This document shows, piece after piece, positions 1 to 60,017 of a DNA stretch of 60,017 nucleotides. The notes under the pieces are model-generated. The model did not search any database. It was not told the origin of the DNA and saw only the letters and a program-made list of their open reading frames with translations. Where the stretch lies: NCBI GenBank assembly GCA_019359435.1, contig JAHHHI010000095.1:1-60017 (forward strand), in the 5' to 3' direction. Numbering within the stretch: position 1 is the stretch's first letter; the number at the start of each line of letters is the position of its first letter. The DNA is from Kaiparowitsia implicata GSE-PSE-MK54-09C. Its GTDB lineage: Bacteria > Cyanobacteriota > Cyanobacteriia > Elainellales > Elainellaceae. Made by a program: the position numbers and the translations under genes.

Positions 1-246
1 GGCATGACCTTGGAGCCAACTCGGGGACACCTCCGTGGCCCGGGCAATGCCCGCCAGCGGGAGCTTCTCGTGTAACAGCCGATTCACGAGCGCCTTCGTC
101 TCCTTCGGCTTCGGTTGCCATTGCGGACCTTCGACGAATTGACGCCCGCAGTCTCGGCATTTGTAGTTTTGCTTCCCCCGATGGGTGGTGCCGTTCTTAG
201 AAATATCATGAGACCCACAGGTCGGACAGGTCATCTCAATCGTCAT
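1..246 (-). CDS. IS1 family transposase, N-terminal part (InsA-like)
   Basis: The visible 82 codons start at ATG (complement of 244-246) and run off the left edge. They encode a small zinc-finger domain with two Cys-x2-Cys pairs (CPTCGSHD near residue 7 and CRDCGRQF near residue 31). A helical segment follows (residues about 45-80) that looks like the helix-turn-helix of IS1 InsA proteins. In IS1 elements this domain binds the terminal repeats and regulates or is fused to the DDE catalytic part, which is not visible here. There is no strong ribosome binding site. Identification rests on the paired-Cys motif and overall pattern; the family is fairly clear, the subgroup is not. Confidence 0.8.
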   Translation of the reverse strand, partial: MTIEMTCPTCGSHDISKNGTTHRGKQNYKCRDCGRQFVEGPQWQPKPKETKALVNRLLHEKLPLAGIARATEVSPSWLQGHA

Positions 247-316
247 GGGCTCGACTCCCTTGTCATCTCGATGGCTTAGTCTGATTTTCCTCTGTCCCGT
301 ACACTAATGCACTACC
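1..316 (-). mobile_element. IS1-like insertion sequence, partial (continues off the left edge)
   Basis: The element holds the start of an IS1-type transposase reading leftward. The proposed outer end is at 316, where the minus strand reads GGTAGTGCATTAG; IS1-family ends typically begin with GGT. The integrase reading frame to the right loses its meaning at this same base, which fits insertion into that gene. The other end and any target duplication lie outside the window, so the boundary is an inference. Confidence 0.6.
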
Positions 317-782
317 GTTTGACTATCAGCGGCTCATCGATAGTCATATTACCTAGCTTCCGATACAGCCGGGTGAGGTTGTCATATTTTTCCTGGGTTT
401 TGGCTTTTAGGCCGGGTAGCTTGTGAGCGGCATACCGTTCCCAAATTTCCATTACCGTCATGCTCTAAGATTTGATCGGCTCTAGCACCGTTAGCTGGGG
501 CGGCTGGGGCTTGCCGTATTTTGCCAAGGTGTAGTCAAAGCGCTCTAGGGCGATGTCTGACTCGATGAGCTTGGCTTTGGCATCAACCACTCTCCGGTTG
601 ATATCCGTGTCTGCCAGATCGGTGGAGAGATACTTTTGCTTGCCGTCATAGAGATGCCGAGGCAGTCGTATCCGAAGTCGGTCTCGAAAGGATTCAACGC
701 CAACAGATCCCTTGGGCGCTCTACCCAAGTTTTTGCTGTACATGGCGCAATGCTTAAACGGGATACATGGAAGCGAACCCAT
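317..782 (-). pseudogene. Tyrosine recombinase (phage/island integrase) remnant, interrupted and truncated
   Basis: Reading leftward, the frame encodes a cyanobacterial integrase N-terminus. A basic Arm-binding segment (KGSVGVESFRDRLRIRLP, then KQKYLSTDLADTDINRR) is followed by VDAKAKLIESDIALERFDYT. A TAG stop sits at 465-467. The same frame continues past it as SMTVMEIWERYAAHKLPG and KTQEKYDNLTRLYRKLG, the usual start of the core-binding domain, until the IS1-like element interrupts it at about 316. The stop is therefore a point mutation in a gene that was later cut. The catalytic R-H-R-Y domain is absent. The gene's 5' end lies about 170 bp from tRNA-Val, the usual position of integrases that insert into tRNA genes. 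The true start is uncertain; a Met at residue 14 of this frame is an alternative. Confidence 0.75.
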
Positions 783-953
783 GTACTCATCTTGGCAGTC
801 AAATGTATGGTCAAACCGCAGCTAAATGCACCCAAAAATGACCAAATGTTACAAGATCAGTTCTTTTGACAGGAGTGTCCCGTAGCAGAAAACCCCCTGA
901 TTTATAGGCTTTTAGGGCTTCTAAATCAAGGAGTTCCGCGTTTTCTGGAGGTA

Positions 954-1025
<72 letters not shown>

Positions 1026-1242
1026 GTGGGCTATAAATGTATCATAAAACGTATCTTGCTCACCAAGCCTAGAGCCTACCTCTAGTCTATGTGATATCAA
1101 CTTGGCACTATGCCAAGCCCAAAAACCCTATTTGCAATGCCCCAATTAAGAGCGCAAGTGCTTAGATCAGGCCTGTTAAATCGAGTCCTTTTCCTGGACA
1201 GCGCGGGTTTTGCTATGAATACAGTGCGGGTATAACCTATCC

Positions 1243-2451
1243 ATGATGATTGATTCTCCTACCCCTGCGATCGCCCGTGGTTCAATGCTAGGAGGGCTGC
1301 TGCACCTGCGGCATGACTTTGGGTTTGAGCCACCAACGGTGATCGACGTTGGCGCAGCGCTGGGCACGTTTGAGCTATACCATGCTTTTCCAAAGGCACG
1401 GCATGTCCTAATTGAACCTGTGGCTGAAAATGAGCCCTACCTGGCGAAGCTTTGCGCCAAATTGCCTCGCGCAGAGTACCTCATTGCAGCGGTTGCGAGT
1501 CAGTCGGGGACTGCCATGCTAGAAGTGCAGCCCATGCTGGTTCATTCTTCAGTGACGACCGTGCAATCGTCGCCACAGCCAGGGTTGGAGGATGTCACGC
1601 AGGACGAGGCAACTCGGTCACCCACCCTGCGACAAATTCCGGCCATTACGCTAGATCAGCTTTGCATAGAGCGAGGGTTAGAGCCGCCGTATGTGCTGAA
1701 GTTGGATGTGGATGGTAATGAGCCGGATGTGCTAGCGGGTGCGACGGAAATGTTAACGCAAACCGAATACGCCATGATTGAGGTGAGTTTGTTTAACCAA
1801 ATTCATCCGGTGATCGACCAGATGCGATCGCACGGGTTTGTGATTTTCGACATTCTAGATCTAATGTGGCGATCGGGCGATCGCGCACTTTGGCAGGCCG
1901 ATATGGCGTTTGTGAAAGAAGATAGCCCCTTCCGCCAGCAGCGAAGCTACACAGCTACCCCAGAGGCAGATGCGGCTCTAGACCAGCATTTACAGCGCTA
2001 TCGAGACGATTGCATTGCCGTGATTGACGCCTTTCAGCTGACTGAGCCCCTAGACACTGCCGCCAGCTATACTGAGCGCTTTAATCTGCAGGCGGTAAAT
2101 GCGATCGCCTTTCCCGACTGGAGCCAGCCCGAACCTGCGCTGTTGCAATCGCTCGCCGATTCCATTCAGCGCGCCTCGGCTGAGGTCAGCACCCAGCAAA
2201 CCACATTATTAATTAGCCTAGGAGATGCTGACCCAGACCGCGCAAACCTAGCGGTGTCAGCAGCCTTGCTTGAACTGCTCGACGAGCATCCTGAGATCGA
2301 CGAACGGTTAGAACTCACCTTGGTAGAGCCGTTGAGTTCCCAGGAATGGCGCTCGCTCCTGCCACTGCTCTCCTATCGAATTGCTCTCCCAGTCGAAGAT
2401 CACAAAACGCTTGCGGCGAGTGGTGCAGCCTCGCTGCCCCTGAAGTCGTAA
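1243..2451 (+). CDS. FkbM family methyltransferase with extra C-terminal domain
   Basis: The 402-aa protein has a class I SAM-dependent methyltransferase fold in its first 230 residues. The glycine-rich motif VIDVGAALGTFELY lies near residue 38 and the acidic LKLDVDGNEPDVLAG near 154; both are typical of the FkbM/Methyltransf_21 family, which often methylates sugars or polyketides. Residues about 285-395 form a second region (FPDWSQPE, then a long acidic helix-rich part ending SLLPLLSYRIALP). I know this region as a tail on cyanobacterial glycosyltransferases and TPR proteins, so a role in surface glycan modification is plausible but inferred. The codons at 1243 and 1246 are both ATG. No partner gene is adjacent, and it appears monocistronic. 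Confidence 0.85.
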   Translation: MMIDSPTPAIARGSMLGGLLHLRHDFGFEPPTVIDVGAALGTFELYHAFPKARHVLIEPVAENEPYLAKLCAKLPRAEYLIAAVASQSGTAMLEVQPMLVHSSVTTVQSSPQPGLEDVTQDEATRSPTLRQIPAITLDQLCIERGLEPPYVLKLDVDGNEPDVLAGATEMLTQTEYAMIEVSLFNQIHPVIDQMRSHGFVIFDILDLMWRSGDRALWQADMAFVKEDSPFRQQRSYTATPEADAALDQHLQRYRDDCIAVIDAFQLTEPLDTAASYTERFNLQAVNAIAFPDWSQPEPALLQSLADSIQRASAEVSTQQTTLLISLGDADPDRANLAVSAALLELLDEHPEIDERLELTLVEPLSSQEWRSLLPLLSYRIALPVEDHKTLAASGAASLPLKS

Positions 2452-3225
2452 AACTCTTCTACCCTGAGGCCAGCGTTGGGCATTATGGCCTGTCAGTAAT
2501 TCGACTGCCATTCATCGGATCTTCATTAGATTTAGATCACGTTGGCCTGATTGAACTTATCTTTGGACTTATTTGTCGAAATCTTTATATAAATAGTCTT
2601 GTGTAGACCCTTGTGGAGATCTGGAAACGAATCAACCTAAACTCGCTGATAAATCAAGCTGGGTCACGGGTTGAGGCTTTAGATTCGCCTCTGAGCTGAG
2701 TTGCAGCTATCCGCTAGCCCTCATAGACTTCTCACCGAGGCTGAAAATCTACTTCGCTAAGCAGTTTGGTAGTTTGGATGTTATTTGATAAAGTAACGCC
2801 AGGCATCGTTAATATATCTTCACAGGGTTTCGGCATGGCTTTTAGGCATTTGCCAATCTTGCCTCTTAAACGAAATAGTAGAAGTGTTGTGGTGGAATTT
2901 GCTTAGGGCGCAAGTCTCGTAGCCACCTATTTTGCGTTAAGTCCATTTAAGTCTAGGGACTGATAGTCGCTGAAGATTAGTGGATTTCGTGAGATTCAGC
3001 CATACCATTGAACTAGACTCACACCTTGCTCTAGCTTGAGTCGCTCACGATGGATTAATACCCATGCATACGCACCTTGGATCGCTAGCTGACTGAGCGG
3101 GAATACGCAGCACTGTTGGGCACTGCGGCTGGGATAGGTTTGGCGATCGCACCCTACAACGTTCCACAGGTCTAGGCTGTGGTTGACCAAACCCGTTTTG
3201 TACGTTTTATTTAGGCACAAATCCC
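2452..3225. other. Intergenic region, no gene found
   Basis: These 774 bp separate the FkbM gene from glgB. The open frames on either strand here lack family resemblance and have no ribosome binding site. I see no strong hairpin, tRNA or repeat. The length leaves room for a glgB leader or a small RNA, but I see no positive sign of one. Confidence 0.5.
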
Positions 3226-5514
3226 ATGTCCATGACCGTTGCTCCGGACCAGATTGATCGCATTGTCTGGAACCAACACCAAGACCCGTTCGAGGTGCTC
3301 GGCCCCCATCCCATTCAGCACAACGGCGAGGCGCGTTGGGTTGTGCGGGCGTATCTGCCCAATGCCGAGGCCGCATGGGTTGTGTTTCCTGAGCATCGGC
3401 AAGAGTACCCCATGCAGTCGGTGCATCACCCTCACTTTTTCGAGTGCGTGCTGGATGTAGAGGACTTAGAGAACTATCAAATTCGGACAAAAGAGGGCGA
3501 TCGCGATCGCACCACCCACGATCCCTATGCCTTTCGCTCTCCCCTCGTCACCGATTTTGACGTTCACCTATTTGCCGAGGGCAACCACCACCGAATTTAT
3601 GAAAAGCTAGGCGCACACCTTACGAGCGTCGATGGTGTCGCGGGTGCCTACTTTGCAGTCTGGGCACCCAATGCCCGAAACGTATCTGTCCTAGGTGACT
3701 TTAACTGGTGGGATGGGCGCAAGCATCAAATGCGCCGCATCGGCAATGGCATTTGGGATCTGTTTGTGCCAGGTGTTAACGAGGGCGATCGCTACAAATA
3801 CGAAATCAAAAACCACGCTGGGCATATCTACGAGAAATCCGACCCCTACGGCTTTCACCACGAAGTTCGCCCCAAGACGGCCTCGATCGTCACCGACTTA
3901 ACCACCCACACCTGGCACGATCAAACCTGGATGGATCAACGGCGGCAGGCTGACCCGCTAAGCCAGCCCATCTCCGTCTATGAAGTGCATCTCGGCTCTT
4001 GGCTGCACGCCGCCACCAACGAACCCTACATTCAGCCTGACGGCACCCCGCAGCCACCCGTGACCGTGGCAGATCTCAAGCCCGGCGCGCGCTTCCTAAC
4101 CTATCGCGAGCTGGCAGAGCGCCTCATCCCCTATGTCAAAGATCTAGGCTTTACCCATATCGAGCTGCTGCCCATCGCAGAGCACCCGTTTGATGGGTCG
4201 TGGGGCTATCAGGTCACGGGCTACTATTCCACAACCTCGCGCTACGGCACCCCGCAAGACTTTATGTATTTTGTGGATCAGTGCCACCAGCACGGCATTG
4301 GCGTTATTGTGGATTGGGTGCCGGGGCATTTTCCAAAAGACGGCCACGGCCTTGCCTTTTTTGATGGGTCGCATCTGTATGAATATGGCGACACCCGCAA
4401 GGGCGAGCACAAAGAATGGGGCACGCTGGTGTTCAACTACGGGCGCAATGAAGTTCGCAACTTTCTCGTCGCAAACGCCCTGTTCTGGTTTGATAAGTAC
4501 CACATCGACGGCATTCGGGTCGATGCCGTGGCGTCTATGCTGTATCTCGACTACTTCCGCAAGCCGGGAGAGTGGGCTGCCAATCAGTATGGTGGGCGTG
4601 AGCATATTGAAGCTGCTGACTTTTTGCGCCAGATGAACCATGTTCTCTTCAGCTACTACCCTGGCGTTCTCAGCATTGCAGAAGAGTCTACGTCTTGGCC
4701 GATGGTGTCTTGGCCCACCTATACAGGAGGGCTAGGCTTTAACCTGAAGTGGAATATGGGCTGGATGCACGACATGCTGGACTACTTCCATATGGATCCG
4801 TGGTTCCGCCAGTTTTATCAAAACAACCTCACCTTCAGCATCATGTACGCCTTTAGCGAGAACTTCATGCTGGCGTTCTCCCATGATGAGGTGGTGCATG
4901 GCAAAAGCCCCATGATCGGCAAGATGCCGGGGGATGAATGGCAAAAGTTTGCGAATCTGCGCTGCTTGCTCACCTATATGTACACCCATCCCGGCAAGAA
5001 AACGCTGTTCATGGGCGTAGAGATTGGGCAGTGGAGCGAGTGGAATGTGTGGGGCGACATGGAGTGGCAGCTCTTGGAGCATGACTCGCACCGCAAGCTG
5101 CATCACTTCATGGGCAAACTTAACGAGATGTATCGCAGTTTACCCGCGCTCTATAGCCAAGACTTTTCAAGTGATGGGTTTGAATGGGTTGACTGCAATG
5201 ATAATCGCCATAGTGTGGTGTCTTTTGTGCGGTATGACCGAGACACTGGTAACTATGTGATGGTTGTGTGCAACTTTACGCCACAACCCCATGCTCACTA
5301 CCGGGTAGGAGTTCCAGAATGGGGCTTTTTCCGCGAAGTGTTTAACAGCGACTCGCGAGAATATGGCGGCAGCAATATGGGCAACCTGGGCGGCAAGTGG
5401 TCAGAGGAGTGGGCGTTCCACAATCGGCCCTATTCTGTGGATCTGTGCCTGCCCCCGCTGGGTGTGCTGGTGCTAGAACTCGATTGCGCTAAGACGGATG
5501 CGGCTCGACAATAG
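3226..5514 (+). CDS. glgB: 1,4-alpha-glucan branching enzyme
   Basis: GlgB transfers segments of alpha-1,4-glucan to form alpha-1,6 branches in glycogen, in the cytosol. The 762-aa length matches cyanobacterial GlgB. Residues 1-110 form an N-terminal carbohydrate-binding (N1) domain and about 120-220 a CBM48 domain ([20 protein letters not shown]). The GH13 barrel carries the expected catalytic set: nucleophile Asp in [10 protein letters not shown] (about 431), acid/base Glu in SIAEEST (about 484), and FSHDEVVHG (about 550). The C-terminal all-beta domain ends near 745. Two Met codons, at 3226 and 3232, could both start; neither has a clear Shine-Dalgarno sequence. It reads toward the convergent sbcC-like gene, with a 122-bp palindromic element between them. 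Confidence 0.97.
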
Positions 5515-5639
5515 CCTAAAGGAGTCGGCGGTCAGCGGCTAGGCAGTCGATAAGCGGATAGCAGGGTTGCTGTCGCAGTTTCGAGGGGGTTTCGAGATGG
5601 GTAAGGGGGCGTGGCGGGCGAGATCGCCCTTCTAACCTT

Positions 5640-5761
5640 ACGTCAGTTCGGGTTAAGGGGGTTTTGGGGCACCGCGCGACGCGCGGTGCCCCAAAACCCT
5701 CAATGTGCCGTGCGCACCGCGCACGGCACATTGAGGGTTTGAGCTTATCCCGAACTCAGAT
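5640..5761. mobile_element. MITE-like palindromic element, family 1, copy A (122 bp)
   Basis: The ends are imperfect inverted repeats: acgtcagttcgggttaag on the left and, on the other strand, atctgagttcgggataag. A direct duplication taacctt flanks the element at 5633-5639 and 5762-5768. Inside are two perfect hairpins: stem 5660-5678/5680-5698 around a single base, and stem 5697-5715/5719-5737 around 3 nt. Copy B at 15940-16061 has the same length in the opposite orientation. There is no coding capacity, so it would depend on a transposase elsewhere. It lies between the convergent glgB and sbcC-like genes and could act as a two-way transcription barrier. Confidence 0.85.
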
Positions 5762-5798
5762 TAACCTTGGTAGTTTTTGGCTCAGCCCACGCCGCCCG

Positions 5799-8558
5799 CT
5801 ATTCGCGCTGAATCAGAATGACGTTTTCGGTGACTTGCTCGAAGGTGTCGTCGTGGCTGATCACGAAGATTTGCTGGAAGGTTTTGATGTTGGCGATCGC
5901 CTCTGCCAGACTCTGGCGTCGCTGCCGATCCATATTGGTGGTGGGCTCATCGAAAAAGGCCACATCGATATCGGCTAGGGTTCGCAGCAGTGCCAGCCTT
6001 ACGGCCAAGGCCGAGCACATCTGCTCCCCACCGGACAGGTTGACGAAGCGTCGTTTGTGTGCGCCTTCACTCACGATAATTTCGTAGTCGCGGCTCCACT
6101 CGAGCGCCACGTTGGGGCGGTTCATTAGCTCGCGAAACAGGCGATCGGCCTCTTTAGAAATGGTGGTGAGGTAGCGCTCGGTGATGCGCGGCCCGGCTTC
6201 TTTATACGCTTTGCGCGCAAAGGAAATAAACCGCTTCACCCGATCTCGATGTTTGAGTGCCTCCTGAGCGCGATCGCACTTTTCGGCAATGGTTTGGAGT
6301 GCTTGCACCCGCTGCTCTAGTTCCGTCAGGAGCTTGCGCTGCTGGGGCAGGGCACCCGTCAGGCGATCGCACTGGCTGCGCACGTCCCCATACTGCGTTT
6401 CGACCTGCTGCCACTGTTGGGGATCATGGGTGGCGGCGATCGCCTGATAGCGTTGTTCTAGCGTTGCATAATCAGCGTCAAGCTGCTGCTGCTGGGCGAT
6501 CGCCCGCTGCAGTTCCTCCACTAGGGCGGGATGCTGCTGCGCCGCCTGTTGCTGCTGCAGCACCGCGAGATAGCCGGGTTGATGGACGGCTTGCTGCTGC
6601 TGCTGTTGATCAATCTCTTGTTCTAGCGTGTCAAACTCTGCCAGTTGAGTGGCTAGGGTGGACAGGGCTTGTTCGGCTTGAGTCACCGCCTGTTGGGCCT
6701 GCTGCTGCTGGGTCTGAAGCGTGGCCCCCTGCTGCACCTGCTGCTCGAGCACCTGGGCGCGCCCTCGGGGATTATCAAGGCGGGCGATCGCCCCCTGCAC
6801 CTCCGCCAGCGCAGCCTGCGCCTGGGGTTCTTGCTTTAATTCGAGTCGCAGGGCCTCAAGCCGCGCCTCAAGCTGCTGCTGCTCGTGGGCAAGGGTCTGG
6901 TGCTGCGCCTCTACTTCTGCTAGCCGCTGATGATCGGCCTGTTGGCGGTACGCGTCGCGCAACTGCTGCTGGGTGGTGTTGAGTTGGGCCTGGAGTTCCG
7001 CTTCTGCGGTTTGCTCGGCTAGGTCATCGAGGATGTAGGCCAGCGTATTTAATAAATCGTCGGTTAGCGCCTGCCCATCTGTCAGCGCGGCTTCTATGGC
7101 GGCGATCGCCTCTACCGCTAGCAGCGAAGCGCTTTGTTGGAGGGCCTGCAGGCGATCGCGCACGTCTTGCACTTGGGTAGCATGGCGATCGCGCAATTCT
7201 GTAGATTGCTGCACTAACAGCCGCAGCTCGCCTTCAAACTGCTGCGCGGCGGCGATGCGGCTGAGCTGGGTTTGCAAGCGATCGCGCTGCTGCTCTAATG
7301 GGGAAATGCGGTCTAACACAGGGGCGAGCGATCGCAGGTGGGCCAGCGTTTTGGCAAGGGTGGTCTGCTGTTTCTGGTGGGTCGCCTGCTGCTTGGCAAG
7401 GGCCTGCACCTCAACGCGCTGATTGGTCAACTGCTGCAGCTTAGCGGTGTGCGCAGCCACCTGCTGCTCTAGTTCGGCCTGCTGCTGCACGTGAGGCTTC
7501 AGCGCCGTCAGCGCATCTGCCGCCTGCTGCACCGATTCTAGCTGCACCGTCAAGCGGGTGAGGACAGTGTGCTGTTGGGCGAGGGTTTTGTGCTGCTGAT
7601 CTCGCTGAGCGGCGATCGCTTGCCGGTGCTTAAGCCGCTGCCGCAAGGTTTTGAGCGTGGCGTCTAGGGTCAGATACTGCTGATGATCCCCAGCGTTTTT
7701 CTGGCAGATTTCCACCGCGTGGGCGGACTGTTCGACCAACTGCTGCAATTGGGCGGTCGCCCCTTGTTGAGCCGTGCGCTGGGCGGCTTTGGCGGTGCGC
7801 TCGGCGTCGAGCTGCTGCACCTGTTGGGCGATCGCCAGCACTCGATCTTTTTCAGCTTGGAGGGCGGTGAGCTGGCTCGTTAGCGCTGCCAACGTATCCT
7901 CATCTTGCTGAATTTCGTGCTGGAGCGTCTGCTGTCGCGTCTGGGTCGGCTCTAGCTGGGTCAGCTCTTCCTCATAAGTGGCAATGTCGCGACTCAACTG
8001 CTCCGACTGGGCTTTGCCATAGCGCTCTAGCGAGAGTAGCGCCTGACTGGTTTGCTTATACTCCTCGACTTTGAGGATGCTGTCGAACACCTTTTTGCGA
8101 TCTTCTGGCGTCTTTTGGAAGTCGGCCGTGAAGGTGCCCTGGGGCACCCCGATGGTGTTGGCAAACAGTCGGGCTAAATCGGTGCTGGGCGCCACGCCGA
8201 GGTGTTGCCGCAGCCACGGCAGAATTTCTTCTTCGATATGCTTGTAGTCCAGCCGCTGCCCCAGTTGCGGATCGTAGAGGATGTAGCCACGGGTGGTGCA
8301 GCGCTGCACCTCATAGGTGCGGGCGTCTCGTCGCGAGACAAACGCCACCGTGGCCTGGGCACTATTAGCCCCGTCCCGAATCAGATCCTCGACCTTATAG
8401 GCGCCACGGTGGTTAAACAACACCCAGGCGATCGCCTCAAGAATGCTGGTTTTGCCCGCGCCGTTTTCGCCGCAGATGGCATTCGTTCCCAGCTGAAACG
8501 CAACATGGCGATCGCTGTGGGCTTTAAAGTTTTTGAGCGTAACCGAGAGAATTTGCAT
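5799..8558 (-). CDS. sbcC: SbcC/Rad50-like SMC-family ATPase
   Basis: The 919-aa protein has the split ABC ATPase of SbcC/Rad50. Walker A GENGAGKTS is near residue 34. The C-terminal part has signature LSGGEQMCSALAVRLALL, Walker B VAFFDEPTTNMD and the H-loop VISHDD. About 600 residues of Gln-rich coiled coil separate them, encoded partly by CTG/CAG-rich runs. SbcC works with the SbcD/Mre11 nuclease on DNA ends and hairpins; no sbcD is adjacent. I see no Cys-x2-Cys zinc hook in the middle; a globular helical stretch near residues 460-510 may replace it. It starts 6 bp downstream of the HlyD gene and may be co-transcribed with the secretion operon, an unusual pairing. Confidence 0.85.
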   Translation of the reverse strand: MQILSVTLKNFKAHSDRHVAFQLGTNAICGENGAGKTSILEAIAWVLFNHRGAYKVEDLIRDGANSAQATVAFVSRRDARTYEVQRCTTRGYILYDPQLGQRLDYKHIEEEILPWLRQHLGVAPSTDLARLFANTIGVPQGTFTADFQKTPEDRKKVFDSILKVEEYKQTSQALLSLERYGKAQSEQLSRDIATYEEELTQLEPTQTRQQTLQHEIQQDEDTLAALTSQLTALQAEKDRVLAIAQQVQQLDAERTAKAAQRTAQQGATAQLQQLVEQSAHAVEICQKNAGDHQQYLTLDATLKTLRQRLKHRQAIAAQRDQQHKTLAQQHTVLTRLTVQLESVQQAADALTALKPHVQQQAELEQQVAAHTAKLQQLTNQRVEVQALAKQQATHQKQQTTLAKTLAHLRSLAPVLDRISPLEQQRDRLQTQLSRIAAAQQFEGELRLLVQQSTELRDRHATQVQDVRDRLQALQQSASLLAVEAIAAIEAALTDGQALTDDLLNTLAYILDDLAEQTAEAELQAQLNTTQQQLRDAYRQQADHQRLAEVEAQHQTLAHEQQQLEARLEALRLELKQEPQAQAALAEVQGAIARLDNPRGRAQVLEQQVQQGATLQTQQQQAQQAVTQAEQALSTLATQLAEFDTLEQEIDQQQQQQAVHQPGYLAVLQQQQAAQQHPALVEELQRAIAQQQQLDADYATLEQRYQAIAATHDPQQWQQVETQYGDVRSQCDRLTGALPQQRKLLTELEQRVQALQTIAEKCDRAQEALKHRDRVKRFISFARKAYKEAGPRITERYLTTISKEADRLFRELMNRPNVALEWSRDYEIIVSEGAHKRRFVNLSGGEQMCSALAVRLALLRTLADIDVAFFDEPTTNMDRQRRQSLAEAIANIKTFQQIFVISHDDTFEQVTENVILIQRE

Positions 8559-8564
8559 GCAGCA

Positions 8565-10121
8565 TTAGCGGACGCCCTTGAGGCTGTCAATTCCCCGTGC
8601 GAACCGATCGGTAAACAGGCTCATCACCGTGCGGTCGCGCACAATGATGTTCGTCGAGATTGACATACCCGATTGCAGGGGAATCTCGCGGTTGTTGACG
8701 CGGATGAACTGGCGCTCCAGCTCTACCTTAGCGGGGAAGCGGTAAAACTGGTAAATCTGATCGGGAGGCAGCGCATCAGAGCCAACGCTGACCAGCGTAC
8801 CCTTAATATCACCGAATTCACTAAAGGGAAAGGAATCAACCCGCACATCCACCGGCATCCCTTCTTCGATAAAGCCAATGTCGCGGTTGGTGATATAAAC
8901 CTCGGCCACGAGCGCGTTGCTGGGCACAATTTTAACGATGGGTTCGCTGGTGTTTGCCACAAAGCCAATTCCCCTCGCTTGCAGGTCAAACACCACCCCA
9001 TCAATGGGGGCGCGCAGTTCTTGATAGGCCAGGGTCAAGTTAGTCTGGCTTAGCTGGCTGTCGATCTCGGAGACGCGCTTTTCGTTTTCAACGATGGTTT
9101 TGTTGAGCTGGCTATCGATGTTGGCGATCTTTTCTTCATTGCCGGCCATGCGCGTAAGCAGATCGTTGCTGGTCACCGCCATTGTATTGGTCAGTTGCTG
9201 CTGGGCCTGGGCGATCGCCAGGTCAATGCGGCCCCGCTCTTGCTCCAGGCGCGTCACTTCCCCCTGCTTGGTGAGGGTTTCTTGCCGTTGGCGCATCACC
9301 TGCACCTGAGCAATGCCCCCATCTTCTGCCAGCGGCACGAGGCGATCGAGAATGTCTTGATCAATGCCTAACGTTTGGCGAGCGGTCGCTAACTGGTCAT
9401 TCACTTGGGTAAGCTGCTGCTGCAGCTGCGCCACCTCTAGCCGTGCGGCTGAGGCCCGCGAGTCTGACTCTAGCTGCCCTGCTTGGAGGCGAGCAATTTC
9501 GCCAGCACTCAGCGATGCCCCCGGATCTACGCCCAGCTGGGCTCGATAGAGCTGGTTTTCTCGCACCAGAGCGGCGCGGTTCGTCGTCAGTGCCAAAATC
9601 TGTGAGGAAACACTGGTGGGCTCCAAGCTGGGGTCGGGGGCACCCGTCAGCACATTGCGGTAAAAGGCGTTTTCTAACTGCAGCGACTCGCGAATAGACT
9701 CTAGCGACTCTTGCTGAGCGGCTGCGGCACGCGGGTCAAACCGAATCAGCACATCGCCCCGGCTAACGCGCTGGCCGTCTTCTACCAAAATTTCTTGGAC
9801 GACGCCGTTGAGCGGCGCCTGCACTGCCTGCACGGATTCTTGGGGCTCTAGTAACCCCTGGGCGGGCACGGCTTCTTCGATGCGGGCGATCGCCGCCCAC
9901 AGCACCGAAAACGCCGTTACCCCCACAATGCCCCACACAATCGCCCGCGACCACCGCGCGGGCTGCTGCAAAATAATGGCCTGATCATACTGGGCGGCTG
10001 GAGCCTGGGGCTGCTGCTCTTTTGCTGGCTGAGGCGGTGCCACCTGCAACGGCACCAGCGTAGCGGGCTTGCCGTTTCCGTTTCCGTTAGTTATTCCGTT
10101 CTGTCCGTTTTTAGTAGCCAT
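8565..10121 (-). CDS. HlyD family type I secretion periplasmic adaptor
   Basis: The 518-aa membrane fusion protein links an inner-membrane ABC exporter to a TolC-type outer-membrane channel. A Gln/Pro-rich cytosolic tail (residues 1-55) precedes one transmembrane segment (AIVWGIVGVTAFSVLW, about 63-80). A first biotinyl-lipoyl half follows (VQAPLNGVVQEILVEDGQRV), then a long coiled-coil hairpin (about 150-350). The second lipoyl half (LRAPIDGVVFDLQ) and a beta-barrel C-terminus ending in ISTNIIVRDRTVMSLFTDRF complete it. It lies 161 bp downstream of the ABC exporter in the same direction, so the two form one secretion system. No TolC gene or secreted RTX-type substrate is visible in the window. 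Confidence 0.93.
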   Translation of the reverse strand: MATKNGQNGITNGNGNGKPATLVPLQVAPPQPAKEQQPQAPAAQYDQAIILQQPARWSRAIVWGIVGVTAFSVLWAAIARIEEAVPAQGLLEPQESVQAVQAPLNGVVQEILVEDGQRVSRGDVLIRFDPRAAAAQQESLESIRESLQLENAFYRNVLTGAPDPSLEPTSVSSQILALTTNRAALVRENQLYRAQLGVDPGASLSAGEIARLQAGQLESDSRASAARLEVAQLQQQLTQVNDQLATARQTLGIDQDILDRLVPLAEDGGIAQVQVMRQRQETLTKQGEVTRLEQERGRIDLAIAQAQQQLTNTMAVTSNDLLTRMAGNEEKIANIDSQLNKTIVENEKRVSEIDSQLSQTNLTLAYQELRAPIDGVVFDLQARGIGFVANTSEPIVKIVPSNALVAEVYITNRDIGFIEEGMPVDVRVDSFPFSEFGDIKGTLVSVGSDALPPDQIYQFYRFPAKVELERQFIRVNNREIPLQSGMSISTNIIVRDRTVMSLFTDRFARGIDSLKGVR

Positions 10122-10282
10122 GGTAGAGATGTGGGGTGTTGAGTGCTGGGGACGTCTTGGGCCTAAGGCGGGTTAAGAACTCAGGAGTTGGGATGAAAAT
10201 AACTGTGTAGTTGGTGGGAGGGTCTAGATCTCTAATGTTCCAATTTTTAACGTCTGTCTCGCTATAGCTTGGGTATTCATCC

Positions 10283-13246
10283 CTACATCTGCGCTTCTTG
10301 CTGCTGATAGAGGCAATAGTAGCGACCGCGCATCTGCATCAACTCTTCGTGAGTGCCGGTTTCAACCACGGAGCCTTGATCCATCATGAGAATACGGTCG
10401 GAATTGCGAATGGTGCTGAGGCGGTGAGTGATAAAGAAGACGGTGCGGCCTGCAAAGGCTTCTGCCAAGTTGAGGCAGACGCGCCGCTCCGAGTCGTAGT
10501 CGAGGGCGCTGGTGGCTTCGTCCAAAATCAACAGGTTGGGGTTTTGCATCACCGTGCGGGCGATCGCAATTCGCTGGCGTTGCCCGCCCGAGAGGGATGC
10601 ACCCCGTTCGCCAACGCGCGTGTTGTAGCCATTGGGCAGCTCCATAATAAAGTCGTGAGCGGCAGCGGTTTTAGCAGCGGCAATGATCTCTTCCCCAGCG
10701 GCGTCGGGGGCGTTCATCGCAATGTTGTCTTGAATGCTGCCGTCGAAGAGCAACGTATCCTGCGGCACAATGCCCACCTGCCGCCGCAGAGAATAGAGTT
10801 CTACCTTAGAAATGTCATACCCATCAATCAGGATGCGGCCCATTTCTATGTCGTAGAGGCGCGGCAGCAGCTTCATCAGCGTGCTCTTGCCCGAGCCGCT
10901 CTGCCCCACGACGCCGATGAACTGACCTGCCTCAAACTCTAGGCTAATGTTGCTGAGCTGCAACGGCCCACTGGCATTAAACCGGAAGGAGACCCCGTCA
11001 TATTCCACATGGCCCTTGATGGCGGGCATTGGAATGTTGAGGCGATCGCTCTCATCCGCCTCTGGCGCTGAATCCACAATGTCGCTAAGGCGCTCAATCG
11101 ATAGGCCCACCTCCTGAAAGTTTTGCCAGAGCTGCGCCAGCCGCAGGAGGGGGCTGGTGACATAGCCCGCAATAATGCGGAAGGCAATCAGCTGACCGAG
11201 GGAAAGTTCTTGCTGCAACACCAGGTAGGCACCAACCCACAGCACCAGCAATCCCGAGAGCTGGTTGAGAAAGTTGCTCGCAGAGCTCGCCGTGGTGGAG
11301 GTGAGCACCGTTTTGAACCCCGCGCTGACATAGCGTCCATAGCGTTGCTGCCATTGCCAGCGCGATCGCAGCTCTAAGTTCTGCGCTTTCACGGTCTGAA
11401 TGCCGCCCACCACTTCCACCAGATAGGACTGGGTCTCGGCATTGCGCTCGGCTTTGGTTCGCAACTGGCTGCGGATAATGGGCGACGCCACAATCGCCAG
11501 CACAATGAACAGCGGCACCGTAGCGAGCGCCACCAGGGTCAGCAGCCAACTGTAGATGAACATCACCACGATATAGATGACGGAAAACAGGGCATCTAGC
11601 ACCACGGTCAGCGCGGTGCCCGTGAGAAAGCTGCGGATGTTCTCTAGCTCGTTGATGCGCGTCGCCAGTTCCCCCACGGGGCGCTTTTCAAAGTAGCGCA
11701 GCGGCAACCGCAGCAGGTGGTCAATGATTTCTGACCCCAGCGCCATGTCAATGCGGTTGGTGGTGTCTACAAATAGATAGGTTCGCAGCGCGCCCAGCAC
11801 GGCCTCAAACACCGCAATCACCAAGAGGAAGATGCCCAGCACTTGCAAAGTTTCTAGGCTGTTTTGCACAATCACCTTGTCGATGATCACCTGAATCATC
11901 AGGGGATTGGCAAGGGCAAACAGCTGCACAAAAAAGGACGCGACAAAGACCTCGATTAGCACACGGCGGTGCTTGCGTAGCGACGGCAAAAACCACGACA
12001 GGCCAAATCGCTTTTGGGGGGTTTGCTTGTTGGCCCGCAGCAGCAGCACCTCGCCCTGCTCGCCCCACTCGTCAGCAAATGCGTCAGGCTTGACGTGCAC
12101 CAACCCTTCTTCTGGCACCGCTAGCACCAGCTCTCGCTCTGAGGCACTGTAGACAATGGCCAGTTTGCCTTTCCAGGTAATCAAAGCCGGCGTTTCGACC
12201 CGAGACATGGCCCGAGACGGCATGCCCACTAGCTGCGCCGTGAGGCCAATCAACTCGGCCACCGCCCCGGCGAGATCCATCGACATGCCGCCGAGGCGTT
12301 CGATCTGGCTCACGAGCACTCGCCGTACAATGTCGCGGCGAAACGGCACATTGAAGTATTGGCAGAGCATTTGGTAGCAGGCGATCGCCCCTTCCAGTTC
12401 ACCGCGTCCCCGCACCAGGGGGTAGGTTTGCAGTGTGCTGGCATCCACAATGGGGGAATAGGCGGCGGGCCGCTCAGGCGCAAAGGGAATTTCGACCTCG
12501 GGGGCGTCGTCGGTGAGAACAGGCGAGTCTGTCGGAGCATCGTCGGGGGCGATCGCCCGCAGCGGCAGCCCCAGCAGTCGCGCTGAGGTGCTGCCCGTCA
12601 CCGACACCTCCATCAGCGCCTCACCCAAATGCAGCCGACTGCCCACCGGAAAATTGGGAATTGTGCCGCTGCTCACCAGCCAGAGGTAGTCCGCAGACAG
12701 GCGCGTTAAGTCCACCGTGCCGGGTCGCATGGTGCGCACCATGGCCGTGGGGAAGGCTTGCAGCGTCATTTCCTTTAAGTCTGCGTTGCCATCGGCCTGG
12801 CGATTTAGCTCCTCGCCCAGCAGATCGTAAATTTCTACGAGCCCCGCCTGATTGTGCAACGCCTCTGCCACAGCAGGCTCCTGCTGCATCAGGGTGAGAA
12901 AATCTGGCGCATCAATCACCAACGCGACGGTTTCTACTGACGCCATCACGGTTTCGCAGGGCACACCCCGCAGTAGGCTCACCCAGCCTGCCACCGCGCC
13001 AGGCTGCATCAGCGCCAAGGTTACGGGGCGCTTTGTGCGGGGATCATAGGCCAATTGCCGCGCCTGCCCCTGATAAATAATGGCGACTTGCCCAGGCAGG
13101 CGATCGCGCACCATAATGGCCTGCCCCATGCGATAGCGCAGCAGCTTAAATCGTTCAGACCAGCGGGCCAACACCTCCGCGGAGAGCTGGTCAAACGGGG
13201 AAACAGCAGCGAGAAACTCTTGGACAACATCACGGGTATAGGTCAT
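10283..13246 (-). CDS. Type I secretion ABC transporter with N-terminal cyclic-nucleotide-binding-like and degenerate C39 domains
   Basis: In this 987-aa exporter, residues 1-135 resemble a cNMP-binding beta-roll (YQGQARQLAYDP, then LMQPGAVAGWVSLL). Residues about 285-410 align with a C39 peptidase. The Cys position is retained in AIACYQMLC, but the catalytic His and Asp appear replaced (KGKLAIVY, LVLAVPEEG), so it is probably a substrate-docking domain rather than a leader peptidase. Six transmembrane helices follow from about 430, then the nucleotide-binding domain: Walker A GQSGSGKSTL, signature LSGGQRQRIAIAR, Walker B LLILDEATSALD and the H-loop THRLSTI. Its start overlaps the stop of the upstream isomerase gene by 4 bp (ATGA), which implies translational coupling. 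A similar isomerase-exporter-HlyD arrangement is known from other cyanobacteria. Confidence 0.92.
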   Translation of the reverse strand: MTYTRDVVQEFLAAVSPFDQLSAEVLARWSERFKLLRYRMGQAIMVRDRLPGQVAIIYQGQARQLAYDPRTKRPVTLALMQPGAVAGWVSLLRGVPCETVMASVETVALVIDAPDFLTLMQQEPAVAEALHNQAGLVEIYDLLGEELNRQADGNADLKEMTLQAFPTAMVRTMRPGTVDLTRLSADYLWLVSSGTIPNFPVGSRLHLGEALMEVSVTGSTSARLLGLPLRAIAPDDAPTDSPVLTDDAPEVEIPFAPERPAAYSPIVDASTLQTYPLVRGRGELEGAIACYQMLCQYFNVPFRRDIVRRVLVSQIERLGGMSMDLAGAVAELIGLTAQLVGMPSRAMSRVETPALITWKGKLAIVYSASERELVLAVPEEGLVHVKPDAFADEWGEQGEVLLLRANKQTPQKRFGLSWFLPSLRKHRRVLIEVFVASFFVQLFALANPLMIQVIIDKVIVQNSLETLQVLGIFLLVIAVFEAVLGALRTYLFVDTTNRIDMALGSEIIDHLLRLPLRYFEKRPVGELATRINELENIRSFLTGTALTVVLDALFSVIYIVVMFIYSWLLTLVALATVPLFIVLAIVASPIIRSQLRTKAERNAETQSYLVEVVGGIQTVKAQNLELRSRWQWQQRYGRYVSAGFKTVLTSTTASSASNFLNQLSGLLVLWVGAYLVLQQELSLGQLIAFRIIAGYVTSPLLRLAQLWQNFQEVGLSIERLSDIVDSAPEADESDRLNIPMPAIKGHVEYDGVSFRFNASGPLQLSNISLEFEAGQFIGVVGQSGSGKSTLMKLLPRLYDIEMGRILIDGYDISKVELYSLRRQVGIVPQDTLLFDGSIQDNIAMNAPDAAGEEIIAAAKTAAAHDFIMELPNGYNTRVGERGASLSGGQRQRIAIARTVMQNPNLLILDEATSALDYDSERRVCLNLAEAFAGRTVFFITHRLSTIRNSDRILMMDQGSVVETGTHEELMQMRGRYYCLYQQQEAQM

Positions 13247-14163
13247 GACTCAGAACCCGAATGGGGGGCAGTAGCGTGGGACATTTCAGTAGCTTGATTT
13301 GCAGAGCTAGAAGGTGGGTCAGGCAGACCCGCCGGATCAGTGGGATCGCTCTGAAGGATCGGGTCAGGCAAAGACAGGGCCGCGTCTTGGGGCGTTGCGT
13401 CGGGTTCATTGGGAGCCCAAGGCATCGTGGCCGCCAATTGCGCCGTTTGTTCGTCAATCCAAGCGGTAAACAACTCATTCAAAAGCCGCCGCCGCATGGA
13501 CTCGTCCATCTGCGCGGGGATAAAGCGCTCTAGCCGCACCACCACCATCCATTCTCCAATGCGGGTGGGCGGCCACAACTGCCCCGGCTGGCTCACCGAG
13601 AGCATTTGCGCCAAGGTGGGATGGGGAACGCTTAGCTCTACCGGGCCAATCAGCCCATCGGTTTGGGCTTCAGGGCCTTGAGAGTAGGTGCGCGCCAGCT
13701 CTGCAAACGACTGCTCCTCTTCCAACACGCGAAAGTAAATCTCTTGCCCAATGCCCATATCCTGGGTGCGAATGAGGGAATAAATCACCTTGTCGAGCTG
13801 CCCTTTGCGCCCGAGGAAGTAAGACTCTAGCTTGGGGCCCCACGTCGCCTCTTTAAACTTTTCAATGCGGAGCGAGCGGGTGGTCAGCGGCCCTAGCTGC
13901 TCTGGGCTAATGCCATGCTGCGCCATCCAGCGCTGCAGCGCCTCTTGAGAGTCGATTCGCTGCTGGGCAAAAAACTGCTCGCGCGCAGTGGTCGCTTCGT
14001 CCTCTGTCATCACAGCCTGACCCAGGGACTGTTCCCATTGGGCGATCGCCTCATCCAGCACCAGCTCTCGCAATAGCTGCGGCAACATTTGATAGCCCGC
14101 CAGCACCTGCAGCAGCCTCTCCGCTTCTATTTCGCGATTCCCAACTTTTAACACTACAGTCAT
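13243..14163 (-). CDS. Peptidyl-prolyl isomerase (PrsA/SurA parvulin type) of the secretion operon
   Basis: The 306-aa protein has a SurA/PrsA-like helical N-terminus (residues 1-125) and a parvulin rotamase core (about 140-235; YFRVLEEEQSFAELARTYSQ and IGPVELSVPHPTLAQML). The C-terminal tail (about 255-306) is rich in Pro, Ser and Asp. No signal peptide is visible, so it may act on the secretion substrate in the cytosol. It is the first gene of the operon and shares an ATGA overlap with the exporter gene. The 490 bp upstream presumably hold the promoter. Assignment to the parvulin class rests on pattern; the specific client protein is unknown. Confidence 0.85.
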   Translation of the reverse strand: MTVVLKVGNREIEAERLLQVLAGYQMLPQLLRELVLDEAIAQWEQSLGQAVMTEDEATTAREQFFAQQRIDSQEALQRWMAQHGISPEQLGPLTTRSLRIEKFKEATWGPKLESYFLGRKGQLDKVIYSLIRTQDMGIGQEIYFRVLEEEQSFAELARTYSQGPEAQTDGLIGPVELSVPHPTLAQMLSVSQPGQLWPPTRIGEWMVVVRLERFIPAQMDESMRRRLLNELFTAWIDEQTAQLAATMPWAPNEPDATPQDAALSLPDPILQSDPTDPAGLPDPPSSSANQATEMSHATAPHSGSES

Positions 14164-14654
14164 GCGCGAACCCAGGGGATTAACTACTAGCGCAAACGCG
14201 TCTGAAACCTCTGCCTCTAAGATTATGGGTCTATGAATTCAAAATCCTAGAATTACTTACAAAAATTACAGCCTTTTGGTACAGTTTTCTGCCCTGCACC
14301 TATGGTACTGCGCTGCAGCAGACATGAAACTTGACTGTTTCTTGACTGTTTATTAACTATCAGGGGCGATCGCACTGATTACGCCAAGTCCCTTTACAAC
14401 GCTCTTGACCTAAATCAGCCCTATTGGGATGCCAGACATAGCGAGCGATTGAGAAATTGCAACAGACCAAAGCCCAGCGTTCCCCATGCGCACTGAGCCA
14501 ACGCCGCACTTTTCTAGCCACTTCTAGCCAAAGCATTCTGGGCAACGTGTACCCGCGCTAGGCATTTCCCTAAGCATTCCCGTATGAATACGAATCTGCA
14601 ACGGGTTTGGATTCCTCGCGCCGTTCCTGCATGAAGAGATTAAAGGGGCGAACT
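14164..14654. other. Intergenic region upstream of the secretion operon
   Basis: These 491 bp lie between the start of the isomerase gene and the end of chlG, both on the minus strand, so the operon promoter should be here. An 11-bp direct repeat, cttgactgttt, occurs twice close together near 14330-14351 and could be a binding site. I see no gene or terminator with a T-run. Confidence 0.4.
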
Positions 14655-15710
14655 CTAAATTCCCGCATGCCCTAGCGCGAGCGCTGTTACTAGCATCCCC
14701 AGCACCAGAAACGGCTGGGCGCTGGCCTGATACTTCACGTCATTCTCCAACGGGGCACGCAAAAAGTACATGTCTTGAAAGGTGATTTGAGGAATAATCA
14801 GCAGAATCAAAATCACCGCATATAGGTTTTGATGGATGCCAATCAGGTAGGCCGCCACCCCTGCCTGAAACACATCAATCATCAGCACACAAATCCACGC
14901 AGCAGTCGTGACGCCAAACATCACGGGCAGAGAGTTGAGGCCGAGCTGGCGATCGCCCTCCACGCTCTTAAAGTCATTAACGATGGCGATCCCCAACCCC
15001 GACAAGCTATAGAACAGCGTTAACACCACAATCGTCGCGTTCAGCTCCCCAAACAACGCATGTCCGGCCCACCACGGCAACGCAATGTAGCTCGCACCCA
15101 GCGCATAGTTCCCCAGCCAGCCGTTTTTCTTCAGCTTTAGCGGCGGCGCAGAATATATATAGGACAAAAACGACCCCCCAATTGCCAGCGCCGTTAGCGT
15201 CGGGAAGCGATGACCGGCCCACTGATCCAACCCATAGGCCACGGCAATCCCCGCGAGCAGCAGCACCAAAATCTGCGTCGTTACTTGGGGAATCGAAATT
15301 GCACCAGAGGGGATGGGGCGATAGGGTTCGTTGATGGCGTCAATATCGCGATCATAAAAGTCGTTAATGGTCTGGGTATAGCCCGCTAACAGCGGCCCTG
15401 ACATCAGCATGCAGGCCGCTGCAATTAGCACATGCTCAAGCGACCAGCGATAGCCCCCGCCCGAGGCTGCGCCGCACACGACCCCCCAAATCAGGGGAAT
15501 CCAGGTGATGGGCTTCATCAACTGCAACCGGATTTTCCAAATATTGGTCTCACCCGGCTGCGCTCCCTTCATGCCCAGCATTTGCCGGGTTTTGGCAGTG
15601 CGATCGCCCCGATCGGCCGCTTCACCATTAACAGCCCCTTCGGGCAAGGAACTCTGAACTTGCGATTCCTGGGATTGAGACTCTGGCGATGGGGTAGTGG
15701 ACTCTGTCAT
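14655..15710 (-). CDS. chlG: Chlorophyll a synthase (UbiA prenyltransferase family)
   Basis: ChlG attaches the phytyl or geranylgeranyl tail to chlorophyllide a, the last step of chlorophyll synthesis, in the thylakoid or plasma membrane. The 351-aa protein has a long Ser/Gln-rich N-terminal tail (about 1-45) and eight to nine hydrophobic helices. The two Asp-rich prenyl-diphosphate motifs are present: NDFYDRDIDAINEPYRPIPSG-type (begins near residue 115) and NDFKSVEGDRQLG (near 240). KPITWIPLIWGVVCGAA near residue 66 is typical of ChlG. It is an ordinary single-copy gene in cyanobacteria, with about 230 bp to the family-1 element upstream. Confidence 0.97.
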   Translation of the reverse strand: MTESTTPSPESQSQESQVQSSLPEGAVNGEAADRGDRTAKTRQMLGMKGAQPGETNIWKIRLQLMKPITWIPLIWGVVCGAASGGGYRWSLEHVLIAAACMLMSGPLLAGYTQTINDFYDRDIDAINEPYRPIPSGAISIPQVTTQILVLLLAGIAVAYGLDQWAGHRFPTLTALAIGGSFLSYIYSAPPLKLKKNGWLGNYALGASYIALPWWAGHALFGELNATIVVLTLFYSLSGLGIAIVNDFKSVEGDRQLGLNSLPVMFGVTTAAWICVLMIDVFQAGVAAYLIGIHQNLYAVILILLIIPQITFQDMYFLRAPLENDVKYQASAQPFLVLGMLVTALALGHAGI

Positions 15711-16567
15711 AACCTCAAGTGTCTCGTGAAGTGTTTGTTTGCGCTCTGTCTAAATACACCTTTCATGCATCAAAAGCCAAGACATCTCACCCGCTGCCAC
15801 GCAGCGATCAGCCAACGTTAATCCGGGCCTTGTGCAAGAATACGATGTTCGAGCTTACTCACATCTTGTACCATTTTCAAGCACTGCCCCTTGATTAGGA
15901 AGCGATCTGGCCAAATTGCCAAGAAAGTAGCCCTACTTAACCTGAGTTCGGGATAAGCTCAAACCCTTAATGTGCCGTGCGCGACGCGCACGGCACATTA
16001 AGGGTTTTGGGGCATCGCGCGTCGCGCGATGCCCCAAAACCCTCTTAACCCGAACTGACGTTACTTAGAATTGCACCTGAGGTTGCATCTGCCTACAGAG
16101 GAGCTACAGCCCAGAGCCAGCCCACGCAAACCCGCAGAGGCCATGAACCGAGATAGACAACGCTCAAGATTGACAATCCTCAAGATGAGAGGCCGCTCAA
16201 TCCATCCAACTCACCCCCATACTGACAGCATCTCACGCAGCACCTAGCCCAATCAAAAGCCACCCGAGCAAATCTACTGATGTATTTGACTCGTTGTGCA
16301 GTCACCTGAGCCTAACAACGACAGGCCGTAGACAAAGATTTCGAGCCACCACTTAGCGACTCCAAGACTCAATCAATAAAGAGAAAGCATCTTAATAGAA
16401 ATTAGATGAAACGCTTTTTCATCTTCAGGTTAAGATTATGCTGAACGCCAGCCCAAAAGACATGGCTCAAATATGCAAAGCTAATGCATAACTGAGCATC
16501 TTTTCTTTAGGGTTCCGTTTTGATTGATTTGCGCTAAATTTGAGTTGACTGATCTAGAGCTAGATTA
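15711..16567. other. Divergent intergenic region between chlG and cyAbrB
   Basis: These 857 bp separate the divergent chlG and cyAbrB genes and must hold both promoters. The family-1 palindromic element lies inside. From 16062 to 16567 I see no gene or repeat; a T/A-rich stretch before 16568 (agctagatta directly upstream of the ATG) lacks a Shine-Dalgarno sequence. Confidence 0.4.
15940..16061. mobile_element. MITE-like palindromic element, family 1, copy B (122 bp)
   Basis: This is the reverse-oriented partner of copy A, with 114 of 122 positions identical by my hand alignment. It is flanked by tactta at 15934-15939 and 16062-16067. Both internal hairpins are kept. Four of the eight differences are paired changes that preserve base pairing (a C-G pair to T-A in each hairpin). 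Two other differences fall in the loop. It sits upstream of chlG. Confidence 0.85.
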
Positions 16568-16966
16568 ATGATTAGACGGAAAAAGATCGAACCTTTGCTA
16601 GGCGAACCGCTGTTAGCGAAAGTAAAACAGCTAGAAAACCTCACCAAAGAGGAAAAGGCAAAAGAATGTGGCTACTACTCCATCACAAAAAATGGTGTAG
16701 AGCGCGTCAATATGATGAAGTTCCTGAATGCTTTGATTGAAGCTGAGGGAATTGAGCTAGACGGTAAGCATGGGTCGAATGGGCGAGGCGGGCGCAGCGC
16801 CAGCTATCGCATTACCGTGCAGTCCAATGGCAACCTTCTTATCGGCTCTGCTTACACCAAGCAGATGAATCTTAAGCCAGGGGATGAATTTGAAATTTCT
16901 CTTGGGCGCAAGCATATTCGTCTGAAGCAGTTAGACGAAGACGGCGATGAAGTTGAGGAAGATTAA
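16568..16966 (+). CDS. cyAbrB family transcriptional regulator
   Basis: The 132-aa protein matches the cyanobacterial AbrB-like regulators, with an N-terminal helical part (LLAKVKQLENLTKEEKAKECGYYS) and GVERVNMMKFLNALIEAEGIELDG. The conserved GRGGRSASYRITVQSNGNLL precedes a C-terminal AbrB-type swapped-hairpin segment (LKPGDEFEISLGRKHIRLKQ). The tail is acidic. cyAbrB1 and cyAbrB2 bind many promoters and tune carbon and nitrogen metabolism; I cannot say which paralogue this is. No good Shine-Dalgarno sequence precedes the ATG. It is monocistronic, with 680 bp of empty sequence downstream. Confidence 0.93.
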   Translation: MIRRKKIEPLLGEPLLAKVKQLENLTKEEKAKECGYYSITKNGVERVNMMKFLNALIEAEGIELDGKHGSNGRGGRSASYRITVQSNGNLLIGSAYTKQMNLKPGDEFEISLGRKHIRLKQLDEDGDEVEED

Positions 16967-17644
16967 GAGGTAGACGACTCCATCGCGCCCTTAAGCATGA
17001 TGCTAGCCCCATTGGGCTATGGGTAGTGATGTTCTTGTCTATCTTTACTGCTGTAGCTCTTAAGGGCGTATAGGCCAATGCAATATTCAATCACAAAGAA
17101 TATGAGACCTTGCGCCCTTGCTGACGCCCTTGCTATGTCGAGGGTGCGTTTTAACTGCCTATTCCTTCGATGGGTGCAGCAGTAATCCACAGCTATTTAG
17201 GTGCGCATTACCTCAGAAGCATGCACCAATATTAAGGATGAGATGCGTCAGTGAGAACGCCTCTAGGTTTACCTTAGAGGCAGGAATTACCTTTCTAATC
17301 AATGCTATAAGGCTCTAAATCTTAAGCGTTGAATTTTTGGTTGGCCCGTAGATATTGGGATAGCTGAACCTGTGCCTAAAGTCACGACACCTGCAGCCAT
17401 GGCTGGCTCTAACTCGGCTCAGTCATCCCTGGCAATTTTCTCACGGTATGCCACCTTTCCACTGAGAGCTTTTCTAAGTTGCGATTCCTTAAATTGCAGT
17501 TCGCGCTAGTTGGATAGGGCTGCCGATACAGCGAAATCCATAGGCTATATTCAAAGATGCTTGCTGTATCGACTATGCAGAGATTTAGAAAAGATTGGGA
17601 TTTGAGCTTTACTGGGTCGTTCAATTTTAGGGCAAGCGTAAGTT
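16967..17644. other. Intergenic region, no gene found
   Basis: These 678 bp lie between cyAbrB and the next small gene. Short open frames on both strands lack codon bias, family resemblance and ribosome binding sites. I see no strong palindrome or RNA gene. Confidence 0.45.
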
Positions 17645-17950
17645 GTGGCTCTTTATATCAGTCGTCGTCTTGAGCACTATACAGCCCAACATCCCAATGA
17701 GGTGTTGCGAGTGGTGGCCACTATTGCCGGGGAAGAGGATGAAGTGCTTTTTTTTCGGGGGTTTTCTAGTTCGCTAATGCGGCCTACGGCGGCTGACCCC
17801 GATGTGTTGGTTTTGCCCGATGACAGCACTATTCTGAGCGTTGATCGACTCCATGGGCCGTACAATCCTCAGTCACCACAGTATATCCAGAAAGGCTTGA
17901 GTTGGGCGGAAATGGAGCAGCACTTGGTTCAAGCTGAGATTGAACTTTAA
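17645..17950 (+). CDS. Conserved cyanobacterial protein of unknown function (possibly DUF7734)
   Basis: This 101-aa soluble protein starts at GTG (TTG at 17643 is out of frame). It has the pattern EVLRVVATIAGEEDEVLFFRG-type strand, then SSSLMRPTAADPDVLVLP and ILSVDRLHGPYNPQSPQYIQ. I associate this with a small conserved family in cyanobacteria and plastid-bearing organisms. The family number is from memory and not checked. The function is unknown. There are no transmembrane segments and no cysteines. It stands alone, about 385 bp before glmM. Confidence 0.8.
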   Translation: MALYISRRLEHYTAQHPNEVLRVVATIAGEEDEVLFFRGFSSSLMRPTAADPDVLVLPDDSTILSVDRLHGPYNPQSPQYIQKGLSWAEMEQHLVQAEIEL

Positions 17951-18334
17951 CGAGTTTATCCTGGGCTAGCCCGTGGAGTGTGAATAATACAGCAACTCGG
18001 GCCCCTGATCTGCGCCATGAATGCTGTGTCATGAGTGCTGTTGAACTGGGATGAAGCTGGCTGAAGCCCCGAGTCAGTTAAACCCCTGTTTATAACTTCT
18101 ATTTTTTAGGATGCTCAAGTTTTTTTAGGATTTTTTTTAGGATGCTGAAGGGAGTAGGTGGGCGATCGCACAACTGCCTCAAAATACCCCAAGAAATAGA
18201 TGCGGCGCGCGAGTTTGAGTATTATCCTGTCTAAAAAGAAGTATCGTCTAATCCATTGTCAATAGGGGTTTAGACTTCTTAATCGACAAGTGATATGCTC
18301 CACTGAAGTGTGATGTGTGGAGTGAAGTGAGGAT
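17951..18334. other. Intergenic region with T-rich direct repeats upstream of glmM
   Basis: These 384 bp contain three copies of a TTTTTAGGAT motif between about 18103 and 18144, two of them extended to TTTTTAGGATGCT. They could be slippage products or part of a factor-dependent stop for the gene upstream. No gene is seen. Confidence 0.4.
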
Positions 18335-19810
18335 ATGGTTTTGTCTCCAGTTTCGCAAAATCTGGGTTCTGGGCTAACCGTGACGACTGAGTCTGAGGTG
18401 CCTAGATGGTCTGAGATTGAGAGGATCTCAGAATGGAGTGGGCCGCTGGCGCTGCCTGCTGCCCGCCTGTTTGGCACCGATGGCATTCGGGGGCGAGTGG
18501 GCGACATCTTGACGCCTGCGCTGGCGTTTCAGGTGGGGTTCTGGGCCGGAACCGTGCTGAAAGGAACCGCAGAGCAACCTGTACTGGTCGGTCAAGATTC
18601 CCGAAATTCTAGCCAGGGTTTAGCCAAGGCTCTAGTAGATGGGCTGTCGGCAGCGGGTCTAGAGGTGTGGCATCTGGGGCTCTGCCCCACGCCTGCCGTG
18701 GCCTATTTGACGCAGCAAATGCAGGCCGCAGGCGGGGTGATGATTTCTGCGAGCCACAATCCGCCTGAAGATAACGGCATTAAATTTTTTGGGCCTACTG
18801 GGGCAAAGCTTCCCGCTGCTAGACAAGCGCAGATTGAGTCACTATTGCGCTCAGAGACAATCCACATTCGGGCGATCGCCCCCCATCCACCGTCATACGA
18901 TCGGCCAGAGTTAGTGCAGCGTTATATAGAGTCACTGTGGGCACCGCTGTATGGACACGTTGACCTAAGTGGGATGCGGGTTGTGTTGGATTTGGCGTGG
19001 GGTGCCGCAGCGCAGATTGGCGGTGACGTGTTTCGCCAGTTGGGGGCAGAGGTGATTTGCCTGCACGATTACCCAGATGGCGATCGCATTAACGTTAACT
19101 GTGGCTCAACGCATCTAGGTTTGCTGCAGGCAGCCGTCAAAGCGCACGGGGCGGATCTGGGTGTGGCCTTTGACGGTGACGCCGATCGCGCGCTGGCTGT
19201 GGATGGCGACGGGCGCGTGGTAGACGGCGACTATATTCTTTATCTGTGGGGCATGGCGCTGCAGCACACAAACCAGTTGCCCAATCAGATGTTGATTTCA
19301 ACCGTGATGGCAAATTTGGGATTTGAGCGAGCCTGGCAGCAGCAAGGCGGCCTGTTGGTTCGCACGGCGGTGGGCGATCAGCATGTGCTGACTGAAATGG
19401 TGGCGCGCGGTGCGATGCTGGGTGGGGAGCAATCGGGTCATATTTTGTGCCCTTACTATGGCGTGTCGGGCGATGGGCTAATGACGGCATTGCACCTGGC
19501 GGCGCTGGTGCAGCGCTCAGGGCTGTCGCTGCGCGAGTTGAGGGATCAAAGCTTTCAAACGTTTCCCCAACTGCTGTGCAATGTGTGCGTAGATGATCGC
19601 GATCGCCGCCTCAATTGGCAAAATTGCAGCCCACTCCAGCGGGCGATCGCCCAGGCCGAATCTGCTATGGGCGACCAGGGGCGAGTGCTCGTGCGCGCCT
19701 CGGGAACAGAGCCGCTGATTCGCGTCATGGTCGAAGCCGCTGATGCAGATCTGGTGCAACACTGGACGCAACACCTGACTACAGTGGTGCGCCATCATCT
19801 GGCGGCATAA
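18335..19810 (+). CDS. glmM: Phosphoglucosamine mutase
   Basis: GlmM converts glucosamine-6-phosphate to glucosamine-1-phosphate on the way to UDP-GlcNAc for the cell wall. The 491-aa protein has the phosphoserine loop [20 protein letters not shown] (active Ser near residue 139). It also has the metal-binding [14 protein letters not shown] (near 275), the sugar-binding GGEQSGH (near 364) and the phosphate-binding [14 protein letters not shown] (near 452). An N-terminal extension of about 45 residues precedes the usual LFGTDGIRG start motif, so the real start could be internal. The gene is monocistronic, with a TA-flanked palindromic element downstream. Confidence 0.95.
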
Positions 19811-20003
19811 TCTGGCAGAGTAGGGCGATCGCTCAAACTCTGCTCAGAACTCAGTCCCAGACCAACCCTTTGAATTCAGGGTTAGTCTTTGTGTCCCGAT
19901 AGTGCGACCTGTACTAACAGAGTGCAGGTCGGACAATCAACTATAGCCGCCACTCCCAGATATAAAAGTGCAGGCCATAGAGCGTTTGAAAGGTCTAAAG
20001 CGC

Positions 20004-20145
20004 TAAGGGCTGTCATCAACCAGCCGTTGATGGCTCAAAATCAATGGCTCAAAAATCAATAGTCACAGACCCTAGCCTGTTTTCGAGTCAGGCGTGGCAA
20101 TGCCCATAGCACAAGGCTTGTAGTCAGAATTGATGACACGCCCTA
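20004..20145. mobile_element. MITE-like element, family 2, copy 1 (142 bp, TA-flanked)
   Basis: The ends are inverted repeats: taagggctgtcatcaa on the left and tagggcgtgtcatcaatt on the opposite strand at the right. TA at both ends suggests TA target duplication as in IS630/mariner relatives. It is 13 bp longer than copies 2 and 3 because a segment containing ggctcaaaa(a)tcaat is repeated inside. It sits between glmM and the convergent methyltransferase gene. Confidence 0.75.
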
Positions 20146-20162
20146 GCGTTCCAAACGCGTCG

Positions 20163-20810
20163 TTACTCGCTGCGCTGAGCCACCACCGCATAGAACGGAT
20201 CGCCGCTGGGCATGCCCATCATTCTTAGCAGGGTTGGAATGGAAGAGGGTCGGGCGATCGTCTCAATAGCCGTAAAGCCGGGAACGGCCGCAAAGTAGGC
20301 GCGCACCAGCTCCACTCGCTGCGATTCAGATCCCTCTCGCCAGGCGGCGATCGCCTTTTCATAAAACATGCGGTTCGAGAAGCTAATGATGGCAATGCCA
20401 CCCGGCTTTAGCACCCGATAGATCTCTGCAAATACCGCTTCAGGACGCTGCAAATACTGCACCGACACCGTGTTAAGCACTGCGTCAAAGCTGGCATCAG
20501 GCAGCGGCAGCAGCTGCACCTGATTTAGATTTTGCACGAAAAAGTGATCTAATCGGGGATTGCGGGCCAGCTCCTCCGCATTGAGGCCATGTCCTTCGAT
20601 CTGCTCAAACGCCATCTCCTCGGGCAGGTGAGACACCCAACTGCTCATCATGTCAAACAGACGCATCCCCGGCTGCAACCGCTCGCGATACAGATCGGTT
20701 AGCTGTTGGATGAAGCCCTCATCCACATGGTTGACAAAGCGCGGATAGCTATAAAACAGGGTGTCGTCGCTTTCGTCGAGCTTAACGCGCTGGCGGGAGT
20801 CGAGCAGCAT
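20163..20810 (-). CDS. Class I SAM-dependent methyltransferase (Methyltransf_11 type)
   Basis: The 215-aa protein has a weakly conserved motif I region (LQPGMRLFDMMSSWVSHLPE). The rest is typical of Methyltransf_11: LPLPDASFDAVLNTVSVQYLQRP (begins near residue 100), EIYRVLKPGGIAIISFSNRMF (begins near 132) and a C-terminal strand ending FYAVVAQ. The Gly-rich loop is replaced by DMMSSW, which is unusual, but related proteins of cyanobacteria share it. The substrate cannot be deduced. It reads in the same direction as the VOC and HAD genes upstream but is separated by 62 bp. Confidence 0.85.
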   Translation of the reverse strand: MLLDSRQRVKLDESDDTLFYSYPRFVNHVDEGFIQQLTDLYRERLQPGMRLFDMMSSWVSHLPEEMAFEQIEGHGLNAEELARNPRLDHFFVQNLNQVQLLPLPDASFDAVLNTVSVQYLQRPEAVFAEIYRVLKPGGIAIISFSNRMFYEKAIAAWREGSESQRVELVRAYFAAVPGFTAIETIARPSSIPTLLRMMGMPSGDPFYAVVAQRSE

Positions 20811-20872
20811 AGTGAGTTCGTTGCTTACAATACCCTTACTAGTGTAGGCAAAAATTACGAACTGTTAAGAAT

Positions 20873-21310
20873 CTACTCAGGTTCTGCCTCCAGCAGGGCG
20901 GAATGTTCAACCACAAGCGGCATAAACACTAGTTCCAACACCGTGCCATCGGGGTCAGCAAACACGACAGCATAGTAGCCCAGCGCCTCAGCCCGAGCGG
21001 CATCTGGAGCGCTGACAATAGAGACCTGCATTTGCACCAGCAAGGCATGAAGCTGATCCACCTGTTCAGACGAATCCGCGCTAAACGCCAAGTGGTGCAA
21101 CCCTAACCGTGCTGTAGAAGATGAGGCTGCTGCGTCACCGCGTACCGAGATCGAAAAGGCTCCCGCTTGCGGCGACCACCACGTGGTGAACTCTGTATTG
21201 CGTGCCACAGGGCGATAGCCCAAACTGCGCAGCACTGGGTCATAGAAGGCTTCAGAACGAGGGCGATCGCTCACCCCCAGCGCCACATGACTGACGATCC
21301 CCAATCCCAT
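20873..21310 (-). CDS. VOC family protein (glyoxalase/dioxygenase fold)
   Basis: The 145-aa protein has two beta-alpha-beta-beta-beta modules. The first begins IVSHVALGVSDRPRSEAFYDPVLRSLG-like at residue 4, with the probable metal ligand His in SHVALGV. The second contains LGLHHLAFSADS and ends with FADPDGTVLELVFMP, the typical Glu ligand segment. I chose the ATG at 21308-21310 (MGLGIVSH); the open frame extends further upstream but that part only mirrors the HAD gene. It begins 14 bp after the HAD stop, so the two genes form an operon. The substrate is unknown. Confidence 0.88.
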   Translation of the reverse strand: MGLGIVSHVALGVSDRPRSEAFYDPVLRSLGYRPVARNTEFTTWWSPQAGAFSISVRGDAAASSSTARLGLHHLAFSADSSEQVDQLHALLVQMQVSIVSAPDAARAEALGYYAVVFADPDGTVLELVFMPLVVEHSALLEAEPE

Positions 21311-21323
21311 GGCCCCTCCCTGG

Positions 21324-22001
21324 TTATCCGACAGGCGGCGTCCCATGCTGGGCATCGCGCTTGAGCAAAATCGCACGGAGGCCCGCCGCAGTGGCACCCT
21401 CATAATCTTCGCGGTAGCTGTCGCCCACATGCCAGGCTGCTGCCGCCTCGCACTGGTGCTTCTGCAACGCCTGCTGAAACACACTGGGGCTGGGCTTAGC
21501 GGCCCCTACTTCGGTAGAAATCGTCACCGTCTTAAAGAACTCAGCCAGACCCAACTCATCCAATACCGAGTAAATTCGGGAATCGAAATTGGACACGATG
21601 CCTAGGTCTACCCCGCGATCGCGCCAATATACCAGGCTAGCCTTGGTATCGTCATAGACAAACCACGGCCCCGCCGACGCAAAATAATCGTAGAGCGAGC
21701 TAAAAAAGGCCGAGAAGTCGCCAAACTGATTCAGCACCCCAACCTGTTGAAAGGTTTCAGCGGCGATCGCCCACCACCAGGCATATTCCCGCTCTGCAAT
21801 TTCTGCGCTGTCAACATTAGGAAACGTCATCGGGCTGGCCGCCCGAAAGCTCTGAAAAAAGGCGCGATTCACGGCAGCGGCCTCTGCCTCAACGCCAAAC
21901 TCGCCTGCCACCTGGCAATAGACCTCGCCCACGCTGCCCCGAACATCAAATAACGTGCCAACTGCATCAAAGAAGATGACCTGAGGGTGCTGTGCGCCCA
22001 T
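21324..22001 (-). CDS. HAD-superfamily hydrolase, subfamily IA (REG-2-like)
   Basis: The 225-aa protein has motif I FFDAVGTLF (nucleophile Asp12). The second Asp usual in phosphatases is Val14, as I recall for REG-2/HDHD3-like members. A helical cap with PMTFPNV and WWWAIA follows. Motif II is GIVSNFDSR, motif III is the Lys in AAKPSPSVF and motif IV is HVGDSYREDYEGA. Loss of the general acid could change or weaken phosphatase activity. It is the first gene of a two-gene unit with the VOC protein. No Shine-Dalgarno sequence is obvious. Confidence 0.88.
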   Translation of the reverse strand: MGAQHPQVIFFDAVGTLFDVRGSVGEVYCQVAGEFGVEAEAAAVNRAFFQSFRAASPMTFPNVDSAEIAEREYAWWWAIAAETFQQVGVLNQFGDFSAFFSSLYDYFASAGPWFVYDDTKASLVYWRDRGVDLGIVSNFDSRIYSVLDELGLAEFFKTVTISTEVGAAKPSPSVFQQALQKHQCEAAAAWHVGDSYREDYEGATAAGLRAILLKRDAQHGTPPVG

Positions 22002-22461
22002 TCCCGTTCCTATTCACTGATTTCCAACTGTATCACTGTTGCCCAAGTCCAGAGCAAAAAACATACCCTGCGCAAGTCACACAGTTGATGCGAGATGATT
22101 TCGCGCACGTCGATCTGTTCATTCGGCATCTACCCCGCCAGATTGATGTGAGGACTCAGGAAAAGCGCTAAAGCCCAGACAAAATTTGGGACGCGACCTT
22201 TCCCAATAAACACAAAGGATCTGCGAGTTAATGATGTGCACGGAGCTTAGGAGTGTGACTTGTCACAGATCGTTAAGGAACACGACAACACGTTGCAGTA
22301 TCTCGAGTCTTGATAAAACCTGGAAAGAAGCAAGATAAGATGCAAGTTAGCATGCATTGGAGCTGCGATCGCCCGCAGACTGAGATCTGTAGGCTCTCAG
22401 CAGGCTCCTCAGCCGGTGCTGAGCAACATTAATTAGTAGCATTGGAACTTCAAAGCCGTTT
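22002..22461. other. Divergent intergenic region with a 14-bp palindrome
   Basis: These 460 bp between divergent genes hold the perfect palindrome tgtgacttgtcaca at 22254-22267. It resembles CRP-type half sites (TGTGA/TCACA), but the spacer is 4 rather than 6, so SYCRP1 binding is doubtful. It lies about 195 bp before the downstream start. Nothing else was found. Confidence 0.4.
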
Positions 22462-22926
22462 ATGTCAACCGCAACACACAATTCTGACTCTTTTAACCCA
22501 ACTGCCGCCAATTATGTGGTGTTGGGGCTAGCAACCTGCTTCATCCGCGAAGATAGTGATATCCATCCAGTAACCGTTCTAGAGCCGATTCCCTCAGCAT
22601 CAATGGAAACGCTAGTGCAGGGAATACCCACGTCTTACACGTGGGCGATCGCTACTACTACCGAGGCCATTCTGTTGGATGGTCAGCCCCAGCTATTGTC
22701 TGAGTTTCCACCAGAAACGCAGTTCTGTGATGATTTTGTGTTTCGACTCCAGGCAGCGGCGCGCACCTACCAGTCCAAACCATCTGCCCAGGCGCTACTG
22801 GCGTTAGGAGAAACTCGAAGCGACTTCAACCACTCCATCGAGCGTAAGCGAGTGCTTAACTCAGAACGAATTATTAAAACCGAAGATAATGTGAAGCAAC
22901 ACTCGTATACGCACCAGGTGCTTTAG
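22462..22926 (+). CDS. Conserved cyanobacterial protein of unknown function
   Basis: The 154-aa soluble protein has a recognisable pattern: NYVVLGLATCFIREDSDIHPV, then LEPIPSASMETLVQGIPTSY, and a C-terminus ERKRVLNSERIIKTEDNVKQ ending HQVL. I recall homologues of the same length across cyanobacteria, without assigned function. The acidic-basic C-terminal helix is the most conserved part in memory. It is monocistronic, and the ATG follows about 460 bp of intergenic DNA with no strong Shine-Dalgarno sequence. No enzymatic motif is visible. Confidence 0.85.
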   Translation: MSTATHNSDSFNPTAANYVVLGLATCFIREDSDIHPVTVLEPIPSASMETLVQGIPTSYTWAIATTTEAILLDGQPQLLSEFPPETQFCDDFVFRLQAAARTYQSKPSAQALLALGETRSDFNHSIERKRVLNSERIIKTEDNVKQHSYTHQVL

Positions 22927-23057
22927 CAACAGAAATGCATCACAACAATATCTGTGATGCAGGCTATGCAGCGTTCATAGCGCAGTGCCGAGATCTATTG
23001 CACAGTTTGCTATCTATCCGGTTTCAGTCAAGTTTGGCTATTTAAATTCGAGAAAAT

Positions 23058-23131
23058 GTTAGTTTGGGTTGAGAGGTTTTTGGGGCATCATGCGACGCGT
23101 GGTGCCCTAAAACTTTTGATGAGCCGTGTGC
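23058..23131. repeat. Family-1 palindromic element, decayed half copy
   Basis: The sequence gttagtttgggttgag, then ggggcatcatgcgacgcg, then gagccgtgtgc follows the left half of copy A with scattered substitutions. The first hairpin is now imperfect and the right half is missing. It lies between the 154-aa gene and the universal stress protein gene. Confidence 0.6.
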
Positions 23132-23266
23132 AGGATTTGATATCAGGTGTTCCGCGCAACCGCCGACAACTGATTTTGAATGATGACGGCCAGAATCAGC
23201 TGTGCAGGGTGCGCACGCTCAAGGGCTTTGGCTGATGCCCTAGGCCTGGAGTTTCAAGCGCGGGTT

Positions 23267-23953
23267 TCAAAACGACTCTAGCTGCATGGGAATCCCCAAC
23301 AGCGCACAGGGGAGCGACAGCGACAGCCCGTAGGCCAACGGATGCTCAACCGAGCTACAGCCTATCACCACGACATCTGCATTGACCTCATCGGCAACTG
23401 CCAGCACGCCGTCGGTCACATCGCCGAAGCGCAGGTGTGCCTCAAGCGACCCTCTCCACTCTTCGGCCAGACATCGAGCTTGCCACAAAATGCAATCGGC
23501 CTGATCCAGTGCAGTGTGTGTGGAGGCGGTGGCGTGAGTTGTGCAGCTACTCATGCACTCTACCGATAGGGTGGCTGCTGATCGCCCCCGTAGCGTTGCG
23601 GTAGCTAAAGGCTCTGCCACTGCGGCAGAGCCAGATGAATGACGCTGCCCTGCTCCTGTACTTGCTCGCCTACTACTCCGCCGGTGATACTGGAGGTCAA
23701 CAACGTAGACTACATGCACCATCACCTGTTTCTGCGTCGCCATGCGGGTTTGGTGGGCAATCCACAGCGTTAAGTCTAGAGCTATCTGGCTATTTGATGA
23801 CCCGGTATAGCCAATCACTAGGTTGATTGGCGCATCCGACGGAATTTCTGCGGAGTCAGGGGTTGCGGCACCCGGTGACAGCAGCATTTGATCGACCAGA
23901 TGAGGTTGTCCTAAAGCCTGTTGCAGCCGAACGAGCATGGACTTAATTTTCAC
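23267..23953 (-). CDS. Universal stress protein (UspA) family
   Basis: The 228-aa protein has one Usp fold: INLVIGYTGSSNSQIALDLT (residue about 43 onward) and a final VVVIGCSSVEHPLAYGLSLSL. A long Ser/Arg-rich insert lies between (about residues 90-140). The usual ATP-binding G-x2-G-x9-G-S motif is not intact (GCSSVEHPLAYG), so nucleotide binding is doubtful. The insert makes it longer than the common 140-150 aa. It is a single gene with more than 1 kb of gene-poor sequence upstream. Confidence 0.82.
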   Translation of the reverse strand: MKIKSMLVRLQQALGQPHLVDQMLLSPGAATPDSAEIPSDAPINLVIGYTGSSNSQIALDLTLWIAHQTRMATQKQVMVHVVYVVDLQYHRRSSRRASTGAGQRHSSGSAAVAEPLATATLRGRSAATLSVECMSSCTTHATASTHTALDQADCILWQARCLAEEWRGSLEAHLRFGDVTDGVLAVADEVNADVVVIGCSSVEHPLAYGLSLSLPCALLGIPMQLESF

Positions 23954-24428
23954 AGTCGTAACCTCTTGCAGTTCAATATCGTAGATATGCGGCTAGTCTA
24001 TTTCCCAATTTTGGGAAATCCCAAAATTAGGAGGAGCAAGTGTTCAGCACAAAATTTTCTCTAAAGAGTTTTCTCACTACATGCAATTTCATAATGCAAT
24101 GCCTGTTCACGCGGGGTTTCTTTGTGCAGTCACCTTGGCTATGCTCCTGTCGATTGCTGATGGGGTGTCTTAGGCCCATCGAACGTGTGGAGTTAGCGTC
24201 GGGGGTTTCTTGGAATGCCACCCCTCAATTGAATGGGTGATACTTAATTACGTGATGAACAGAACCCAAATCGCTTGCTCAGTGTCAAAATTGCTATGGA
24301 TGGACAGTGCCGGAATCAGCAGACACCCTGTCCAGAGTTTTGGTGGATGTTGATCGATGCAATAGCAGATGCCTGTGAGACCCTACCTGCAGTTGAACCT
24401 GAATCGGAAGGTCTAGGTTTGTGATGAC

Positions 24429-24557
24429 TAAGGGCTATCATCAATTAGCCTTTGATATCCCAGAAATCAACAGTCACAGCCCCTAGCCTGGTTTTTAGGT
24501 CGGGCGTGGCAACGCTCCTAGCATCAGACGTTTGGTTGGAATTGATGAAACGCCCTA
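24429..24557. mobile_element. MITE-like element, family 2, copy 2 (129 bp, TA-flanked)
   Basis: Left end taagggctatcatcaatt and right end (opposite strand) tagggcgtttcatcaatt form the inverted repeats, with TA at each boundary. The length equals that of copy 3. Inside, cacagcccctag pairs with the left end and gggcgtgg with the right end, so each half can fold as its own hairpin. Confidence 0.8.
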
Positions 24558-24845
24558 GGGCGATCGCCCCGCTTCAACTCAATTCTCCAGTCAAATAAAA
24601 TGCATTATTGCGATAAAACTCTTGCTGAGCAGAGTCTCATTCTCGAGTCTGCCGGAGTTTTTTGCGTATGTTTCAGCGCCAAGGGGGTACTTCCATGAAA
24701 CCTAGGGTCAAATTGTGCGAACGCTACATAAATTGGTGATCTTGCGGCATCGAATGTGCGAGAAATTGTCTATACAATGCAGAGCGCAACCCGTTTAAGC
24801 AGTACTCAATTCAGAAGCAAGAATTCAAGGGCAAAATACTGCAAC

Positions 24846-24967
24846 GACAAAATTTAAAGTAATGACAAAACTTAAGTCAATCTAACGCTAACATTCACGT
24901 CAAAACACGTCAACGAACCCTAACATTCGGCAATATTTTGTCAATATCTCGTCAATATTTATGTCAA
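24846..24967. promoter_or_regulatory. AT-rich array of six GTCAA direct repeats with helical spacing
   Basis: GTCAA occurs at 24876, 24899, 24909, 24930, 24941 and 24963. The spacings are 23, 10, 21, 11 and 22 bp, all close to multiples of one helical turn. Two GACAAAA copies (24846, 24864) precede it, and taacattc recurs at about 24889 and 24921. This looks like a cooperative binding site for a DNA-binding protein, but the factor and the target gene are unknown. Confidence 0.45.
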
Positions 24968-24984
24968 ACGTGAGGCTGGTAGCG

Positions 24985-25058
24985 TTGTTTCAGCCCCGCA
25001 GCGCGGGGCTGAAACAACTGCCCAAACTGTTTTATCCGAACGGTTTAGGCAGTTGTCA
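24985..25058. repeat. Pair of adjacent strong hairpins
   Basis: The first hairpin has a perfect 16-bp stem gttgtttcagccccgc with a 3-nt loop (about 24985-25019). The second has a 13-bp stem with one mismatch (caactgcccaaac, about 25016-25056). They sit just downstream of the TPR gene (minus strand). No T-run follows, so intrinsic termination is weak. It may be another palindromic element. Confidence 0.6.
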
Positions 25059-25077
25059 AATTTAAGATCGCGCTCCT

Positions 25078-25980
25078 TTATCGTAGAGTTTGTTGCAACA
25101 GTTGATTGGCAGTGGTGGCCCATTGGGCGTTGCCATTGGCGGTGTAGAGATCTCGAGCATATTCCAAGACTTGGCGCGCTTCTGCTAGCTGCTGGCGCTG
25201 CAAAAACACCAGCCCTGCTGCATAGTAAGCATTGGCATAGCCGGAGTTGGCCGCGGCCGACTGGCGAAAGGCGCTGAGCGCCCCATCCAAATCACCCTGC
25301 TGAAACTTGAGCGACCCGAGGCCATAGTGGGCTTCGGCATAGCCTTGGTTGAGGGCGATCGCCCGTTCAAAGGACTGCGTCGCCTGGGCCATCTGCCCCT
25401 GTTCTTGATACATGACTCCCAAATGGTATAGGGGCTCTGGCGCGTTGGGGCTGAGCTGCACCGCGCGCTGAAATGCAGCCAGCGCTCCGGCCCGGTTGCC
25501 CTGCAGGCGAAACACCAGCCCCAGATTGTACTGCGCCAATCCTAAATTTGGATCGAGGGCGATCGCCCGCTGCAGATATTGCTCCGACAGCGACAAATTG
25601 TTGCCCTCTAGCAGCGCCGCTCCTAAGTTAGCAAAGGCTAGGGCGAAGCCTGGATCGGTCACAGTGGCTTGATAAAAGGACTCTGCCGCCGCCTGCAACT
25701 GCCCCGTTTGCCGCAGCGCTAGCCCTAGGTTGTAGTGTGCCGGGGCCAATTGGAGATTTAGCTGAGTCGCTTGTTGAAAGGAGGCGATCGCCCCTTCCAC
25801 TTGCCCCGCCTGAATTTGTGTGAGCCCTTGATTGAGCGCTTGCTCCGCTGAGGTGATTTGCTCGCGACCGATGGAGACTGGCGCTAGCTGCGCCCACCCC
25901 GCCATTGGACTTAGCCATAATCCGATGACCGAGCTAAGGGCAATGGCTAAACTTGCACGCCAGGGAAACGTTGAGGGCAT
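25078..25980 (-). CDS. Secreted or periplasmic TPR-repeat protein
   Basis: The 300-aa protein has a signal peptide (hydrophobic SLAIALSSVIGLWLSPMAG, with AWA-type cleavage context at GWAQ, about residue 31). Seven or more 34-residue tetratricopeptide repeats then fill residues about 45-290, with the usual pattern (APAHYNLGLALRQTGQLQAA, LGLAQYNLGLVFRLQGNRAGA, PEPLYHLGVMYQEQGQMAQA). TPR arrays bind partner proteins or peptides; the partner is unknown. It is followed by two strong hairpins and preceded by the small MSMEG_0570-type gene in the same direction, 65 bp away. Confidence 0.9.
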   Translation of the reverse strand: MPSTFPWRASLAIALSSVIGLWLSPMAGWAQLAPVSIGREQITSAEQALNQGLTQIQAGQVEGAIASFQQATQLNLQLAPAHYNLGLALRQTGQLQAAAESFYQATVTDPGFALAFANLGAALLEGNNLSLSEQYLQRAIALDPNLGLAQYNLGLVFRLQGNRAGALAAFQRAVQLSPNAPEPLYHLGVMYQEQGQMAQATQSFERAIALNQGYAEAHYGLGSLKFQQGDLDGALSAFRQSAAANSGYANAYYAAGLVFLQRQQLAEARQVLEYARDLYTANGNAQWATTANQLLQQTLR

Positions 25981-26045
25981 TGGGGTGTTGGGGGTTAGAG
26001 GGTGGGGATGAAGCGGGGAGCGATCGCGCGCCTTACGAGTTCAGC

Positions 26046-26333
26046 CTATTCCAGAAATTGCAGCAGCGATACTTTTGGAGTGGGCAGTTGGCGATAGCTG
26101 GCGGCGGTGGTCTCAATGCGGCGCAGTTGTCCCAAAGCAAGGCTACAGGGCATGCCATACTTTTTCTGCACGCGATCGCTCGCAATGGTGAGCGAGGTGC
26201 GGGCACGCTCTACAAAATCATCTAACTCATACTCTGCACCCGGTTCAAAGTATTGCTTGACCACCAGTGAGGGCGAATAGCAGTCTTCTTGAGCGCCGTC
26301 GGGCCACTGGATCTGAAAGCGGATTTCAGGCAT
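26046..26333 (-). CDS. MSMEG_0570 family nitrogen starvation response protein
   Basis: The 95-aa protein begins MPEIRFQIQWPDGAQEDCYS and continues VVKQYFEPGAEY and ERARTSLTIASDRVQKKYG. This is the signature of the MSMEG_0570 family, which occurs with the Nit1-type nitrilase cluster. The biochemical role is unknown. It is the last gene of the cluster on this strand, 375 bp downstream of the glycosyltransferase gene, so it may have its own promoter. A short conserved Cys (DCYS) may be functional. Identification is by pattern memory. Confidence 0.88.
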   Translation of the reverse strand: MPEIRFQIQWPDGAQEDCYSPSLVVKQYFEPGAEYELDDFVERARTSLTIASDRVQKKYGMPCSLALGQLRRIETTAASYRQLPTPKVSLLQFLE

Positions 26334-26708
26334 AGCGATGATGGAAACAGTTTACCTTTCAAGAATGTCATATTTCCCGCAGGACTTAGGTGCGCTGTGT
26401 GCCCGGCGGGATTAGTTTCCAATGAGAGTAATTTTTGGTGATGATAGAAGGTATAAGAGGGTTCTAACGAAAGAGTTATTCAGTTGAGAGTCCTCCCTTC
26501 GGTCGGAATGACACGCAATGTCAGGTTGAGCGAAGCGAAACATCTCTAACGATGGGCTTTTACGCTGGACGCTTATTATATTGGAGCACTCTTAGACCGG
26601 GTGAGACCACCGTTAGGACATGAACCACGCCAAGACAGTTGGCACTGGCTTCAGGAGAGGCGCAAGACCTTGCACCGGGTATTTGGGATGGCATTTGTCC
26701 GTAATTCC
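26334..26708. other. Intergenic region, no gene found
   Basis: These 375 bp lie between the glycosyltransferase and MSMEG_0570-type genes. The motif tcaggttgagcgaagcgaaa near 26520 resembles intergenic repeats seen widely in bacteria, but there is no second copy in this window. No clear gene or terminator. Confidence 0.4.
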
Positions 26709-27923
26709 CTACAGGGAAAATTCAGAGATGCGTGAGGTGAAGGCGGGTGCCGCTTCGGGTCGCAGCGCCGTGTAGTGTTGCAGATGGGTGCGGGCTGAGG
26801 CTTCCCAGGTGTAGCTGGCACAGAGGGTGCGGCTGTTGTCGAGCAGGGCTGAGGCGATCGCCGGTTGCAGCACCCAGCGCATGGCTTGGACAATTTCTTG
26901 AGGTCGATGGGGGTTGACCAGAAGTGCCTGATTTGGGGCCAAAAACTCTGTAAACGGCGCGATGTTGGATGTGATGACGGGCGTGTTAGAGGCGATCGCC
27001 TCCAACACCACCAGTCCCCACCCCTCGGTCAACGAAGGAAATACCAACCCGTCGGCACAGCGATAGAGCGCGGCTAGATCCGCATCCAATATCTCACCTG
27101 TCACTACCACATCTCGTCCCCAGTCCAGTCCCTGTTTCGTCGCCAAGGCACGAACGGCAGATCGATAGTCGCGATAATCAAAGACGCTAGCCCCCCCCGC
27201 GATGACCCATTGAGCTTGGGGATAGGCAGCGCGCACCTCCGCAAACGCTTGCACCACCGTCATTGAATTTTTGCGTGGCTCAATGCCGCCTACCGAGAGA
27301 AATAGCGGCTGCCCCGTGAGTCCATAGCGATGCCGCACGTGGGCGTCTGCTGAAGTGGCAACGGGCTGAAACTGCTGCACATTCACCCCATTGGTCACGC
27401 GGGGAGCCTGAATGCCATAGCGGATATACAGCTCGCGCTGCCACACATGACTAACGCTAAAGCATAGATCTGGCTCCACAATAGAACGATGCTGACAATC
27501 ATGGAGATAGGAATTAGAAAAGTCATCCACATGATGAATCGTACGCAAAACAGCCGGTATCAGACCCTGCTTTTGCAACGCTAATAGGGCATTTGCAGTG
27601 ATGCAATCCTGCGCGTGATAAATATCGTAGCTTAACGGCTGCTGAACTAAATAATCTATAAATTCCTGAATGCGAAGGCGAATGACTAACTCAAGATCTC
27701 TAGGAGCCGGGAGTGATGGAATCAACACCGTTTTATAGAGCGGTGGAATCGCCTGTGACGAATGAGGGCTATGGCTGAATCCAGCCCCGTCTTTGTCTAA
27801 CGCATAAACGCAGACCTCGTGCCCTAGTGCCGCTAGCGCTGCTGCCAGCTCTAGCGTGTGTATGACGCTGCCACGGGGCTTAGTGGAATAGGTGAAAAGG
27901 GCTATCTTGAATGGGGATGTCAT
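26709..27923 (-). CDS. MSMEG_0565 family glycosyltransferase (GT4)
   Basis: The 404-aa protein is a GT-B glycosyltransferase. Its N-terminal domain has FTYSTKPRGSVIHTLELAAAL (the Nit1C-type PRGSV loop). The C-terminal GT4 domain has LFLSVGGIEPRKNSMTVVQAF and the donor-binding FPSLTEGWGLVVLEAIASNT with the E-x7-E arrangement. In Nit1C clusters this member is constant but its sugar donor and acceptor are unknown. No signal peptide or membrane segment is seen. It is followed by a gap and the MSMEG_0570 gene. Upstream it is separated from the rest of the cluster by an AT-rich membrane-protein gene. Confidence 0.9.
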   Translation of the reverse strand: MTSPFKIALFTYSTKPRGSVIHTLELAAALAALGHEVCVYALDKDGAGFSHSPHSSQAIPPLYKTVLIPSLPAPRDLELVIRLRIQEFIDYLVQQPLSYDIYHAQDCITANALLALQKQGLIPAVLRTIHHVDDFSNSYLHDCQHRSIVEPDLCFSVSHVWQRELYIRYGIQAPRVTNGVNVQQFQPVATSADAHVRHRYGLTGQPLFLSVGGIEPRKNSMTVVQAFAEVRAAYPQAQWVIAGGASVFDYRDYRSAVRALATKQGLDWGRDVVVTGEILDADLAALYRCADGLVFPSLTEGWGLVVLEAIASNTPVITSNIAPFTEFLAPNQALLVNPHRPQEIVQAMRWVLQPAIASALLDNSRTLCASYTWEASARTHLQHYTALRPEAAPAFTSRISEFSL

Positions 27924-28005
27924 AGGAGCAGGCGCTATAGAGACGATAAGAACACACAGGTTAAGAGCCTATAAAAGCATAGATTTGAGCATGTCAGGCT
28001 AACGG

Positions 28006-28073
28006 TTCGCTTGAGCGGCTGCGACAACTTCAAATTCAGCACCAGCAGGTTTCGGCAGCCCGCTTCAAGCGAA
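28006..28073. repeat. Long hairpin between glycosyltransferase and AT-rich gene
   Basis: Inverted arms ttcgcttgagcggctgc (28006-28022) and gcagcccgcttcaagcgaa (28055-28073) can form a stem with one bulge and a loop of about 32 nt. On the plus strand it is followed by ttttt, but no plus-strand gene precedes it. It may be a terminator in a small transcript or the edge of an inserted segment. Confidence 0.5.
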
Positions 28074-28118
28074 TTTTTGTGCTGCAAAACAAAGCTGTTT
28101 AGGCACTTTTTGTAATCT

Positions 28119-28688
28119 CTAAATAGTTTTGAGTGATCTAAGCTTTTGAATAAATATAAAAGTAAAATAATGCAGGACGAGAAGAAGTACGATAAATGCT
28201 AAATAAATTCTTTTTTCATTCCAGTAGACGACGGCTGTAATCAGCTCTGTACCTAAAGTAAATAGTGAAAGAAGAATATTTTCAGTGCTATATCCTTCAG
28301 ATTTATATACCTTCTCAAATAGGTAGGTTTCCCAAAGTGTAACTTTAGGTACTAAAGGTTCTAGTTTAAGACGAATGAATACAGCAAGCTGATTAACATT
28401 ATTAATGTTGCGAGCTATCACCACGTCATACAGCATAGCAACGATAGGAATAAGCAGAAATCCTAGCAATTGGGTTTCAGAGGAAACTAATCTGGTTTGA
28501 CCTACATCCAACGGCTGACTAAACAAAAGAGCTAAAGCCGCTCCACAGGTCGCAATTTTTTGCAAAATTAAATTCGAGTTGATTTGAACCCTTGCAGTAA
28601 TTTCCCCTCTTAATTGCTTTAGATATTCAATGACAAACTCGTCTTTCTTATCACTTTGAAGTTGATGACTGTCATTCATACTGGTCAT
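28119..28688 (-). CDS. AT-rich integral membrane protein of unknown function
   Basis: The 189-aa protein has a soluble Gln/Lys-rich start (about 1-40) and about four hydrophobic segments (IATCGAALALLFSQP, LLGFLLIPIVAMLYDVVIA, LLSLFTLGTELITAVVY, YLAFIVLLLVLHYFTFIF). The coding sequence is clearly richer in A and T than its neighbours and has no GCGATCGC, which points to transfer from elsewhere. It sits inside the Nit1C gene order, between the glycosyltransferase and AIR-synthase-like genes, where I know of no such member. I do not recognise the family; a SLATT-like or other effector-type membrane protein is possible but unproven. Confidence 0.75.
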   Translation of the reverse strand: MTSMNDSHQLQSDKKDEFVIEYLKQLRGEITARVQINSNLILQKIATCGAALALLFSQPLDVGQTRLVSSETQLLGFLLIPIVAMLYDVVIARNINNVNQLAVFIRLKLEPLVPKVTLWETYLFEKVYKSEGYSTENILLSLFTLGTELITAVVYWNEKRIYLAFIVLLLVLHYFTFIFIQKLRSLKTI

Positions 28689-28798
28689 TGCTCATAATCT
28701 TTTTTCAAAAATGTCTACACCTACATCTTGAATTCAAACTGACAACTTCAATGAACATTCTCACAGATAACCTTGCGGCATAACAAGGGCTTATGGCC

Positions 28799-29851
28799 TT
28801 AGGAATGGGGGGCAGGCTGGTGCGGGGGGCCAAACCCTGTGAGCGGATCGCGGCCAATATTCCAAAATTCTAGCGACTCGCCTGCTGCCGCTAGGTGCAA
28901 GATCCGTTCGGGCTGGATATGCCCAATCGGTTCGCACACTAGGTCATGGTTCAAAAAGGGCGATCGCACCGCTTCAACCTGCTCAGGTCGCACACTGAGC
29001 AAGAACCCATAGCTAGGAAAGCACACCAACCATTGCTGCAGCGTGAGGCCTCGGGGGCAGGGGATGCGATCCATCTCTAATACCGCGCCGCAACCCGATG
29101 TTTCTAGCAGCATCAACAGCGTGCCCACGATGCCACCCATGCTGATGTCTTTGCCGGCATTACAGAGCCCTGTTTCTGCTAACTGTGGCAGCAATTCTAA
29201 GTGCGATCGCAGCAAAACTGGGTCAGCCTCCGTGGCGGCATCCCAGCAGGGAAAGCGAGGATGCAGCTTGCCATGTACATTGCTGACCAACAGCAGCACA
29301 TCCCCCGGCTGGGCGGTGAAACTGCTGATCAGATGCGTCGCCCGTCCCAGCATGGCTGCAGAGAGCGCCATGTAGGGACTGTGGCTGTTTGAGTGCCCCC
29401 CAACAATCGGTACGTTAAACACCTGAGACGCAGCGTGCATCCCGTTCCACAGCGGCTGGCTGGCTTCCGCTGAGCGACTCCAGACGGCATCCACAACGGC
29501 AATAGGGCGACCGCCCATGGCATAGATATCGCTGACGTTAACCAAAATGGCGCACCACCCGGCAAACCACGGATCTGCTTCGACGAGGGCTGGCAGCAAC
29601 CCCTCTGCCGCCAACAGCAAATAGCCTTCACCATCGGGAATGGCCGCACAGTCGTCGCCCAGTAAGATGTCGGTTCCCTGGGGCTGATGGCCCAGTGTGG
29701 CAGACGCAGTTTGAATGTCTTTTTTATGTAAAATGCCGAGCGTTTGTCGCAGGGTATCTGCTAGGGCGGACAGCGAAACCATGAATTCATTCCACTGGTG
29801 TTTGAAGGACGCCCAACCCAACATAATACCCGCCTCATTCACCCATCCCAC
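28799..29851 (-). CDS. Sll0787 family AIR-synthase-like protein (Nit1C cluster)
   Basis: The 350-aa protein belongs to the PurM/SelD/ThiL-like superfamily. It has the ATP/phosphate loop ILLGDDCAAIPDGEGYLLLAAEG (residues about 60-82) and the dimer-interface strand LVNVSDIYAMGGRPIAVVDA (about 103). The substrate loop DISMGGIVGTLLMLLE (about 231) resembles D-x-S-D/G-G of these enzymes. The family's reaction in Nit1C is unknown; relatives phosphorylate or cyclise small N-containing compounds. It starts 14 bp after the GNAT gene and is probably co-transcribed with it. Two upstream Met codons give alternative starts (for example residue 24, MVSLSALADTLRQ), and family comparison favours a start nearer LSALADTLR. 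Confidence 0.87.
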   Translation of the reverse strand: MGWVNEAGIMLGWASFKHQWNEFMVSLSALADTLRQTLGILHKKDIQTASATLGHQPQGTDILLGDDCAAIPDGEGYLLLAAEGLLPALVEADPWFAGWCAILVNVSDIYAMGGRPIAVVDAVWSRSAEASQPLWNGMHAASQVFNVPIVGGHSNSHSPYMALSAAMLGRATHLISSFTAQPGDVLLLVSNVHGKLHPRFPCWDAATEADPVLLRSHLELLPQLAETGLCNAGKDISMGGIVGTLLMLLETSGCGAVLEMDRIPCPRGLTLQQWLVCFPSYGFLLSVRPEQVEAVRSPFLNHDLVCEPIGHIQPERILHLAAAGESLEFWNIGRDPLTGFGPPHQPAPHS

Positions 29852-29865
29852 GGAAAGAATTGGGA

Positions 29866-30378
29866 TTAGGAGGCGACTTGGGTGGCGTGGCGCAGGGCTG
29901 GACGCGGCTCATTGCCGGGGGGATAGAAGTCTAGCTCGGCTTCCATGAGGTGATGGGGGCGATCGCACACTTCTATTTCCCGCAACGGCTGCCAGTGCAA
30001 CCGCTGAAAAAAGCGCACATTTTGCTGCTGCACCGTCGCCAAAAAGCGATCGCACCCCCAGGTATTCGCCGTGGTGACTGCCTGGTGAATCAGCCCTTTG
30101 CCAATGCGCCCCACGCGACGGTAGTCAGCATGAACGCCTAGCCGCCCACCATACCATTGACGGGGTTCTGACTCATAGATGCGCACGACGCCCACGACTC
30201 GATCGTCTGCTTGGTGATCTACCGCAATGATGGGATAAGCCTGCTGATCAGTGGAGTCGGTATCGGTGTCTTCAAAAATGCCTTGCTCTTCGCAAAAAAT
30301 AGTGCGCCGTAGGTCAAAGTAAGCCTGGATATCGGCGTCTGTGAGCGCCAATATAAAGCGGTAGCGATCGCTCGTCAT
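29866..30378 (-). CDS. MSMEG_0567/Sll0786 family N-acetyltransferase (GNAT)
   Basis: The 170-aa GNAT-fold protein has YFDLRRTIFCEEQGIFEDTD near the N-terminus, VVGVVRIYES, the acetyl-CoA loop RRVGRIGKGLIHQA (residue about 106) and a C-terminal LHWQPLREIEVCDRPHHLME. The FCEEQ segment is typical of this Nit1C subgroup. In actinobacteria the same domain is fused to the AIR-synthase-like domain; here the two are separate, adjacent genes with a 14-bp gap. The substrate is unknown. It lies 130 bp downstream of the radical SAM gene. Confidence 0.9.
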   Translation of the reverse strand: MTSDRYRFILALTDADIQAYFDLRRTIFCEEQGIFEDTDTDSTDQQAYPIIAVDHQADDRVVGVVRIYESEPRQWYGGRLGVHADYRRVGRIGKGLIHQAVTTANTWGCDRFLATVQQQNVRFFQRLHWQPLREIEVCDRPHHLMEAELDFYPPGNEPRPALRHATQVAS

Positions 30379-30508
30379 AACACGCAGTTCCTCTTATGCG
30401 GGTACTTAAGGCAGGTATTTGAGATGGAGAATGAAGATGCAGAACCCCGATGATAAAACCAAGGGCGTAACCTGTTAGTTTCGGCAGATGGTCTTGGCGG
30501 AGTAGAGC

Positions 30509-31597
30509 TTACTCAAAGGTCGAGAGTGCTGAGCATGCGCCGCATTTAGCGCATCCGGCCTTGATGTCGGTTGACGACATTCCCGCCTGCCGCAACTGCC
30601 ATCCCACCTGTTGATAGAGGGTCATCATCATGTCGCTGCTGGGGGCGGGATGGGTCGCCAGGGGGGTCTCGGTGATGGGCACAAAGGGCACCACAAAGGG
30701 ATAAACGCCGAGGGAAATCAGGCGATCGCTCGCCTCTGTCAGCGTTTCGACACTGTCTCCTAACCCTGCCAGCAAATAGGTGCTCACCTGCCCCCAGCCA
30801 AACACCTGCACCGCCGCTTCAAACGCCTGATAATAATAGTCCACGGGCACGGTTGCCTTACCCGGCATGATCCGCGCGCGCACCACCGAGTCCACGGCCT
30901 CTAAGTGCATCCCGAGGCTGTCAATCCCGGCGTCCTTCATCCGCGCAAACCAGGCAAAGTCATCCGGCGGCTCGCACTGCGCTTGAATCGGCAAATCAAC
31001 GCGAGCGTTGATGGCACGGGCGCACTCAGTCAGATAGGCAGCACCGCGATCGCTCGTGTGGGGTGTGCCGGTGGTCATGACCATATGGGTGACCCCATCT
31101 AGCCGCACAGCGGCTTCGGCGACTTCAGCGAGTTGGGCTGGGGTTTTGCGGGCAATGGTGCGATCGCCCTCTAGAGATTTTTCGATCGCACAAAACTGGC
31201 AGGCCGTGGCGGGGTCGCGATAGCGCATACAGGTTTGCAGCACCGTGGTGGCCAACACATCGCGGCTGTGCAATAGGGCAATTTTGGGATAGGGAATACC
31301 GTCGGCTGTCGTGAGGCTATAGAACCGGGGCTGCTGAGGAAAATCGAGGGGGGCGATCGCCGTCCCATCTCGCTCTAGGGTCACCGTGCCTGCCGCATCT
31401 GTCCCCACATCTGCCAAAAACGGAGACTCGCTTGCCGTCCCCGTGTAGATCGGCACCATGATCGTTGTGCCATCCACCGTCACCGCTTTATGGTCTGATG
31501 GCCCCGCCCCACCTTTACGCCCTGCCGCCCCCATCTGTGGGTCTATCAGGCGTAACCCAGACGATTGCAATTCCGTAATTAGGCGCTGTTTGTTCAT
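30509..31597 (-). CDS. MSMEG_0568 family radical SAM protein (Nit1C cluster)
   Basis: The 362-aa protein has three cluster cysteines at C123, C133 and C136 (CX9CX2C; the second pair lies in CQFC), an atypical spacing for radical SAM enzymes but the one I recall for this family. A second Cys group is at the C-terminus (C349, C352, C355; GCAKCGAC), which may bind an auxiliary cluster. The TIM-barrel part has MVMTTGTPHTSDRG, QCEPPDDFAWF and LGMHLEAVD. The substrate is unknown; with the nitrilase it is thought to act on a nitrogenous small molecule. Upstream lie 518 bp with a palindromic element, so the nitrilase gene may be transcribed separately. Confidence 0.93.
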   Translation of the reverse strand: MNKQRLITELQSSGLRLIDPQMGAAGRKGGAGPSDHKAVTVDGTTIMVPIYTGTASESPFLADVGTDAAGTVTLERDGTAIAPLDFPQQPRFYSLTTADGIPYPKIALLHSRDVLATTVLQTCMRYRDPATACQFCAIEKSLEGDRTIARKTPAQLAEVAEAAVRLDGVTHMVMTTGTPHTSDRGAAYLTECARAINARVDLPIQAQCEPPDDFAWFARMKDAGIDSLGMHLEAVDSVVRARIMPGKATVPVDYYYQAFEAAVQVFGWGQVSTYLLAGLGDSVETLTEASDRLISLGVYPFVVPFVPITETPLATHPAPSSDMMMTLYQQVGWQLRQAGMSSTDIKAGCAKCGACSALSTFE

Positions 31598-31844
31598 AGC
31601 AAGCTCAGTTCACGACAGCATAAACTAAAGGATTTTTAAGGATTTTCGATCATGCACCCATGCATTCAAACGGTCAGGGTTAATTGTGTGATCGTCGTGT
31701 ATTTAAACTATTCAAAATGTTGCACTGTTGGCATTCTAAAGAGAGTGAGTGACCGGATTGAAACTCGCGTTTGCGACTGATCAGCAAGCGCATCCCTGAC
31801 ATCCCGCAGGATGACCGAATCAATTCAATCTAGTGGGTTAGGAC

Positions 31845-31973
31845 TAGGGGCTGTCATCAATTAGCCTCTGATATCCCAAAAATCAACAGTTACAGCCCCT
31901 AGCCTGGTTTGTAGGTCGGGCGTGGCAAGGCTCATAGCATCAGGCGTGTGGTTGGAATTGATGACACGCCCTA
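31845..31973. mobile_element. MITE-like element, family 2, copy 3 (129 bp, TA-flanked)
   Basis: Left end taggggctgtcatcaatt and right end (opposite strand) tagggcgtgtcatcaatt form nearly perfect inverted repeats with TA at both boundaries. It equals copy 2 in length and differs by scattered substitutions. It splits the Nit1C genes, lying between the radical SAM and nitrilase genes (intergenic 31598-32115); the rest of that gap holds no gene. Confidence 0.82.
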
Positions 31974-32115
31974 GTGTCGGAGTCAGCGCCTAGAGGGTAT
32001 ACAATGCGATCGCCCCACCCTCAACATGGCTCAACGCTCTTCGATGTGCTGATTCAGTTCGCGCAATCCGCTAAATCCAATTAAATCTAATCCGCTAAAT
32101 TAGTGACGCTCAGGC

Positions 32116-33153
32116 TCAAGCGATAGAAGACGGTACGCTCCATTCGTTAGGAACATTCAAATTTGGCTCGGCTGGGGCTGGGCTAACCTCTGCGGCCTCA
32201 GGTTCTCCCGCCGTTGCAGTGCCGTATCCAGAAATGACCGACTGCGCGGTTTGATTCAGGTGCAATTGCAGCAGATCTGGACGGGCATAGTGCCCGACTG
32301 AATCCATCATGCGCTTGCGTTTGGTAATGAGGGAAAAATCGAGATCGGCGATCGCCAGCCCTTCCCCATCCGTAATTGCAGGACAGAGATGGTTGCCTTC
32401 GGGGCCAATAATGGCCGTATTGCAGCCGCCCTTGAGCACGCGTTGCAGCGTCTCATCCGGCATAATTTGCTGCACCTGCTCCGGCGACAGCCAGGCGGTG
32501 GCGTTGACGACAAAGCAGCCTGCCTCTAGCGCGTGATGGCGAATCGTCACCTCGATTTGGTCAGCAAAGATTTGCCCCACGAGCGAACCCGGAAACTGGG
32601 CGCAATGAATTTGCTCATGCTGCGCCATCAGGGCATAGCGCGCCAGGGGGTTGTAATGCTCCCAGCAGGCCAGAGCCCCCACCCGCCCCACAGCAGTGTC
32701 TACCACGCTAAGCCCAGCCCCATCTCCCTGACCCCACACCATCCGTTCGTGATAGGTGGGCGTGATTTTGCGCCGCTTTAGCCGCAGCATTCCATCCGCA
32801 TCAAAGAGCAGCTGAGTGTTGTAGAGCGATCCGCCGTCGCGCTCGTTCACGCCCAGCAGCACGACGATGCCGTGCGATCGCGCCGCTTGACTCACCGCCT
32901 CAGTCACAGGCCCGGGCACCACCACGGCTTCTTCATACAGCCGCATGTGATCTTTACCCATCAACACGGGCGGTTGCACAAACGAGAAATAGGGATAGTA
33001 AGGGACAATGGTTTCGGGAAACACCACCAACTCTGCACCCTCTTTGGCCGCTTGGGCGATCGCCCCGAGCACCTTCTCTGTGGTGCCCTCTCGGCTAAAC
33101 AGCACTGGGCTAATTTGCGCTGCCGCTGCTCGTACCGTTCGTGTATAGTCCAT
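32116..33153 (-). CDS. Nit1-type nitrilase (Nit6803-like)
   Basis: The 345-aa nitrilase-superfamily enzyme carries the catalytic triad Glu47 ([11 protein letters not shown]), Lys129 ([12 protein letters not shown]) and Cys163 ([12 protein letters not shown]). It converts nitriles to acids plus ammonia. Nit1-branch enzymes are the namesake of the Nit1C cluster, linked in other bacteria to growth on cyanide and in Synechocystis to nitrogen starvation. The C-terminus after about residue 310 is an Ala/Pro/Glu-rich tail. The gene starts 122 bp downstream of the Sll0783-like gene in the same direction and is likely in its transcript. The natural substrate is not defined by sequence. Confidence 0.95.
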
Positions 33154-33275
33154 TGCGCTTGCTCCCTACAAGCCGCTGTACTCAACGGCTGGTTCTACTC
33201 AATCGCGATGCATCGCTATTGAGGATTGGGGTGGGACGTGCGATCGCGCCTCCCACCCCAATCCCCAGGCATTCG

Positions 33276-33758
33276 CTACAACGTCCAAGTATCTAGAATA
33301 AAGGCCCCGTCGTTGCGATGCATCAAAATCAGATCCAGCACATCCAGCGGGCTAATGGGGCGAATGCCCGGCGTCAGCGACGGTTCGCCGTGGCCATAGA
33401 GCGCCTGTAGGGCAAACCGACAGGCATAGACCTTGCCGCCCTCATCCATAAACTTGGTGAGTTGATCGCCAAAGTTTTGGTGCCCGGGGAACGCCGCATC
33501 CCCAATTTTGGGAAAGCCGCGCTGAATGCCCAGCGTGACACCGGGGCCATACAACAGCACCGAGGTTTCAAACCCTTTGCGCTTCAGCCGAATGGCCTGG
33601 AGCAAATTCACCAACCCGATCGAGCCCTCAAATGCCACCGTGTGGAAGGTCACCAGGGCTTTTTCCCCCGGTTGAGCTTGCACATCGGGAAACACTTTTT
33701 CCTCGTAATCCACAAAAAAATCACCCACCTGATGAGCTGGGGTTGTGACCTCAGGCAT
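33276..33758 (-). CDS. MSMEG_0572/Sll0783 family nitrogen starvation response protein
   Basis: The 160-aa protein begins with [20 protein letters not shown] and contains [20 protein letters not shown] and [14 protein letters not shown]. This matches the DsrE-like Sll0783 family, which in Synechocystis is strongly induced on nitrogen step-down and needed for normal PHB build-up. The biochemical activity is unknown; a conserved Cys (ACRF) lies near residue 112. A purine-rich gagag (33763-33767) provides a Shine-Dalgarno-like site. It is the first gene of the Nit1C set, and a canonical NtcA-type promoter lies about 150-190 bp upstream. Confidence 0.92.
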
Positions 33759-33905
33759 AACGCTCTCCTTCGTTCAATGAATAATCGTGAAACTTTGTCA
33801 GCTCAACTCGTAAGGCTGAGCCATTATAGATCCGAATTCGGCGCTTTATCACTTCCATAGGGGACGCTATCGTTCTCCTAGGCAGCGAATCCGAATCGTG
33901 CTGCA

Positions 33906-33947
33906 ACCTTACGAGCTGAAATCAGTGGGATTTGTATCCACATTTAC
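33906..33947 (-). promoter_or_regulatory. Canonical NtcA-activated promoter upstream of the Nit1C genes
   Basis: On the minus strand the sequence reads GTA-AATGTGGA-TAC (33947-33934), then exactly 22 bases, then TAAGGT (33911-33906). This matches GTA-N8-TAC-N22-TAN3T, the class II NtcA promoter of cyanobacteria. Transcription would start near 33899, leaving a leader of about 140 nt before the Sll0783-like gene at 33758. The box itself recurs by chance about once per 4 kb, but box, spacing and -10 together at this place are convincing. Confidence 0.75.
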
Positions 33948-34028
33948 GAAAGCCAAAAGTCTAGCGATAAGGCTAGGCTTTGTTCTGAAAACGGTTGAGA
34001 ACGATCTCGGAACGTACGGGAGACCTAT

Positions 34029-35414
34029 TTAAATCGATAGGTCTGGCGTGCGATTCTCCCGAGCGAAGGAAACAGAACTCGCTAAACTGCGAGAACGCTG
34101 GGTTTTAATCATTGTCAGGTTAATGGTGAGTAAGAAGCTGGTGATACTCGCAATCACGATCACTGGCACCATTGCAGTATCTGATAGCACACTGAGGATG
34201 ACAGTCGTACTCACGGGCGTTTTGGTAATGGCAACGTTGACGGCGGCCATCATGCATACCATGCCAATGGTGGGATGTACTTGGGGAATACCAAGGGCGA
34301 TCGCCAACCCCACCGCAGCCCCAATGTAAAACAACGGAAAAATGAAGCCGCCGCGAAAGCCAGAGTGCAACGTGCAGCTAATCGCCAACATCTTGGCAAC
34401 GCCTACCAACAGCAGCATCGTGATGCCAAAGGTTGACCCCGTTTGAATGATGGTTTCAATCTCGCGTTCCCCAAAAAACAGCGTTTGCGGAAACACCAGC
34501 GCAATCAACCCGATGGATAGACCCCCCAACGTCGCCAGCAAAATGATGCGATGTTCAATCCAATGCGTGATCGCCCCAACGGAGCGAAAGATGAGGACAA
34601 ATAGCGCGGCAACCGCTGCCCCCACTGCACCTAGGACAGCCCCCTGCGCTAAATTCATCAACGTCAAAGACGGGATAGAAGTAAAGTGATACATTCCGCC
34701 AATGGATAGGCCCGTGGTGAGACGAAACACCACAAAACTCAGGATGGCAGACAGCGTGGCGGGAATCAGCGCTTCGTAATATTCCAAGCCTCGCCGATGG
34801 GGAATTTCTAGGGCGAACAATGCACCGCCCAGAGGCGCACCAAAGAACGCGCCTAGAGCAGCAGACATACCGCACAGTGTAAGGATGCGGGTGGTGTAGG
34901 CAGAGAGGCTGAGTCGTTCGGCAAGCCAACCGCCCATGCTGCCGTTGACCTGCACCAGCGGGGCTTCTGGCCCAGCGCTGCCTCCTGCCACAATTGAGAA
35001 TAGTGATGCGATCACCATCGCAGGCGTTTGGCGAATATCAATGCGGCCCGGGTCATGCACCTTGTCCACCACCAGCGACACTTCACCCGGTAGCCCCATG
35101 AGATAGAGGGTGAGGCCCACCAGCAAGCCGCCCAGGGTGGTGGCGATCCAAACATAGTTGGCTGCAGAAAACCGCGAGGTAAAGTAAGGGTCTAAGAGTT
35201 CGGGTAGGGTGTGCCACACCAGATGCATTGAGGCTTCTATCAGGGTGTAGTAGGCGGTGGCTACGATGCCGCCCACGATGCCGATTGCTCCAGCCCAAAG
35301 AATGATGTAGGCATAGGTGATGTCTAACTGCAGCGACGATAGGGATGAGGATGGGGCGATCGCGTCTGAAGTTTCAGCAGGAAGGGTGGACATAGGCTCT
35401 CCTGACAGCAGCAA
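34029..35414 (-). CDS. Divergent ClC-family chloride channel or anion transporter
   Basis: The 461-aa protein has about ten to eleven hydrophobic helices with ClC features. VAGGSAGPEAPLVQVNGSMGG lies near residue 140 in the place of the GREGP motif, and SGFRGGFIFPLFYIGAAVG (about 357) is the GxFxP motif. The usual GSGIP selectivity sequence is not seen (MGLPGEVSLVVDKVHDP stands at that position), and the gating Glu of GREGP is replaced by Ala in GSAGP, though a Glu follows two residues later. Transported ion and mechanism are therefore uncertain. It lies between the nitrate transporter and the Nit1C genes, all in the same direction, which invites the idea of nitrate or another nitrogenous anion. 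Met7 is an alternative start. Confidence 0.85.
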   Translation of the reverse strand: MLLSGEPMSTLPAETSDAIAPSSSLSSLQLDITYAYIILWAGAIGIVGGIVATAYYTLIEASMHLVWHTLPELLDPYFTSRFSAANYVWIATTLGGLLVGLTLYLMGLPGEVSLVVDKVHDPGRIDIRQTPAMVIASLFSIVAGGSAGPEAPLVQVNGSMGGWLAERLSLSAYTTRILTLCGMSAALGAFFGAPLGGALFALEIPHRRGLEYYEALIPATLSAILSFVVFRLTTGLSIGGMYHFTSIPSLTLMNLAQGAVLGAVGAAVAALFVLIFRSVGAITHWIEHRIILLATLGGLSIGLIALVFPQTLFFGEREIETIIQTGSTFGITMLLLVGVAKMLAISCTLHSGFRGGFIFPLFYIGAAVGLAIALGIPQVHPTIGMVCMMAAVNVAITKTPVSTTVILSVLSDTAMVPVIVIASITSFLLTINLTMIKTQRSRSLASSVSFARENRTPDLSI

Positions 35415-35805
35415 ATGGCGTCATATCCAAATTGAGTTCATTGAGCATCCCGTCTTTTCGCAAACACCTTGCAAATCGGGGGGCTCACAAAAAGACGGGT
35501 TACCCTATCCGCTCTATCCATAAAGGGGACAAACGGGGACATAAAGTAGCAAAAGTCATATCAATTCCGAAAATTTGGCTGCAAATGGGAAAGGGGCGAA
35601 GCCCTCTTGTGGGAAACGCAGTTCCCCACTCTCCTCCTCAACCAATCCGTCGTTCTGATTTAGAGAATTGATACCAGGTAGAACGGTTCGGGGGATGCGG
35701 ACAAAGGCCCTGCAAGGGGCGCAAGACCTTTGCCCTGACTGAAAACATTGCGACATCGGGATGTCTGTTGAATGACGCATCCCTGAATAGCGCCGACTGT
35801 AGCGC
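35415..35805. other. Intergenic region between narK and ClC genes
   Basis: These 391 bp contain a family-3 palindromic element (listed separately). The segment from about 35450 to 35550 has two short inverted stretches (cccgtcttttcgc / aaaagacggg) that can form a hairpin around 35449-35500. No gene is seen. Confidence 0.4.
35559..35673. mobile_element. MITE-like element, family 3, copy 1 (about 115 bp)
   Basis: The ends carry the perfect 9-bp inverted repeat tatcaattc (35559-35567 and complement of 35665-35673), extended with mismatches to about 16 bp. The inner part holds gtgggaaac and gttccccac stretches that can pair. A shorter copy of the same sequence lies at about 37585-37665 in inverted orientation on the other side of the nitrate transporter gene. 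Target duplication is not clear. Confidence 0.6.
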
Positions 35806-37305
35806 CTAGTAGCGATCGCCTGATTCTGCCTGAGCGGCAGCGGCCACAGGCACCGGCTCATCAGCATGAGACCCCGCCACCTCTTTCAGCGTGAACGCAT
35901 TGCAAAATGCCACAACCAGTGCAACACAGCCCAGCATTTGAAACAGCAGGCGATCGCCCGCTACCCCCTGCGGCAACAAGCTATAGATCGTCAGATAAAC
36001 CACCGCGCCTACATTGCCGTAGGCACCCACATTGCCCGCAATTTGACCCGTAATGCGCGGCTTAACCAGCGGCACAATGGCATAGGTAGCACCCTCTGCG
36101 GCCATCACAAAAAAGGAGGCCAGCATCGTCATCAGCACCACCAACACAATGGGAATCCCCTGCCCCAACATGCTGAATAGCAGATAGGCAACACCCGTGC
36201 CGCCAATGGTGGCCGCCAATGTCCATTTGCGGCTACCAATTTTGTCAGAAATCCAGCCGCCGCCGGGCCGCGCCACAATGTTCATAAAGGCATACATGCC
36301 TGCAACTGCCCCAGCCAGGGTGGCCGTCAGCCCAAACCCACGCTCAAAGTAGGTCGGCAGCATCGACACCACCGCCAACTCAGAGCCAAAAGTGGCCACA
36401 TAGGCGAGCTCCAAGTTAAACACCTGTGAAAACTTGTAGCGATCAGACGCAGGATAGCGCAGCGCTCCCGTCATCAGCGGTTTGTTGGCCTGCCAAATGT
36501 TGTACGCCTGAAACGCATACAGCGCCACCAAAGCGATTGCGACCCATATCAGCGCTTGGCGGTCGATAAACCCCACATTGGTCAAGCGCCACGCAATTAG
36601 CCCCAACACACCCACCAGCGGGATATTGGATATCAGCAAAAACCAAAAGTCGCGTTGACTGGTGACTTCCATGCCAGCACTGCTGGGCGGGCGTTGATAA
36701 ACCTTGCCCGGTGGAGTATCGGTCACGCTGAAATAATAAATCACCCCGTAAACCGCCGCTACAATGCCGGTTAGGGCGATCGCCAACCGCCAATTTACCT
36801 GCCCAGCCGACAGAAACGCCAGCCCTATTGCAATCGACGGCATCGTAAACGCGGCCCCAGCCGAGCCAAAATTGCCCCAGCCGCCATAGATGCCCTCAGC
36901 CAGCCCAATTTCTCTCGAATCAAACCATTCCGCCACCATGCGAATGCCAATCACAAACCCACAGCCCACAATGCTGAGCGCTAGCCGAGCATACACCATC
37001 TGCTCAAACGTTTGTGCCAGGGCAAACGCCATGCACGGAAACGCCGCATAAATGAGCAAGCAAGAATAGGTCAGACGCGGCCCAAACCGATCCAAAATCA
37101 TGCCCACAATAATGCGAGCGGGAACCGTCAGCGCCACATTGCAAATCGCAATCGTCCGCATCTGCTCATCCGTCAACCCCAACTCCATGCGGGCAGCTGT
37201 TGCCAGCGGTGCAAAGTTAAACCAAACCACAAAGGTCAGAAAAAACGCAATCCAGGTCATATGCAGGATTTTGTACCTGCCAGAAAACGACCATAACCCA
37301 GCCAT
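35806..37305 (-). CDS. narK: NarK/NrtP family nitrate/nitrite MFS transporter
   Basis: The 499-aa transporter has twelve hydrophobic helices of the nitrate-nitrite porter family. Nitrate signature one is EGIYGGWGNFGSAGAAF (residue about 139) and the second is visible in MNIVARPGGGWISDKIGS (about 327). The conserved Arg of helix 2 lies in VPARIIVGMILDRFGPRL. It brings nitrate into the cell across the plasma membrane. Cyanobacteria use either this permease or the NrtABCD ABC system; no nirA or narB is in the window. A GTA-N8-TAC box lies 105 bp upstream. Family-3 elements flank the gene on both sides in opposite orientation. Confidence 0.94.
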   Translation of the reverse strand: MAGLWSFSGRYKILHMTWIAFFLTFVVWFNFAPLATAARMELGLTDEQMRTIAICNVALTVPARIIVGMILDRFGPRLTYSCLLIYAAFPCMAFALAQTFEQMVYARLALSIVGCGFVIGIRMVAEWFDSREIGLAEGIYGGWGNFGSAGAAFTMPSIAIGLAFLSAGQVNWRLAIALTGIVAAVYGVIYYFSVTDTPPGKVYQRPPSSAGMEVTSQRDFWFLLISNIPLVGVLGLIAWRLTNVGFIDRQALIWVAIALVALYAFQAYNIWQANKPLMTGALRYPASDRYKFSQVFNLELAYVATFGSELAVVSMLPTYFERGFGLTATLAGAVAGMYAFMNIVARPGGGWISDKIGSRKWTLAATIGGTGVAYLLFSMLGQGIPIVLVVLMTMLASFFVMAAEGATYAIVPLVKPRITGQIAGNVGAYGNVGAVVYLTIYSLLPQGVAGDRLLFQMLGCVALVVAFCNAFTLKEVAGSHADEPVPVAAAAQAESGDRY

Positions 37306-37409
37306 AAAACCTTCCCCTCAAAAACTTGACTACTGCCGTTTCCATCGCTTGAACTCGAAACCATTGCGTAGGCAAGGCAAGACCGCTACAGGGTTCTCTG
37401 TCAACAGCG

Positions 37410-37423
37410 GTATAGAGCGTTAC
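37410..37423 (-). promoter_or_regulatory. NtcA-type box upstream of the nitrate transporter
   Basis: The minus strand reads GTA-ACGCTCTA-TAC. A possible -10 (TAGCGG) begins 21 bases downstream and fits the TAN3T rule only in part. The distance to the narK start is about 105 bp. The box is perfect, the -10 weak, so regulation by NtcA is likely rather than certain. Confidence 0.55.
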
Positions 37424-37584
37424 TTTCCAATCCCAGCCACAACCGCCGTGGCTGAAACACAGCACAGTAATTGCTCCCAAGGGTATCGGCCCATTTGCGG
37501 TTCATTTGTGTAATGCAGCACAAATGCAAATTCAGCCATGCAATGCGGTTGAACGTCAGCTCGGCAAATGCATAAAACACCTCA

Positions 37585-37702
37585 GATTAATTCTCTAAAT
37601 CAGAACGACGAATTGTTTGAGGAGGAGAGTGGGGAATGCAGCCCAAATTTTTTGGAAGTACTATCAGTTCGGGATGAAGAGGTTTTGGGGCGCAGCGTGC
37701 TG
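37585..37702. repeat. Shortened family-3 element joined to a family-1 end fragment
   Basis: From about 37585 to 37665 the sequence follows the reverse complement of family-3 copy 1 (attctctaaatcagaacgac, then gaggaggagagtggggaa), but about 38 bp of the middle are missing. Directly after it, cagttcgggatgaag and ggttttggggc (about 37665-37690) match the left end of family 1. The two fragments abut, so one element probably inserted into or beside the other. Confidence 0.55.
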
Positions 37703-37772
37703 TTTATTCCAAATTGGCATCGGAAAACTGCAAATCTTGCATCAAAAAGTTCGGATCGAAGGAAATAAAACT

Positions 37773-37814
37773 GTATCTATAGCTACAGAATTGCTATGGT
37801 GAGAGTAATAACAC
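37773..37814 (+). promoter_or_regulatory. NtcA-type promoter for the 66-aa membrane protein
   Basis: The plus strand reads GTA-TCTATAGC-TAC (37773-37786), then exactly 22 bases, then TAACAC (37809-37814). This has the TA of the -10 consensus but not its final T. A start near 37821 would leave about 19 nt of leader, which includes the ribosome binding site ggag at 37827-37830 before the ATG at 37840. The close fit of box, -10, ribosome site and start supports the gene. Confidence 0.6.
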
Positions 37815-37839
37815 CTTTGATAATCCGGAGTACAACTTA

Positions 37840-38040
37840 ATGAAGTCCAACCAACATACGTCTCATCCCATCACGTCTAACCTAGACGTTTGGGCCGGTA
37901 TTGCATGGATCGCCGCTGCTGCTATCTTCGTTAGCTCACTGCCGATCTTGTTTAGTTCAGAACTGGCTTACTCCCCCGCCAATAACGATGCATTGCTGGG
38001 CGAAGCGGGTCTCTGGGGTGAGTTTGGACGCAACGACTAA
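37840..38040 (+). CDS. Small single-pass membrane protein, unrecognised, probably NtcA-controlled
   Basis: The 66-aa protein has a polar N-terminus, one transmembrane helix (WAGIAWIAAAAIFVSSLPIL, residues about 18-37) and a 28-residue tail with LAYSPANNDALLGEAGLWGEF. The Shine-Dalgarno sequence ggag is 9 nt before the ATG. It is the only plus-strand gene among minus-strand nitrogen genes, between the nitrate transporter and the MSMEG_0569 flavoprotein, with an NtcA-type promoter directly upstream. I do not recognise the family. Small proteins regulated by NtcA often bind and tune enzymes or transporters, so a modulator of the adjacent transporter is a hypothesis only. A photosystem-type subunit cannot be excluded. 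Confidence 0.75.
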   Translation: MKSNQHTSHPITSNLDVWAGIAWIAAAAIFVSSLPILFSSELAYSPANNDALLGEAGLWGEFGRND

Positions 38041-38077
38041 GATTTGCCTAAGTCTTCAGTAAGTCTCCAGAGCAAGC

Positions 38078-39367
38078 CTAAGACCCCAGCAAAAACTCGT
38101 TTACCACGCTCCATGACTGGTGTGGCGATTCCTTAATGTGGCGGCGAGTAGTGATGAAATCTGCCAAGTACTGGGCGTCTCGGGCAATGCCAGAAAAGCG
38201 CCCCGAGCCCCAGGTATATAGCCAGGGCAGACCCAAAAAGTACAATCCCCAGATGTGGGTTACGCCCCGTTCATGCCCGGGGTAGCCTGTGCCGTCAAAC
38301 ACGGGAATATCCACCCAGCGAAAATTAGCCAGATACCCCGTGCACCAGATGACTGACGTAATGTGAGCCGCGTTTAGATCGATAGAACGAGGCAGATCTT
38401 GCGGGCTCCAGACTGGCTGGTAGGGTGGGTCGGTGGGCGCGTCGATATGATGGCGATCGATAAACGCATCAATGGTTTTCTTAATGCTTTCTGCCACTGC
38501 ATCAGCCTGATCTAGGTTGGCCTGGAGGTCATCCCGGAAGTGGAGCGTGGTGCCATCCACTTTATCTAGCCTGCCGTGAAGCTGCATCCCTTCTAGCGCA
38601 AACTGGCGCAGGTCGATTTCGCGCCCGCCATCGCGCCCAGTGACATAGTGGTTAGCTTTAGTGCGCACTTTTTCTTTTTGAGGATGTTCGTCAATGGGCA
38701 AGTCGTAATAGCCCATTTGGTCAAGCCAATCCACAACGTCTTTACCGCGATAGCGACGGGGCGATCGCGGCGCACCCCCTACGCACAGGTGAACCTGGCG
38801 CCCTGCCAAATGCAAGTCTTCTGCGATCTGGCAGCCCGACTGCCCTGTGCCCACTACCAGCACCGCTCCGTCGGGCAGCGATTCAGGATTTTTGTAGTCG
38901 GAGGAATGCAGTTGCAGCACGGTGCGAGGAAACCGTTCGGCTGTGCGGGGAATGCTGGGCGTATGGTAGCCGCCTGCCGCAATCACCACTTGGTCTGCCG
39001 TAAAGTCACCCAGCGTCGTCAATACTTCAAACAGCCCGCGTTCATTACGTTGCCGCACTTTCAGCACTTCTACGCCATCTTTGATCGGTGGGTTAAAGGC
39101 CGCTGCGTAGCTCTCGATATAGGCTACGATTTCGTCTTTTTTCATGAACCCTTGGGGATCGCTGCCGGGGTAGGGATAGCCGGGGAGGGTGCACTGCCAG
39201 TTAGGGGTCACTAGGCAAAACGAGTCCCATCGTTGGGTGCGCCAAGAATGGCCGATTTGATGTTTTTCAAAAATTAGGTGATCAACCCCGCGCTCAGTCA
39301 GGCAGTAGCTCATAGACAGCCCAGCCTGGCCGCCGCCAATGATGATCACGGAGTAGTGAGTAGTCAT
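38078..39367 (-). CDS. MSMEG_0569 family flavin-dependent oxidoreductase (Nit1C)
   Basis: The 429-aa flavoprotein has the FAD-binding motif VIIIGGGQAGLSMSYCLTERG at residue 7 and the NAD(P)H-binding VLVVGTGQSGCQIAEDLHLAG near 173. The segment between, GHSWRTQRWDSFCLVTPNWQ, is typical of the MSMEG_0569 group, which is related to flavin monooxygenases and occurs with Nit1-type nitrilases. It may oxidise the product or substrate of the pathway; no substrate is known. The gene is separated from the other cluster members by the nitrate transporter and ClC genes and ends 38 bp from the convergent 66-aa gene. Confidence 0.92.
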   Translation of the reverse strand: MTTHYSVIIIGGGQAGLSMSYCLTERGVDHLIFEKHQIGHSWRTQRWDSFCLVTPNWQCTLPGYPYPGSDPQGFMKKDEIVAYIESYAAAFNPPIKDGVEVLKVRQRNERGLFEVLTTLGDFTADQVVIAAGGYHTPSIPRTAERFPRTVLQLHSSDYKNPESLPDGAVLVVGTGQSGCQIAEDLHLAGRQVHLCVGGAPRSPRRYRGKDVVDWLDQMGYYDLPIDEHPQKEKVRTKANHYVTGRDGGREIDLRQFALEGMQLHGRLDKVDGTTLHFRDDLQANLDQADAVAESIKKTIDAFIDRHHIDAPTDPPYQPVWSPQDLPRSIDLNAAHITSVIWCTGYLANFRWVDIPVFDGTGYPGHERGVTHIWGLYFLGLPWLYTWGSGRFSGIARDAQYLADFITTRRHIKESPHQSWSVVNEFLLGS

Positions 39368-39415
39368 ACGGGATTAATAAGTCGCTAAAGAGTAAAGGCG
39401 ATGAGCTGCTCTGCG

Positions 39416-39475
39416 TTGAACAGAGTATTCTGCGTCGGACAGAGTATTCGGGCGGAGTATTTGGACGGAGTATAC
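39416..39475. promoter_or_regulatory. Four direct repeats (GAGTAT) upstream of the flavoprotein gene
   Basis: The motif gagtat occurs at 39423, 39442, 39555-minus-100 (that is, 39455) and 39468, with spacings of 19, 13 and 13 bp. The longer unit reads ggacRgagtattc. It lies 50-110 bp before the MSMEG_0569 start and looks like a tandem operator or a short tandem repeat. The factor is unknown; the upstream LuxR-type regulator is a candidate by proximity only. Confidence 0.45.
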
Positions 39476-39622
39476 GGAACCCTGTCCGCGCGGGCTTCCC
39501 TCAGACTAAGAGCCTCTACTGGGGGAGAATTGTGCAGCGCACTACAAAACGGCAGAGTCTAGCAGTTCGGGCAGGTCGCTCGCAGGCGTCGCTCGCAAAC
39601 CGTGGGGCGATCGCCCCGTTCA

Positions 39623-39662
39623 CCCTATCATCCCCTATTGAAATCAACAGGGGATGATAGGG
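39623..39662 (-). terminator. Strong hairpin just after the LuxR-type gene
   Basis: A perfect 14-bp stem (ccctatcatcccct / aggggatgataggg) with a 12-nt loop starts 1 bp after the stop codon of the LuxR-type gene. No T-run follows, so it may stabilise the 3' end or help termination rather than act as a simple intrinsic terminator. Confidence 0.5.
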
Positions 39663-39663
39663 A

Positions 39664-41103
39664 TCACAGCAGCCAGCCTGCCAAGGCAGCGTGATGAATC
39701 GCCTGATAGCGGGTGCGTGCGTTGAGCTTTGCCAGCACGTTATTCAGATGAAATTTGACGGTGCTCTCGCTGATGACGAGGTGGTTGGCGATGTCGCGAT
39801 CGCGCATTCCCTCTGTTAGCAGCCGCAGAATTTCGTGCTCTCGCTCTGATAGCGGCGAACCGGACTGCGGCACATGGCCCCAGGCTTTACCCTGCAGCAC
39901 CGCAGCGACGGCCTGGCGCAGTTGCTCGGGCTGAGTGGCGAGATCGAGCACGGCGGCAATATTGGCAGGCCGGGGAGTCTGGGGAGTCTGAATCCACAAA
40001 ACATGGTCAGCAGTCGCCAGCAGGTGAGCATCGTTGGTGAGCAGTGGCACGGTGCGATCGCCAGTTTTGGAGACCCGCAGCCCCGCTTGATAGGCCAGAT
40101 GGGTAAAGGCCATGTGCAGCACCGGCAGAGAACACTGCACTCGAACGGTTGTCCCAAGGGCACAGGTGGGGTAAGGCAGCTTGAGCATCACCTGCACCGC
40201 ATTGGGGTTATCGTCGGCCAGGGTTTGCAGGGTGCCCCCCAGGCACGACACCGTAAAGGCCAACTCCTCAAAGCGATCGCCCACTGCCTGCTGACTCGTC
40301 TCGGCTCTGGCGTCGCGCACCGAGACAATGGCCTCTAGCGCAACCCACTCGGGCTGATACGTCAGCCGCACATAGATGCACTGGAGCTGATTGAGCGCTT
40401 CTGCTGCTTTAAGGAAAAGATGGGTGGTTGACGGCGGTAAGGGCTGCTCGGTGCCCACTAGGGTAAGGCGGGGTGTCGTGAGCAGAGCGGCAATTTGGTC
40501 AGACAGAGGGGCGCTGACTGTGGGCGCAGTCAAGGGCGATCGCCCTTGACCCTGCACCTGCTGAAACTGAATTGCGGCCTCTAGTGCTACGGCTACGGTG
40601 GTGCACAGGCTTTGCAAGACTTCTAAAAATTCGGGCGCGAGCGCATGGTGGCTAAACATCGCCAGCACTCCCACAACGCGATCACCCACCATCAGCGGAT
40701 AGCCCGCAAAGCCACGAATGTTGTTGGCGATCGCCCAGTTGCGATCTTTTACCCAGGTTTCTTCAGCCAGGTTATTGCTGAGAAAGGGCACCTGATTGTG
40801 GGCAATCTTGCCGACTTTAAAGGCGCCCATCGGCACCCGCGCAAAGGAACCATCCAGCCGCGTATACATCCCCGATGAGGCCACCAATCGCAGCGCATTG
40901 CCATCGGGCTCCACCAGCCAAATGCGGGCAAATGCGCTGTCAAACGTTTCCACTAACCCGTCGGTAATGCAGCGGGCGATCGCCTCTGGCTGCATGCACC
41001 CTGCCAATCGACGCGCCAACTCGTTCGCCTGCTGGAGATCAATCAGCAAGCGCCCTGGGTTTAACAGCCCATTTATCGAATCAAACACGGCACCTGCAGG
41101 CAT
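39664..41103 (-). CDS. GAF-domain LuxR-type transcriptional regulator
   Basis: The 479-aa protein has an N-terminal GAF domain (residues about 25-175; FARIWLVEPDGNALRLVASSG and FAGYPLMVGDRVVGVLAMFS). A middle region of unclear fold follows (about 200-395). The C-terminal LuxR helix-turn-helix is LSEREHEILRLLTEGMRDRD and SESTVKFHLNNVLAKLNART. There is no phosphorylatable receiver, so the input is probably a ligand or chromophore in the GAF domain. It is transcribed away from a sensor kinase gene on the other side of a 344-bp gap and toward the MSMEG_0569 gene, so it could regulate either. No direct evidence fixes the target. Confidence 0.88.
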   Translation of the reverse strand: MPAGAVFDSINGLLNPGRLLIDLQQANELARRLAGCMQPEAIARCITDGLVETFDSAFARIWLVEPDGNALRLVASSGMYTRLDGSFARVPMGAFKVGKIAHNQVPFLSNNLAEETWVKDRNWAIANNIRGFAGYPLMVGDRVVGVLAMFSHHALAPEFLEVLQSLCTTVAVALEAAIQFQQVQGQGRSPLTAPTVSAPLSDQIAALLTTPRLTLVGTEQPLPPSTTHLFLKAAEALNQLQCIYVRLTYQPEWVALEAIVSVRDARAETSQQAVGDRFEELAFTVSCLGGTLQTLADDNPNAVQVMLKLPYPTCALGTTVRVQCSLPVLHMAFTHLAYQAGLRVSKTGDRTVPLLTNDAHLLATADHVLWIQTPQTPRPANIAAVLDLATQPEQLRQAVAAVLQGKAWGHVPQSGSPLSEREHEILRLLTEGMRDRDIANHLVISESTVKFHLNNVLAKLNARTRYQAIHHAALAGWLL

Positions 41104-41495
41104 AGGCCAATATGCCTATTCAGTAGGATCTTGAAGATTCTATTTGTATCAACCGTTACGGTTAGGCAAGGGGCGACCCAATCCGGTTCCAGATCAAGAG
41201 ATTTGGCCCATGCAAAATTTCAGCAATCGAATTAGGATGTTATTAAGAGCATTATATTTTTTTAATATTTCTCATCTATTCTCTTTTTCATCTTGTTACT
41301 CCTAAATTTTCAGCGGGAATTATTAAAGCTATACCGCACTTTATTGAGCCTCCTTCAGTTTCCAAAGAAACTATTCCTAAAGAACATAAAAGTGGGAACT
41401 CTTAAAGTTCGCTGAATTTCTACAAGCGTAGTGATTCAAGCCGTGGGATGTGCTGGCCTGTCCGTTTTACTCTCTCCTCTATCTTCAGAATCTTT
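41104..41495. other. Divergent promoter region between LuxR-type gene and sensor kinase
   Basis: This region is markedly AT-rich in the centre (poly-T and tattt runs near 41240-41300). It must hold promoters for both genes. I see no clear operator or small gene. Confidence 0.4.
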
Positions 41496-43886
41496 ATGAG
41501 CGCGGCCAACTCGGTAAACTCGGTTTCGGTATCGGCTAACGTCCCAGGTCTTTCTCAGTCTCATCCCCGTGTATGGTCTAGCCTGAAGCAGCAGTGGAGA
41601 GTTCCCCAACGATTGGGGATGTTGCTACTGTTTGTGGGTCTTAGCTCTGTGGTGGGTGGCAGCGCGCTCATTAGTTTTCGCATTGTTCGGGCGTTTGTGC
41701 TCGATAACCTCAAAACTCAGATGCTGTTAGAAGTCGAGCACGGGGCTCATGAAATTGATAATTGGTTGTCAGAGCGCCGTACTGAACTTGAGACACTTGC
41801 CAACAGTCCCCTAGTGCGAGGCATGGATTGGGATCAGGCCGGCCCTTATCTCAAGTCTGAGCAACAGCGCATTGGCGAGTATTCGGTGATCACGCTGGTG
41901 AATCCAGATGGCTCCTATTTCAATACCCAGTTTGATCTCACGGCGTTTAATGTGAGCGATCGCCAGTGGTTTCAGCAGGGCATTGTGGGGGAGCCGTCGG
42001 TCACAGACCCCCTCGTTGCCAGAAGCCTGGGCATTCCTATTGTGAATGTCACTGCGCCGGTGACGCGCGGGGCAGATACTAGACCCGTAGGTGTGCTGAC
42101 GGGAGCTATTTCCACGGACACGGTGACGCAGGTGGTGTCTGCCATTCCGACTCAGCCAAACAGCTATGCCTTTGCGCTCAATTCTGAAGGTGCAGCGATT
42201 GTTCACCCCAATCCAGAGTATGTGGGCAATACCGACGCCCCTGCCCCTAGCCTGACGCGGACTGACAATGGTGATCTAGCGGCGATCGCTACTCAAATGA
42301 CGGCGCAGCAAGCAGGCGTGCAAGCCGCTCGGCTAGACGGTCGCAACTACTTTGTGGCCTATATCCCCCTGAAGCAAGCCGACTGGTCGATAGCGCTGGC
42401 GATTCCTCGTGAGAACATTGAGTCAAAGCTGTATCCGCTGTATCTGCTGGCAGGGGTGGTGGGCGGGTTGCTGCTGCTGGCGATGGGCGGAGCCTGGCAG
42501 CAACTCAATTTGTTAGAAGAAACCCGAGAGCGGGCCGCGCAAGAAGCGCTCAAGAACCGCATTACTAGCCGCATCCGCGAAACCCTTGACCTGTCGCTGG
42601 TGCTGCAAACGGCCCTAACAGATTTGGGGCAGCATCTGCAGTTTGACCAAGTGCTCTTTGCCTGGTTTTCCCCCACGTCGCAAGCGCTCGACATTGCCCA
42701 GACCTATCCTGCCAGCAGTTTGCTGACGCTGTCGCCCTTTCGGCCCAAAGTTAGTGAGCCTTTGCCCGCACTGCTGGCCTATGGCAGAGCACTGCGCCTC
42801 TACTCAGCCGAAACAGTTCTCAAGCTAGAGGCCAATACCTATCGGGCGATCGCCATTTCTCGCAATACTGACTGTGTGGGCTACCTGATTGGCGTGTGCC
42901 ATCGGGGCGTTAATGCAGATCAGCAGGCGATGCTGCAATCGGTGAGTGATCAGTTGGCGATCGCCATCAAACAGGCCGATCTCTATCAGCAAACCCAGCA
43001 CCAAGTGGCGCTGCTCAACGACACCCTCCACAGCCTCAAAGCGGCTCAACTGCACCTTGTGCAGAGCGAAAAAATGTCGAGCCTAGGGCAGATGGTGGCG
43101 GGCATTGCCCACGAAATCAACAACCCCGTCAACTTCATCCACGGCAACATCACCCATGCCGATGAGTATGTCACCGAACTGCTCGATCTGATTCATCTCT
43201 ACCAGGCCGAGATCCCCAATCCGAGCGATCGAGTGCATCAAAAAGCAGCCGAGGTTGATCTGGAGTTTGTGCAGCGAGATCTGCCCAAATTGCTCAGCTC
43301 GATCCATCTGGGGGCTCAGCGCATCCGCGAAATCGTAGAATCGCTGCGCAACTTTTCTCGGCTCGATGAAGCTGACGTTAAAGTCGTGAACCTGCATGAG
43401 GGAATCGACAGTACCCTTCTAATTCTGCAAAGCAGCCTCAAGGCCACTGCCACGCAAGCCGACATCACCGTCGCGCGATGCTATGGCAAGCTGCCCTTGG
43501 TTGAATGCTACGCAGGGCAACTCAACCAGGTGTTTATGAATGTTCTGAGCAACGCGATTGATGCGCTGCGCCAGGCCCAAGCTGCCAATCCATCGCATTC
43601 TGCGCTCCTCACGATCACGACAACACTCACTTCGCCGGACTGGGTTGCGATTCGCATTACCGACAATGGCATCGGCATTGCAGAAGATACCCTTTCTCGT
43701 ATTTTTGACCCGTTCTTTACCACTAAGCCAGTGGGCAACGGGACTGGAATGGGCTTGGCGATTAGTTACCAAATCGTGACTGAGCGCCACGGTGGGCGCT
43801 TGACCTGCCACTCGACCCCAGGGCAGGGGACTGACGTTGTGATCGAAATTCCAGTGGTTCAAGCGGATGTGGCTGAGCCTTCCTGA
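41496..43886 (+). CDS. Membrane sensor histidine kinase with Cache and GAF-like domains
   Basis: The kinase has a transmembrane helix ([20 protein letters not shown]), a periplasmic double-Cache sensor (about 250 residues; contains [17 protein letters not shown] and [20 protein letters not shown]), and a second helix ([20 protein letters not shown]). A GAF-like segment follows, then the H-box [19 protein letters not shown] (about residue 530), and the HATPase with N box [17 protein letters not shown]1 DNGIGI and G2 [10 protein letters not shown]. It has no receiver domain, so a separate response regulator is needed. I chose the ATG at 41496 (MSAANS); an in-frame ATG at 41448 would add 16 residues. 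Cache domains bind small molecules such as amino acids, so a nutrient signal is plausible. Confidence 0.93.
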
Positions 43887-43992
43887 ACCTGCCTGATGTT
43901 AATCCGCGTCTGGCACGTGGCTCGATCACTGGGTTGATGCAAGGGTGATAGGTCTGACCAATGGGGCGATCGCCCTCACCCAAAAAAGCCAA

Positions 43993-44022
43993 AAAAAGCC
44001 CTCCCAAATCGGGAGGGCTTTT
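43993..44022. terminator. Bidirectional rho-independent terminator
   Basis: The 9-bp stem agccctccc/gggagggct with a 5-nt loop is flanked by A-run and T-run. It lies between the convergent kinase and tkt genes. The tkt side is followed by seven T residues, the kinase side by four, so it should work best for tkt. Confidence 0.9.
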
Positions 44023-44074
44023 GATTGAGACTCAAGTATTCGACCATGCCCACAGCAGGTCTGGGAACCTAACG

Positions 44075-46090
44075 CTAGCTCAGCAGCGCCTTAGCTTTGG
44101 CGACCACGTTATCCACGGTATAGCCAAACTTCTCTAGGCAGGTGCCGCCCGGAGCCGAGGCTCCAAAGCGATCCACGCTGAGCGTATCGCCCTCGCTACC
44201 CACATACTTGCACCAGCCCATGCTAATCCCCGCTTCCACCGCAAGGCGCTTGGTGACGGCCTTGGGCAGCACTGATTCCCGATAGGCGGCATCCTGTGCT
44301 TCAAACAAATCCCAAGATGGCATAGATACAACGCGCACCTTGGTGCCATCAGCGGCCAGCTTCTCAGCCGCTTGAACACACAGGTTCACTTCTGAACCCG
44401 TGCCAATCAGAATCAGGTCAGGGGTGCCATCGCTGTCTACCGCAATGTAGGCGCCTTTAGCCACGGCATCAATCGACGACCCTGCCAAGTTGGGCAAGCC
44501 TTGGCGAGAGAGCGCCAGCAGGGTAGGACGGTTTTGCTGAGCGTGGTGAATGGCGACCTTATAGGCTCCAGAGGTTTCATTGCCGTCTGCTGGGCGCAGC
44601 ACCGTCAGGCCAGGGATGGCGCGCAGTGCGGCGATGGTTTCCACGGGCTGGTGGGTAGGGCCGTCTTCCCCGAGCGCGATGGAGTCGTGGGTCATCACCC
44701 AGATGACGCCGCACTGCGAGAGGGCAGACAGGCGAATGGCACCGCGCATGTAGTCGGTGAACACCAGGAACGTAGCGCCGTAGGGAATCAAGCCCGAGCC
44801 ATGGAGGGCAATGCCGTTGCAGATGGCACCCATGCCGTGCTCGCGCACCCCGAAGCGCAGGTTGCGGTTTTCATACGCGCCCTTTTGGAAGCTGCCGCTG
44901 ATTTTAAGCTCGGTCAGGTTGGAGTGGGTGAGGTCGGCGGATCCGCCAATCAACTCAGGCAGCACCGGGGCGAGGGCGTTGAGGCAGTTCTCGGAATGCT
45001 TGCGGCTGGCCAGTGCTTTGTCTTCTGGCGTGTAGGTAGGTAGACCATCGGCCCAGCCTTCGGGCAGCGTGCCACTCAGCATCCGCTCAAATTCAGCCGC
45101 TTCGGCCGCGTACTTGGTTTTGTACTGGGCCAGCACTTCGTTCCACTCGGCTTCGTAGCTGGCGCCGCGCTCTACGGCCTTGCGCATGTGGGTGAGGGCA
45201 TCCTCGGGCACTTCAAAGGGCTCATAGGGCCAACCCAAGTTGTCACGGGTGAGTTTGATTTCAGAATCCCCCAGGGCGGCACCGTGAATTCCGGCGGTGT
45301 TGGCTTTGTTGGGAGAGCCATAGCCGATGGTCGTGGTGACCTTGATCATGGTGGGCTTGTCGGTCACAGCCTTGGCGTCTTCAATGGCTTGGGCGATCGC
45401 CGCCAAATCGGTATTGCCATTCTCCACATGCAGCACATGCCAGCCATAAGCTTCAAACCGCTTGCTCACATCTTCTGTGAAGGAGATATCCGTAGAGCCA
45501 TCGATGGAGATGTGGTTGTCGTCATACAGCGCAATCAGCTTACCCAGGCCCAGGTGCCCTGCCAGAGAGCAGGCTTCGCCTGACACCCCTTCCATATTGC
45601 AGCCGTCACCTAGTATGGCGTAGGTGTAGTGCTCCACCAGGGTTAGGTCTGATTTGTTGAACTTAGCGGCCATGTGGGCTTCGGCGATCGCCAATCCCAC
45701 CGCGTTGGCAATGCCCTGCCCTAGCGGCCCCGTCGTCACTTCCACCCCTTCAGTTTCAAAGTTTTCGGGATGCCCAGGGGTTTTAGAGCCCCACTGGCGG
45801 AAGTTTTTGATCTCATCTAGGGTGACGCTGTCATACCCGGCGAGGTACATCAGGGCATACTGCAACATACAGCCGTGGCCTGCTGATAACACAAAGCGAT
45901 CGCGATTAAACCAGGCAGGGTTTTTGGGGTTAATCCGCAAAAACTTATCCCACAGGGTAAAGGCCATTGGCGCCGCACCCATGGGCAAGCCAGGGTGCCC
46001 CGACTTGGCTTTTTCAACGGCATCTATAGCCAAAAACCGAATCGAGTTGATGCACAACTCTTCCAGGGATTGGGTGGTTGCAACTGTCAT
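44075..46090 (-). CDS. tkt: Transketolase
   Basis: Tkt transfers two-carbon units in the Calvin cycle and pentose phosphate pathway and uses thiamine diphosphate and Mg. The 671-aa length is standard. Seen in order: [14 protein letters not shown] (residue about 30), [10 protein letters not shown], the TPP-binding [20 protein letters not shown] (about 158), the pyrimidine domain [15 protein letters not shown] (about 401) with the catalytic Glu, and the C-terminal [18 protein letters not shown]. The gene is monocistronic with a strong terminator downstream. A GTA-N8-TAC sequence lies 255 bp upstream but without a matching -10, so I do not claim NtcA control. Confidence 0.98.
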
Positions 46091-46682
46091 GGACTTCCTC
46101 TAAGTTGAACGACGGGTTGGAGTGGGTAGTCAGAAACGGTGAAACAAACTTGGCGACAGCGTTTGGTGCAGCAGCAAGGGGCGCGTTTGGTTCTGCGATC
46201 TCTGGTGAGACTCACCCAAAACTCTTATCTAGCGCCCACTGCTCACTGCACCAGCAGTCAACAACAGGGCAATGGTCTGAATGGAAGAAGCGTGAGCAGC
46301 GACGCTCCCAATCTCCTTCCATGATCAGATTCACCCAAAAAACAGTAGGTAACTATACTTATTGCTATTCTACATACTCTAAAACGCTTTGCCCTAATTC
46401 GTCTATCCTCTCATTGATCGAGGGGCGTTAATGCATTGGGTCAAGTTTTAGACCATGAATTGCACGAGCTGAGCCGAATTTGGGGAAGATTCACTAATTT
46501 AGAGGAAATTTCTCTCCATAGCGCTTAACGCGCTGGTTTCTGTGGCTATTGGTATGAACTCTCTGCTGCGCAGAATACCGATGCTCTAAGGCTGTGCCTA
46601 TGCTGTTCTGACCCCGGCTAGGTGCTGAGCAAACTAGAGGACGAGGAATTGGTGGCTTTTTGGGCGATCGCCCAAAAGCTGG
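46091..46682. other. Intergenic region, no gene found
   Basis: These 592 bp lie upstream of tkt and before the DUF5615-like remnant. Open frames present are short and without resemblance. A GCGATCGCC site lies at 46663. No terminators or strong palindromes were found apart from a weak agcgcttaacgcgct at about 46520. Confidence 0.4.
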
Positions 46683-46925
46683 CTAAATTGCCAGTGATCT
46701 AGAGATAAACTTTACGGCAGTCATGGTGAACGCCTGGGACTCTACGGCTGCTGTTGGGTTTTGCCTTAGAATCAATGTGATCAACGCTGCCGCTGCTGAT
46801 TGGCGGGCGGTGGTAGCCCCGGTTTCAAGCACTTGGAGCAATTGGGAAAGGATGACTTCGTCGCCCTGTTGCCGCAGCCATTCAACAGTGCAGAGTGAGA
46901 TGCCCATGTCGGCGAGAAATCTCAT
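46683..46925 (-). pseudogene. Probable DUF5615/PIN-like toxin remnant with internal deletion
   Basis: Starting at the ATG at 46923-46925, the frame reads MRFLADMGISLCTVEWLRQQ, the typical start of DUF5615 PIN-like proteins (D of FLADM is an active-site acid). The rest of the catalytic part (usual GLQRLPD and LTHDLDFG) is missing, and the sequence jumps to a C-terminal piece ending AFTMTAVKFISRSLAI. The 80 residues compare with about 115 in the family. Its antitoxin partner (usually DUF433) is not next to it. A longer frame to 47057 exists, but its first part has no resemblance. The reading is by pattern and moderately sure. Confidence 0.55.
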
Positions 46926-47075
46926 TAGGCACCCGCAGCTCAATGAATATGATCTAGAAAGATGATCTAGCGCTCTGTCAATGCTGAGATGTAGGATTTG
47001 TCTGCTTTTGGCATGGCTCTTTTCCTTGTTTGCTGATAATAAGAGCGCTGATAACAAGAGACTTGGAACGCGCTT

Positions 47076-47477
47076 ATGACTGTTACAAAAATCACCAAGC
47101 TACTGAAAAAGGCCCTGCTCGAAAATGGCGACATGGCCCATGCCCTCTATGAGCATGAGCTAAAAGAACACATCGACGATTGGTACAAAGGCCTCAAGCG
47201 CGATGGAGGGGATGTTGTTTTTGTAGTGACAGAAAACAGTGGCCATGTAGCGATGGTGTTGATCACCCGCGATAAAACTGTATACGTCAATGAAGACGCC
47301 AGACAAGAGCTAATGAAAAGTTGGAAGGTGAACTATGCGAAGAATCTAGAGATGCTGATTCCATCTATGGTAAAAGACTTGATGGATGGCTTTGTCGCAA
47401 TCACTGGGTTTAAGGTTGTAAATACCAAAAAGCCTAAAAAAGCTAAAAAGGCATGGGGATTTGGCCAGAAACCGTAG
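47076..47477 (+). CDS. Hypothetical protein with Lys-rich tail, unrecognised
   Basis: The 133-aa soluble protein has a helical start (ITKLLKKALLENGDMAHALYEHELK) and a beta segment DVVFVVTENSGHVAMVLITRDKTVYVN. A second helical part is followed by a basic tail (KKPKKAKKAWGFGQKP) that could bind nucleic acid. Codon use fits the neighbours. The ATG is preceded by the weak site ggaacg. It converges on the NACHT gene with 14 bp between stops. I do not recognise the family; the position beside a NACHT protein could reflect a shared defence role or chance. Confidence 0.7.
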   Translation: MTVTKITKLLKKALLENGDMAHALYEHELKEHIDDWYKGLKRDGGDVVFVVTENSGHVAMVLITRDKTVYVNEDARQELMKSWKVNYAKNLEMLIPSMVKDLMDGFVAITGFKVVNTKKPKKAKKAWGFGQKP

Positions 47478-47491
47478 CAGAATGACGCCGG

Positions 47492-50400
47492 CTACGCCTG
47501 CTCCGTCATGATGGCCGCCCACAGGGCATCAATGCCGTGGCCTACAGGGTCAGAATTCTGGTTTTGCTCAATCCAATTAGCCAACTGCGTTGCAACGGTA
47601 TTTGTCTGCTTACCCAGTTTGCCTAAGGCCTCTGCGGCCCCATAGCGAACGCTGCTCTCCTCATCGCTGAGGCCGTTAATCAACGCGGTCACCACTTCGG
47701 GGGATGCCTGAGCAAGTTGGCCTAAGGCAGATGCGGCACGAAAGCGGACTAACCACGACTTGTCATCGCTGAGGCCGTTAATCAACGCTGTCACCACCTC
47801 GGGGGATGCCTGAGCAAGTTGGCCTAAGGCAGATGCGGCACTAGAGCGGACGCTGCTGGCGTCATCGCGGAGGCCGTTAATCAGCACTGGCACCACCTCG
47901 GGGGATGCTTGAGCGAGTCGACCTAAGGCATATGCAGCACTAGAGCGAACGCTGCTCTCCTCATCGCGGAGGCCGTTAATCAACGCGGTCACCACTTCGG
48001 GGGAGGCCTGAGCAAGTTGGCCTAAGGCAGATGCGGCACTAGAGCGGACGTTGCTGGCGTCATCGCGGAGGCCGTTAATCAGCACTGGCACCACCTCGGG
48101 GGATGCCTGAGCGAGTTTGCCTAAGGCAGATGCGGCACGACAGCGGACTAACCACGACTTGTCATCGCTGAGGCAGTTTGTTAACGCGGTCACCACCTCG
48201 GGGGAGGCCTGAGCAAGTTGGCCTAAGGCCTCTGCGGCACTAGAGCGGACGCTGCTGGCGTCATCGCGGAGGCCGTTAATCAGCACTGGCACCACCTCGG
48301 GGGAGGCCTGAGCAAGTTGGCCTAAGGCCTCTGCGGCACGAAAGCGGACGCTGTTGGCGTCATCGCGGAGGCCGTTAATCAACGCGGTCACCACCTCGGG
48401 GGAGGCCTGAGCGAGTTTGCCTAAGGCAGATGCGGCAATAATGCGGACGTGGCGGTTGTCATCGCTAAGGCAGTTTGTCAACGCGGTTACCACCTCGGAG
48501 GAGGCCTGAGCGAGTTGGCCTAAGGCCTCTGCGGCACTAGAGCGGACGTTGCTGTCGTCATCGCGGAGGCCGTTAATCAACGCGGTCACCACCTCGGGGG
48601 AGGCCTGAGCGAGTTTGCCTAAGGCAGATGCGGCACTTTCGTAGACGTGGCGGTTGTCATCGCCAAGGCAGTTGATCAATGCGGTCACCACCTCGGAGGA
48701 GGCCTGAGCGAGTTTGCCTAAGGCAGATGCAGCACTTTCGTAGACGTTGCTGTCGTCATCGCTGAGCAGAGCAACTAATGCGGCTGTTGCTAAGGCGGTT
48801 TGGCCTAGGGCAAACCGAAGCTGCTGTAGCTGGATAGGGTCAATTTTGCTATGTTGCGCCTCTAGACGCTGCAAGGCCAAGTTTTGAAAGGTCGTCTCGC
48901 CCAGGTTACGCAAGCATTTAGTGGCCTGCCTTTGCAGCCGCGAAGCAATCAGGGGCGATTCTGTTGCCATAAAGTCCACTAGGGAATTGAGAATGCGCTC
49001 AATTAGTTTGGTATCGGTAATCTCTACGTTCTCGGCCAGACAGGCAGCTGCAAAAAAGAGGTTGCGATGCAGCCACTGCTCGTAAGGGGCGGGGTGGGCC
49101 AAGATTTGCTGAATGATTTTGGCTACCCGTTTCTTAGGCTGTTGGGCAATTAGCAGCAGCAGCACCTCTTCCCAGTGAGGTTCGTGCAGATGCTCACGAA
49201 TCGGGGTCAGAATCAGCTCCAGATCATATTCCTCATCGGCCCGATGCTTAATCTCTTGGGCACAGAGATATTCTTGAAACGTTTTGTGGACAAAGGCATA
49301 GCAGTCTTGCCCCTGCTCGTTTAGCAACCCAGTACGCTCGCGAATGTGGTCTAAAAATCGTTGGGCCTCGGCCTCGGCCTGGTAGCGCTTGATGCCTGCT
49401 TCCTCGACAATGAAACGCCCCAACTGATGAATTAGCTCTCCACGGTCAATCAGAGTGCCGCCTTCGGCATCGCCTGCACTGCCGTAGCTATGAATCCAGT
49501 AGGCTAGCTGCTCCATGATGCGACGCACGGCATCGCGCTTGATGTATTCCAGCGGCCACTTGTAATCTGTCTCTTTGTTGGCGTCCCAGTTGGTCAGCAG
49601 GGTTTCTACAGCTCGGTTGTAGAGCTGGTGGCGATCGCGAGGCAGGTAGGCTTCATAGCGATGAATCAGGGCGATAATCGTCAGCAGCAGCGGGTTTTTG
49701 GCCAGTACCTGAATGCGATCGCGCTCTGATAAGGCTTGTTTTAACGTTTGCTGTCGCCGTTGAGATTCTTCGCGATCGCGAAAGCGGTTGTCATACCAGT
49801 TTTGAATGAATTGATCGATTTTGGCCTGATCAAATGGCTGCAAGTCGTAGTGGGGAAACTCCTCCGTGCGGAAGTAGGCTTGCTTATAACCCGCCGGGCG
49901 CGAGGTGATGATGGCCGGGTTGTGTCGATAGGCGTCGTGCTGCAAAAAGCATTCAATCTGATTGACGACCTCATCCCGCCGCGATTCGCTGGCTACCTCA
50001 TCCAGCCCATCCAGCAAAATCAGCGCCTTGCCTGCCTCTAGCCAGTGCTCAAAAAAGCCAGTCGGCAAGTCCTTCACGGCGAGCTTATCCGTCGCGAACC
50101 ACCGCACGTAGTCCAGCAGATTCGTATGGGTAGACCGCACCCAATCACGAATCCGCACCAAAATCGGCAGGTGCTCACCCGCTAAACCCAGATTAACGGG
50201 CGTTTCCTCAGTGGTGAAAGCTACAGCAAAATAGCTCATCAACGTGGTTTTGCCGGAACCCGGTGCCCCCAGCAACACGCACCGTTGAGAGCGGCTCTGC
50301 TGCAATAAGGCGTCCGCCGAGAAGACTTTGCCCTCTTGTTTTAGCCGGGAAGTTAACTGGCGCTGCTCCATCATTAATCTGGATTGAGGGTGTCCCACAA

Positions 50401-51073
50401 CCGCCTCGGGATAATCCACCATCTCTATCAGATTTGATTCTGACTCGAAAAATATCTGCTGGGATAGCTGTTCTTGCTGCCAAGATTCAGCCCGTTGCTT
50501 CACATCTGGCATGACAAAAATCTGTAGCAGCTTCTCCGACTTGGTATCCTCCTGCCCAGCGACAGAGATACCGAGAAACTTTACGTCGTCATACCAGTGG
50601 GCGAGCTGTTTTAGATAGCGCTGCCGTGCCACCTCGTACTTCGTAAACAGCGCCGTCTTTTCGACATAGGTGGTGCTAAAAATTTGCAACCACTGAGGCA
50701 AGCTGGCGATCGTGAGTTGGATGCTTATATCCCTGCCAATGCCTTCAAAATACGCCAGCAGCAGCCCGACATCGGGCTCTCCCTTACCCACCAACGGACG
50801 CTGAAGCTGCTCTACGACTCCAGCATCCGCAAACACCTGCTCCAAAAACTGTCGTTTCTGTTTGTCATCACAGCTTTTGAATAGCAAGGCCGGAACTTCT
50901 AAGGACTGTTCCCATTCTCTAACGGCCTCTAGCCCAGCGGCGATCGCCTGCTTAATGTCTGTGCGCTGCAGCATCGTCTGCACCTGGTCTGTCGCTAGCG
51001 TCCAAACGCTATCGGCGGCTTTACCTAGCGCCCAACTGGCAACGGGGGTTAGAAGCTCAACAACCATAGTCAC
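47492..51073 (-). CDS. NACHT-domain NTPase with C-terminal HEAT-type repeats
   Basis: This 1193-aa protein is a STAND-type signalling ATPase. Residues 1-200 form an alpha-helical N-terminal region of unclear effector type (starts VVELLTPVASWALGKAADSV). The NACHT domain has Walker A GAPGSGKTT (about 269-277), Walker B LILLDGLDEV (about 350-359) and the sensor-like ITSRPAGYK (about 387). A winged-helix and helical part (FVHKTFQEYLCAQEI) follows. From about residue 771 to 1168 come twelve 33-34 residue HEAT-like repeats, nearly identical to each other. Proteins of this plan are anti-phage sensors in many bacteria and regulators in filamentous cyanobacteria. Location among toxin-antitoxin and restriction remnants favours defence. 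No nuclease motif is obvious at the N-terminus. Confidence 0.9.
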   Translation of the reverse strand: MTMVVELLTPVASWALGKAADSVWTLATDQVQTMLQRTDIKQAIAAGLEAVREWEQSLEVPALLFKSCDDKQKRQFLEQVFADAGVVEQLQRPLVGKGEPDVGLLLAYFEGIGRDISIQLTIASLPQWLQIFSTTYVEKTALFTKYEVARQRYLKQLAHWYDDVKFLGISVAGQEDTKSEKLLQIFVMPDVKQRAESWQQEQLSQQIFFESESNLIEMVDYPEAVVGHPQSRLMMEQRQLTSRLKQEGKVFSADALLQQSRSQRCVLLGAPGSGKTTLMSYFAVAFTTEETPVNLGLAGEHLPILVRIRDWVRSTHTNLLDYVRWFATDKLAVKDLPTGFFEHWLEAGKALILLDGLDEVASESRRDEVVNQIECFLQHDAYRHNPAIITSRPAGYKQAYFRTEEFPHYDLQPFDQAKIDQFIQNWYDNRFRDREESQRRQQTLKQALSERDRIQVLAKNPLLLTIIALIHRYEAYLPRDRHQLYNRAVETLLTNWDANKETDYKWPLEYIKRDAVRRIMEQLAYWIHSYGSAGDAEGGTLIDRGELIHQLGRFIVEEAGIKRYQAEAEAQRFLDHIRERTGLLNEQGQDCYAFVHKTFQEYLCAQEIKHRADEEYDLELILTPIREHLHEPHWEEVLLLLIAQQPKKRVAKIIQQILAHPAPYEQWLHRNLFFAAACLAENVEITDTKLIERILNSLVDFMATESPLIASRLQRQATKCLRNLGETTFQNLALQRLEAQHSKIDPIQLQQLRFALGQTALATAALVALLSDDDSNVYESAASALGKLAQASSEVVTALINCLGDDNRHVYESAASALGKLAQASPEVVTALINGLRDDDSNVRSSAAEALGQLAQASSEVVTALTNCLSDDNRHVRIIAASALGKLAQASPEVVTALINGLRDDANSVRFRAAEALGQLAQASPEVVPVLINGLRDDASSVRSSAAEALGQLAQASPEVVTALTNCLSDDKSWLVRCRAASALGKLAQASPEVVPVLINGLRDDASNVRSSAASALGQLAQASPEVVTALINGLRDEESSVRSSAAYALGRLAQASPEVVPVLINGLRDDASSVRSSAASALGQLAQASPEVVTALINGLSDDKSWLVRFRAASALGQLAQASPEVVTALINGLSDEESSVRYGAAEALGKLGKQTNTVATQLANWIEQNQNSDPVGHGIDALWAAIMTEQA
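47570..48763 (-). repeat. Twelve tandem 99-102 bp coding repeats (HEAT array)
   Basis: Each unit encodes a phrase such as ALGQLAQASPEVV preceded by DD and variable residues. Ten units are 33 codons and two are 34 (those with DKSWLVR). Variation is concentrated in the first ten positions of each unit (for example DDASSVRSS, DDNRHVRII, DEESSVRYG), while the second helix is almost constant. The last unit is divergent. High DNA identity between units implies recent duplication or gene conversion. Confidence 0.9.
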
Positions 51074-51142
51074 TCAGTCGCGGGAGGTCTGCCGCTATTA
51101 TGGCAAGCCAGTGCCCGAGGCGCACTATAATACAGCTTCAGA

Positions 51143-51360
51143 TTACCTCTGTTCGCCCGATCGCAAAAGCTCCCGCACTGTAATCTCACAATCGGGAAAC
51201 GCCAGGGGTGTAATGCTGCCTTCCTCACAGAGCGTCTACGCTATCGTACTCACTAGCCTTCAATCAATTCCACTCGCTCATCTGCTGCCAAAATCCCTGC
51301 TTCTACCATGCGGTGATAGTCTTGCATGCTCAGCGATCGCAGGTCTGGGGCAGCAGGCAT
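51143..51360 (-). pseudogene. Uma2 (DUF820) gene with large internal deletion
   Basis: From the ATG at 51358-51360 the frame reads as the Uma2 N-terminus (SLSMQDYHRMVEAGILAADE, VELIEG) and hits TAG near 51253. Downstream, another frame gives EEGSITPLAFPDCEITVREL and ends at 51143. The 130 or so residues with the catalytic core (the V/I-E-V-x-D region) are missing. It is clearly related to the intact gene at 52661-53239, and the similarity extends upstream of the ATG into the non-coding part, so one arose by duplication. Confidence 0.85.
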
Positions 51361-51468
51361 AGGAGTAAGTAGGAGTATCGCCTGCTCCTGTTGTGGCATG
51401 AGGATTTTGTCTCGCTTAATCTCTCCTGCAGAAAGCGATGACGGTATCTTGGCCTGTAGGATGAGCTG

Positions 51469-51569
51469 TGCCTAATCTGTGGGTTAACCAAGCCTACGGC
51501 CTCACCCCCGAAGAAATCGACCTAATGTGGAAAACCGCCCCGCCGCGCATGCCCTTTAGCCGTCCGTAG
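51469..51569 (+). pseudogene. C-terminal tail of a restriction-type (Eco57I-like) DNA methylase
   Basis: The frame reads NLWVNQAYGLTPEEIDLMWK followed by TAPPRMPFSRP and a stop at 51567-51569. The phrase AYGLTPEEIDLMW with TAPPRMPF is the usual last 25 residues of large type II restriction-methylase proteins. Nothing upstream continues it, so it is a truncated remnant between the Uma2 remnant and the antitoxin gene. Confidence 0.65.
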
Positions 51570-51598
51570 GGGCGGCTGTTTACGATAAAGGTGAATGG

Positions 51599-51629
51599 TG
51601 GGCAGTGCCCACCCTACTGTTTTAGGAGG
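51599..51629 (+). promoter_or_regulatory. Palindrome and ribosome binding site before toxin-antitoxin module 1
   Basis: The near-perfect palindrome gtgggcagtgcccac (51599-51613) is followed by aggagg (51624-51629), 5 nt before the ATG. The same arrangement is repeated before module 2. Antitoxins of this type often repress their own promoter through such a palindrome. Confidence 0.5.
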
Positions 51630-51634
51630 GACTC

Positions 51635-51856
51635 ATGAGTACAGCAGATGCTATCTATGAACTGGTGAAGAAATTGCCAGAAGACGAAGCAAGTTTGGTG
51701 TTGATGTTTGCCGAGTTTGTGCAGCAACATGCCAAGCCTGAGAAGGATGCAGGGCGTTCTTCTCTACTGTCTTACTTTGGCATTCTTAAAGATTCCCCCA
51801 ACTTTAATGATGATTCTGTTGCCATTCAGAGACAGATGAGAGATGAGTGGGACTAA
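51635..51856 (+). CDS. DUF2281-type antitoxin, module 1
   Basis: The 73-aa protein begins MSTADAIYELVKKLPEDEAS and continues LVLMFAEFVQQHAK, the helical pattern of small VapB-like antitoxins of the DUF2281 group. The C-terminal half (SYFGILKDSPNFNDDSVAIQ and RDEWD) would wrap the toxin. The strong site aggagg precedes it. It overlaps the PIN-domain gene by 14 bp (coupled translation), the usual antitoxin-first order. Confidence 0.85.
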   Translation: MSTADAIYELVKKLPEDEASLVLMFAEFVQQHAKPEKDAGRSSLLSYFGILKDSPNFNDDSVAIQRQMRDEWD

Positions 51857-52223
51857 CTTTCTTCTAGACACCAACATCATCATTGGTATCGTCAAGGGCA
51901 GCGATGAAATTCTTGCCGTTCTGCAAAGTCGAGCCATTGAAACTGATGTATGTGCCTACAGCTTTATCAACAGAATTGGGCTATTAGGATACCCAGAAAT
52001 TACGGATCTTGAGGTTGAAGGCATTCAAAATATCCTTGGAATTATGCGCTATCTGCCCATAACCCAGTCCGTTGAAGATATGGCAATTCAGATTCGCCGT
52101 CAATATAAGCTCAAAATTCCTGATGCCATCATCGCCGCTACGGCTAAAGTAAACGGCCTAGACTTGATCACGTTAGATCAACAGTTGTCCAACCGCATGA
52201 TTGATATTTTGAGCATAAACTAA
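51843..52223 (+). CDS. vapC: PIN-domain toxin (VapC type), module 1
   Basis: The 126-aa protein carries the PIN acidic residues: D9 in FLLDTNIIIG, E52 in GYPEI, D94 in KIPDAIIAA and D112 in LITLDQQL. VapC toxins cut RNA, often tRNA, when the antitoxin is degraded. It starts inside the antitoxin gene and has no separate ribosome binding site. All active-site residues are present, so it should be functional. It is downstream-adjacent to a second, decayed module whose antitoxin is a paralogue. Confidence 0.93.
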   Translation: MSGTNFLLDTNIIIGIVKGSDEILAVLQSRAIETDVCAYSFINRIGLLGYPEITDLEVEGIQNILGIMRYLPITQSVEDMAIQIRRQYKLKIPDAIIAATAKVNGLDLITLDQQLSNRMIDILSIN

Positions 52224-52246
52224 GCCGTTTACGTCAAATTCAAATG

Positions 52247-52278
52247 GTGGTCACTGCCCACCCTAATGTTTTAGGAGG
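52247..52278 (+). promoter_or_regulatory. Duplicated palindrome and ribosome site before module 2
   Basis: The sequence gtggtcactgcccac (52247-52261) and aggagg (52273-52278) copy the arrangement before module 1, with ccctaatgttttaggaggga nearly unchanged. This shows the modules share an upstream duplication. Confidence 0.5.
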
Positions 52279-52283
52279 GACTG

Positions 52284-52490
52284 ATGAGTACAGCAGAGAG
52301 TATTTATGAACTCGTAAAAACGCTGCCCGAAGCAGAGGCTAGCTTGGTTCTAGAGTTTGTAGAGTTTGTGCGTCAACGCACTCAATCTAAAGTGAAGACT
52401 CTAACGGCTTCTAACGTTGGTGGGTTTCAAGCCGTGTCTCTCAATACTAAAGGCTTCAAGTTCAATCGAGACGAGGCAAATGAGCGCTAA
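52284..52490 (+). CDS. DUF2281-type antitoxin, module 2 (paralogue of module 1)
   Basis: The 68-aa protein begins MSTAESIYELVKTLPEAEAS and continues LVLEFVEFVRQR, clearly a paralogue of the first antitoxin over its first 35 residues. The C-terminal half differs (LTASNVGGFQAVSL, FNRDEANER), as expected for a different toxin partner. It overlaps the remnant toxin by 11 bp. With its toxin decayed, it could serve as an anti-addiction module or be a leftover. Confidence 0.82.
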   Translation: MSTAESIYELVKTLPEAEASLVLEFVEFVRQRTQSKVKTLTASNVGGFQAVSLNTKGFKFNRDEANER

Positions 52491-52632
52491 AGCATTTCTC
52501 GATACCAATATCAGTCTGATCATTGCCAGTTCACTTGAAGTGGGGTGCGATCGCCTCTACAGCGAAGATCTTCAAGACGGCCAAAAAATAGGCAGTCCAC
52601 TCATCCTTATCAATCCATTTAAAGACATTTAG
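52480..52632 (+). pseudogene. PIN-domain toxin remnant, module 2 (internal deletion)
   Basis: The 50-aa frame joins a PIN start (MSAKAFLDTNI) directly to a PIN end (ASSLEVGCDRLYSEDLQDGQ). The roughly 85 residues between, with two active-site acids, are lost without shifting the frame. The retained end belongs to a PIN subgroup different from module 1 (LYSEDLQDGQKI versus LITLDQQL). It is not expected to be toxic. Confidence 0.8.
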
Positions 52633-52660
52633 AAGCGGTAAAATACAAGCCTGGAATTTA

Positions 52661-53239
52661 CTAATAATTTTGCTGGGGCGATCGCACCAACTTCCCCACC
52701 GCAACCTCGCAATCGGGAAATGCTAGGGGTGTAATGGTGTCTTCCTCATAGAGCGTTTGCTCTGTTTCATACCTATCTGCCGTGGGCTGCCGAAACACAT
52801 GCAGACAGCGCTCCTGCACATCTAAAATCCAGTATTCGGCGATGCCCGATCGCCCATACATCGGCACCTTGAGATCGCGGTCGCGCCGCAGTGTGCTGTC
52901 AGACACCTCAATCAGCCAAAAAATTTTCCCCGGCGTCGGGTGATGATCCTCATAGTCCAACGAGTCGATGTGAACCACTGCCACATCCGGCTCCGGCTCA
53001 GAAAAATCGCTCAGCTGCACCGGGTCTTGAAACCGCAGCAGCGCCCGCCCCGCCAACAGCCGCGACAGCACCCGATCAATGCGCGTCACCGCTGCGCTGT
53101 GGGCCGTTCCCTTAGCTGCCATCCTATAGAGTTGTCCTTCAATCAATTCCACCCGCTCATCCGCTGCCAAAATCCCTGCTTCTACCATGCGGTGATAGTC
53201 TTGCACGCTCAGCGATCGCAGGTCTGTGGCAGCAGTCAT
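52661..53239 (-). CDS. Uma2 family protein (DUF820, PD-(D/E)XK-like fold)
   Basis: The 192-aa protein reads from the ATG at 53237-53239 (MTAATDLRSLSVQDYHRMVE). It has the conserved ERVELIEGQLYRMAAKGTAH, PEPDVAVVH, FWLIEVSDSTLRRDRDLKVP and GIAEYWILDVQERCLHVFRQ, with acidic and Lys residues that form a nuclease-like site. Uma2 genes are strongly amplified in cyanobacteria; the role is unclear, and some are thought to be transposon-related or restriction-like. The longer frame upstream was rejected because the family starts at this Met. A deleted copy lies 1.3 kb away on the same strand. Confidence 0.9.
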   Translation of the reverse strand: MTAATDLRSLSVQDYHRMVEAGILAADERVELIEGQLYRMAAKGTAHSAAVTRIDRVLSRLLAGRALLRFQDPVQLSDFSEPEPDVAVVHIDSLDYEDHHPTPGKIFWLIEVSDSTLRRDRDLKVPMYGRSGIAEYWILDVQERCLHVFRQPTADRYETEQTLYEEDTITPLAFPDCEVAVGKLVRSPQQNY

Positions 53240-53492
53240 AGGGGGTAAGTAGAGGGGTTGCTTGCTCCTATTGTGGCATAGGGGTTTTGTCTCGCCATGA
53301 TTGTCAGCGCCATTCTCCAGGGCATTGCCGACCCGACTCATTTATCGCAACTTCTAGATCAGTAGAACGAACAACGTTCTTTTTCTCTCTGCTGTTCTAA
53401 AGCTGCACCGTGTAAGGCAACCGCGCGAGTGACCGCCGCAATCATGCCGTTGGGGGAAGAGCGATCGCCCATCTCAGTGGCATAAAGGGCAA

Positions 53493-54413
53493 ATGCGCTT
53501 CTTCAACCCGTCTCGTCTCTTGTCTGAGTCTTCTCCCCTTCCCGTTAATGCAGGCATCCTGTATGCGGTGCTGGCTTATGGGGCTTGGGGGATGTTTCCC
53601 CTGTATTGGAAGCTGTTTGGGCAAACGCCAGCGGTGGAGGTGCTGAGCCATCGGGTGGTGTGGTCGATGGTGTTTCTCATTGGGTTGATTGTGGTTCAGC
53701 GGCGGGGGGGCGAATTAGCTGCGGTGGTGCGATCGCCCACAACCCTCACCATGCTGCTGACCAGTGCCCTGCTGCTGACTGTGAACTGGGGCATCTATAT
53801 CTATGGCGTCAACAGCGATCGCGTCGTGGAAACCAGCCTGGGTTACTTTATTAACCCGCTGGTCACGGTGCTGCTGGGGGCTCTCTTTCTCAAAGAACGA
53901 CTGAGTCGATGGCAGTGGGCGGCGGTGGGGCTGGCGGCGGTGGGCGTCACCTACTTTGTGGGGCAGTTTGGCGCAGTCCCGTGGATTGCGCTGAGCTTGG
54001 CCTGCACCTTTGCCCTCTATGGGCTATTGCGCAAGTTAGCACCCGTCGCGCCCTTGCTGGGGTTGGCCGTAGAAACACTGATGATGACGCCATTGGCCCT
54101 AGGGGCGATCGCCCACTGGAGCCTTGCGGGCACCTCCAACTTTACCGCTAGCCCTGGCCTAACGGCGGTGTTTATCGGGGCAGGCTTGATCACCTCAATG
54201 CCGCTACTGTGGTTCAACAACGCCGCCAAGCGACTGCCGTTGTCTACGCTGGGATTCTTTCAATACATTGCGCCCAGCCTGCAGCTCATGTTAGGCGTGT
54301 TTCTCTATGGTGAAGCCTTTACGCTCACCCACGCCCTCACCTTTGGCTGCATTTGGACCGCGCTACTGCTCTATTCCACCCACTCTTGGATGCTGGCCAA
54401 TCGCCACGCCTAG
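53493..54413 (+). CDS. rarD: EamA family transporter RarD
   Basis: The 306-aa drug/metabolite transporter has ten hydrophobic helices. The RarD signature is GILYAVLAYGAWGMFPLYWK (residue about 21), VLSHRVVWS and a central LTVNWGIYIYGVNSDRVVETS. The second EamA half ends ALTFGCIWTALLLYSTHSW. RarD proteins were named for chloramphenicol resistance; natural substrates are unknown. The gene is single. It starts 250 bp after the Uma2 gene, in a divergent arrangement, without a visible Shine-Dalgarno sequence. Confidence 0.95.
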   Translation: MRFFNPSRLLSESSPLPVNAGILYAVLAYGAWGMFPLYWKLFGQTPAVEVLSHRVVWSMVFLIGLIVVQRRGGELAAVVRSPTTLTMLLTSALLLTVNWGIYIYGVNSDRVVETSLGYFINPLVTVLLGALFLKERLSRWQWAAVGLAAVGVTYFVGQFGAVPWIALSLACTFALYGLLRKLAPVAPLLGLAVETLMMTPLALGAIAHWSLAGTSNFTASPGLTAVFIGAGLITSMPLLWFNNAAKRLPLSTLGFFQYIAPSLQLMLGVFLYGEAFTLTHALTFGCIWTALLLYSTHSWMLANRHA

Positions 54414-54625
54414 CGCAGCGATCCGCGTCTGGGGATAGGCCGAAAGCTTTACGCCGGGTTTACCCGTTCGGGGTCACTCTTCACCTGGGCTTAACAGTTT
54501 GGTGCGTAGAGTTCACTAGCGTAGTATGCAGGTGGAACCTATCGCCATGCTCCAACTTGGCTGGGCATTGATAGCCGCAACCCAAGAAAAATTGCCCCAC
54601 CCGCACTCAAGGGAGGTCTGTGGAA

Positions 54626-55441
54626 ATGTGTCAACAACTCGCCTCAACCCAAGCGCCAGATGAAGTGGTGTTGCTCGATACGCGCTTTCATAAGGTGAAA
54701 GTTTGCCAGTTGATTGACTACATCGTTGAGTCGGGGCAACAGGCCAAAAAAACAATTATCGGCAATGTGAACGTGCGGGCAATGAATTTTGCCTACACCA
54801 CGCCATGGTTTCGGCAATATATCAACGAGTCGGATCTGGTCTTTTGTGACGGGTTTGGGGTCATGCTGGGGGCTCAAATCATGGGCTACACGATGAAGTC
54901 TGACTATCGCATGACCTGCCCTGACTACATTGAGGATTTGGTCAAAGCGTGTGAGGCCAAGGGCGTATCTCTTTACCTGTTGGCGGGCAAGCCGGGTGTG
55001 GTGGATAGTGCCATGGAGAAAATGCGGGCGATCGCCCCCACTATTCGCGTTGGCGGGCATCACGGCTATTTTGACAAACATGGGGCAGAAAATCAGGCGG
55101 TGATTGACGACATCAACGCCTTTAAGCCTGACGTGCTCTACATTGGCTTTGGCATGCCGCTGCAAGAGCGTTGGATGGTGGATAACCTAGACAAGGTAGA
55201 CGCGCGGGTGTTCTTGCCGCTGGGAGCTTGTCTCGACTTCTATACAGGCACGGTTTATCGAGGCCCCCGCTGGATGACCGATCGCGGCATGGAATGGCTG
55301 GCTCGCTTCTTCACTGAACCCAACCGCCTGTGGGATCGATATGTGGTGGGCAATCCGCTGTTCTTCTATCGGGTATTCAAAGAGCGACTATTTGGTACGA
55401 CGCCTGCCAAGTCTAAGTCCTCAAAGTGGAACTCGGTATAG
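54626..55441 (+). CDS. WecG/TagA/CpsF family glycosyltransferase
   Basis: The 271-aa protein is a GT26 glycosyltransferase. It has FHKVKVCQLIDYIVESGQQA, NVNVRAMNFAY, DLVFCDGFGVMLGAQIMGY, the donor-binding LYLLAGKPGVVDSAMEKMRA, the acidic DVLYIGFGMPLQERWM and the C-terminal RAPRWM-like GPRWMTDRGMEWLARFFTEP. It adds UDP-N-acetylmannosaminuronate or a related sugar to a lipid-linked glycan in exopolysaccharide assembly. I chose the ATG at 54626, 9 nt after gggagg, over the GTG at 54620, which is too close to that site. No other glycan genes are adjacent. Confidence 0.93.
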   Translation: MCQQLASTQAPDEVVLLDTRFHKVKVCQLIDYIVESGQQAKKTIIGNVNVRAMNFAYTTPWFRQYINESDLVFCDGFGVMLGAQIMGYTMKSDYRMTCPDYIEDLVKACEAKGVSLYLLAGKPGVVDSAMEKMRAIAPTIRVGGHHGYFDKHGAENQAVIDDINAFKPDVLYIGFGMPLQERWMVDNLDKVDARVFLPLGACLDFYTGTVYRGPRWMTDRGMEWLARFFTEPNRLWDRYVVGNPLFFYRVFKERLFGTTPAKSKSSKWNSV

Positions 55442-55741
55442 GCTGGAGCAGACCCGCTCATCGTGACAAGAACTCTCAGCTAGGCATGAGGTGCAGCCCT
55501 GTCAAGATGGAGCAGATCTGGGGGTTGATTCCTTGGATTGGCCGATAAGCCAAGGCCTAGAAGTCCAAGGCTCAAATCCGAAGTCCTCTAAAAAGGATTG
55601 GGAGACAAATCCCCCGATCTGCTTTAGCAGACTTTTGCGGTGAGCCAGGGAGTTCACTCCCTGGTGGTTATGGCCGAAGTCCTTTAGCCCAAAGGTGTTT
55701 CGGGAATAGTTTAGCCACTTTGACAGGGGTGGTACGAGGTG
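55442..55741. other. Intergenic region with short hairpin
   Basis: These 300 bp hold the perfect 8-bp hairpin ccagggagttcactccctgg at 55645-55664 without a T-run, and a run of ccaagg-like words around 55548-55570. It lies between convergent genes. No gene found. Confidence 0.4.
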
Positions 55742-55942
55742 CTAGATCCTTCGGTCTTCTGAGTTTTTGATCAGCATCACCACCAGCGTGATGGGGCCAA
55801 AGAATAACCCCAGGAAGAGCCACAACCACACGCTACGGCCTGTATTTTGTGCCCACATTGCACAGATCACGCCAATGATAAAGAACCCGAAGCTGCTATC
55901 AAAGTAAGAGCCTGGCAGGTTATCGACTTTATCGTCTGCCAT
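55742..55942 (-). CDS. Small membrane protein with two helices, unrecognised
   Basis: The 66-aa protein from the ATG at 55940-55942 (MADDKVDNLPGSYFDSS) has two hydrophobic segments (FGFFIIGVICAMWAQNTG, SVWLWLFLGLFFGPITLVVM) and a charged end (KNSEDRRI). A longer start 13 codons upstream is less likely. The FGPITLVVML pattern resembles small PLD-nuclease-N or phage-holin-like membrane proteins, but I would not assign it. It is a single gene between the glycosyltransferase and the ABC exporter. Confidence 0.7.
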   Translation of the reverse strand: MADDKVDNLPGSYFDSSFGFFIIGVICAMWAQNTGRSVWLWLFLGLFFGPITLVVMLIKNSEDRRI

Positions 55943-56129
55943 CAAGGTGCTAGGGGCTGGACGATCGCACCCCCGCGACAACCATTTGTAAGGTTAAAGT
56001 GCAGACTTGAATCATCGGCAAGTCCGACGCTCTGCTGGATAGCGAGTGGTATAACGTGGCGCTGCACTATAGTTCTAGATTTAGAGTTCTAGATTTAGAG
56101 CATCCAATAATCTACGTGGAACCCTCTGC

Positions 56130-57944
56130 ATGACTCAATCTCGAACGCAATCGCGCTTTTGGGCAGTGGTGGCGAACACGCCCCGGCTGCTCAGGCTCGT
56201 GTGGGATGGGGCCCGCGGCTGGCTGCTGTGGTCGATCGCCATTACCCTGGCGCTGGCGCTGTTGCCCGTCGCCCAGCTCTATGTCAACAAGCTGATTGTG
56301 GACTTTGTGGTGGGGAGTCTCGCCATACCTACGGTGGATTGGCAACCTCTGATGGTGCTGGTTGGGCTGGGGTTGGCGATCGCCCTAGCTCAGAGCGGAC
56401 TGGGGCAAGCCAACAACTATGTCTCTCAAGTGTTGAGCGATCGCTTCACCCTCTACGCCAACCAGAAATTGCTAGAACAGGCGATCAGCCTCGATTTAGC
56501 CCATTACGAACTGCCCGAGTTCTATGACACCCTAAACCGCGCTCAGCAAAGCGGCAGCACCTATCCCGTGCGGGTGTTGAGCACCCTCACCTCGCTGACG
56601 CGCCAGTCCATTACCTTTGCGGGTCTATTGGGCTTGCTGCTCAGGTTTAACCCGCTGATTGTGTTGCTGCTGGTGTTGACGGCGTTGCCAGCCTTGTGGG
56701 TGGGCATTCGATTTTCTGGCGTGCGCTTCCGCATTATGCGCCGCCAAACGCAGAGCGGACGGCTCGCCACATACCTGGAGCAGGTGTTGTCAACACAAGA
56801 ATTTGTCAAAGAAGTGCGGCTGTATAACCTAGGCAGCCACCTGTTAGATCAGTGGCATAGCATCCGCAATCAGTTCAACCGCGAGCTAGCCGCAATGGCG
56901 GCAGAGCAGGCCTGGCTGCGGTCTACCGTCAGCCTGTTTGCGTCGCTGGGGTTTTATGGGGCCTATGCCTGGGTGATTGTGCGCACGCTACAGCGCAGCA
57001 TCACGATTGGCGACCTCACCATGTATACCGGAGCGTTTCAACAATCCCAGGGGTTGATTCAGGGCATCCTTTTCGACATTGCCCTGGTGTATGAATTCAA
57101 CCTGTTTGTGTCGCAATACTTCGATTTTTTGAACCTCAAGCCGCAGGTGCTGAGTCCGCCCCAGCCGGTTGCCTTTCCCACCCCCATGCGGCGGGGGCTA
57201 GAGCTGCGCCAGGTTTCCTTTTCCTATCCTGGTGCCCCAGCGCCTACCTTAACGGGGCTGAATCTATCGGTGCAGCCGGGCGAAAGCATTGCCCTGGTAG
57301 GGGTGAACGGGGCAGGCAAAACGACACTGCTCAAGCTGCTGACCCGCTTTTATGATGTCACCGAAGGCGAAATCACGGTGGATGGCGTCCCCCTGCATGC
57401 GCTGGATCTCAGCGATTTGCGGCGCAACATTGGTGTGGTGTTTCAAGACTTCTCGCGTTACAACCTCAGCGTGCAAGACAACATTGGCTTTGGCGATGTG
57501 CGTCAGTATGACAACCTTGAGCGGATTCAGGCGGCGGCGCTAGAGGCCGGGGCCACCCCTGTGATCGCAGCGCTGGAGCAAGGCTACCAAACCATTTTGG
57601 GGAAAACGTTTTCCGATAGTGCGGAATTGTCAGGCGGGCAGTGGCAGAAAATTGGGCTGGCGCGGGCGTTTATGACCCCGGCGCAGATTTTGATTTTGGA
57701 TGAGCCAACGGCGGCATTGGATGCGATCGCCGAATTTGATCTATTTCAGCGCTTTCAGCAGCTCACCGAAGGCAAAATGACGTTTTTGGTCAGCCATCGC
57801 TTTTCGACCGTGCGCATGGCCGATCGCATTGTGGTGCTGGAACATGGGCGCATTGCGGAAGTGGGCAGCCATCGGGAGCTGATGGGTCAAGGTAGGCTGT
57901 ATGCCAAGATGTTTGGGCTGCAGGCGGCCAGCTATGGAGATTAG
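56130..57944 (+). CDS. ABC exporter, fused membrane and ATPase domains
   Basis: The 604-aa half-transporter has six transmembrane helices in residues 20-320. The nucleotide-binding domain has Walker A LVGVNGAGKTTLLKLL (about 388), Q-loop GVVFQDFSRYNL, signature LSGGQWQKIGLARAF (about 498), Walker B ILILDEPTAALDAIAEF and H-loop LVSHRFSTV. The signature and ALDAIAEF are typical of bacterial lipid/peptide exporters. The cargo cannot be read from sequence, and no cargo gene is adjacent. It is a homodimer candidate. Hydrophobic segments match the short N-terminus (start at 56130, no strong ribosome site). Confidence 0.93.
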   Translation: MTQSRTQSRFWAVVANTPRLLRLVWDGARGWLLWSIAITLALALLPVAQLYVNKLIVDFVVGSLAIPTVDWQPLMVLVGLGLAIALAQSGLGQANNYVSQVLSDRFTLYANQKLLEQAISLDLAHYELPEFYDTLNRAQQSGSTYPVRVLSTLTSLTRQSITFAGLLGLLLRFNPLIVLLLVLTALPALWVGIRFSGVRFRIMRRQTQSGRLATYLEQVLSTQEFVKEVRLYNLGSHLLDQWHSIRNQFNRELAAMAAEQAWLRSTVSLFASLGFYGAYAWVIVRTLQRSITIGDLTMYTGAFQQSQGLIQGILFDIALVYEFNLFVSQYFDFLNLKPQVLSPPQPVAFPTPMRRGLELRQVSFSYPGAPAPTLTGLNLSVQPGESIALVGVNGAGKTTLLKLLTRFYDVTEGEITVDGVPLHALDLSDLRRNIGVVFQDFSRYNLSVQDNIGFGDVRQYDNLERIQAAALEAGATPVIAALEQGYQTILGKTFSDSAELSGGQWQKIGLARAFMTPAQILILDEPTAALDAIAEFDLFQRFQQLTEGKMTFLVSHRFSTVRMADRIVVLEHGRIAEVGSHRELMGQGRLYAKMFGLQAASYGD

Positions 57945-58155
57945 GGGTTGACGCTTGGATCTTGAGGATTTATGGGAATTGGTGGAGCGATCGCCCTCAA
58001 TACGCTATATATTGCGTATACGATTCCTGTGATACCCATTATCTGGTAGATCTAGTGGCTAACACCCCGACTTGCGAGCCCTGGTCATTGATTAGGTCGT
58101 GGGTATTCTCGGGGTCAGCTATCACATACACCGCCCTTACCCAACACCGCCACCC

Positions 58156-58737
58156 ATGATTAAAAATGATGCCTGGATTTCCCAAAAAGCTACCCAGAGG
58201 ATGATTGCACCCTTTGAGCCAAAGCAGGTTCGCGCTGTGGAGGGTATGCCGGTCATTTCCTATGGACTGAGCAGCTTTGGCTATGACATTCGCCTCTCGC
58301 CCGTGGAGTTTCGCATTTTTCGCCACATTCCGGGGAGCATTGTTGATCCCAAAAATTTCAACCCCGAAAATTTGGAATTGACGACGTTGCGCGAAGACGA
58401 ATCAGGCGCGTACTTTATCATTCCGGCCAACTCCTACGGCTTGGGGGTAGCGCTAGAGCGACTTGAAATTCCCAACACCATCACCGTGGTGTGCATGGGC
58501 AAGAGCACCTATGCCCGCTGCGGCATCATCGCCAACATCACACCCGGAGAAGCGGGCTGGCGCGGCCATCTCACCCTAGAGTTTTCCAATTCTTCTAGCA
58601 CTGACTGCCGAATTTATGCCAACGAAGGGGTCGTGCAACTGCTGTTTTTAGAAGGGGAGCCGTGCCAGACGAGCTACGAATCGCGGCGGGGCAAGTATCA
58701 AGACCAATCCGAAATGGTGACATTGGCGAGGGTTTAG
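58156..58737 (+). CDS. dcd: dCTP deaminase
   Basis: Dcd deaminates dCTP to dUTP in pyrimidine nucleotide synthesis. The 193-aa protein reads from the ATG at 58156 (MIKNDAWISQKATQRMIAPF). It carries SYGLSSFGYDIRLSP, the GKSTYARCGIIANITPGEAG loop and GHLTLEFSNSS with the catalytic Glu, as in trimeric dUTPase-like deaminases. The frame is open 19 codons upstream, but that part is not family-like. It lies 211 bp after the ABC gene. There is no Shine-Dalgarno sequence. Confidence 0.95.
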   Translation: MIKNDAWISQKATQRMIAPFEPKQVRAVEGMPVISYGLSSFGYDIRLSPVEFRIFRHIPGSIVDPKNFNPENLELTTLREDESGAYFIIPANSYGLGVALERLEIPNTITVVCMGKSTYARCGIIANITPGEAGWRGHLTLEFSNSSSTDCRIYANEGVVQLLFLEGEPCQTSYESRRGKYQDQSEMVTLARV

Positions 58738-59131
58738 CGCGAATGGGTTTCTATGGGTATCTTAAGTGGGCGATCGCCCGCCTCTAGGCTGCTCTGTCGT
58801 GCGGCGAGGTACGGGCGAGGATGCAGATTTGTAAATTCTTCAGGAGCCCCGTTAATTAGGGTTGAAGCTTGGAGATAGGCAGATCTCGGAGAGGCCTAAC
58901 CCATTCTGGATCTGTCGATTGTCAATCTAATCGGATGGGTGAGATCGCTAGCTTGCAGGATGGCCTTCGGTGAGTGCAGCGTGCTCCTTGCAGGCCTTTA
59001 GCCTGCCCACTCGGTTTTGGTCGGTCTACGGAGATAAGTGGATGGAGTGTCACCCAATCGCCTTATCTCAAAACCACTACCGATTTTCTCGCGCTGTTTT
59101 CTGCGTTGATTTTTGCTTTTAAAGGATACTT
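58738..59131. other. Intergenic region, no gene found
   Basis: These 394 bp separate dcd and the PPC-TPR gene. No repeat, hairpin with T-run or open frame of interest was found. The site ttaaaggatacttATG gives the next gene a moderate ribosome site (aagga). Confidence 0.4.
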
Positions 59132-59812
59132 ATGGTGAATCGATTGATGGTGTGGCGGCAGTTAGGATTAGGCCTGGGTGCGGCGATCGCCCTGGGCAGT
59201 GTGTCCCTCAGTAGTTTGGTGATGATGGCAACGGCTCCGGCGGTTCGCGCCCAAGTGTTGTTCGAAGAATCCGGCACATTGAGCCCAACGCAAAACGAAT
59301 ATTCCTTTGAGGGAACCGCTGGGCAAGCGGTTGCCATTGCCATGGACAGCGAAGAATTTGACACGCTGCTGGTGCTAGTCGGGCCAGATGGCAGCGAAGT
59401 CGCCATGAACGATGACTATGCGCGCAGTCTCAATTCCACTATTGTGATGACGCTGCCCACAGCGGGTACGTATACCGTGTTGGCTCGCTCCTTTTCGGGG
59501 CAAGGTGGCGCGTATTCTCTGATGGTGCGGCCAGCATTGGCCTATGACTTGGCCTATGCTCGCGGCTTAGAGCTGTCGCGCAATGGCGAGACCGAGCAAG
59601 CCATTACGGCTTTTGATGAGGCGATCGCCGCAGATAGCACCCAACCTGTTGCCTACCTTGATCGAGGGGATGTCTACTCCTCGATGGGCAGCATCGAGGA
59701 GGTCATTGCCGATTACCAACGGGCTGCGGATTTGTATGAGCAGATGGGCGATCGCGCGATGGCAGATACCCTCAGAGAGCAGATCCAATACATGCAGGAT
59801 ACGGCCTATTAA
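59132..59812 (+). CDS. Secreted protein with PPC-like domain and TPR repeats
   Basis: The 226-aa protein has a signal peptide (GLGLGAAIALGSVSLSSLVM, cleavage near VRAQ, residue 41). A beta-rich PPC-like domain follows (YSFEGTAGQAVAIAMDSEEF, VLVGPDGSEVAMNDDY, LPTAGTYTVLARSFSGQGG), then two TPR units (YDLAYARGLELSRNGETEQA, PVAYLDRGDVYSSMGSIEEV). PPC domains occur in secreted proteases as folding aids; here no protease part is present. It is likely a periplasmic or outer-surface protein. The site aagga is 6 nt before the ATG. Confidence 0.88.
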   Translation: MVNRLMVWRQLGLGLGAAIALGSVSLSSLVMMATAPAVRAQVLFEESGTLSPTQNEYSFEGTAGQAVAIAMDSEEFDTLLVLVGPDGSEVAMNDDYARSLNSTIVMTLPTAGTYTVLARSFSGQGGAYSLMVRPALAYDLAYARGLELSRNGETEQAITAFDEAIAADSTQPVAYLDRGDVYSSMGSIEEVIADYQRAADLYEQMGDRAMADTLREQIQYMQDTAY

Positions 59813-59907
59813 GCGGTGAGCGGGTAAGCGGGCTACTGCACGATTGAGAAAGTGACAGCCCCGAGATAGGTTTCTTCTCGCTCTATTAAAGAACGTGAGT
59901 TCGACAG

Positions 59908-60017
59908 TTAAAAAGCGGCTTGTGGCAGGGCTTGAAGCTCATCATTCGGAATACCTAACGAGGGCTTATCGGGGTGGTAAGCGTAGGCGATCAGGCCTGA
60001 GACCAGATTGACGAGGA
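59908..60017 (-). CDS. C-terminal end of a transposase (partial)
   Basis: The frame runs in from the right edge and ends at TAA (complement of 59908-59910). It reads LVNLVSGLIAYAYHPDKPSL then IPNDELQALPQAAF. The pattern VNLVxGLIAYxxxPxKPSL is what I recall from the C-terminus of DDE transposases in cyanobacteria (perhaps IS982-related). The rest is outside the window, so the family is tentative. Confidence 0.55.
   Translation of the reverse strand, partial: LVNLVSGLIAYAYHPDKPSLGIPNDELQALPQAAF

Follow-up and report, generated by a model that had tools for sequence, protein, structure and literature searches.

The small proteins IF7 and IF17, the products of gifA and gifB, are soluble inhibitors of glutamine synthetase. 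Plants and algae possess NAR2/NRT3, a small partner of the NNP-family nitrate carrier NRT2 that is needed for its activity. In Synechocystis, gifA and gifB are described as NtcA-repressed, and such repression is associated in gifA, gifB and rbcL with NtcA sites near the core promoter (PMC6331805). NtcA-activated promoters are described as having a box centred near -41.5 together with a TAN3T hexamer, while the entry for Anabaena gifA in the same source reads GTAGCATAAGATAC AGAATTCTTGC TATATT, i.e. GTAGCATAAGATAC-N11-TATATT (PMC3898017). NirP1 is reported as another small protein whose gene is repressed by NtcA and which targets a single step in nitrate assimilation (PMC10907346). Small proteins are also encoded among nitrate genes, as described for the DUF1830 protein PirN (PMC13205821), and in the nitrate/nitrite region of marine picocyanobacteria, where nirX is found.

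The ABC-type nitrate transporter NrtABCD is described as being shut off by PII via NrtC/NrtD (PMC6603209). The permease NrtP is without NrtC/NrtD subunits, and no described switch for it was found in the open-licence literature, covered mostly at the level of listings. A small protein that tracks NrtP under opposite control would offer a testable answer to how NrtP is controlled, probably also in ocean picocyanobacteria. A candidate is encoded beside nrtP in the window, by which is meant the whole 60,017-nucleotide stretch of DNA analysed. The features of this locus are as follows.

35806 to 37305, minus strand: nrtP, the divergent neighbour, encoding a NarK/NNP-type nitrate permease (TIGR00886, E 2.7e-103).
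37410 to 37423, minus strand: second GTA-N8-TAC box, on the nrtP side, with no TAN3T within 60 nt.
37773 to 37786, plus strand: NtcA box GTATCTATAGCTAC, the core of a palindrome CTGTA-N8-TACAG; the exact box occurs in 32 of 35 aligned upstream regions.
37795 to 37800, plus strand: predicted -10 hexamer TATGGT (TAN3T), 8 nt after the box; spacing of 6-12 nt in 26 of 32 members.
37827 to 37830, plus strand: GGAG, resembling a ribosome-binding site in sequence, 9 nt before the ATG at 37840.
37840 to 38040, plus strand: 66-aa single-pass membrane protein, a candidate NrtP regulator; homologues in many genomes, with dN/dS of 0.07-0.26 among six relatives.
37897 to 37953, plus strand: codons of the transmembrane helix (residues 20-38), from hydropathy and a single-sequence AlphaFold2 model.
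38002 to 38016, plus strand: codons of EAGLW (residues 55-59), the core of the C-terminal motif, with W invariant in 26 aligned members.

The box, the GGAG, the start codon and the 66-aa frame put forward in the original prediction are all present, and the frame translates as MKSNQHTSHPITSNLDVWAGIAWIAAAAIFVSSLPILFSSELAYSPANNDALLGEAGLWGEFGRND. On the 3' side the gene is followed, on the opposite strand, by that for the MSMEG_0569 flavoprotein (TIGR04046). Hydropathy bears out the claim of one transmembrane helix, placing a single hydrophobic helix at residues 20-38, and the AlphaFold2 model consists of helices only (12-44 and 46-64; mean pLDDT 74, pTM 0.36) and carries no information on a partner. 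The protein matched 0 Pfam families at E<=10, nothing in PHROG, no PDB sequence in a single-protein search and nothing in a plasmid search; NCBIfam returned two weak matches via the helix (E 0.046 and 0.06).

When 60 relatives were searched genome-wide, homologues turned up at four loci (L002, with 49% identity, L003, L004 and L005), all in the same taxonomic family, and the profiles A1 and A2 extended the family beyond single-protein matches. Its members are single-TM proteins of 60-84 aa; in genome family f2, which contributed no sequence to A2, most have about 100-113 aa. Common to them are a conserved helix rich in small residues and a C-terminal motif, E/Q-A-x-L-W-x-x-L-G, in which the Trp is invariant in 26 aligned rows. 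Five of the six f2 members read (L082, L083, L085, L086 and that of genome G287 in L123) combine one helix with two motif copies in about 100-113 aa, and the sixth (L084) has 65 aa and one copy. The f2 genomes, of 1.6-3.7 Mb and with an nrtP-narB-narM-moaC region (narM and moaC named by eye), appear to be the Prochlorococcus/Synechococcus group, and the class searched appears to be cyanobacterial. At L004 (839-1641), the copy adjoining narB is truncated and lacks the N-terminal part, another reading frame replacing its 5' part and promoter.

Six closely related coding sequences from genus g95 gave dN/dS values of 0.07-0.26 in all 15 pairs, indicating purifying selection. A chance reading frame beside a chance box, for which it can be said that GTA-N8-TAC alone is only twofold above chance in the window, is refuted by the conserved homologues, this selection and the conserved promoter, and is practically inconceivable. 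The stretch from 37840 to 38040 is a real, conserved gene and, with its conserved homologues, low dN/dS and want of a curated family match, it is the unrecognised small membrane protein that had been proposed. No description of the family in print was found in the portions of the open-licence literature consulted. SynWH7803_1012, a 112-aa single-TM protein reported to drop 50-72-fold after 24 h without ammonium (PMC9430850), was weighed as an orthologue and set aside; its locus number suggests a place far from the nitrate cluster of that strain. Five weak matches (L007, L009, L014, L020 and L021) lay in unrelated frames and were dropped on reading, and a single-protein scan of genome contigs gave 109 pattern matches, none of which was confirmed.

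Among the described systems, IF7 and IF17 resemble this family in size, and the 11-nt spacing between box and -10 given for Anabaena gifA lies inside the 6-12 nt of the family (PMC3898017). Unlike these soluble proteins, the 66-aa protein is a membrane protein tied to NrtP. Neither it nor nine relatives matched Pfam or NCBIfam, which may or may not include a gif model, at the curated cut-off. The relatives gave three weak Pfam matches, none of them DUF1830, and their strongest curated match, RnfG for L042, had E 0.0032 and scored 17 bits where the cut-off is 230. NirP1 differs in that it is reported to act on nitrite reductase, to have a folded part with beta strands and to have its NtcA site over the start point (PMC10907346). 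PirN is described as lying in the nrtABCD-narB region and as absent from Prochlorococcus (PMC13205821), and its DUF1830 profile was unmatched by the 66-aa protein at E<=10. Gene context separates nirX, which is described as grouped with nirA (and focA) (PMC10119275, PMC6370341), from a family that tracks nrtP.

Single-TM small proteins are common in thylakoid and plasma membranes, and some other function there, such as that of a photosystem helper merely lying within the nitrogen regulon, might be envisaged. PirN is described as linking nitrate and PSII (PMC13205821), and profile A5 has weak PsbZ matches in the PDB (best E 0.073). None of the A5 matches to the PDB is significant, however, the best (E 0.017) being to a receptor helix. 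Homology to a known photosystem subunit, which the original prediction had named as grounds for its own refutation, did not emerge, no sequence match to known photosystem or NDH small subunits being found among curated families and solved chains. Given also the association with NrtP, such a function is quite improbable.

That association was examined in 388 genomes of the class, of which 325 have NarB (E<=1e-120) and 147 have NrtP (E<=1e-100). At E<=1e-3, A2 matched 59 genomes, 56 of them with NrtP (Fisher p about 1e-23, a value that ignores shared ancestry). The three others are G032, with a truncated copy, G057, in which nrtP is a 179-aa remnant, and G139, where the match lies inside a 247-aa frame. 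Matches within long frames or with stops, such as that in G139 and one in a 690-aa frame of G017, were judged false by frame length and remain in the genome counts. The small-gene family is thus associated with NrtP, which upholds the originally suggested tie to nitrate uptake.

At E<=0.02, A2 matched 107 genomes, 86 with NrtP and 21 without. Among the 86, the match lay within 6 kb of nrtP in 57 and on another contig in 20; in the remaining nine it was far off or the place of NrtP was not listed. Those close to nrtP include weak f2 matches, even though A2 was built without f2 sequences. Profile A5, run on the 61 NrtP-containing genomes without an A2 match, added five at E<=1e-3. Four of these are f2 genomes in which the match lies 2.7-3.1 kb away from nrtP; in the fifth, G112, the match and nrtP are on different contigs. 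With 25 matched by A2 and four by A5, every one of the 29 NrtP-containing f2 genomes has a match near nrtP; outside f2, A2 matched 45 of 118 NrtP-containing genomes. Taking together A2 at E<=1e-3, the f2 matches near nrtP and A5 at E<=1e-3, a match is present in 75 of the 147 genomes with NrtP and in none of the other 72. Thus, either NrtP functions without the small protein or the search misses members, which may have escaped it by being short and diverged. Nine NrtP-containing genomes (L091, L092, L094-L098, L100 and L101) showed no member near nrtP or narB in the parts of the stretches read.

Genomes without NrtP were represented for A5 by 80 hand-chosen from those listed, 25 of them from f2. 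Matches numbered 22 at E<=0.1 and three at E<=1e-3: the truncated copy of G032, G287, in which nrtP is present but frameshifted, and G007, where the match lies inside a 308-aa frame. Several genomes with a damaged nrtP retain the small gene; the nrtP is truncated in G057 (L099, 4112-4651) and occurs as two overlapping pieces, as if frameshifted, in G287 (L123, 2027-3600) and G273 (G273:C1:902876-904352).

In many genomes the small gene is no farther from narB than from nrtP. It lies between nrtP and narB in L003 and L005, and narB adjoins it in L003-L005, L037, L039, L048, L051, L053 and L090; a gene identified by eye as narM or moaC adjoins it in L044, L048, L083, L086 and L090. These arrangements would suit a membrane tether or regulator acting on the nitrate reductase NarB or on the supply of its cofactor. 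Yet narB is present in 325 of the 388 genomes, whereas nearly all matches at E<=1e-3 fall among the 147 that have NrtP, and in the window, L035, L040 and L045 the gene adjoins nrtP with no narB in the stretches read. A role at NarB is accordingly improbable. In L034 (G081) the small gene and nrtP are separated by a ribonuclease III-like gene (483-1241), identified by eye.

The box lies 53 nt upstream of the ATG. GTA-N8-TAC alone is weak evidence: the window holds 8 such boxes against 3.85 expected, a number reached by 2 of 100 shuffles, and the chance rate at its composition is about 0.01 per 150 bases. The fuller pattern CTGTA-N8-TACNGAA-N2-6-TAN3T, modelled on this site and those of relatives, has a single occurrence in the 6.7-Mb genome, namely this site, and 0 in the reversed control. 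Exact boxes precede 32 of 35 aligned members and are absent in L048, L083 and L084; two further loci, L004 and L051, lack one immediately upstream, and 8 kb at the f2 locus L131 contain no such box. Members whose gene and nrtP lie on separate contigs (L002, L038, L044 and L047) retain the exact box.

The original prediction took TAACAC, 22 nt after the box, as the -10 of an NtcA-activated promoter. This hexamer does not fit TAN3T, and the class II activated layout, with TAN3T 20-24 nt after the box, is therefore absent. TATGGT at 8 nt does fit, its spacing is kept in relatives, and transcription is predicted to start near 37807. Counting from the last exact box, TAN3T occurs at 6-12 nt in 26 of 32 members against 5.9 expected from 2000 mononucleotide shuffles (16 of 21 against 4.3 without genus g95), compared with 6 of 32 at 19-24 nt (5.2 expected) and 5 of 32 at 20-24 nt (4.3 expected). 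Within f2, L082 and L085 have a box and no close -10, and L086 has no TAN3T downstream at all. The -10 spacing is unlike that of an activator and like that of gifA, whose NtcA-repressed type, in which the box lies near the core promoter or overlaps it, is the layout seen here, the -10 being predicted. Control of an NtcA type is supported by the conserved box; activation is probably the wrong sign, and the spacing makes it quite likely that the small gene is repressed by NtcA in vivo. Boxes upstream of nrtP (15 in 11 hand-picked loci, a small, mixed control without a shuffle test) have TAN3T at 19-24 nt in 6, or 7 counting 25 nt, and at 6-12 nt in 2, and so lean weakly in the opposite direction. 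Five members (L037, L039, L041, L047 and L090) carry boxes in tandem, spaced by 31-32 bp (roughly three turns of the helix), which could act otherwise.

Because the gene travels with NrtP and carries a repressor-like NtcA switch, it is a candidate for the missing brake on nitrate uptake. With repression by NtcA, the protein would appear under nitrogen-rich conditions, at the point where NtcA no longer drives nitrate uptake; it would then dock on NrtP via its transmembrane helix and the C-terminal E-A-x-L-W-x-x-L-G motif, and uptake through NrtP would be lowered. Restraint is suggested because the gene is probably off with active NtcA and on in nitrogen excess, and is found almost only in genomes with NrtP, mostly close to it. 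That NrtP is the partner is fairly probable. An inhibitory effect would follow, by analogy, the logic by which IF7/IF17 and NirP1 restrain their enzymes, and the mechanism as a whole is finely balanced, leaning slightly towards doubt. Lysine and arginine counts in the 15-residue helix flanks (51 on the N side, 9 on the C side; N more positive in 21 of 26 members) probably indicate an N-in/C-out topology in most lineages; the window protein, with no K/R in either flank, and the f2 members, which are mixed, are ambiguous. The counts suggest that the motif lies outside in most members, where sensing of internal nitrogen status would be less direct, and this counts against an inhibitor.

Association and adjacency with nrtP, and a conserved helix rich in small residues beside a NarK-family permease, would equally suit an accessory subunit made together with NrtP and needed for its assembly or activity, as NAR2 is for NRT2. 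NAR2/NRT3, however, is larger and eukaryotic, and no PDB relative of the family was found. The promoter layout is repressor-like, the family has no significant relation to solved proteins and, as about half of the NrtP-containing genomes lack a match, the protein is not an obligate subunit unless members were missed. A subunit of this kind is unlikely. Returning to an NtcA-repressed inhibitor, a more speculative extension, rather less likely than not, is that nrtP-type cyanobacteria, from large-genome species to small picocyanobacteria-like ones, share a dedicated transmembrane micro-inhibitor whose C-terminal motif would serve as a portable docking peptide. If true, it would be for uptake what the inactivating factors are for glutamine synthetase.

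Both narK and the nitrilase (Nit1C) genes had been suggested as neighbours of homologues. The former was borne out. The genes recognised in the mostly short flanks read were nrtP, narB, narM and moaC, together with unrelated ones, and none belonged to Nit1C; a nitrilase link is not supported. In the window, GTAAATGTGGATAC-N22-TAAGGT (33906-33947, minus strand), upstream of the MSMEG_0572/Nit6803 (Nit1C) genes, has the textbook NtcA-activator layout; genome-wide the pattern occurs 26 times, no more commonly than its reversed control (29). A ClC-like channel gene (34029-35414, minus strand; below the NCBIfam cut-off) lies beside nrtP in the window, and another, recognised by eye, beside the small gene and nrtP in L089 (435-2009). 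In genus g95 the small gene is followed by one for a small secreted-looking protein with an EF-hand/dockerin-like stretch (L040, 1817-1987; L045, 1090-1263; L049, within 1347-1985), and several of the loci with this neighbour carry a further GTA-N8-TAC box nearby.
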